Shown here in pieces: positions 1 through 29,223 of a DNA stretch of 29,223 bases (its first letter is position 1; each line of letters starts with the position of its first letter). The translations under genes and the position numbers were made by a program. Origin of the DNA: Acidobacteriota bacterium. Lineage in GTDB: Bacteria; Acidobacteriota; Terriglobia; Acidiferrales; UBA7541. Under the pieces are notes generated by a model. That model ran no database searches. It was given only the letters and a program-made list of their open reading frames with translations, and was not told the DNA's origin. The DNA is taken from positions 27,493-56,715 of the forward strand of contig PLZZ01000127.1 of the NCBI GenBank assembly GCA_003153585.1, read 5' to 3'.

Positions 1-267
1 CGGAAGGTCCGGATCTCCTATCTTCGAGCTAAACGTATGCTGATGTATCGCATCGCAGATCCCGGCACAGGCTTCAAGTTTTCGGAGCTTGAGCACGCCG
101 CAATTTCGCACATGCCCGACAGTCCCACCGAGCACGATGACATTCGTCGTGAAAAGGGGCTGCGTCCAGGAGGTTTTGGTCTGCTAATGACTAAGGCTAG
201 CGTGGATGAATTGCTCTACAATGAAGCGCAAAACGAAGTCGTCTTCGTGAAATATCTCGATGAATAG
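1..267 (+). CDS. Anti-sigma regulatory factor, HATPase type (RsbW/SpoIIAB-like), 5'-truncated by the window edge
   Basis: The reading frame is open from base 1 with no stop, so the gene starts outside the window; an internal ATG at 37 is not a credible start. The visible C-terminal ~88 residues carry the hallmarks of the GHKL ATPase fold of serine-kinase anti-sigma factors: a 'DPGTGF' N/G1-type box near the front, 'RPGGFGLLMTKASVDEL' as the G2/lid region, and a closing 'YNEAQNEVVFVKYL' strand. In this family the kinase phosphorylates a STAS anti-anti-sigma protein and otherwise sequesters a sigma factor (RsbW, SpoIIAB); some members regulate other outputs. A STAS protein is encoded at 13206-13553, but it is too distant to assume pairing. 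Family assignment is fairly secure; the target is unknown. Confidence 0.8.
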   Translation, partial: RKVRISYLRAKRMLMYRIADPGTGFKFSELEHAAISHMPDSPTEHDDIRREKGLRPGGFGLLMTKASVDELLYNEAQNEVVFVKYLDE

Positions 268-332
268 TCGGTTACGAAATTAGAACTTGGCATCGCTAGA
301 GGGGATGCCGGCAATCCATGATTTTTCGGTAA

Positions 333-905
333 ATGCCCATGAGACTCCTGGTTGTCACAATCGCATTCATAATCTCCGGTGCGCTGTTATTTTTTACTTT
401 CACCCGATCCTCGACAGAAGCGATCGCGCCAAAGCGGCCGGAGGGCTGGAACCCAAGCGCGATTCGGAGCAGCTTCGAAGGACTTCAGGTTAAAGAAGTT
501 GACCCTACGCATGCCGCACTGATTTTCAATTACGATCTTGAGAACACAACGGATTCTGACTACCGTTTGGCCAACGACCCGAAGATGTTGATTATGGGGC
601 GGCTCAAATCGAGCAGCACTTTGAAAGCTGAAGATTCGATGCAGATTGATAATGCGATTTTTCTCCCAGCTCGAAATCGGGCGCGTATCGCCCTGGAGAT
701 AAGCTATTCTTTTAACTGGCCGACACAGATGTTTCCCGGGCAGGTGGGGCCGCTGACGCAAGAGAAATTCAGGTCGTTCGTTACCGGGAAAGTGGCGGAT
801 TTGCAGGGATTCATCCTGTTCGATCAGGTTACGCATTATCAGATCGAACTTCCGGGCGGTTGGCAAGAGTTGCAACCAGCCACCGCTGCGGCCGGAACCG
901 ATTAA
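333..905 (+). CDS. Membrane-anchored protein of unknown function
   Basis: A 190-residue protein that I do not recognise. Residues ~4-24 (LLVVTIAFIISGALLFFTF) form one hydrophobic segment, an uncleaved signal anchor or signal peptide, so the rest should be periplasmic. The body reads like a beta-rich domain: 'HAALIFNYDLENTTDSDYRL' followed by a stretch on element values and an aromatic 'SYSFNWP' motif. This resembles proteins that handle unpaired extracytoplasmic beta-sandwich domains, but no family can be named. Two in-frame ATGs (333 and 339) are possible and neither has a strong Shine-Dalgarno sequence. It lies between an anti-sigma factor and the PilZ-TonB gene on the same strand. Confidence 0.6.
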   Translation: MPMRLLVVTIAFIISGALLFFTFTRSSTEAIAPKRPEGWNPSAIRSSFEGLQVKEVDPTHAALIFNYDLENTTDSDYRLANDPKMLIMGRLKSSSTLKAEDSMQIDNAIFLPARNRARIALEISYSFNWPTQMFPGQVGPLTQEKFRSFVTGKVADLQGFILFDQVTHYQIELPGGWQELQPATAAAGTD

Positions 906-946
906 TCCTCGTCGAGTAGCGCATCCCGGGATCGCATATAAGAAGG

Positions 947-952
947 TATAAT
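947..952 (+). promoter_or_regulatory. Candidate -10 box (TATAAT) upstream of the PilZ-TonB gene
   Basis: A perfect TATAAT lies 51 bases before the start codon at 1004, in the gap after the previous gene. No good -35 hexamer is visible at 16-18 bases upstream (the region reads as GC-rich), so this would be an activator-dependent or weak promoter. Only the -10 match is seen directly. Confidence 0.4.
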
Positions 953-982
953 CGCGGACGAAACGGTTTGCTGCGCAGCCCC

Positions 983-995
983 CCTCGCAGCGAGG
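983..995 (+). promoter_or_regulatory. Small hairpin overlapping the Shine-Dalgarno of the PilZ-TonB gene
   Basis: CCTCG (983-987) pairs with CGAGG (991-995) across a CAG loop. The 3' arm contains the only Shine-Dalgarno-like sequence (GAGG, 992-995), 8 bases before ATG 1004. A perfect 10-base palindrome, GCTGCGCAGC, sits directly upstream at 970-979. The pairing could lower translation initiation; that effect is inferred. Confidence 0.35.
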
Positions 996-1003
996 CGTGA
1001 CAA

Positions 1004-2515
1004 ATGCCAGAAATTCCCGAGCTGATGCAGAATCTCCCGGAACATACGGACCGCCGTACCCATTCGCGCCATCGCATTAGGGCGCTTGCGTACGTTGAGT
1101 TGGGGGAGAACAACGGGGGAATTGTTCTCAATATCAGCGAAGGAGGATTTGGCGTCCGAGCCGCGGAGGCCATACAGGAGGATAGTCTTTCGCGGTTGCG
1201 CTTTCAGATGCAGTACGCCACCCAACCGTTGGAAATGAGCGGCAAGATCGCGTGGACGAGCGAATCGCGGAAAGAAGCGGGTGTGTGCTTCACAGACTTG
1301 CGCGATGAAGCGCTCTCGGAAATCAGGACATGGATTCTTCAGGAAGTATCGCCAGGGCGCTCGCCAAAGCAGTTCCCTGTTGCTCGCCGCTCCTTTGGAG
1401 CAATGGCTGAGAAAAATGAATCCATCTCCGATGAGCTCTCGAGGGGTGAGATTGTTGAGGCTGAGACGCAAGACGACGCCGATCATCAAGTGGCTGGCCC
1501 TTCCATAATTCCAGATTCGAAAAGCAGGTTTTCCGGTCCAATGGCATCGAAAGCGCCCGCCGAAAGGCAGGAGTACGGTGCAACGCTCTTCCCAAAGGCA
1601 GCCAGCACTGCGCCCGCCTCTCGATTGCCGGTCACCGCCTTACCGGCTGTTAATAAACCGGGATCTGTGCCCTCAGTATCGAGAGCGCAAAACGCGCCGG
1701 AAAATTGGATGGATTTTCGAGTTCAGATGGGAAGAGGTTGGATGGTTGCAGCTCTGGTGACTTTTCTTGTAGCTGTTTCGTTTTCCGCGGGAATGGCGGT
1801 AAGGAGAGGCGGTCTAGTCGGACTTAGACCCAACGCGGACACGCCCCCATCCACCAGTGCCCAAACTCAAAATTCAGTTCCCGTTCTCCCGCCCACCCGC
1901 ACGCTCTCGAAACCGCTGCAGATCGATATCGTTGATTCGAGCAATCAACGGTGGACGATTCCTGCAAGCGTGTCGGCTCCTCATTCACCAGGGGGCGGTG
2001 CGAGCAACGGTATCTCGCATGACGCTTCGGAAAATATCGAGACAGCTACTTCCGGCCTTCGGCCGGCGCCGGAACATCAAGACACAGGAGGCGCGTCTGC
2101 CGTCCCTAGCCAGGCGGGTGCGTCGCCGACTCTATTGAGTTTGCCGGAACACTCGGTTAGCGCTTCGGGCTCGGTGGCAATCAGTTCTCAGCGTTCGCTC
2201 GTGGTGCCTGCAGAATCTTCGCAAAGTACATCGCCACCGGGAAAAAATCTTCAGGTCGGACAGTTGGTGAATTTGGTTGACCCACTCTACCCACCCGAGG
2301 CCGAACAGAAGCAGATTGAAGGAACTGTCAGGCTGCACGCGACCATTGGCGTGGATGGATCGATCAAGGACCTTCAGCCGCTGAGCGGCCCCGCATCGCT
2401 CCTGCCGGCAGCGCTCACCGCCGTGCGTGAGTGGCGCTACAACCCTACTTTGCTGAATGGGCAGCCTATTGAGACGCAGGAAGATATCAGCGTCGTTTTT
2501 CGGCTTCCGAATTAG
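1004..2515 (+). CDS. PilZ domain - transmembrane - TonB C-terminal domain fusion protein
   Basis: A 503-residue fusion. Residues ~15-115 form a PilZ c-di-GMP receptor domain with both binding motifs: RxxxR (R18...R22 or R22...R26) and [D/N]xSxxG (N43-S45-G48). A low-complexity linker follows, then one transmembrane helix at ~246-265 (MVAALVTFLVAVSFSAGMAV) ending in RR, then a Pro/Ser/Gln-rich periplasmic spacer to ~415. Residues ~419-503 form a TonB C-terminal domain with the family hallmarks 'YPPEAEQKQIEGTVRL', 'GVDGSIKDL' and 'AVREWRYNP'. The predicted topology puts PilZ in the cytoplasm and TonB_C in the periplasm. The helix lacks the N-terminal position and the His of classical TonB that contacts ExbB/ExbD, so energy transduction is uncertain. 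ATG 1004 is chosen for its Shine-Dalgarno and the PilZ boundary. The domains are clear; the joint function is inferred. Confidence 0.85.
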   Translation: MPEIPELMQNLPEHTDRRTHSRHRIRALAYVELGENNGGIVLNISEGGFGVRAAEAIQEDSLSRLRFQMQYATQPLEMSGKIAWTSESRKEAGVCFTDLRDEALSEIRTWILQEVSPGRSPKQFPVARRSFGAMAEKNESISDELSRGEIVEAETQDDADHQVAGPSIIPDSKSRFSGPMASKAPAERQEYGATLFPKAASTAPASRLPVTALPAVNKPGSVPSVSRAQNAPENWMDFRVQMGRGWMVAALVTFLVAVSFSAGMAVRRGGLVGLRPNADTPPSTSAQTQNSVPVLPPTRTLSKPLQIDIVDSSNQRWTIPASVSAPHSPGGGASNGISHDASENIETATSGLRPAPEHQDTGGASAVPSQAGASPTLLSLPEHSVSASGSVAISSQRSLVVPAESSQSTSPPGKNLQVGQLVNLVDPLYPPEAEQKQIEGTVRLHATIGVDGSIKDLQPLSGPASLLPAALTAVREWRYNPTLLNGQPIETQEDISVVFRLPN

Positions 2516-2581
2516 CTATGCGGTCGACGATCTAAAATACGTATTCTTCCGATTAACTCAGCACGCGATTTACAAGGTTGA

Positions 2582-2609
2582 TTGACGTTTCGTGTGCCTC
2601 ACGTATACG
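2582..2609 (+). promoter_or_regulatory. Sigma-70-like promoter for the small coiled-coil gene
   Basis: TTGACG (2582-2587) and TATACG (2604-2609) are separated by 16 bases. This places a transcription start near 2616, just ahead of the strong Shine-Dalgarno before ATG 2639. Judged by consensus match only. Confidence 0.55.
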
Positions 2610-2638
2610 ATGGCAGTTGTTCAAAAAGGAGGACAATC

Positions 2639-2833
2639 ATGGCAAGAAACCAGCTGAAGCGTGCAGCTAAGAAAATCGGCGAGGCAATGGGAAGAGCGGA
2701 CCGCACAGCGCACAAGGTTGCGAAAGCGGGAATCGTGGCGCGCGAAGAATTGGTGCAATTGTCAAAGCAGGTGGAATCACTCAAGCGCCAATTGCAGAAG
2801 ACTACCAAGCGCTTGAAAAACGCTCTCACCTAG
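2639..2833 (+). CDS. Small, very basic coiled-coil protein of unknown function
   Basis: A 64-residue protein. The ATG at 2639 is chosen over an upstream in-frame start because it follows an excellent AAGGAGG Shine-Dalgarno with ~8-base spacing, and an upstream promoter fits. The composition is strongly basic, with many Lys/Arg and almost no aromatics. Residues ~30-62 (EELVQLSKQVESLKRQLQK...) show leucine-spaced heptads of a coiled coil, while the N-terminal half (QLKRAAKKIGEAMGRADR) is an amphipathic helix. Such proteins can be phasin-like, membrane-associated or nucleoid-associated; the sequence alone does not decide. It is a single-gene unit just ahead of tRNA-Arg. Confidence 0.7.
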   Translation: MARNQLKRAAKKIGEAMGRADRTAHKVAKAGIVAREELVQLSKQVESLKRQLQKTTKRLKNALT

Positions 2834-2931
2834 ATTTCCGAGCATTCGCGCAATTCGGTCTTTATTCATCGCTGAGGCTTGCGGACAATCTCCGCGCCTT
2901 GGGCCGAAAGCTCGGGTAAAATCGGTGTCAC

Positions 2932-3008
2932 GCGTCCGTAGCTCAATTGGATAGAGCATCTGCCTTCGGAGCAGAGGGTTGGGGGTTCAACTCCCTCCGG
3001 GCGCGCCA
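2932..3008 (+). tRNA. tRNA-Arg (anticodon TCG), CCA encoded
   Basis: A full cloverleaf can be drawn. The acceptor GCGTCCG pairs with CGGGCGC (one G-U), the D-arm is GCTC...GAGC, and the anticodon stem TCTGC/GCAGA closes a 7-base loop CTTCGGA with anticodon TCG at 2966-2968. The T-arm is GGGGG-TTCAACT-CCCTC, the discriminator is G (3005), and a genomically encoded CCA lies at 3006-3008. TCG reads CGA/CGN arginine codons. A TAAAAT at 2917-2922 is a plausible -10 box. Confidence 0.95.
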
Positions 3009-3250
3009 TAGCTCACTGCCACAGAGATCGCCTTCCTCCCGATTCATGAACATCGGCTTCGATCTGTGGCCAATTTGCGGATCGAAATTAATTCCCCGCC
3101 GACATCGACGATGAAGTGAAAAAGTGACTGAAGACTGCACACGCCTCATCGCGTGACTATCCGACCAATTATGGACAGGCGAGGCAGCAGAACGGAAAAG
3201 TGACGTGTGTGCGAGCGCAGACGCTCAAACCAACTCGCTAAAATAAATAG

Positions 3251-3324
3251 TGGGCCCGCCAGGATTCGAACCTGGGACCGACGGATTATGAGTCCGCTGC
3301 TCTAACCAGCTGAGCTACAGGCCC
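3251..3324 (-). tRNA. tRNA with CAT anticodon (elongator Met or Ile2), CCA not encoded
   Basis: Read on the minus strand, the acceptor GGGCCTG pairs with CGGGCCC, the D-arm is GCTC...GAGC, and the anticodon stem-loop GCGGA-CTCATAA-TCCGT gives anticodon CAT. The T-arm is CCAGG-TTCGAAT-CCTGG and the discriminator is A (3251). It lacks the initiator features (unpaired C1, GGG/CCC anticodon stem), so it is either elongator Met or the Ile2 tRNA whose C34 becomes lysidine. I cannot separate these by eye. The 3' flank reads CTA, not CCA, so the end must be added enzymatically. Confidence 0.92.
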
Positions 3325-3631
3325 GCCGAAAGCAACCGACTGATTTTATATGGGTTTGGCGAATTGTGTCGAGGATTCGGAACGACCAAGAAAACAGCCA
3401 TTCTAATAAATTCGTAGTGATTTCTCTGCAAACTCGACGTGAATTTCACTCCACTAACCCGCGTGTTGATCAGGAGTTGTCCAGCCGGACCCGAGATTGC
3501 AAGTTCCGGTGATTTGCCCCCGACCGTGTGCTGAGGATTCTGCCGGCTCGGACGTGAACATCCGACTTACGCAGTCTGTCCTTTACCCTTTCGCACAACC
3601 GCATACGACGCATCGACCACACCGTAACAGG
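3325..3631. other. Intergenic region between the tRNA and a PilZ gene
   Basis: About 300 bases without a convincing gene. It holds the tRNA promoter at its left end and a short dyad GTGAA-T-TTCAC at 3439-3449 that could be an operator. The frame of the PilZ protein stays open back to a TTG at 3497, but the upstream residues look non-coding. Confidence 0.5.
3345..3372 (-). promoter_or_regulatory. Sigma-70-like promoter for the CAT-anticodon tRNA
   Basis: On the minus strand a TCGACA -35 (3372-3367) and a TATAAA -10 (3350-3345) are separated by 16 bases. The predicted start is around 3338, about a dozen bases ahead of the mature tRNA 5' end at 3324. Assigned from consensus match and position. 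Confidence 0.55.
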
Positions 3632-4600
3632 ATGCTAATCTTCAAGCTCCCCCTTCCGGAGGCCAGTGTGTCCGCATCCTTGCCGTCGAACGACGGCAGT
3701 GCAGAAAACCGTCGCAGTACTCGAGTCATTCACGCCGTGCCGATCACGATCCGGGGGATCGACGCCCTCGGCCAGGCGTTCGATGAACACACCTCAACCG
3801 TGACGGTAAACTGCAATGGTTGCAAGTACGAGTCGAAGCACTACGTCCCAAAGGGTTCTAAGCTCACTATGGAGATCGGCGGCCGTGACCGCGGGTTGCC
3901 CCCAAGGAAATTTCCCGCCCGAGTCGTCTGGGTCCAGCGGCCGCGCACCTACCGCGAGATTTTCCACATCGCATTGGAGTTCGAAATTCCCGGAAATGTC
4001 TGGGACATCAAATCCCCACCGCCAGATTGGTTCCCACATCCTGATGACGAGGAGTTGACCGTTCCAGTGTATGCGGAGTCAGACGAGCCAGAACCTTTTG
4101 CCGTCCCGGTGTCGGCGCCTCTCGCACGAGAAGCAGACGCAGCAGGTCACATGCAAGCGGCTGCTCACGCCGTTTTAGCCGTCGCTACACCTGCGATGAC
4201 CCCGGACTTTGCCATACCTCAAGCCTATCTTGGTTCTCTGCAGGAGAATCAATCGGAGCTTGACGCCGAGCGGCAAATGTTGAGAGCGACCATAGAAACA
4301 GCAATGACCGAAGACATGGCGCTGTTGCGCCAGCGCCTTGAATCGCATCTTCAGGAGGCCGTGCAGGAGACCGTCAAATCCTTGGCAGATCGTATCGCCG
4401 AGCACGTTCTGAAGGCCGTGGCAGAGCACGCAACCGAACGCACCGCCGCGATTGTTGCTGAGGCCCGCGAGACACGCCAAGCAAATGCCGAGGAGCTGAA
4501 TGCAAAGATTGGTTTGGCGGTGCGGGAAGCTGTGAGCGCTCCACAGAAAAGTCCGCGCAAATCGCCGCCCACTAAGCGCCCGCGTAAATCGCCCAAATAG
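3632..4600 (+). CDS. PilZ-domain protein with long helical C-terminus and basic SPRK-type tail
   Basis: ATG 3632 (322 aa) is chosen; an open extension to TTG 3497 lacks protein-like character. Residues ~25-135 form a PilZ domain: RRSTR (R27xxxR31) is present, but the second motif is TxNxxG (N60...G63) instead of [D/N]xSxxG. The domain ends in 'VWDIKSPPPDW', a signature shared with the stand-alone PilZ proteins at 4779 and 18167. An acidic/Pro linker follows, then ~205-303 is a long Ala/Glu/Arg helical region, probably a coiled coil. Residues 306-322 form a Lys/Arg/Pro tail with KSPRK and RKSPK repeats reminiscent of S/T-P-K-K DNA-binding tails. c-di-GMP binding is doubtful, and the tail's role is inferred. 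It lies tandem with the next PilZ gene. Confidence 0.78.
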   Translation: MLIFKLPLPEASVSASLPSNDGSAENRRSTRVIHAVPITIRGIDALGQAFDEHTSTVTVNCNGCKYESKHYVPKGSKLTMEIGGRDRGLPPRKFPARVVWVQRPRTYREIFHIALEFEIPGNVWDIKSPPPDWFPHPDDEELTVPVYAESDEPEPFAVPVSAPLAREADAAGHMQAAAHAVLAVATPAMTPDFAIPQAYLGSLQENQSELDAERQMLRATIETAMTEDMALLRQRLESHLQEAVQETVKSLADRIAEHVLKAVAEHATERTAAIVAEARETRQANAEELNAKIGLAVREAVSAPQKSPRKSPPTKRPRKSPK

Positions 4601-4778
4601 GAAGACGGGGTTGATTAGGTTTGGCGGCAACCAGAGTGCCCTACAGGAAACTATCCCAAAACGGACGGTTTCAATCTGATTACCGGGTATTCTTGTAGAG
4701 AGGTTCACTGTGCAGGGAAGGACTTTTTAGGCGCTATATGCTACGACGCGCAAATACCTTCATGAATGGGAGATTTTC

Positions 4779-5195
4779 ATGCGAGAGCTGAGAGCTAAGA
4801 CGGTGCCCGCTGCCGGCGAGAGCAGTGCGGAGCGCCGGCGTTCACACCGCGTACAGATCACGATGCCAGTGTTGATCCGTGGAAAAAACGGAGAGGTGCC
4901 TTTCACCGAAGAAGCGCACACGGTATCGGTGAACGCACACGGGTGCATGGCGCGACTTGCGGCAAAGCTCGTGCGAGGACAAGAGCTCGCAATCGTCAAT
5001 CCTAAGACGGTAGAAGAACTGCCTTGCACGGTGACTTTTATTGGACAGAAAGATTCCGGCAAAACCGAGGTCGGCCTCGAATTTATCGAACCGTCCCCGC
5101 TCTTCTGGCGTATCACCTTTCCGTCTGACGATTGGGATCCCGCCGAGCGCAAACAACATACCACTCCCAGCACGCGTGCGTTGCCCAAGCGCTAA
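4779..5195 (+). CDS. Stand-alone PilZ-domain protein (divergent c-di-GMP motif)
   Basis: A 138-residue single-domain PilZ protein. ATG 4779 follows a GGGAGA Shine-Dalgarno. The first motif RRRSHR (R20xxxR24) is intact. The second reads S-V-N-A-H-G (residues 50-55), placing Asn where the canonical [D/N]xSxxG has Ser and Ser where it has Asp/Asn. The C-terminal 'FWRITFPSDDW' (109-119) matches the signature seen in the PilZ proteins at 3632 and 18167. It has no signal peptide or membrane segment, so it is cytoplasmic. It probably acts as a small adaptor; whether it still binds c-di-GMP cannot be told. It follows the 3632 PilZ gene after a 178-base gap and may be a diverged duplicate. Confidence 0.85.
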   Translation: MRELRAKTVPAAGESSAERRRSHRVQITMPVLIRGKNGEVPFTEEAHTVSVNAHGCMARLAAKLVRGQELAIVNPKTVEELPCTVTFIGQKDSGKTEVGLEFIEPSPLFWRITFPSDDWDPAERKQHTTPSTRALPKR

Positions 5196-5606
5196 CACGG
5201 TCCTCGCTCCGTCGATTGCAGGCTGCAAATCCGACTCTGACAGAGCCGTTCCGTATGCCGCTCCTGTGAGCCTCTAGTCGAGCTCACGAAGAACGGCTCG
5301 ACGGCGCGGAGATTAGCAAAGGCGACGGCCGTTGTTCTGCCGGGTCGTGCCCCTCACAGCTAGCGGGTTGTCCGGGATGCTTCGCTAAGAGACTAGTGTG
5401 CGGTTTTGGAGCATTAACCTCGCGGGTTCGTCGGCCAACACAGCTGCGGCGCGATATAAGTGCAGTTATAGGAATAAGATAGTAAGCCTCGCGAATTCCT
5501 GGATTCCTGCCCTTGGCAGCGAACGTGCACCGTTTTGAGTTATGCACACCGTTGTGAGTCGCCAGAAAAGCGCCGAAGGCATTTTATTTGTTCGGCAGCA
5601 CGCGGC
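5196..5606. other. Intergenic region with nested inverted repeats
   Basis: About 410 bases with no credible gene. The histidine-kinase frame is open back to a TTG at 5535, but the added residues (Arg/Cys/His-rich) look non-coding. The left part carries a nested dyad: GAGCCGTTC (5243-5251) with GAACGGCTC (5291-5299), enclosing GTGAGC (5266-5271) with GCTCAC (5282-5287). This may form the 3' structure of the PilZ transcript. No clear promoter hexamers were found for the kinase. Confidence 0.5.
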
Positions 5607-7457
5607 ATGAAACTGCCCAAATCAATTCGCGCGGGAGAAACCTACTCGCTCCAAGCGGTCATGCGGCGCGTGGAGCGGCGACAATGGTGGCTTTCTTTCT
5701 CCGGCGTCCTCGTGACGTTGCTCCTGACTCTGGGAATTGTTTCTTTTTCGTTGACCGTGTTTTTTCTTCAACGCGACTTCTGGGATGAACTCAACATTCA
5801 TTTAGCGATGCGAGCATTGGTGGGGATGGTGTTTCTCTTTGTTGTTTATGTCGTCTACCAGCAACTTCAAATTCACCGCTTTCGAATGCATCTTGTGGCG
5901 CAAGAGGAGTTGTTCAGCTTGATTGGAGAAAATGCCGCGGACATGATCGCGGTCGTGACCGCAAACGGAGAGCGCCTTTACAACAGTCCTTCTTATCAAA
6001 AAGTACTGGGCTACACTCCTGAGGAACTGGAAAAAACTTCGGCTTATGAACAAATTCATCCTGACGACCAACCAGCGGTCAAGCTGGCGGCAGACGAAGC
6101 GAAAAAAACGGGAATCGGACGCCGGGTTGAGTACCGCATTCGGCATAAGAACGGTGAATGGCGCGTACTGGAGTCTACTGCCAGCGCGGTGCGAAACGAA
6201 AACGGAGAGGTCGCAAAGCTCATCATCGTGAATCGCGATATCACGGAACGCAGGCACCTGGAACAACAACTGGTCTTGTCGCAGCGGCTGGAGGCGGTGG
6301 GAAAACTGTCAGGCGGAATCGCTCACGATTTCAATAACATCCTGGGGGTGATTATCGGCTACAGCGAAGCAATGCAAGAAAAGATGGCCGCGGACGATCC
6401 GATGAGAGAAGCCGTTGATGAAATCGAAAAAGCCGGCCAGCGAGCGGCCGCTCTTACGCAACAGCTTCTGGCTTTCAGCCGTAAACAGGTCCTGGAGCCG
6501 AAAATCCTGGATCTCAATTCGATTGTGACCGACGTTGAAAAGATGCTCCGGCGGCTGATCGGAGAGGACGTTGATTTGGAGATTATCCCCTCGCCGACGC
6601 TGGGAAGGGTGAAAGCCGACCGAGGACAGATCGAGCAGGTCATTCTGAACCTAGCCGTGAATGCACGCGACGCCATGCCTCGCGGCGGGCAACTAAAAAT
6701 TGAGACGATGAACGCCGATTTGGATGAAGACGACGCCCGCCGCAAAAGGTATGTCGTGCCTGGGCCATACGTCATGTTGCAGGTAAGCGACACCGGCTCG
6801 GGAATGAGCGCCGAAGTGCAATCCCACATATTCGAGCCTTTTTACACTACGAAGGAGCAAGGCAAAGGAACGGGCCTGGGTCTGGCGACGGTTTACGGGG
6901 TCGTCAAGCAAAGCGGCGGCTATATCTGGCTCGAGAGCGAAATCGGCAAAGGCTCTAAATTTCAGGTCTACCTTCCCCGTGCAGAGGGCGTCGCGACAGA
7001 ACCTGCTCGGAAGCAGCCATCGCTTATCGCGCATGGGCTCGGAACGATACTAGTAGCCGAAGACGAACCGTCCCTTCGCAAATTGACGTGCAATACGCTG
7101 AAAGAGGCCGGATACAAAGTTCTCGAAGCCGAGGACGCGTCCAAAGCGATTGAAATCGCCAAACACTCTGACAGCGACATCGACCTTCTTTTGACCGACG
7201 TGGTGATGCCGGGCATGAGCGGCCGTGAACTTGCTGAAAACCTATCTCTAAAGTGCCCTCGCATGAAAATTCTCTACATGTCTGGATATACCGACGGCGC
7301 GGTTGCAGCGCATGGAATATTGGAGTCCGGAATTGTGATCCTGCGAAAGCCTTTCTCGCGAGTGCAGTTGCAGCAGAGTGTTGCAGAGATGCTGACGAAA
7401 AATCCCCGCCAAGGGAAGACGGAAGAAAATGCCGAATACGCTAAAAGCAGAGAATGA
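5607..7457 (+). CDS. Membrane-bound hybrid histidine kinase (2 TM - PAS - HisKA - HATPase - REC)
   Basis: ATG 5607 gives 616 residues. The N-terminus has two membrane helices (~28-53 and ~69-86) with a short periplasmic loop. A PAS domain follows at ~102-220 ('ENAADMIAVV...HPDDQ...RHKNGEWRVLES...RDITERR'), then HisKA with phospho-accepting H240 in 'GGIAHDFNNILG'. The HATPase contains the N box (N352), DTGSGM (395-400) and GTGLGLA (421-427). A C-terminal receiver at ~478-596 has the acidic pocket 'AEDE', phospho-accepting D531 and K581 ('RKPF'). This layout marks a hybrid sensor kinase that can pass phosphate from its own receiver, or directly to the overlapping REC-PilZ protein (7429). The signal is unknown; the PAS domain suggests a cytoplasmic cue. 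Confidence 0.93.
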   Translation: MKLPKSIRAGETYSLQAVMRRVERRQWWLSFSGVLVTLLLTLGIVSFSLTVFFLQRDFWDELNIHLAMRALVGMVFLFVVYVVYQQLQIHRFRMHLVAQEELFSLIGENAADMIAVVTANGERLYNSPSYQKVLGYTPEELEKTSAYEQIHPDDQPAVKLAADEAKKTGIGRRVEYRIRHKNGEWRVLESTASAVRNENGEVAKLIIVNRDITERRHLEQQLVLSQRLEAVGKLSGGIAHDFNNILGVIIGYSEAMQEKMAADDPMREAVDEIEKAGQRAAALTQQLLAFSRKQVLEPKILDLNSIVTDVEKMLRRLIGEDVDLEIIPSPTLGRVKADRGQIEQVILNLAVNARDAMPRGGQLKIETMNADLDEDDARRKRYVVPGPYVMLQVSDTGSGMSAEVQSHIFEPFYTTKEQGKGTGLGLATVYGVVKQSGGYIWLESEIGKGSKFQVYLPRAEGVATEPARKQPSLIAHGLGTILVAEDEPSLRKLTCNTLKEAGYKVLEAEDASKAIEIAKHSDSDIDLLLTDVVMPGMSGRELAENLSLKCPRMKILYMSGYTDGAVAAHGILESGIVILRKPFSRVQLQQSVAEMLTKNPRQGKTEENAEYAKSRE

Positions 7458-8154
7458 CGTCAACATAGTTACGAAACCGGGTACGGCGGTTCCGAAACTG
7501 CTGATCATAGACGATGATGAATCCGTTCGAAAAGTGATGGGATTCCGATTGAGAGATTCCTACAGCATCATCGACAGTGGCTCCCCTGAAGAAGCGTTGG
7601 CATTGGCGCTGCAATACAAGCCCGATGCAATCTTGCTCGACCTTATGATGCCAAAATATTCCGGCTTCGAAGTCTGCCAGACCCTTTCTTCCCTAAGTTT
7701 CACATCGCACATCCCCATTGTGATCGTTTCCGGAGAATCCAGCGAGCGATACAAATCGCTGTGCGAGAGCATCGGAGCAAAGGGCTTTTTTCAAAAGCCC
7801 GTCAACATCGAGGCTCTGCAAAAAAAACTAGCTAGCCTGATTGTACTCAGTCACGACAAATCCCAGCCTAAACCCCGAGTCCGGTTGAGGGTGATGCTGA
7901 GGCTTCGAGGGATCGACTCGACGGACACGGATTTTGAAATCGTCACGGCTACCGAGAACGTGAGCGCGAACGGCTTTCTGTGTGGATGCTCGGCGCTTGT
8001 GGGGCTGAATTCCATTCTCGAGGTTTCTCTCGCCATGGACGGCGCGCCATCTGCGGGGAAGGCGCGAGTCACACAGGTAGACTGGCCGGGGACCGTGGGT
8101 CAAAGATGCGACTTCGAGTTCCTTGAAAAGCCTGTCGATTGGATTCTGCAATAA
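7429..8154 (+). CDS. REC-PilZ response regulator
   Basis: A 241-residue protein whose ATG lies 29 bases inside the upstream kinase gene, so the two are translationally coupled and very likely cognate. Residues ~22-140 are a receiver domain: acidic triplet DDD (28-30), phospho-accepting D71 in 'ILLDLMMP', T/S switch in 'IVSGES' and K123 in 'FFQKP'. Residues ~148-241 are a PilZ domain with both canonical motifs, R150xxxR154 and N177-S179-G182, ending in 'EKPVDWIL'. Known REC-PilZ proteins combine phosphorylation with c-di-GMP sensing; the output partner is not evident because there is no DNA-binding or enzymatic domain. The second-messenger link is inferred from the motifs. Confidence 0.88.
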   Translation: MPNTLKAENDVNIVTKPGTAVPKLLIIDDDESVRKVMGFRLRDSYSIIDSGSPEEALALALQYKPDAILLDLMMPKYSGFEVCQTLSSLSFTSHIPIVIVSGESSERYKSLCESIGAKGFFQKPVNIEALQKKLASLIVLSHDKSQPKPRVRLRVMLRLRGIDSTDTDFEIVTATENVSANGFLCGCSALVGLNSILEVSLAMDGAPSAGKARVTQVDWPGTVGQRCDFEFLEKPVDWILQ

Positions 8155-8166
8155 ACGAGAGTAATG

Positions 8167-8198
8167 GCCGAAGGGTCGGAGACCCCGGGCCTTTCGGC
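8167..8198. terminator. Hairpin between convergent genes
   Basis: GCCGAA (8167-8172) pairs with TTCGGC (8193-8198) and encloses GGGTC-GGA-GACCC (8173-8185), with a bulge on the 3' side. It lies in the 71-base gap between two convergent response-regulator genes, where a bidirectional terminator is expected. No run of T follows on either strand, so it is only a candidate. Confidence 0.4.
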
Positions 8199-8225
8199 AA
8201 TGATTTCAACTTCCCTCGCCCTTCG

Positions 8226-8876
8226 TTAAGCTTCGATGATTCGATTGCGCACCGCATAGCGGACCAGTTCACTTACGGTATGCATTTGAAGCTTGCGCAT
8301 GATGTTAGCGCGATGAGTTTCGGCAGTCTTTACGCTGATATTCAGAAGCGCTGCCACTTCCTTGCTGCTCTTGCCCTCGGAGAGAAGCTGAATGATTTCT
8401 CGTTCGCGGGTCGTAATTCGACTCCTCGGCCCTTCCGTCCTTGGAGAAATACTTCCGCTGCTCGAATTGAGAATCACCTCGGTTACGCGCGGGGCGAAGA
8501 ACGGTTTGTGATTTGCCAGGTTGTCTAGAGCGATGGACAGGTCGCGGTCCGAATCGGACTTGACGATGTAGCCTCGTATGCCGGCTTCAATCACGTCGCG
8601 GATGAGCTGGTCCGAATAGTGCATCGACAACATCAGGATCTCGGTTTTCTCCGATACTTTTTGGATTCTCTTGGCCGCTTCCAAACCGTTCAACTCCGGC
8701 ATGGTGATGTCCAAAATCGCAATGTCCGGTTTGAGTTCCTTCGCTTTGGCCACTGCTTGCACACCCGTCTGTGCCTCTCCACAAATTTCCCAACCCTTCT
8801 TCGTGTCAATGATCGATTTGATTCCTCGCCGCATTAAGTCGTGGTCGTCCGCTATCAAGACCTTGATTGTGTTCAT
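8226..8876 (-). CDS. NarL/FixJ-family response regulator (REC-LuxR HTH)
   Basis: A 216-residue two-domain transcription factor. Residues ~4-120 are a receiver with acidic pair DD (10-11), phospho-accepting D56 ('AILDITMP'), the Ser switch ('MLSMHYS') and the Lys in 'YIVKSDSD'. Residues ~148-212 are a LuxR-type helix-turn-helix: 'TTREREIIQLLSEGKSSKEV' with the recognition helix around 'SVKTAETHRANIMRKL'. The family binds DNA as a dimer upon phosphorylation. It is monocistronic and convergent with the REC-PilZ gene. No kinase is adjacent on its own strand, so it is an orphan or is served by the hybrid kinase at 5607. Regulated genes are unknown. Confidence 0.93.
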   Translation of the reverse strand: MNTIKVLIADDHDLMRRGIKSIIDTKKGWEICGEAQTGVQAVAKAKELKPDIAILDITMPELNGLEAAKRIQKVSEKTEILMLSMHYSDQLIRDVIEAGIRGYIVKSDSDRDLSIALDNLANHKPFFAPRVTEVILNSSSGSISPRTEGPRSRITTREREIIQLLSEGKSSKEVAALLNISVKTAETHRANIMRKLQMHTVSELVRYAVRNRIIEA

Positions 8877-9118
8877 ATGTAATTGGCTCCCCGAGTTTCA
8901 ATTTCAAAAGACCTTTTACCGTGCCCCAGATAAGCCCCGCGAGCCATACGGTAATTACAGCAGATTCTTAGAGGTGTCCCCTGTAGGCGTTAGGCACGTT
9001 CAGTTTAGGACTCGAGATTTCCTACAAAACTGGAAGGTCCCGGGACTTCACCGAAGCCTGCTGTTTTCCTAGGCGAAATTAACTGAAAATATCTTGCTGC
9101 CCTCTACGGTGAGCAACA

Positions 9119-9124
9119 TAAAAT
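9119..9124 (+). promoter_or_regulatory. Candidate -10 box immediately before a start codon
   Basis: TAAAAT lies 6 bases before ATG 9131, with a TTGCTG 19 bases upstream (9094-9099). If used, the mRNA would start at or next to the ATG and be leaderless; no Shine-Dalgarno is visible. This is a pattern match only. Confidence 0.3.
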
Positions 9125-9130
9125 CTACAC

Positions 9131-9385
9131 ATGGCGCGAGGATGGGAAAGCAAGGCCGTCGAGAGTCAGGTTCAGGAGTTTGAATCCAAAGAGAACCGTG
9201 CACATAAGAGAGAGTTAACTCAGGCCCAGGTTGAAATTCGGCGCCAAAAGGAAATACTTCTTCTATCGCGAGCTCGCGTTGAGAAGCAGCTGCAATCCAT
9301 CCAGGACGCGCGCTATCGCGAACAGCTCAGCCGCGCTCTGGCCGACCTCGATGCACAACTTTCGAAGCTAAACGGAACCGAGTAA
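9131..9385 (+). CDS. Small coiled-coil protein of unknown function
   Basis: An 84-residue, highly charged protein, predicted wholly helical. 'ARGWESKAVESQVQEFESKE' at the N-terminus and long Leu/Gln/Arg heptads at ~28-80 ('QVEIRRQKEILLLSRARVEK', 'LADLDAQLSKLNG') suggest a coiled-coil dimer. I recall similar short proteins in acidobacterial genomes, but no function is established to my knowledge. There is no signal peptide, so it is probably cytoplasmic. No Shine-Dalgarno precedes ATG 9131. It stands alone between a divergent response regulator and the convergent MBL-PilZ gene. Confidence 0.7.
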   Translation: MARGWESKAVESQVQEFESKENRAHKRELTQAQVEIRRQKEILLLSRARVEKQLQSIQDARYREQLSRALADLDAQLSKLNGTE

Positions 9386-9492
9386 GGCGCAGCCAGATAA
9401 CAGTCAGCCCAAATTCTACCGATTTTGCAGGCCTGCAGCATAACCCTCTGCGCGATACGGCAATGGTGACCGCAGCCAATTGGGCTACTAGT

Positions 9493-10725
9493 TCAATCGT
9501 GCGGGCGCGCGGGGTCTGAGTCGTCGATGAAAACTACGCCCACGCCGTTTTGAGTTTTTTCGCGGCCCGCGTCGAAATGAACTACGGTTCCGCGCAAGGA
9601 AAGAATACTGGAGGCCGCGGGATCCCCGGTGGCTTCAATCACCACGCGCACTTCCGACTGCAACTTTGGCCGGTTGTTCAAGCAGAGGTAAGCCCCTTGC
9701 AGACTCAAATCTCGTACAGTAGCTTTCTCCTCGAACCGCTTACCGTCGTCAGATTGTCCACTGACAGTCGCGGTAAAACGTAACCGGCGTCGCTGCCCGC
9801 CTCGTGACTCGCGCATCTCCACATTTATGCCGCGCTCGCTCATGGTGATGGACATTCCCTCGGTGGCCGCCCAGGTAGCGGGGAATTCCTGCCGCGCCGC
9901 GGAAAGGAAGCCATCCACGGTCTTGTCGACTGAATCTGGGTCGTGGTGAAAGAGGACCAGGTTTCTCACTTTCGCTTCACGCGCAATCTTCACACCTTCC
10001 AGCCAGCTCGAATGGCCCCAGCCTTTGCGTTCTGAGGCGAGCTGCTCCGGGGAATATTGAGAGTCGTATACCAACACATCCGCATCCTGAGCGAGCTGCC
10101 GAAGATTTTGGTCAAATTCCGCCACACCCGGCTCATTGTCCGTGGCATAGACCACCGAGCCCCCCGAGGTCTCTACGCGATAGCCCAAGCATCCTTGCGG
10201 GTGGTTCAAAAATCTGGCAGTGATTTGGGTGCCGTTGATTTCCCATTTGTCGCCACCGGTGATTTCATGAAATTCGCGGGCCGCCGTCATGAGGCTAATT
10301 TCCACCGGAAAATACGGTTTGGCGAGCTGCGCTTCAATCACTTGGCGAAGACTGTCAGGCCCCAGATATTTTGACTGGAAACTATAGAGATGGAAGCGAT
10401 TCTGTGCCTGAAAGAAGGGGTTGAAGAACGGAATACCTTGGATGTGGTCCCAGTGGTAATGCGTAACAAGGATGTGGGCATCGATGCCCTGGCCACCGTG
10501 CGCCTTCGTCCAGCGATTCCCCAGCATCCGCAATCCCGTTCCACAGTCCAGAACAAACCGCGTGCCGTCCGGGGCCATTAACTCAAGACAAGGCGTATTG
10601 CCGCCATAGCGCCAGGTATCGCGCTCGAGCGTCGGCGTCGAGCCGCGCACTCCCCAGAAGGTCAGTTTGGCAACGTGGTGGGTCATCGCCGACGCGAATC
10701 TTAACGCCTCCCGCCTGCGCTCCAT
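9493..10725 (-). CDS. Metallo-beta-lactamase-fold hydrolase fused to a C-terminal PilZ domain
   Basis: A 410-residue fusion. Residues ~18-300 are an MBL-fold hydrolase of the PhnP/RNase Z-like branch: 'TFWGVRGSTP', the metal motif HxHxDH (H89, H91, D93, H94 in THYHWDH), H175 in 'LNHPQG', D196 in 'YATDNEPG' and a terminal His pair at 260-261 ('LFHHDPD'). All expected di-metal ligands are present, so it should be catalytically active; the substrate, perhaps a cyclic nucleotide or phosphodiester, is unknown. Residues ~309-402 are a PilZ domain with both motifs (R312xxxR316; D339-S341-G344), suggesting c-di-GMP-controlled activity (inference). Start: M1 (10725) or M14 (10686) just before the MBL domain; neither has a clear ribosome-binding site. 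No membrane segment. Confidence 0.88.
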   Translation of the reverse strand: MERRREALRFASAMTHHVAKLTFWGVRGSTPTLERDTWRYGGNTPCLELMAPDGTRFVLDCGTGLRMLGNRWTKAHGGQGIDAHILVTHYHWDHIQGIPFFNPFFQAQNRFHLYSFQSKYLGPDSLRQVIEAQLAKPYFPVEISLMTAAREFHEITGGDKWEINGTQITARFLNHPQGCLGYRVETSGGSVVYATDNEPGVAEFDQNLRQLAQDADVLVYDSQYSPEQLASERKGWGHSSWLEGVKIAREAKVRNLVLFHHDPDSVDKTVDGFLSAARQEFPATWAATEGMSITMSERGINVEMRESRGGQRRRLRFTATVSGQSDDGKRFEEKATVRDLSLQGAYLCLNNRPKLQSEVRVVIEATGDPAASSILSLRGTVVHFDAGREKTQNGVGVVFIDDSDPARPHD

Positions 10726-10889
10726 CGCAATTTCAAAAGCTTCGGGAACTGTTGCAATGGTAGGCGGTGGCGGCGATTGAAGTCAATCCAGTTTCATCTG
10801 CAAAGTTCATTCCGAACTCACTCGTTGTCTTCGGTCCTAATCAGTCACAAACGGCAATGCCGGCCCTGTGCACCAGCGCGGCCTGCGAG

Positions 10890-10895
10890 TAGAAT
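10890..10895 (+). promoter_or_regulatory. Candidate -10 box just upstream of the CDF transporter start
   Basis: TAGAAT ends 7 bases before ATG 10903 and no Shine-Dalgarno lies between them. This is the spacing expected for a leaderless transcript. The -35 position (TGTGCA, 10867-10872) is poor. Low certainty. Confidence 0.3.
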
Positions 10896-10902
10896 TTAGG
10901 CC

Positions 10903-11889
10903 ATGCAGGCGCACTCACGCGGACAGGCGGGGCACAGCCACGACCATGATCACAGCCATGGCCTCGGCGGGCATGCGCACGCGCATCTACCGCTGGAGGG
11001 CATGACTGGCATCCTGGGCGCAGCAGTCGTAGCCACGTTTATCCTCGTGGCAGTCGAGTTGGCGGCCGGTTACGCCGGCCATTCCATCGCGCTGATCAGC
11101 GATGCTCTACATAACCTGACGGATGTCCCGACACTTGTAATTTCCTGGCTCGGCATGCGTTGGGCCAAACGCCCGCCGACGGCTGAAAAAACCTACGGCT
11201 ACCATCGAGCGGGAATTCTTGCGGCGTTTGTGAATGCAATGCTGCTGGCAATCTTGTCGCTCTTCTTAGTCTATGAATCCGTTGCGCGTCTGCGCCATCC
11301 GGTGGCAGTCCAAACCGGGATCATGCTATGGGTTTCACTCTTTGCCCTCGTTATCAACAGCGGCATCACGCTTGCCGTTCACAGCGGCCGGCATGACCTG
11401 AACATCCGTGGCGTTTGGATTCATAACCTTGGAGATGCGCTTTCGAATGTGGCAATCGTACTGGGTGCGCTTTTCATTCGCTGGACCGGAGCGCTCTGGA
11501 TCGATCCGGTCATCGGCATGGGCATCGGCGTGATGGTGCTTTGGTCAGGAATCGGCATTCTCCGCGAAAGCAGCCACATCCTTTTGGAAGGGCTGCCTCG
11601 GGAAATGCGGCTCGATGCTGTGGCTGCCGCAGTGCTGCGTGTGGAAGGCGTGCAAGAGGTTCACGATATTCATGTCTGGACTTTGGGAACCGATTTGACC
11701 GCACTGTCGTGCCACGTTTGCATTCCCGACATGCATATGGAGGATAGCGAAAGAGTCCTCAAACAGGTCCGTGACGTGCTGGCACAAGACTTCAAAATAA
11801 CGCATACCACCATCCAATTCGAACGCGCAGGATTGCCCTCTGAAGCCGGGCTCTATATGCCTGAACCTGCCCGTCGCTCAGAATTGTAG
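10903..11889 (+). CDS. Cation diffusion facilitator (CzcD/ZitB-type Zn2+/Co2+ exporter)
   Basis: A 328-residue inner-membrane metal/proton antiporter. The N-terminus is His/Asp-rich ('GHSHDHDHSHG', 'HAHAHLP'; residues ~11-29), typical of zinc-handling CDF proteins. Six membrane helices occupy about 35-225. The transport site is seen as H70xxxD74 in helix 2 ('SDALHNLTD') and H174xxxD178 in helix 5 ('HNLGDALSN'), the His/Asp pattern associated with Zn2+ (and Co2+/Cd2+) specificity. Residues ~233-315 form the cytoplasmic ferredoxin-like domain ('VHDIHVWTL...LSCHVCIPD'). It is not next to a metal regulator and is monocistronic, between the MBL-PilZ gene (divergent) and a convergent unknown. Length is normal for the family. 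Confidence 0.93.
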   Translation: MQAHSRGQAGHSHDHDHSHGLGGHAHAHLPLEGMTGILGAAVVATFILVAVELAAGYAGHSIALISDALHNLTDVPTLVISWLGMRWAKRPPTAEKTYGYHRAGILAAFVNAMLLAILSLFLVYESVARLRHPVAVQTGIMLWVSLFALVINSGITLAVHSGRHDLNIRGVWIHNLGDALSNVAIVLGALFIRWTGALWIDPVIGMGIGVMVLWSGIGILRESSHILLEGLPREMRLDAVAAAVLRVEGVQEVHDIHVWTLGTDLTALSCHVCIPDMHMEDSERVLKQVRDVLAQDFKITHTTIQFERAGLPSEAGLYMPEPARRSEL

Positions 11890-11929
11890 GAAGATCTGAG
11901 GTGCTTGCCGATCGGAGTGGAAGCAAACT

Positions 11930-12775
11930 TCAGAGAGGCGACTGTAACGGTGTGCCGCGCTCTTGATTAACTCTTAGTGTGGAATCTGAATCGAGTTCGT
12001 TCGCAGCGATTGTATAGCGGCTGCCTGCCGTGGTTATGTACACAATCCTGTCGTTAGAGTGCGTGAACGCCACGGCCTGAATCCACCTCCCGTCATTTAG
12101 CACCAGGGTGAACTCTCCTTCATCAGGAATCGGAGCCTGCACTTCCTGGTCCGCAGCACTCTGCGGAGCGTACGAATCTTCCTCAGCAGACTGCGCTTCC
12201 TGGCCTTGCAGCGTCACGGCATTGGCATTCTGCGATTGGTTCCGGCTTGATTGGTCAAGAGATTGATCGCCGCCTGTTTCATCCGCGTCCGCCTGATCGA
12301 CGGTCGCCTGGTCGGAAGCCTCGTCGCCGTTGGTGGGAACCCAATACGTCCCTCCGCCATAAAGCAAATAATATCCAGTTGTCCGGAATGGGTTTCTGGG
12401 CGACGGATTGCGGACCGGTGGGAGCTTGGATCCTCCGTGGCCGGACAGGCCGATTCCATCCGGACGCGCAACGCTAGACGCAGCGAATGCGCGAACGGTC
12501 GCCTGATTCGACGTCGTTGTCCGCGCGCGGCCTGCGTGTGGACCCACCACTACGGAAGGAGCAGGACGCGCCGCTGCTGGAGCCGAACCGTGCGAACCGC
12601 GCTGGGCCCGCGCAAGAGGACAAACTAAGAGGCCTGCAACAAGAATCGTGAGAACTGGCCCGGGTTGAAGCCTAACTTTCAAAGCTCTTCTCGCTCTCCT
12701 GATTTGACGCGCCCCACCGACTCGCGGTTGCTCGAATTCCACACTTTGGCCCACCACATCCGTTATCCTCGCCAA
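11930..12775 (-). CDS. Secreted Q/D-rich protein of unknown function
   Basis: Up to 281 residues. A basic N-terminus is followed by a hydrophobic segment at ~36-55 (VLTILVAGLLVCPL) and a likely signal-peptidase site after 'ARA' (residue ~57), so it is exported. The start is uncertain: ATG 12775 gives an unusually long n-region, and a TTG at residue 32 is an alternative. After an Ala/Pro/Arg-rich stretch and a Tyr/Gly patch ('YYLLYGGGTYWVP'), residues ~151-212 are Gln/Asp/Ser/Ala-rich low complexity. The C-terminus (~220-270) is a compact beta-rich module with 'LVLNDGRWIQ' and 'IVYITTAGSRYTI'. It could be a cell-surface or periplasmic protein; no family recognised. Confidence 0.65.
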   Translation of the reverse strand: MARITDVVGQSVEFEQPRVGGARQIRRARRALKVRLQPGPVLTILVAGLLVCPLARAQRGSHGSAPAAARPAPSVVVGPHAGRARTTTSNQATVRAFAASSVARPDGIGLSGHGGSKLPPVRNPSPRNPFRTTGYYLLYGGGTYWVPTNGDEASDQATVDQADADETGGDQSLDQSSRNQSQNANAVTLQGQEAQSAEEDSYAPQSAADQEVQAPIPDEGEFTLVLNDGRWIQAVAFTHSNDRIVYITTAGSRYTIAANELDSDSTLRVNQERGTPLQSPL

Positions 12776-12890
12776 GAGTCTTCATCTCCGCAATTTAGGG
12801 GAACTAAGCGCGCCCAGTGGTGTCTATACCCTGTGGTTCACCTCTTGGACGTCTGCGGGACGTGTACCTACGCTTTTCCCTTAGGGCGGG

Positions 12891-13118
12891 ATGTGCTATA
12901 AACATGCGTTCAAAGGCCTGTCAGCTATGTCACAGCCAAATGGAGCGAATCATCCGGCAGACCAAGTGGAGTCCCAAATCGGTCATGACTTGCCGAAACA
13001 TGAGCCGGAAATTGCATCTGCGTTCTGCCCGAGTTGTTCGGCCCGTTTGGCGCAGCGAAGTTGCAAGTTGATTTGCCCCGCTTGTGGTTATTATATGTCT
13101 TGCTCTGATTTTTACTGA
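12891..13118 (+). CDS. Small zinc-ribbon protein
   Basis: A 75-residue protein ending in a compact zinc ribbon: CPSC (C46, C49) and CPAC (C62, C65), with extra Cys at 58 and 71, and a closing 'SCSDFY'. This mini-ribbon recurs, from memory, as a conserved small hypothetical in acidobacteria. The first ~40 residues are polar and probably disordered. The start could also be the ATG at 12927 (residue 13); neither has a strong Shine-Dalgarno. No DNA-binding or enzymatic domain is attached, so a role in protein or RNA binding is only a guess. It stands alone between a divergent unknown and the STAS gene. Confidence 0.65.
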   Translation: MCYKHAFKGLSAMSQPNGANHPADQVESQIGHDLPKHEPEIASAFCPSCSARLAQRSCKLICPACGYYMSCSDFY

Positions 13119-13192
13119 ACAAGGCCACGCGAGAAGGTAAACTGTGTGTCTTCTTCGTATCACAAATAGGGAAAAACGGATTCAAGACTTCC

Positions 13193-13208
13193 AGGAGGCG
13201 AGAACGTG
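13193..13208 (+). promoter_or_regulatory. Shine-Dalgarno deciding a GTG start
   Basis: AGGAGGCG (13193-13200) lies 5 bases before GTG 13206. This strong site supports the non-ATG start of the STAS protein over the internal ATG at its fifth codon. Confidence 0.7.
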
Positions 13209-13553
13209 GCACTGAGGATGACGGATCAAGAAGTGAATGGCGTTACCGTGCTGGAGATTGAAGGGCGCATTGTGCTGGGCGAAGAGAGCAACGCGTTTCG
13301 CGAGAAAGTGAAAAGCCTGCTGGCTGCGGGCAAGAAAAAGATCGTGCTGAACCTCGCGAACGTCGGCTACATCGACAGCGCCGGTCTTGGTACGCTTGTG
13401 GCCACATTTCACAGCGCCCGCTCGCAAGGTGCCACGCTGAAACTGGCCAACCTGGGTTCGAAGTTTAAGGAAGTGCTCCAGGTTACGAAGCTCATGACCG
13501 TGTTCGACACCTACGACAGCGAGGCTCTTGCCGTCCAAAGCTTTGCCAAGTAA
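13206..13553 (+). CDS. STAS-domain anti-sigma factor antagonist (SpoIIAA/RsbV-like)
   Basis: A 115-residue single STAS domain. The N-terminal strand 'VTVLEIEGRIVLGEES' and the phosphorylation loop 'NVGYIDSAGLGTLV' with Ser58 identify an anti-anti-sigma factor that is inactivated by an RsbW-type kinase and, when unphosphorylated, frees the sigma factor. The length is normal for the family (~110). It begins with GTG behind AGGAGG and is monocistronic, followed by a strong hairpin. A kinase of the matching class is partly visible at the left edge of the window (1-267), but 13 kb away, so the partner is undetermined. Confidence 0.92.
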   Translation: MALRMTDQEVNGVTVLEIEGRIVLGEESNAFREKVKSLLAAGKKKIVLNLANVGYIDSAGLGTLVATFHSARSQGATLKLANLGSKFKEVLQVTKLMTVFDTYDSEALAVQSFAK

Positions 13554-13575
13554 CCCGGGCGGAAGCCTTTCGATT

Positions 13576-13601
13576 GCGGCCCAGATCAAACTCTGGGCCG
13601 C
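13576..13601. terminator. Strong hairpin between convergent STAS and DUF1015 genes
   Basis: GCGGCCCAGA (13576-13585) pairs perfectly over 10 bp with TCTGGGCCGC (13592-13601) across a 6-base loop TCAAAC. It lies in the 60-base gap between two convergent genes and would serve as a bidirectional terminator. A canonical U-tract is missing on both strands (only a short T-rich run follows on +), so its efficiency is unknown. Confidence 0.7.
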
Positions 13602-13613
13602 GCCTGTCTTCAG

Positions 13614-14975
13614 TTATTGATCGACCTTTCCTTCAATACTATAGATAGCCAACCCGCTTAGCAGCTTGGGGTAGAAGTCCGTGGATTTTTGGGGTAGAAC
13701 GTCACCGCCTAAAGCGATTTCGATAACCTGCTGCACACGCACCGGATTTAACAAACACGCCAATTGCGCTTCGCCGCGATCCACCGCTGCAATTGCAGTG
13801 TCGATTTCACGCTCGTAACTGACGTTGCTCTCCGCTACGACAGCTTCGGCGGTGATGCCCAATCCTTTTTCTAAAATCAGACGGTGCAGCAAAACCACAT
13901 CCAGCCCACGCTGCGCTTCAGACAGATCCGGCAATACCGTTTCGAGATCCACGTCCCTCCGCAGCAAGAATAAATAGAATGCCCCTGCGCTCCCATCGAT
14001 CGCGCCTGGATAAATACCGATAGCCCGGCGGCCATGATTCTGGCCTCCCAAGTCTTTGCGGAACTCGGAGTAGCTTGTTACGCGTTCTTCGAGCGTCAGA
14101 AACGGATAAGAATACCAATCAAAAAATGGCGCGAGTGCTTTGCGGAATTTCTCGAAGTCAAAATTCGCGACACCGCGAACCAGGCGATGGGTGGGTAGGA
14201 TGGTTAATCCCCTTGAGTGCGAGTTTATAAACGTCATCATCGCAAATTCGTGAGCGGCGAGGGGATCGATTCTTCCGAACTGCGCGCGGCATTCGTTGCG
14301 GAAATTCAGGGCGGTCTCGTAGCGATGGTGGCCGTCTGCGATTATGATTTCTTTATTCGCCATGGCAACTTGGATACGGCGGATGAACGCGACATCAGCG
14401 ACCGGCCACAGCCGGTGCTTCACGCCGAATTCATCATGGACTTCGAACGGAGTGGGTGCGCGCGCAATTTCTTCCAGGTAGATGTCAATCTGTCTGGGCG
14501 CATCATCGTAAAGCATGAAGAGCTGGCCGGTCTGGACGTGTGTGTGACGCAGCAATTCAATGCGGTCCGCTTTGGGAGCGGAGAGTGTGCGCTCATGTGG
14601 GAAAACGATCCGCGCGTCGTAATCCTCCAAGCGGCCCAGCGCGACGAATCCGATTCGCACCTTGCGCGTGTGCGTGCCGGGCACCAGATATTCCTGCGAG
14701 TAAACATACATCGCAGGCTCCGGGTCTTGGGTCAAAATCCCTTGTGCAATCCATTCCTTGATTTTCTTTCCCGCGCGCGTATAGACATTATTTTCGCTGG
14801 AATCATCAGCGTGCGAGACGCCCTTCTCGATTGCAATCAGATTGTATGGACTCGTAGCATAGTACCGCTCCTGCATGGCGGCAGTGATTTTGTCGTAGGG
14901 TTGGGTAACAACGTCGCCCAGCTTCACGCGATTGGTATCGTATCGCAGGGCGCGGAAGGGATGAATTTCTGCCAT
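13614..14975 (-). CDS. DUF1015 family protein (COG4198)
   Basis: A 453-residue cytoplasmic protein starting at ATG 14975. The longer frame to 15017 adds Cys/Arg-rich residues unlike the family's start, and the chosen ATG has GAGAGG behind it. The family signature is clear: 'MAEIHPFRALRYD', 'VVTQPYDKI', 'FPHERTL' (125-131) and 'ADGHHRYETA' (213-222). DUF1015 proteins are widespread, often described as putative HTH- or kinase-like regulators, without a settled biochemical role to my knowledge; the conserved His/Arg/Glu clusters suggest an enzyme acting on a phosphorylated substrate (inference). It is transcribed alone, divergently from the HAD phosphatase gene. Confidence 0.9.
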   Translation of the reverse strand: MAEIHPFRALRYDTNRVKLGDVVTQPYDKITAAMQERYYATSPYNLIAIEKGVSHADDSSENNVYTRAGKKIKEWIAQGILTQDPEPAMYVYSQEYLVPGTHTRKVRIGFVALGRLEDYDARIVFPHERTLSAPKADRIELLRHTHVQTGQLFMLYDDAPRQIDIYLEEIARAPTPFEVHDEFGVKHRLWPVADVAFIRRIQVAMANKEIIIADGHHRYETALNFRNECRAQFGRIDPLAAHEFAMMTFINSHSRGLTILPTHRLVRGVANFDFEKFRKALAPFFDWYSYPFLTLEERVTSYSEFRKDLGGQNHGRRAIGIYPGAIDGSAGAFYLFLLRRDVDLETVLPDLSEAQRGLDVVLLHRLILEKGLGITAEAVVAESNVSYEREIDTAIAAVDRGEAQLACLLNPVRVQQVIEIALGGDVLPQKSTDFYPKLLSGLAIYSIEGKVDQ

Positions 14976-15087
14976 GGGGCCTCTCGTAGCGGTGCGAGCG
15001 CCGCAGAAACAAAACATTGTAGCAGCGAGCGCCGGCTAGTTGTAGCCCATCGTTCCGGAGCACTTTTGCGTTCGACGAACGTGAAAG

Positions 15088-15116
15088 GTGACAACTCTGA
15101 TCGGTCCGCATAAAAT
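15088..15116 (+). promoter_or_regulatory. Sigma-70-like promoter for the HAD phosphatase gene
   Basis: GTGACA (15088-15093) and TAAAAT (15111-15116) are separated by an ideal 17 bases, each one mismatch from consensus. The predicted start is near 15123, with a ribosome-binding site (AGGAG) before ATG 15156. Confidence 0.65.
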
Positions 15117-15155
15117 CTGAGAGTTCTTGTAGGACTTTCCATAGGAGCGGCGCGT

Positions 15156-15836
15156 ATGTCGTCTGAGGACAATCGCTTCTCGGCTGTGCGAGCCCTGATC
15201 TTCGACCTAGACGGCACGCTCATCGATTCAAAACTGGACTTGGCGCTTTCGGTCAATGCCATGCTCAAACGCATGGGCCGCGTGGAGCTAGCGCACGAAG
15301 AAATTTTCAGAATGGTAGGAAATGGCGCGCCCGTGCTCGTTCGCCGGGCGTTAGGAGCAGAAACCGCGAGCGATGAGGAAGCCGACGCGGGGCTCGCGTA
15401 TTTTCTAAGCTATTACCGCAATCACATGCTCGACAACACGGTGACCTGTCCAGGCGTTCGCGAAGGATTGGCGCTCCTGGAAAATCATCCCATGGCTGTC
15501 CTGACCAACAAACCTGTTAACTTCAGCCGCGCAATCCTCGATGGCTTGGGTCTCTCGCGCTATTTTCGAATTGTTTACGGCGGCAATAGTTTTGAGAAGA
15601 AGAAGCCTCATCCTATGGGCGTGGAAACTTTGTTGCGTGAACTGGCGGCAAAGCCCGAAGAAGCGATGATTGTCGGAGATTCCGAAGTTGATATTCAGAC
15701 GGCGCGCAACTCCGGCATTTGGGCCTGTGGAGTGACTTACGGTCTTGGAGCCGAAGGCCTGCGCTCGTTTCCGCCAGACCTAATGCTGGACAGCCTTACG
15801 GAGCTCCCCGCGTTCCTTAACGGCCGCACGATCTGA
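15156..15836 (+). CDS. gph: HAD-superfamily hydrolase, phosphoglycolate phosphatase type
   Basis: A 226-residue cytoplasmic phosphatase of the Gph/PGP branch. Motif I is DLDGT with nucleophile D17 and acid D19, motif II the Thr in 'AVLTNKP', motif III the Lys in 'EKKKPHP', and motif IV 'IVGDSEVDIQTARNSG' for Mg2+ binding. An alpha-helical cap lies between motifs I and II (~25-90). The likely reaction is hydrolysis of 2-phosphoglycolate arising from DNA repair or oxygenation, but HAD caps are promiscuous and other small phosphates are possible. ATG 15156 follows a TAGGAG site. The gene ends 8 bases from the convergent epimerase gene. Confidence 0.85.
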   Translation: MSSEDNRFSAVRALIFDLDGTLIDSKLDLALSVNAMLKRMGRVELAHEEIFRMVGNGAPVLVRRALGAETASDEEADAGLAYFLSYYRNHMLDNTVTCPGVREGLALLENHPMAVLTNKPVNFSRAILDGLGLSRYFRIVYGGNSFEKKKPHPMGVETLLRELAAKPEEAMIVGDSEVDIQTARNSGIWACGVTYGLGAEGLRSFPPDLMLDSLTELPAFLNGRTI

Positions 15837-15844
15837 GCCACGCC

Positions 15845-16786
15845 TCATTTCTTGCCGTATACGCTTTTGTACCACTCCCAGGTGCGCTGTAAACCTTCCT
15901 CGAAATGAACTCGCGGCTCGTAGCCGAGCACTTTACGTGCCAGCGAAATGTCAGCCTGAGAATCGCGGATGTCACCCCCGCGCGGCGGATCGTATTTAGC
16001 CTGAATCTTTTTCCCGGTGATTTTCTCAAGAAGCCTTAGAACTTGATTCAACGTGATGCGGGCCCCGGTGCCGCCGTTAAACACTATTCCGGATGCGCCT
16101 TTGGCTTCGCACGCGCGTAAAGTTTCATCCACGATATTTTCGATAAAGGTGAAATCGCGCGATTGCTCCCCATCTCCGTACACCACCGGGGACTGCCCCT
16201 GTATCACTGCCAGCATGAACCGCGAAAGCACTCCCGAATAATGCGAAGTCGGATCCTGCCGGGGACCGAAGACGTTGAAGTAGCGAACGCAGACATTCTC
16301 GAGGCCATAGACGCGGCCGAAAACCTGCGCGTAGAGTTCGCCGACATATTTTGTGATCCCGTAAGGAGAAATCGGGTTGGGTTGCATGGCCTCGGTTTTC
16401 GGAAGCGTTGGGGTCTCACCATAGGCGGAGGAGGAAGCGGCGTAAACCAAACGGCGCACTTTGGCATCTCGCGCTGCCACCAGGACGTTCAAAGTGCCAT
16501 CAATATTTATGTGGTTCGTCTCGATGGGGTTTTCCACTGAGCGTGGAACCGACGTCCGCGCGGCCAAGTGAATCACGTAATCGGCACCGTGACATGCCGA
16601 CTGCACCGTTGCCAAATCTGTGATGCTGCCTATGCGGAGGTCGATCTTCTCGCGAACATCGCTGAGGTTTGATTCCTTTCCCGCGGAAAGATCGTCCAGC
16701 ACTACCACCTGCTGGCCTTGGCGAACAAGGTCGTCCACGATGTTTGAGCCTATGAATCCGGCGCCACCCGTAACCAGGTAACGCAT
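15845..16786 (-). CDS. NAD-dependent sugar-nucleotide epimerase (extended SDR, GalE/WbpP-like)
   Basis: A 313-residue extended short-chain dehydrogenase. The Rossmann NAD motif GGAGFIG (7-13), the acidic ribose-binding pair 'LDDLSAG' (30-36), the Ser of 'AASSSAYG' (117-123) and catalytic Y142xxxK146 ('PYGITKYVGE') are all present, as is 'GDGEQSRDFTFIEN' before the C-terminal substrate domain. These features fit UDP-hexose or UDP-HexNAc 4-epimerases; the exact sugar cannot be read by eye. It probably supplies the polysaccharide locus on the same strand, although separated from it by a DUF3108 and a PilZ gene. It is divergent from the DUF3108 gene. Confidence 0.88.
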   Translation of the reverse strand: MRYLVTGGAGFIGSNIVDDLVRQGQQVVVLDDLSAGKESNLSDVREKIDLRIGSITDLATVQSACHGADYVIHLAARTSVPRSVENPIETNHINIDGTLNVLVAARDAKVRRLVYAASSSAYGETPTLPKTEAMQPNPISPYGITKYVGELYAQVFGRVYGLENVCVRYFNVFGPRQDPTSHYSGVLSRFMLAVIQGQSPVVYGDGEQSRDFTFIENIVDETLRACEAKGASGIVFNGGTGARITLNQVLRLLEKITGKKIQAKYDPPRGGDIRDSQADISLARKVLGYEPRVHFEEGLQRTWEWYKSVYGKK

Positions 16787-16930
16787 TCAGGGAATCTCCT
16801 TGACCGGCAAGCTGCAGGGAATTGGTGTCTCGGAACGATTTACTATAGCTTGGCACAGCGCGGCGGGACATAATTATTTGTCTTCTTATCGGTGAGCTAA
16901 CTCAGTATCGAGATCAGCGTGTGCGGGTCT

Positions 16931-17758
16931 ATGGCGACGAAGGGCAAAAAATTCCGTTGGCATCTGGGCCTCACGGTGTCCTTACCATTCCTCATCTCCG
17001 TCATGTTCCTGCCGGCTTATTCCGCAAGAACTCAAGATGCCCCGGTCGGATTCGCTAAAACGAATGGCAGCACGAAAGGTCCCGTCGACGAAAAGTCCAT
17101 GCCTTTCCGCATCGGCGAAACATTGAACTACCACGTTACCTGGGCAGGATTCTCAGGCGCCGCCGCGGTAGAGTTGAGCGTTCCGGAACATCGCCGGATT
17201 CTTGGCTGGAGTACTTGGCATTTTCGCGCGTCAGCCCATACGTTGAGGCCTTTCAGGTCTTTTCTCACTGTTGACGACCAAATCGATTCCTATGCCGACG
17301 CCACAACCCTCGAGAGCCGCCAGTACGAAACACATCTCAACGAAATGGGAAGTGTTGAAAATCAGATCTTGCATCCTTCTTCCATAGGCCAGCCCCACCG
17401 GGCTGGCATTCCTGTGGTTGAGGTACTTCCGGGCACGCTGGATCCGCTTGGAGCTTTATTCGTGCTTCGCACCGTAGATTGGCGGCAGACAACCGAGTTT
17501 CGAGCGCCAGTCTATGATGGAGAGGATCTCCTCGAGGTTCGCGCTCGTCGGGAAGTACCGAATGAAACCATAGCTGTCGACGCGGGTAATTTCTCGGCCG
17601 CGCGCATTTCTGTACACCTCTATAAACAAGGCGTGGAGGTATCACAGGAGAGCTTCACTATGTGGTTGGCTAACGATGTAATGCGGACCCCTGTTCTGTT
17701 GCAGGCCGAGCTGCCCTTGGGTAGCGTGAGAGTTGAACTGACTTCCGCTTGGCGGTAA
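16931..17758 (+). CDS. Exported DUF3108 protein
   Basis: ATG 16931 (275 aa) is preferred over a GTG four codons upstream. Residues ~10-31 (HLGLTVSLPFLISVMFLPAY) form a signal peptide with cleavage near 'YSA-RT', so the protein is periplasmic or surface. 'PFRIGETLNYHVTWAGFSGA' opens the DUF3108 domain, which continues with 'FRASAHTLRPFRSFLTVDDQ' and closes with 'ELPLGSVRVELTSAW'. DUF3108 proteins are lipocalin/beta-barrel-like periplasmic proteins of unknown role, found near envelope genes. It is the only plus-strand gene between the epimerase and the polysaccharide cluster, and its 3' end converges on the PilZ gene. A perfect 8-bp hairpin (17388-17407) lies within the coding region. Confidence 0.82.
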   Translation: MATKGKKFRWHLGLTVSLPFLISVMFLPAYSARTQDAPVGFAKTNGSTKGPVDEKSMPFRIGETLNYHVTWAGFSGAAAVELSVPEHRRILGWSTWHFRASAHTLRPFRSFLTVDDQIDSYADATTLESRQYETHLNEMGSVENQILHPSSIGQPHRAGIPVVEVLPGTLDPLGALFVLRTVDWRQTTEFRAPVYDGEDLLEVRARREVPNETIAVDAGNFSAARISVHLYKQGVEVSQESFTMWLANDVMRTPVLLQAELPLGSVRVELTSAWR

Positions 17759-17786
17759 TTTGTAATTTCCGGAGGCCTGCCAGAAT

Positions 17787-18167
17787 TCAGTTTTCCGGCA
17801 TGACCCAGTCTTCAGGTGGAAAATCAATTTGCCAAAACGTAGGCGAAGGGCTTAAGAACTCAACTCCCATCTGCGCCTTTCCCGCCTGTGTGTTCCCCAG
17901 GTAAACGATCCGGCATTCTTCGGTCTCTTCTGTGGCATTGTTGGATACAAAGATCGTTTGGTTGGCGACAACCGGAGCTGCTAGTGAGATCAGTGCGCCG
18001 TGTGCGTTGACCACAAGAGTCCGCGTCTCCTCGCTAAAATCCTGATTCTGCACGGTTTTCCCGTTCACCGATATTGGCACGCTCAGAAGTACCCGCATGC
18101 TGCGGCGGCGGCCTGGATCGGTGATCCAGTTCTGCTTTTCTTTTTGGGTTGTAAGTGGAGCGCCCAT
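17787..18167 (-). CDS. Stand-alone PilZ-domain protein adjoining the polysaccharide locus
   Basis: ATG 18167 gives 126 residues; an upstream frame to 18260 adds residues that look non-coding. The first motif 'RRRSMR' (R21xxxR25) is intact. The second is V-V-N-A-H-G (52-57), the same divergent form as in the proteins at 3632 and 4779. It ends in 'FWQIDFPPEDW' (111-121), the shared signature. There is no membrane segment, so it is cytoplasmic. It lies directly downstream of the UDP-sugar dehydrogenase gene on the same strand (145-base gap), so it may be cotranscribed and act as a regulator of exopolysaccharide synthesis. That role, and c-di-GMP binding, are inferences. Confidence 0.82.
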   Translation of the reverse strand: MGAPLTTQKEKQNWITDPGRRRSMRVLLSVPISVNGKTVQNQDFSEETRTLVVNAHGALISLAAPVVANQTIFVSNNATEETEECRIVYLGNTQAGKAQMGVEFLSPSPTFWQIDFPPEDWVMPEN

Positions 18168-18312
18168 AATCGATACCGTAACGTTCCACCGCGTTTGGGG
18201 CAATAGGACTATCTTACTAGCTGCCTTCTTGAGTAAACAGGGCGAGAAACGGGCCTGCAAAGCCTGCCATCCGAATCATAGGCCGCCGGACCCACGTGCG
18301 GATCAAGGCAGG

Positions 18313-19668
18313 TCAGCAGTTGACGATTTTTTCGCGATGTTGCTTCACATGGCGCGTGGCATTCCGTGTATCGACCACTAGCTTGGCATTTTTCACGATT
18401 TCATTGAAATCATAACTCGAGTGGTCGGTTGCAATCAGCACGCATTCATAGTTCGCCAATCGCTCGGGGGTTAATTCCACTGATCGCATTTTCGAGAAAT
18501 CGTAGTGGCGCATCTTAAATAGCGCCGGAAAATACGGGTCGTTATAATCCAGCAGCGCCCCGCTTCCCGTAAGCAATTCGAGCAGTTTGAGAGAAGGAGA
18601 TTCCCGCAAATCATCTACATCCTTCTTATAGGCCATTCCCAGCAATAGGATTTTCGATCCCTTCAGACTCTTCTCTCGCTCGTTCAATGCTTTCGCCAAT
18701 GCATCCACCACGTGATACGGCATCGCGGTATTGATCTCGCCGGCAAGTTCAATAAAACGCGTTGCGAAATCATATTCCCGGGCTTTCCAGGAAAGATAGT
18801 AAGGATCCACGGGTATGCAGTGTCCCCCCAAACCCGGTCCCGGATAAAACGGCATAAAGCCAAAAGGCTTCGTTGCGGCGCTGTCAATCACTTCCCAGAT
18901 ATCCAGATCCATCCGCAACGAGAGCTGCTTCAGCTCGTTTACCAGCGCGATGTTCACGCAGCGGAATATGTTCTCGAGCAACTTCACCATTTCCGCCGCG
19001 CGCGTGGAGCTCACCGGAACCACCTTCGAAACGATCTGCGCGTAAAGTCCCGCCGCTGCGCGCCCGCTAGCAGGATTGATGCCACCGACTATCTTGGGAA
19101 TCTGTGCCAGGCCGTACTGTTTATTTCCAGGGTCTTCGCGCTCGGGAGAAAATGCCAAATAAAAATCCGTTGCCACATTTTCCGACCCCTCGCCTTTTGC
19201 AATGGGACAGTGCAACCCGCCCTTTTGCAAAATCGGCAACACGAGCTCCTCGGTTGTGCCGGGATACGTCGTGCTTTCAAGAACGATTAACTGATTGCGT
19301 TGCAGATTCGGCGCGATCGATTGCGCTGTTTTTTCGACGTAGCTCAGGTCCGGCTCCCGGCGTTCGTCCAGCGGCGTGGGCACGCAAATGAGCACCGCGT
19401 CCATTTCGCGCAACTTCGAAAAATCCGTAGTCGCATCAAACCGCTTTCCTTGAACGTGGTGCTGGATCTTATCGGCGGGTATGTGCTGGATGTACGACTG
19501 CCCGGCGTTGAGTTTTTTTATTTTTTCCTGGTCGGTATCAAATCCCGTCACTCGGTGACCCACATCCGCGAAACGCAGCGCCAGCGGAAGGCCCACGTAG
19601 CCGCACCCGATGATGCCGATTTTGATGTCCTTCCCTGCAAAAAACTCCGGCTTACGTTCCACGGCCAT
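18313..19668 (-). CDS. UDP-glucose/GDP-mannose-type 6-dehydrogenase (UDP-HexNAc dehydrogenase, WbpA/WecC-like)
   Basis: A 451-residue NAD-dependent four-electron dehydrogenase that oxidises a nucleotide-sugar C6 to a uronic acid. The Rossmann motif GCGYVG (21-26), 'CVPTPLDERREPDLSYV', 'ESTTYPGTTEE', 'FSPEREDPG', the Lys/Asn helix (K229, N233) and catalytic C284 in 'GLGGHCIPVDPYYLSW' are all visible, with the C-terminal domain 'LLGMAYKKDVDDLRESPSLK'. 'GPGLGGHCIPVDP' with 'YLSWKARE' fits the UDP-GlcNAc/ManNAc dehydrogenases better than UDP-glucose dehydrogenases, but the substrate is not certain. ATG 19668 follows GAGAGAGAACAGG. It sits at the downstream end of the polysaccharide gene run and supplies an acidic sugar. 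Confidence 0.9.
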   Translation of the reverse strand: MAVERKPEFFAGKDIKIGIIGCGYVGLPLALRFADVGHRVTGFDTDQEKIKKLNAGQSYIQHIPADKIQHHVQGKRFDATTDFSKLREMDAVLICVPTPLDERREPDLSYVEKTAQSIAPNLQRNQLIVLESTTYPGTTEELVLPILQKGGLHCPIAKGEGSENVATDFYLAFSPEREDPGNKQYGLAQIPKIVGGINPASGRAAAGLYAQIVSKVVPVSSTRAAEMVKLLENIFRCVNIALVNELKQLSLRMDLDIWEVIDSAATKPFGFMPFYPGPGLGGHCIPVDPYYLSWKAREYDFATRFIELAGEINTAMPYHVVDALAKALNEREKSLKGSKILLLGMAYKKDVDDLRESPSLKLLELLTGSGALLDYNDPYFPALFKMRHYDFSKMRSVELTPERLANYECVLIATDHSSYDFNEIVKNAKLVVDTRNATRHVKQHREKIVNC

Positions 19669-19900
19669 CCTGTTCTCTCTCTTTACGAGTTATGACGGCT
19701 GCTACAAACCTCAAGAGCCGCAAAGTAAGTGCAATTCACTATAACAAGAATCCGAATGAGCATAAAGATTGGTGCGCGCAGGCGTGCGAAGGCTGCAATT
19801 CGCGTTTATCTGCCGACATCGCGAGCTGCGCACAGCTCCGCACCCGGCTATGTTGGTCCACTTATATTCCTCTTGCGGGATCTAGGGATTCAGACGGCAG

Positions 19901-21292
19901 TTAGTAAGCGTTGCGGCCGATCACGGCGGATATAACGGTCAGCACGATAATGCGAAGATCGAAAAAGAAGCTCCAATTCTGAAGGTAATATAGATCATAT
20001 TCCAGGCGCTTCTGGATGGAAGTGTCCCCTCGCCACCCGTTCACTTGCGCCCACCCTGTAATTCCCGCCTTTAGCCAATGCCGGTTGTTGTACCGTGTTA
20101 TGTCGTTCAAAAATTTCTGAACGAAGTGCGGCCGTTCCGGTCGCGGGCCCACTACACTCATATCGCCCTTAAGAACATTGATGAACTGCGGCAGCTCATC
20201 CAGGCTCGTCTTTCGCAAAAATGTGCCAAGGCTTGTTCGCCCCACATCACTCTCAGTGGTCCAGTGGGTGTCGCTCTCCGAGCAGGCGCAAACCTTCATG
20301 GTACGAAACTTCAGCATGTGGAAAAGTTTCCCGTTAAGTCCCAAACGGTCCTGCCAGAAAAACACCGGCCCGGGCGACGTGTACCAAATTCCCAGCATGA
20401 TTAGCGCGAACGCGGGCGCCGTCACGATCAGCACCGAAGCCGAAAACACGATGTCAAATGCCCGTTTCAGGAGATTGTAATCCAGCGATTCGGCGGGGGT
20501 TGAGGTCAGGTCGAGCATTTGCATGCGCCCGAGCTGAAAAAGCCGTTCGCGCGCCACAATGCCTTCCCCCAGATCCACGATGGCGCGCATAGGAATTCTC
20601 AAGTGTTCTAGAGCTTTCAGTATCCTCGGCATTTCGTGAAACTCCGCTGGATCAATCGCAATTACTGCCTCATCAATACCTTGTTCCACGTCCAGTTCGC
20701 CCAGCTCTTCCAGTTCGTGCACGGGCTTATCCGTGACTGCCGCCTGCTGTCCGGGCAAACGTACAAACGCAGCCACTTCGCAAGATACCAGCGGCACCTG
20801 TTGTAGGCGGAATACAGCCCTGTGCGCGAACGTATCGGCGCCCACAACTACCAGGCGAACTCGCTTACCGTCACTGATCTTCAATCGAACGTAGATCCGA
20901 AAGCATGTTCGCATGACGACAGTCAAAAACAACAGAAGCACGGCCCAAATGGCGAACAACCCGCGCGGAAAAATAAAATCCTGGCTAAAAAAAAGTGCGG
21001 CAAGCAGGACGGCGCTGGTTACTGCATTCGCAGCCAGGGCCGCACGCGTGCCCGTGCGTTCTCGGAATAGCGTGTCAACGTTCGTTACGCCGTACTGCTC
21101 AGCCAGAATCGCCCAGACCAATGCCGCCAGAGCCAATAATCTGAAATGGCCGAAAGAATCAAAGTCTGCCAAGCGCTCGAGACTCTTCCAGGCATTGGTC
21201 CACACCCGCCAGCCTAATTCGAAGGCTAGGAAAGGAAGCAGATAAGTTACGACTCGAAGGCAAAACCGATAGTATTTCAGGCGAAGAATCAT
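19901..21292 (-). CDS. Initiating polyprenyl-phosphate sugar phosphotransferase (WcaJ/WbaP-type)
   Basis: A 463-residue polytopic membrane enzyme that starts the repeat unit by moving a sugar phosphate from a nucleotide sugar to undecaprenyl phosphate. N-terminal membrane helices lie at ~8-27, 49-66, 85-103 and 111-130, followed by a cytoplasmic Rossmann-like domain (~145-260) with 'VVVGADTFAH'. The bacterial sugar transferase domain starts at ~274 ('LKRAFDIVFS'), with a re-entrant helix ~281-302, 'FWQDRLG', 'MLKFRTM', the catalytic Asp-Glu pair (365-366) in 'TSLDELPQFINVLKGDMSVV', then 'GPRPERP' and 'KAGITGWAQVNGWRGDT'. Sugar specificity is not readable. It is flanked by glycosyltransferase and dehydrogenase genes on the same strand. 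Confidence 0.95.
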   Translation of the reverse strand: MILRLKYYRFCLRVVTYLLPFLAFELGWRVWTNAWKSLERLADFDSFGHFRLLALAALVWAILAEQYGVTNVDTLFRERTGTRAALAANAVTSAVLLAALFFSQDFIFPRGLFAIWAVLLLFLTVVMRTCFRIYVRLKISDGKRVRLVVVGADTFAHRAVFRLQQVPLVSCEVAAFVRLPGQQAAVTDKPVHELEELGELDVEQGIDEAVIAIDPAEFHEMPRILKALEHLRIPMRAIVDLGEGIVARERLFQLGRMQMLDLTSTPAESLDYNLLKRAFDIVFSASVLIVTAPAFALIMLGIWYTSPGPVFFWQDRLGLNGKLFHMLKFRTMKVCACSESDTHWTTESDVGRTSLGTFLRKTSLDELPQFINVLKGDMSVVGPRPERPHFVQKFLNDITRYNNRHWLKAGITGWAQVNGWRGDTSIQKRLEYDLYYLQNWSFFFDLRIIVLTVISAVIGRNAY

Positions 21293-21479
21293 TGGCTGGT
21301 AGATGGAATCCCTTGCTCTGCGTCTTTCGAATTTTCGCGAAATGAACGCCTACTGCAATCGAAGAACACGTTCATCCCATTTGACAAGCAAAGCGTGGAA
21401 GGAGCTTTGTCTCTAGCGTAGTAGTTCGAGAGCCTCGAACTTAGTTACTTGTGAAGCGGCGGGTAGAAGAGAACCCCAC

Positions 21480-22748
21480 TCAACCCTCTACGATTTCTTC
21501 TCGAGCAGGCGAGAGCGCGGCCGTGCATAAAGTGTTCAGGAAAAGTTCGTCGTAGGTTTGCAGCACGCTGCCCTTGGTAAAATGTTGTTCGGCGTAAGCG
21601 CGCGCATTGGCCCCAAGCACGCGGCACAGTTCGGGGTCCTTTCGCAATGCAACCATCACGGCGGTGAGGGCTTCGGGATTCTCAGCCGGCACGATCACTC
21701 CACACCTCGCCTGGCGCATTATCCGAGCCGCTTCGCAATTCTCGTTCACGGCTGCGACGATTGGGCGTCCTGCAGCCATATAGGTCAAAAGCTTGCAAGG
21801 AATCACCGCATCTTCCATTGCCGCGATCTGGTTTAACAGAAGCGTGTCCGCGGCTGCGTACATCTGCGGCAGAGCGACAGCAGGCTGCAAAGGCAACAGC
21901 CTAAGATTTGGCGCACGATCTTCCGCGGCGTGTTTCAGCGCCGCATGTTCTTCGCCTTGTCCCACAAGAAGCCACGCTAAATCTCTGTCGCCTTGTGACC
22001 TTTCGGCCGCGTTCACAACATTCATCAGGTTCTGTTTCTTCCCCATATTTCCGCTATGAAGGATCAGGAATTGCTCGCGCAAAAAGCCATTTTCCCGCCG
22101 GAATATTCCATCGGATTCTACGGGGCGAATCTGTTCGGTGTCACCCCAATCGGGAATCAAACGGAGTTTTTCGGGCGGGACACCGCGAGCGATGAGCCTA
22201 TCGATGAAACCCTGACAGAGGCATATCACTGAGCGCGCCTTTCGGTATACGAACGCCTCGAGCGCGCGTGCCACGCGTATCGCCAGGCCTTCCTTCAAGA
22301 TTCCTGTCGCCAGCGCGGCATCGGAAGCCAGGTCCGTCAGCTTGATAACGTAAGGTGCCCGTTTTATTTTTCCCAAAATGTAAGCGGCGAGCCCCACGGT
22401 CGGAGGAGGACATGAACAATAAATCACGTCGCACTTGCCGGTAAAAAGTCCGGCTACGAACGCAGACATCGTGAAAGTGAAATCGTAGGCGAGGCGCTCG
22501 ATCAGGCGACTGGCCTTGCGGGGGATGTAGTGCGCGACGCGATGCACGATGACGCCGTTGATGATTTCTTGGCGGTGGAGAGAGCCGCGATAGCCGTCCC
22601 ACACCCGCCACTCCGGATAATAGGGAAATGCCGTCACAACTGTTACCTTGTGGCCCTGCGCGGCCAGATGTTCACACAACCCTGTTGTGAACGGACCAAC
22701 AGAAGTCTTTTCCGGTGCATAATTAATTCCGATGACTACAATGCGCAT
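21480..22748 (-). CDS. Glycosyltransferase family 4 (WcaI-like)
   Basis: A 422-residue retaining glycosyltransferase with the GT-B fold, starting at ATG 22748. An extended frame to 23114 overlaps the epimerase gene and codes an Arg/Gln-rich shadow. The N-terminal Rossmann domain opens 'MRIVVIGINYAPEKTSVGPF' and contains 'TGLCEHLAAQGHKVTVVTAF'. The C-terminal nucleotide-sugar domain has 'ILHSGNMGKKQNLMNVV', 'LLVGQGEE' and the acidic EX7-type motif near 'MEDAVIPCKLLTYMAAGRPI'. It resembles colanic-acid WcaI enzymes. The donor and acceptor are unknown. The start is 39 bases from the stop of the GDP-mannose epimerase gene, with no Shine-Dalgarno, suggesting coupled translation. Confidence 0.9.
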   Translation of the reverse strand: MRIVVIGINYAPEKTSVGPFTTGLCEHLAAQGHKVTVVTAFPYYPEWRVWDGYRGSLHRQEIINGVIVHRVAHYIPRKASRLIERLAYDFTFTMSAFVAGLFTGKCDVIYCSCPPPTVGLAAYILGKIKRAPYVIKLTDLASDAALATGILKEGLAIRVARALEAFVYRKARSVICLCQGFIDRLIARGVPPEKLRLIPDWGDTEQIRPVESDGIFRRENGFLREQFLILHSGNMGKKQNLMNVVNAAERSQGDRDLAWLLVGQGEEHAALKHAAEDRAPNLRLLPLQPAVALPQMYAAADTLLLNQIAAMEDAVIPCKLLTYMAAGRPIVAAVNENCEAARIMRQARCGVIVPAENPEALTAVMVALRKDPELCRVLGANARAYAEQHFTKGSVLQTYDELFLNTLCTAALSPAREEIVEG

Positions 22749-22786
22749 GAAAGGTATCAGCAAGGCCGGGAGCGTATTGATTGTTT

Positions 22787-23797
22787 CTAACGCGCGGCCA
22801 CCAACGCAGTGTTCGTTCTCGCTTTCGTTTTTTCTCGGCCGAGTTCCTGCGCGATCCATCGGTAGGTGATCGCCAAGCCGCGCTCGAGCGAAATCGAGGG
22901 CTCCCAGCTCAGCGCTTTCCGTAGCAGGCTGTTGTCGCTGTTCCTGCCCCGGACTCCTTGTGGTTTGCTGGGATCGTGGCGCTTGAGCAGCTCTTTGCCG
23001 GCGATAGCGCAAACCAGATCTACCAGCTCGTCTACGCTGATCAGCCGGTCGGTGCCCAGATTCAAAGGCTCGCGACAGCCCGACGCCATCAGTCGCACTA
23101 GTCCTTCCACACAATCTTCTACATACATGAACGATCGCGTCTGCCGGCCATCGCCCCAGATATCGATGATCCCGCCGTCAAGCGCCTGCGCTACTTTGCG
23201 GCAAATGGCCGCCGGCGCTTTCTCCCGGCCGCCATCGTAGGTTCCCAGCGGACCGTACACGTTGTGGAATCGCACTATCCGAGTCTCAAACTGATAGTCC
23301 TGCCGGTAATATAGGCACAATTGCTCCGCAAAAAGTTTCTCCCAGCCGTAACCCGGCTCCGGATCAGCCGGAAATGCGTCGGACTCTTTTAGCGGTGTCA
23401 CGGCTGCATCCGTTTGCTTTGACTGCGCATAGACGCATGCCGATGAGGAAAACAGGAAACGGCCCACATTCTGTACCCGGCTTGCTTCCAGCATTTGGGC
23501 GTTAATCAAAATGTTGTTGCGGGCGAGTGCCGCGTGGTTGGCGGTGATAAATCCGATTCCGCCCATGTCCGCCGCGAGATTGTAAACCTGCTCGATTCCG
23601 CCTCGTGTGGCCAGCAGACAATCCTCAAAGCCCCGAAGATCCAGCAGCTCAAATTCGTCCGCCGCCGACGTTTGATATTCCGGGTGTTTTAGATCGGCTC
23701 CGCGAACCCAGTGGCCGTCGGCCTTCAGGCGATTTACGAGGTGATGGCCGATGAACCCGCCCGCGCCGGTAACCAGAATGCGAGATTTGTTTTTCAT
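22787..23797 (-). CDS. GDP-mannose 3,5-epimerase (GME)
   Basis: A 336-residue extended SDR enzyme that converts GDP-D-mannose to GDP-L-galactose (and GDP-L-gulose). The NAD motif GAGGFIG (11-17), 'AADMGGIGFI' (75-84), 'FSSSACVY' with C121, catalytic Y150 and K154 in 'YGWEK', 'FHNVYGP', 'GGREKAPAA' with K193 and 'IWGDGRQTRSF' are all present. The spacing C121-Y150-K154-K193 equals that of the catalytic set C145/Y174/K178/K217 described for the Arabidopsis enzyme, which is why the assignment is specific. In this locus it would supply L-galactose for the polysaccharide. It is followed closely by the WcaI-like gene. Confidence 0.88.
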   Translation of the reverse strand: MKNKSRILVTGAGGFIGHHLVNRLKADGHWVRGADLKHPEYQTSAADEFELLDLRGFEDCLLATRGGIEQVYNLAADMGGIGFITANHAALARNNILINAQMLEASRVQNVGRFLFSSSACVYAQSKQTDAAVTPLKESDAFPADPEPGYGWEKLFAEQLCLYYRQDYQFETRIVRFHNVYGPLGTYDGGREKAPAAICRKVAQALDGGIIDIWGDGRQTRSFMYVEDCVEGLVRLMASGCREPLNLGTDRLISVDELVDLVCAIAGKELLKRHDPSKPQGVRGRNSDNSLLRKALSWEPSISLERGLAITYRWIAQELGREKTKARTNTALVAAR

Positions 23798-23854
23798 ACC
23801 GTCATTTGTCCTTTTTTAGGAAAGTAATGTTTTAGAGTCGGGGAACAAAATGGA

Positions 23855-24841
23855 TCAGATTTTTTTCGCTACAATAACTAGAGCGTCCCCTCGGCCCGCG
23901 CTGTTCGCCATACCTAGAAAAGGAAACAGGAGAATCTTCGCGGCGATCATGGCCAGAGGAAACAGCAGAGGATTTCGAAGCTCCCGAGTCGGCTTACCGC
24001 GCTGAAAGAACACAAGGACAATCAGGGAAGAAGCCAGCCACGCGCCCGGAGACACTTGGCGAACTTTGACGGGGGTAAAACCTGCATTACGCAACAAGCG
24101 GTCCAATAGATCTGTGGAGAAATGCGAAATATGGAATGGTACGTGCCAATTAATCCAGGAACGAGAGAACAAAGATCTCTGCCAGCTTCTGCTGTTCGGG
24201 CAACTGATCCAAATTTCGCCTCCGGGCTTCAATACCCGCGCAGCGTCCCGCAGCATTTGGCTCGGATCGGACGAGTGTTCCAGAACGTTGGATAGCACAG
24301 CTACGTCGAAGAGCGCTGCCGGTTCGAAATCGCCGATGTCACATGTGTGAACCGTGAATCCGTCGGCTCGTGCCGCCGTCGCCGCTTCTTCGCTCAACTC
24401 CAGGCCTGTAACCTCAAAACCATTTCGAGCAAAGATCTTGAGACTACGCCCTTCATTGCAGCCTATATCAAGCAGGCGCCCCGTTCCTTTGAAGCTATGG
24501 AAGGAAACATCGCCATCCGACCATATCCACAACCGGTACAGAAAGGAATCCAGGAAATACCCGCGCATCTTGGTATAGAGAGTTCTTTTCTCTCCGCGAA
24601 AGTTGTAGTGGTTCTCATAAAGATCTCGGAGCTCCTTTGGCCCAGGAAGCGGATAGATCTGCTCCAGCCCACATTCCACGCATCGCCGGATATCATACGT
24701 TCCATCGATTCCATAACGCGTGTCGAAGAGCTCGTTCAACAATTCTTCGAGTGACCCTCCGCAATCCAGGCATGTACTCTGGCGGAGTGCGCAGTTTTTC
24801 TCCTCTTCGTAGAGGAAGTCGGTAGCCGAAAGCTGATTCAT
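23855..24841 (-). CDS. SAM-dependent methyltransferase with N-terminal zinc-binding cysteines
   Basis: ATG 24841 gives 328 residues; a longer frame to 24910 overlaps the previous gene's 3' end and is less likely. Residues ~24-57 carry two CxxC pairs (C24/C27 and C54/C57), a zinc-ribbon-like module common ahead of such methyltransferases. The class I Rossmann domain begins near 122: 'LLDIGCNEGRSLKIF' (SAM-binding), 'VTGLELSEEA', 'VAVLSNVLEHSSDP' and 'VLKPGGEIWIS'. Two hydrophobic stretches at ~268-280 and 291-312 suggest membrane association. It probably O- or C-methylates a sugar in the polysaccharide or on its lipid-linked precursor (inference from context). The substrate is unknown. Confidence 0.85.
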   Translation of the reverse strand: MNQLSATDFLYEEEKNCALRQSTCLDCGGSLEELLNELFDTRYGIDGTYDIRRCVECGLEQIYPLPGPKELRDLYENHYNFRGEKRTLYTKMRGYFLDSFLYRLWIWSDGDVSFHSFKGTGRLLDIGCNEGRSLKIFARNGFEVTGLELSEEAATAARADGFTVHTCDIGDFEPAALFDVAVLSNVLEHSSDPSQMLRDAARVLKPGGEIWISCPNSRSWQRSLFSRSWINWHVPFHISHFSTDLLDRLLRNAGFTPVKVRQVSPGAWLASSLIVLVFFQRGKPTRELRNPLLFPLAMIAAKILLFPFLGMANSAGRGDALVIVAKKI

Positions 24842-24879
24842 GGAGTTTTGTATTACGGAATTAGGCAAGTCGCGCGCGC

Positions 24880-25719
24880 CTACTTTTTGCAAAGAAGTAC
24901 CGGCTGCCAATCCTGAGGTCCCACCAGCATTTCCGCCGTCTGAAATCCGGATTCGCGAGCAGTTTGGAATAAGAACTCTTCTTCATAAGCAACCGCTGCT
25001 TCCGGTACGGCCAGCGATTCCACGCGCGCGTTACCCATCTTGAATCGGAACGTGTGGCGATCTCCGAATGTCGGTGGCGGATGGTCCATCGAAAAGCAAA
25101 ACATGGCCATGGAGCAGCCCGGCTTCAACACCCGGTAGCTTTCGCGGCAATAGTTCATCATTTCCTTTTCCAGGAGGTGCGTGAACAGCGAGGACGAAAA
25201 GACGAGATCCACGCTCGTATCCTCCAAGGGAAGTTCGTAGTAAGCGCCGGCTCGCCCTTTTGTGTTATAGGCTTTGCTGCCATGCTCGGAGCGATGGAAT
25301 TCGAAGCGCGTGCGATCGAAATTCGCGCGGCACCAATTCAACATTTCTTCGTCGATATCAATTCCAATGTATTTTCCGGAGAATGTTTCATACTTGAATT
25401 GATAGTCTCGCAGTGGATGGGCAAATCGCCCGCAGCCGCAGCCAATGTCCACAATCGTGGAATCAAGCCGGAACAGGCCCGCATGAAAGGCGTGGGTCCA
25501 GAAATCCCTGGCCTCGTTCAAGTAAAATATCTGGTTTGCGAAGAGGCGGTTCCCAACGCCCACTCGGATACGCATGTGATTGGGTGGAATTCGCGAGAAT
25601 TCTTGGAACATGCGGTTCGGCAATAGATCGAAGGAATTTAGTAGCATCTTGAAGAGCGGGTTGTACGTCAACCGCGCCGCGGATGGTATGACTCGCCGGA
25701 TTGCTCGATCCAGTTTCAT
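24880..25719 (-). CDS. Class I SAM-dependent methyltransferase
   Basis: A 279-residue methyltransferase. The start at 25719 follows a CAGGAACGAGGA site. The SAM-binding loop is VDIGCGCGRFAHP (90-102), followed by 'KYIGIDIDEEMLNWC' for the ribose-binding acidic residue, 'VDLVFSSSLFTHL' (motif IV) and 'YRVLKPGCSMAMF'. It has no membrane segment. The family includes O- and N-methyltransferases; the nearby methyltransferase and Wzy genes point to modification of a sugar in the repeat unit. It lies 39 bases from the next methyltransferase start and 63 from the FkbM gene. Confidence 0.85.
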   Translation of the reverse strand: MKLDRAIRRVIPSAARLTYNPLFKMLLNSFDLLPNRMFQEFSRIPPNHMRIRVGVGNRLFANQIFYLNEARDFWTHAFHAGLFRLDSTIVDIGCGCGRFAHPLRDYQFKYETFSGKYIGIDIDEEMLNWCRANFDRTRFEFHRSEHGSKAYNTKGRAGAYYELPLEDTSVDLVFSSSLFTHLLEKEMMNYCRESYRVLKPGCSMAMFCFSMDHPPPTFGDRHTFRFKMGNARVESLAVPEAAVAYEEEFLFQTARESGFQTAEMLVGPQDWQPVLLCKK

Positions 25720-25782
25720 TCCTCGTTCCTGTGGATATTCACAGCGCCCTGCTTCCCAAAAGCAGAGGGAAACGATGCTATT

Positions 25783-26520
25783 TTAGAAGGGAGTCTTTGC
25801 CAGAAGTTCGTTGCGATCGGAACTCTTTCCGCCGATCTCCTTCAAATCGTAGCCCCATTTACGCAGTAGCTCACGGCATTCTGTTTCTACGTCGGCGCCA
25901 TGAGTCGCTAAAAAAAGTACGGGATGGAATCGTTGAAATACTTGGCTGGACCCTTGCAGGGCAAGCAATTCCGCCCCTTCAATATCCATTTTGATGAAGT
26001 TTGGTGGAGCGATCCTGCCGCTTTCAACCAGAGAATCCAGAGTCGCGGTTGCAACCGTTGTACTCCCTCCCTCCGCCAGATGGCCCATCAGACCGCTGGC
26101 CTCGATTTGGAAGTGCGCTTGCCCCATCGTGTTGCTAATTGCAAGCGGAAGAACCTCCACGTTTCCGGCATGATTCAATTCCAGGTGCCTCCGCAAGTAG
26201 GGAAGATTTCGAGGCGCCGGTTCGAATGCAAATACCTTTCCGTATCCAACCAGCAGGCTGGAAAGGAGCGAATAAAATCCGACGTTGGCGCCTATGTCGT
26301 AAAAGACCGACCCAGGCCACACCTCTCGAGCAATGATCTGCTGCTTGTCATATTCATAAGACCCTAGCCAGCAGCCGTGAGTAGCGGAACCGCTGATCCA
26401 CCGTTTGCCGCGAAGCGGTCCTTGCAGAATCGGTAATATCAATTCACTGGGAACCAGCGCCAGAGGAAGCCGCGCAAGTCTTCCGAGCCTACTCTCGCTT
26501 GAGAGATTCGGAAAATTCAT
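25783..26520 (-). CDS. FkbM-family methyltransferase
   Basis: A 245-residue methyltransferase. ATG 26520 is chosen because it overlaps the polymerase stop as ATGA, a standard translational coupling signal; the upstream in-frame ATG at 26547 would lie inside the polymerase gene. FkbM features are clear: 'FYDIGANVGFYSLL' (73-86), 'VFAFEPAPRNLPYLRRHLEL' with E100, 'LPLAISNTMG' and the family's 'FIKMDIEGAELLALQG' (175-190). FkbM enzymes methylate hydroxyls of sugars and polyketides; here a sugar O-methyl group on the polysaccharide is likely (inference). Confidence 0.92.
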   Translation of the reverse strand: MNFPNLSSESRLGRLARLPLALVPSELILPILQGPLRGKRWISGSATHGCWLGSYEYDKQQIIAREVWPGSVFYDIGANVGFYSLLSSLLVGYGKVFAFEPAPRNLPYLRRHLELNHAGNVEVLPLAISNTMGQAHFQIEASGLMGHLAEGGSTTVATATLDSLVESGRIAPPNFIKMDIEGAELLALQGSSQVFQRFHPVLFLATHGADVETECRELLRKWGYDLKEIGGKSSDRNELLAKTPF

Positions 26521-27887
26521 ATCGGCGCGGACTCCGAGGCTCGCCACACTACATTGCGGCTGACCAATCCCTTCTCCAATCGCAAGCTTCCAGAAAGAAC
26601 GAATGCGAGCACGAACGTGATGAAGTTATCTTCAAAAGAAGACCTCGCAACCCATATGAAAAGCACAAACACAACGGCAGACAAAAGCGCATGATTTTGC
26701 ATTTGCCCGGCAAGGCTCGCGGACAATTTCATAATGATCACGGTCGCCAATGGAAGGAGCAGCAGGCTGAACGGTCCAAAATTTGCATAACACTCTCCAA
26801 ATTGCGTCACCGCCAGGCTTCCCAGATTGCCCGGCTCGTAAACCGCCGCCATACGAACTGAAAACCCTGATGGCTTTTCTGGGTAGATACTTCTAGGAAC
26901 CAGAAAATAAAGGACTCTGGCATAGGATGCGCCGTATAGATAATCGTACTTCGTTCCAAAGTCGTTGATCATGTGAAGCAGGATCATGGTATCGACGCCT
27001 TCGAAGGCGTCCATCAGTGAGGTCACCGATCTGTTTCCGAGATCGCCTTCGACATATGTAGGAATGTTTTTCCCAATCGCGCTAAGGTCACTACGGAAAT
27101 AGTTCCAGGCGCTGAAAACGGATATCAAGACCGGAGCGGCCGCAAGCAGAATTACAATCGGCGTTTTCCTCCGATAGAGCCAGCACGAGGCCGCGAACGA
27201 CAACAAATAAAGAGCGAAGAAAATCCGGTTTCCGGTCATGACAATCTGCAGCAGAAAGAGGAAAAAAATAACAATCCAAAACAGCCGGTCATACTTGCGG
27301 CGTTTCATTTGCGTGTGCGTAAACAATGCCGCCCCTGCAGTGAAAAGAATCTGATTCGCCAGCGAAAACTGCGAGAACAACACGTGCCAATCACCCAATC
27401 GCGCCACTAACTCCTCTTGCCGGTTGTACCAGTGGGAGACGAGGAAGACGCCGACTCCCCCCACCATTTGAATCATCGTGGCGTAAGTAAAAATAGCCAC
27501 ACCCGCCGTCACGATTACCGCCCTCTTCAGACTCGACTCATTGATTGGGGCTCCAAACCTTTGCCGCGATTCACCGGCCGTAGGCGTGAAGAAAAGCACG
27601 GCCAGGAAAGAAAACAGAAGCGACGCCCAAACGACAATGATCGGAATGCGAAATTCTCCCGTGGAGAGATCAACGTGTGAATAGCTGTCGTTTACTTCGT
27701 AAAAAGAAGGGATCGAATAACCGCCGTGCACAACAATCAGCGTCAGCGGCGCAAGAATGAAAAAAGCTAGTCCGAGAACCCAGCCCAAAATCGGTGTTAA
27801 CGCCAATTCATTGTGGCGCAACTTCACCAGTGCCCTCCAGAAACTTCCTAGAAGAATTGCGATCATGAATAAATATAGAATTCTCAT
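26517..27887 (-). CDS. Wzy-type polysaccharide repeat-unit polymerase
   Basis: A 456-residue integral membrane protein, one of very few here with about a dozen hydrophobic helices ('LYLFMIAILLGSFW', 'LGLAFFILAPLTLIVV', 'IVVWASLLFSFLAVLFF' and others). The large extracytoplasmic loop carries 'NDFGTKYDYLYGASYARVLY' and 'LVPRSIYPEKP', followed by 'QFGECYANFGPFSLLLLPL', patterns of O-antigen polymerases (O-ag_pol_Wzy family). It would polymerise lipid-linked repeats at the periplasmic face. Wzy proteins are sequence-divergent, so the call rests on topology, these motifs and the position between glycosyltransferase and methyltransferase genes. Its stop codon overlaps the FkbM start as ATGA. Confidence 0.8.
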   Translation of the reverse strand: MRILYLFMIAILLGSFWRALVKLRHNELALTPILGWVLGLAFFILAPLTLIVVHGGYSIPSFYEVNDSYSHVDLSTGEFRIPIIVVWASLLFSFLAVLFFTPTAGESRQRFGAPINESSLKRAVIVTAGVAIFTYATMIQMVGGVGVFLVSHWYNRQEELVARLGDWHVLFSQFSLANQILFTAGAALFTHTQMKRRKYDRLFWIVIFFLFLLQIVMTGNRIFFALYLLSFAASCWLYRRKTPIVILLAAAPVLISVFSAWNYFRSDLSAIGKNIPTYVEGDLGNRSVTSLMDAFEGVDTMILLHMINDFGTKYDYLYGASYARVLYFLVPRSIYPEKPSGFSVRMAAVYEPGNLGSLAVTQFGECYANFGPFSLLLLPLATVIIMKLSASLAGQMQNHALLSAVVFVLFIWVARSSFEDNFITFVLAFVLSGSLRLEKGLVSRNVVWRASESAPI

Positions 27888-27951
27888 TCGAAGCTGAATG
27901 TAACGAGGTAGTTTATGCTTTTGGCGGCACTGCAGAGTTCAGCGAAAAGGC

Positions 27952-29139
27952 TTATGAAGTTACAATTCTTTCAAAAAGATTTAGGTACTTCCGTGCCGCG
28001 TTTGCCCAGGAATAATGCGAAATAGTCCGGCGATTGTGAGCGGCCTGCGCCGACGCTGTTATCTTATCGCCCCAACGCAACAGGATCAGCGTGGCCAGTT
28101 CTTGAACGTCTAAGGGACTGAATAGATTTAATTGCAGTTTCTGTCCGAGTTCCTCGTTCGGCGCGATCCGCGCAGCTATAATCGGTGTGCCCGCTGCGGC
28201 CGCCTCCAGGACCGGCAGGCAGCTTGCTTCATAGACTCCAGCGGCAATCAAAAACTCCGCCTTTTGATACAATCCGACCAAATCCTCAAAGGGCACCTTA
28301 CCCAGGTAGCGCGCGTAATCCATTCTTTCATTTGAAATGAACTTCGCGATTGCGGGTCCAGCAGAGAATTCCGCGCCGGTCATCACTAACGGAATCTTCA
28401 TGCTCTCCCGTACTTCAATCAGCTTGAGAGCCTTGAGCACGGTTATATGGTTCTTATGCGGCCAAAGCTGTGCAGGATAGAATAGAAATCTCTCCGGAAG
28501 ATCGTAGCGTGCGCAAAGCTGCGAAGTATCTCGCCGTGCCGCAAAGTCTTCCACCATTACTCCTTCCGAAATAGTCTCGATACGCTCCGGCCGCATATCC
28601 GGGAAATGAGACAGAATGTCTGCCTTTATGAACTCGCTGCTCGCTTGCAGATAGCTCGCATACCGGGCGCTCAAACCGTACGTAATGTTCCTACTCAGCC
28701 TTTTTTCCCAGGTGAAGAATTCCGGATAATGGACATGCTGAATGTCGTGCATGGATAGCACCGCCGGCCTGCGTGTATGGAAGCTCTGCAACACGACGCT
28801 GGGCGTGTAGATGATGTCAGAATCCGAATCCATCTTTGTCTGAATTCCCCGATAGGACAGATTGCTCGCGATCCGATAAAATCCCCGGCTGCCCGAAAGC
28901 AGTCCCGCTTGGCACAGCCTTTTTCGCAGGGCCAATGTTCGGTCGTTGGTGACCACTATTTCGAAATTGGGCCATTTTTCAAATTTCGCAAAGAGCGACT
29001 GATTCGACTGCGTAACGTATAAGATGAAGCGGTGCCCGTTTCCTGCCGTTGCAAACCCGTTCAGTAGCCCCAGAGTGAATGTGTTTAACCCGCCCACGTA
29101 AGATGGGTCGATGCGCAGGCAATTAATCCCGATTCGCAT
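27952..29139 (-). CDS. Glycosyltransferase family 4 (GT-B fold)
   Basis: A 395-residue retaining glycosyltransferase. The N-terminal half opens 'MRIGINCLRIDPSYVGGLNT' (sugar acceptor side) and the C-terminal half contains 'FLFYPAQLWPHKNHITVL', 'YLGKVPFEDLVGLYQKAEFL' and 'YEASCLPVLEAAAAGTPIIA', matching the EX7E donor-binding motif of GT4. No membrane span is seen, so it acts at the cytoplasmic membrane face. The start at 29139 overlaps the preceding aminotransferase gene by 17 bases, indicating coupled translation. Donor and linkage are not deducible. Confidence 0.9.
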   Translation of the reverse strand: MRIGINCLRIDPSYVGGLNTFTLGLLNGFATAGNGHRFILYVTQSNQSLFAKFEKWPNFEIVVTNDRTLALRKRLCQAGLLSGSRGFYRIASNLSYRGIQTKMDSDSDIIYTPSVVLQSFHTRRPAVLSMHDIQHVHYPEFFTWEKRLSRNITYGLSARYASYLQASSEFIKADILSHFPDMRPERIETISEGVMVEDFAARRDTSQLCARYDLPERFLFYPAQLWPHKNHITVLKALKLIEVRESMKIPLVMTGAEFSAGPAIAKFISNERMDYARYLGKVPFEDLVGLYQKAEFLIAAGVYEASCLPVLEAAAAGTPIIAARIAPNEELGQKLQLNLFSPLDVQELATLILLRWGDKITASAQAAHNRRTISHYSWANAARKYLNLFERIVTS

Positions 29140-29223
29140 AAAAGCGACGGATCTGTCCGATCACAAAAGACTGATCTTCCACCGTCAAGCTGTACGAAGA
29201 AGGCAAGGAAATACCTCGTTTGT
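29123..29223 (-). CDS. C-terminal fragment of a DegT/DnrJ/EryC1/StrS-type aminotransferase, cut by the window edge
   Basis: Reading the minus strand from the right edge gives one open frame of 32 residues ending at TAA (29125-29123): KRGISLPSSYSLTVEDQSFV followed by IGQIRRFYANRD. 'RGISLPSSYSLT.EDQ..VI..IR.F' matches the closing helix of PLP-dependent sugar aminotransferases ('G(I/L)xLPS...(L/M)TxED...VI'). Such enzymes make amino-sugars for polysaccharides, which fits the locus. Only the tail is present, so the call is by pattern and context. It overlaps the next gene by 17 bases. Confidence 0.6.
   Translation of the reverse strand, partial: KRGISLPSSYSLTVEDQSFVIGQIRRFYANRD

Follow-up and report, generated by a model that had tools for sequence, protein, structure and literature searches.

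The finding of a PilZ domain, a cytoplasmic c-di-GMP receptor, on the same chain as a TonB-type arm, otherwise known as an energy transducer, raises the question of whether such a protein is real and, if so, what c-di-GMP could control through it. The gene concerned lies in a stretch of 29,223 nucleotides of an acidobacterial contig (GenBank PLZZ01000127.1, positions 27,493 to 56,715 of the forward strand), here referred to as the window. A first-pass annotation, made from the letters of the window, had described its product as a PilZ domain with both c-di-GMP motifs, joined through a lone internal helix at about residues 246 to 265 to a TonB C-terminal domain (TonB_C) at about residues 419 to 503. 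The features considered here are the following, with positions counted in the window.

1..267, plus strand: 3' end of a REC + HATPase_c_2 gene (neighbourhood comparison)
333..905, plus strand: U190, 190 amino acids, N-terminal membrane helix and beta-sandwich (model pLDDT 80, conserved adjacency)
1004..2515, plus strand: PilZ-membrane helix-TonB_C protein, 503 amino acids (ORF, Pfam, homologues, selection in one pair)
1049..1339, plus strand: PilZ domain, residues 16-112, with RxxxR and NxSxxG (Pfam E 2.8e-13, alignment columns, weaker fold match)
1739..1804, plus strand: membrane helix, residues 246-267, S259-F-x-[AG]-G263-M-A-x-R-[RK] near-invariant, no SxxxH
1910..1966, plus strand: conserved arm stretch after the helix, residues 303-321, KPLqIEIVD..N.RWtIPA (alignment columns)
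2126..2209, plus strand: conserved stretch before TonB_C, residues 375-402, P..LSLPE...A.GSVAI......vP (alignment columns)
2282..2506, plus strand: TonB C-terminal domain, residues 427-501 (Pfam E 2.5e-14)

The composite architecture was confirmed, with all three parts close to where they had been placed. The PilZ domain scored 50.5 bits against a curated Pfam cut-off of 22.5, TonB_C was also above its cut-off, and a membrane helix was predicted at residues 246 to 267, internal to the protein and behind PilZ rather than at the N terminus. Both ligand motifs are present in the alignment columns, as R18..R22 and N43-I-S45-E-G-G48; in the available text of PMC11800159, the PilZ receptor motifs are worded RxxxR and [D/N]hSxxG. 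When the predicted structure was compared with solved folds, TonB_C gave a clear match and PilZ a weak one, the latter to c-di-GMP-bound PilZ domains. The PilZ part of the model is of low confidence, as are the long linkers on either side of the helix, which the model suggests are probably disordered; residues 306-310 and 316-320 of the arm are low-confidence predicted strands.

The protein-database search for PilZ together with TonB_C returned a conserved family. Two protein searches were run, a first one (120 of 322 hits among the matches listed) and one with divergent paralogues (120 of 235 hits among the matches listed), each with 8,000 candidates scored. Among the matches listed, 233 of 236 distinct homologues carry both domains, 217 having one PilZ and one TonB_C and 16 having two PilZ and one TonB_C, and the other 3 have no TonB_C match. 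The searches favour full-length relatives and the scoring models were built from the family itself, so that these counts describe the family and are no test of whether the architecture is exclusive. Four partial hits (P0034, P0054, P0068, and P0092) are left out of the homologue alignment. A hydrophobic helix lies between the two domains in all 233 proteins, exactly one in 227, and at least 90 residues separate its 19-residue core from TonB_C in every case, an arm that, judged by its length, should be able to cross the periplasm.

The c-di-GMP motifs are widely but not uniformly kept. Both are present in 186 of the 233 proteins, RxxxR alone in 44, the second motif alone in 2, and neither in 1. 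Within a nearer set of 117 proteins, R18, R22, R24, and N43 are invariant and G48 is found in 116, while at position 45, 79 proteins have Ser, 37 have Gly, and 1 has Cys; inspection by eye of 17 more distant members paired with U190 found RxxxR in all and the second motif in 11. Given the 37 proteins with Gly at position 45 and the 6 distant members that lack the second motif, c-di-GMP binding may be weak or absent in some members. The helix motif and parts of the arm stretches at 303-321 and 375-402 are near-invariant in the nearer set, and a stretch of the latter type is similar in part of the more distant paralogues. For one pair, the window protein and its 71% identical relative L040, dN/dS was lowest in TonB_C (0.03), followed by PilZ (0.12) and the helix region (0.13); the arm is less constrained, its two parts giving 0.25 and 0.46, and the first linker gave 0.64. 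In this pair, the strongest constraint is thus on TonB_C, PilZ, and the helix. A chance or assembly fusion is ruled out by the many homologues and this constraint. We also rejected the idea that PilZ is a mere remnant, since its motifs are intact and its dN/dS (one pair) is 0.12; this rejection covers the window protein, with members lacking S45 excepted.

PilZ-TonB_C proteins occur in soil acidobacteria. The few source names given among the matches listed are Candidatus Acidiferrales/Acidoferrales, Acidobacteriia, Acidobacteriota, or Terriglobia, and eight named loci are acidobacterial metagenome-assembled genomes. With the window protein as the query, 20 of 95 genomes of the order had a match at E <= 1e-30. 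A survey of 250 genomes of the class with a divergent alignment found, among the matches listed, that those running from PilZ through TonB_C all fall in the window's own family and that matches outside it span the TonB_C side; as at most five candidates were scored per genome, this restriction among the matches listed is provisional. The genome from which the window comes, about 74% complete, encodes a second such protein of 718 amino acids (G000:C28, L068). Contig C266 of the same genome carries two further TonB_C genes. One, L097:1688-3259, encodes a 523-amino-acid protein in which an N-terminal domain that resembles PilZ by eye, although it has no Pfam match, is followed by one helix and TonB_C; it may be a further, degenerate form of the architecture. 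The other, L097:5003-6244, joins a Trypsin_2 protease domain and two TonB_C stretches in one chain.

Directly upstream of the PilZ-TonB_C gene is a small gene that the first-pass annotation had not linked to it, here referred to as U190, whose product matched no family above threshold in Pfam, NCBIfam, or PHROG. The two genes stand in this order in the window and at the eight best-scoring other loci (9 of 9). U190 is absent at the next-best locus, G378 (L055), and at G375 (L075); G373 (L043) has it, and G380 is cut by the start of its contig. U190 is kept in L043 and L044 although the remaining neighbours there are unlike those of the window. Across the 95 genomes of the order, we found 38 U190 genes in 29 genomes, tallied by hand from 40 rows, as G364 and G301 each have two rows that are pieces of one gene. 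Twenty-seven of these genes are immediately followed, on the same strand, by a single-ORF PilZ-TonB_C gene. Five more precede a split, truncated, or frame-broken one: separate PilZ and TonB_C ORFs in two cases (L174 and L175), a PilZ ORF that runs off the end of its contig in two, and a copy with a broken frame in one. The rest are three domains of longer proteins and three lone divergent copies. L174, L175, and L078 have PilZ and TonB_C encoded in different frames as separate ORFs, which may be frameshifts; L174 and L175 enter the counts solely through these five.

Among the longer proteins, two, from two genomes of one genus, have the U190 domain ahead of Amidase_3 (L186:2021-3325 and L187:2468-3886; E 1.2e-52 and 3.3e-53), an N-acetylmuramoyl-L-alanine amidase; the third carries Sel1 repeats. 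The fusion to Amidase_3 suggests that U190 is located on the periplasmic side with a link to peptidoglycan. The reverse association is weaker, as many PilZ-TonB_C paralogues have no U190 upstream (L055, L068, which is the second copy of the window's own genome, L075, L080, L084, L085, and L195-L203). One metagenome protein of 219 amino acids, P0157, on a 3.1-kb contig, runs from U190 straight into TonB_C with neither PilZ nor the PilZ-TonB helix; it may be a deletion or a misassembly, and it was left out of the evidence together with L078.

Further upstream, four close relatives and the window's own contig have a REC-HATPase_c_2 gene and a hybrid histidine kinase ahead of U190. The own-contig REC-ATPase gene aligns with its relative as two segments that lie in different frames (L069, about 7461-7489, just upstream of the window), and a broken frame or a misassembly may be the cause. 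The PilZ-TonB_C gene is closely followed by a small, basic, coiled-coil-like ORF (2639-2833, plus strand) that is conserved in L039 and L041; its L039 relative has sub-threshold Pfam matches such as Phasin. One kilobase downstream, beyond two tRNA genes, is a second PilZ-like ORF (3497-4600, plus strand; 21.4 bits against the Pfam cut-off of 22.5). The window also encodes a 410-amino-acid protein (9493-10725, minus strand) with a metallo-beta-lactamase-fold hydrolase domain (Lactamase_B_2) and a C-terminal PilZ domain; with its sub-cut-off match to a model of cyclic-nucleotide-degrading phosphodiesterases, it is a possible c-di-GMP-controlled hydrolase.

For such a protein to act across the inner membrane, PilZ would have to be inside and TonB_C outside, and this is the topology that we infer. 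Across the 233 proteins, charged residues make up 26.7% of the linker ahead of the helix and 15.4% of the arm behind it, with 13 Cys residues in the former and none in the latter, an asymmetry in the direction expected for N-in/C-out. The best-scoring TonB_C of the same genome outside the PilZ proteins (47% over 102 amino acids) is in a short protein whose N terminus looks export-type by eye, and the N-terminal membrane anchor that the model gives for U190 was counted in the same direction. The positive-inside rule gives N-in no support. Of the 233 proteins, 88 have more Lys plus Arg beside the helix on its C side, 39 have more on its N side, and 106 have equal numbers (mean, 2.42 versus 2.70). 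In the nearer set, 102 rows were scorable and the C side is higher in 62 of them; in this earlier count, 15 of 117 rows did not fit the pattern, and the later count used all 233.

The SxxxH motif is important in the helix of TonB. It was found in none of the 233 PilZ-TonB_C helices, in agreement with the first-pass annotation that the TonB His is missing; two TonB_C proteins encoded elsewhere in this genome, on contigs C140 and C182, do carry it, as judged by eye. Canonical ExbB/ExbD coupling is therefore doubtful. SxxxG occurs in 226 of 233 helices, a count for which the chance level is uncontrolled. Placement of exbBD near the gene, which the first-pass annotation had raised, was not borne out on the ExbB side: no MotA/ExbB-family match was found on the PilZ-TonB_C contig, and this incomplete genome has two such matches, one on C109 and one on C51, both in the vicinity of a TonB_C match. 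The suggestion that coupling may have been lost had rested on the missing His, which stands, and on the internal position of the helix, which is a weak argument, as GltG of Myxococcus bound the ExbB-like AglR in a two-hybrid assay. The general claim that an internal helix abolishes ExbB coupling was rejected in view of GltG, as described in the available text of PMC3169522.

In light of these data, we consider it about an even chance (roughly 0.5) that the two genes form an inside-out c-di-GMP effector of the cell envelope, in which the TonB_C arm and U190 act on peptidoglycan or on a partner in the outer membrane. c-di-GMP, made by the GGDEF proteins of the host (11 rows at 10 places in the window's own genome), would bind the cytoplasmic PilZ domain, and the single membrane helix, in which the conserved small residues suggest helix-helix packing, would relay the change through the inner membrane. 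The arm, flexible and rich in Ser, Pro, and Ala, could then span the periplasm and present TonB_C, which would act together with the membrane-anchored beta-sandwich of U190, so that c-di-GMP might alter the site or the strength of the arm's hold on its envelope partner. The first-pass annotation had an outer-membrane receptor or export system as the periplasmic contact. The envelope is kept as the output, and a TonB-dependent receptor alone gives way to the likelier peptidoglycan/envelope, toward which U190 and its amidase link move the expected target. A more specific version, a dedicated two-gene system in which c-di-GMP steers a TonB-type arm without ExbB/ExbD and the arm and U190 act on peptidoglycan or on its attachment to the outer membrane, is put forward only tentatively; if true, it would give c-di-GMP a direct path to the cell wall.

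The most credible rival is a TonB under c-di-GMP control, with ExbB/ExbD-energized uptake across the outer membrane and PilZ as an on/off switch. Its TonB_C is fully TonB-like, the genome holds 9 Plug-domain matches (8 above cut-off) besides the two MotA/ExbB-family matches, and the GltG helix, also behind a cytosolic domain, still binds an ExbB-like protein (PMC3169522, available text). We nevertheless think it unlikely, since SxxxH is missing throughout the family, yet kept in two TonB_C proteins of the same genome, and since the MotA/ExbB-family genes lie off the contig with TonB_C matches of their own nearby. Signalling might also run outside-in, with TonB_C and U190 as monitors of the envelope or of an outer-membrane receptor, and with PilZ as the output or as a scaffold that recruits cytoplasmic machinery. 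PilZ domains can act via protein contacts, and the kinase and REC-ATPase genes directly upstream in four close relatives and the own contig would fit; the absence of kinase genes upstream at the divergent loci L043 and L044 and the retention of both c-di-GMP motifs in 186 of 233 proteins among the matches listed make this direction somewhat less probable still.

That the protein merely tethers the inner membrane to peptidoglycan or the outer membrane, with PilZ doing no more than positioning it, would agree with the long, probably disordered linkers on both sides of the helix and with a wall-binding role for U190 that the amidase fusion fits. A purely positional PilZ is hard to reconcile with kept ligand motifs and a dN/dS of 0.12 (one pair), and we regard a static tether as improbable. 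That the two domains share one side of the membrane, with the helix inverted or serving as a monotopic anchor, we hold to be very improbable: the charges beside the helix do not favour N-in, but the hydrophobic helix between the domains in 233 of 233 proteins, the asymmetric linkers with no Cys after the helix, the TonB_C relative with an export-type start, and the co-encoded, membrane-anchored U190 all speak against it.

No description of the PilZ-TonB_C architecture was found in titles and abstracts of the literature searched, a coverage outside which most subscription papers and all bioRxiv preprints fall, and within it the first-pass remark that no characterized example was known held. Three database entries among the matches listed name both domains (P0102, P0117, and P0335); members are mostly annotated as "TonB family protein," which hides the sensor half. 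Acidobacterial and metagenome sequences contain many members of the family, and the findings suggest an undescribed way for c-di-GMP to act on the envelope. With both domains on one chain and an amidase-linked partner gene, it offers a testable case of c-di-GMP reaching the periplasm and cell wall directly, in which TonB_C would be used as a signal output.

Among known systems, canonical TonB lacks a cytoplasmic domain, and its helix, which carries SxxxH, is at the N terminus. The PilZ-TonB_C proteins share with it the TonB_C domain and a long arm and differ in having an internal helix and SxxxH in 0 of 233; by its sequence, the window protein is a PilZ protein and a TonB_C protein and, judged by these two tests of the helix, not a TonB energy transducer. 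In Alg44, one membrane helix joins PilZ and a membrane-fusion part. This protein of the Pseudomonas alginate system is described as PilZ plus a membrane-fusion part in the available text of PMC12564702, and structures of its PilZ domain (4rt0/4rt1) are among the best fold matches of the window PilZ. The order of parts, PilZ, helix, and C-terminal domain, is the same, with a periplasmic TonB_C here being the likely arrangement although the charges are ambiguous. The C-terminal domain differs, however, being a membrane-fusion domain in Alg44 and TonB_C here, and Alg44 is encoded in an alginate gene cluster, whereas PilZ-TonB_C is paired with U190. No polysaccharide synthesis or export gene was found among the scanned nearby ORFs of the window (U190, PilZ-like, and two-component genes; the scan reached about 17 kb) or the L039 neighbours; a sugar-nucleotide epimerase-like ORF lies at 15845-16786. 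LapD differs in using a degenerate EAL domain and in controlling the protease LapG. LapD-type proteins resemble the reading favoured here in being transmembrane c-di-GMP effectors with periplasmic output, as described in the available text of PMC12564702. GltG of the Myxococcus gliding machinery, as far as the available text of PMC3169522 goes, is predicted to be bitopic, with a cytosolic FHA domain (26-90) and TonB_C (570-637), is an inner-membrane part of an envelope-spanning complex, and bound AglR in a two-hybrid assay, with gltG and aglRQS in separate clusters. It thus has, like the protein studied here, a cytosolic signalling domain, a helix, and TonB_C in one chain; the signalling domain is FHA in GltG and PilZ here, and GltG works within a multigene machine with the AglRQS motor. 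Taken together, the working mode of the PilZ-TonB_C protein is most like those of Alg44 and GltG, and we assign it to neither system.
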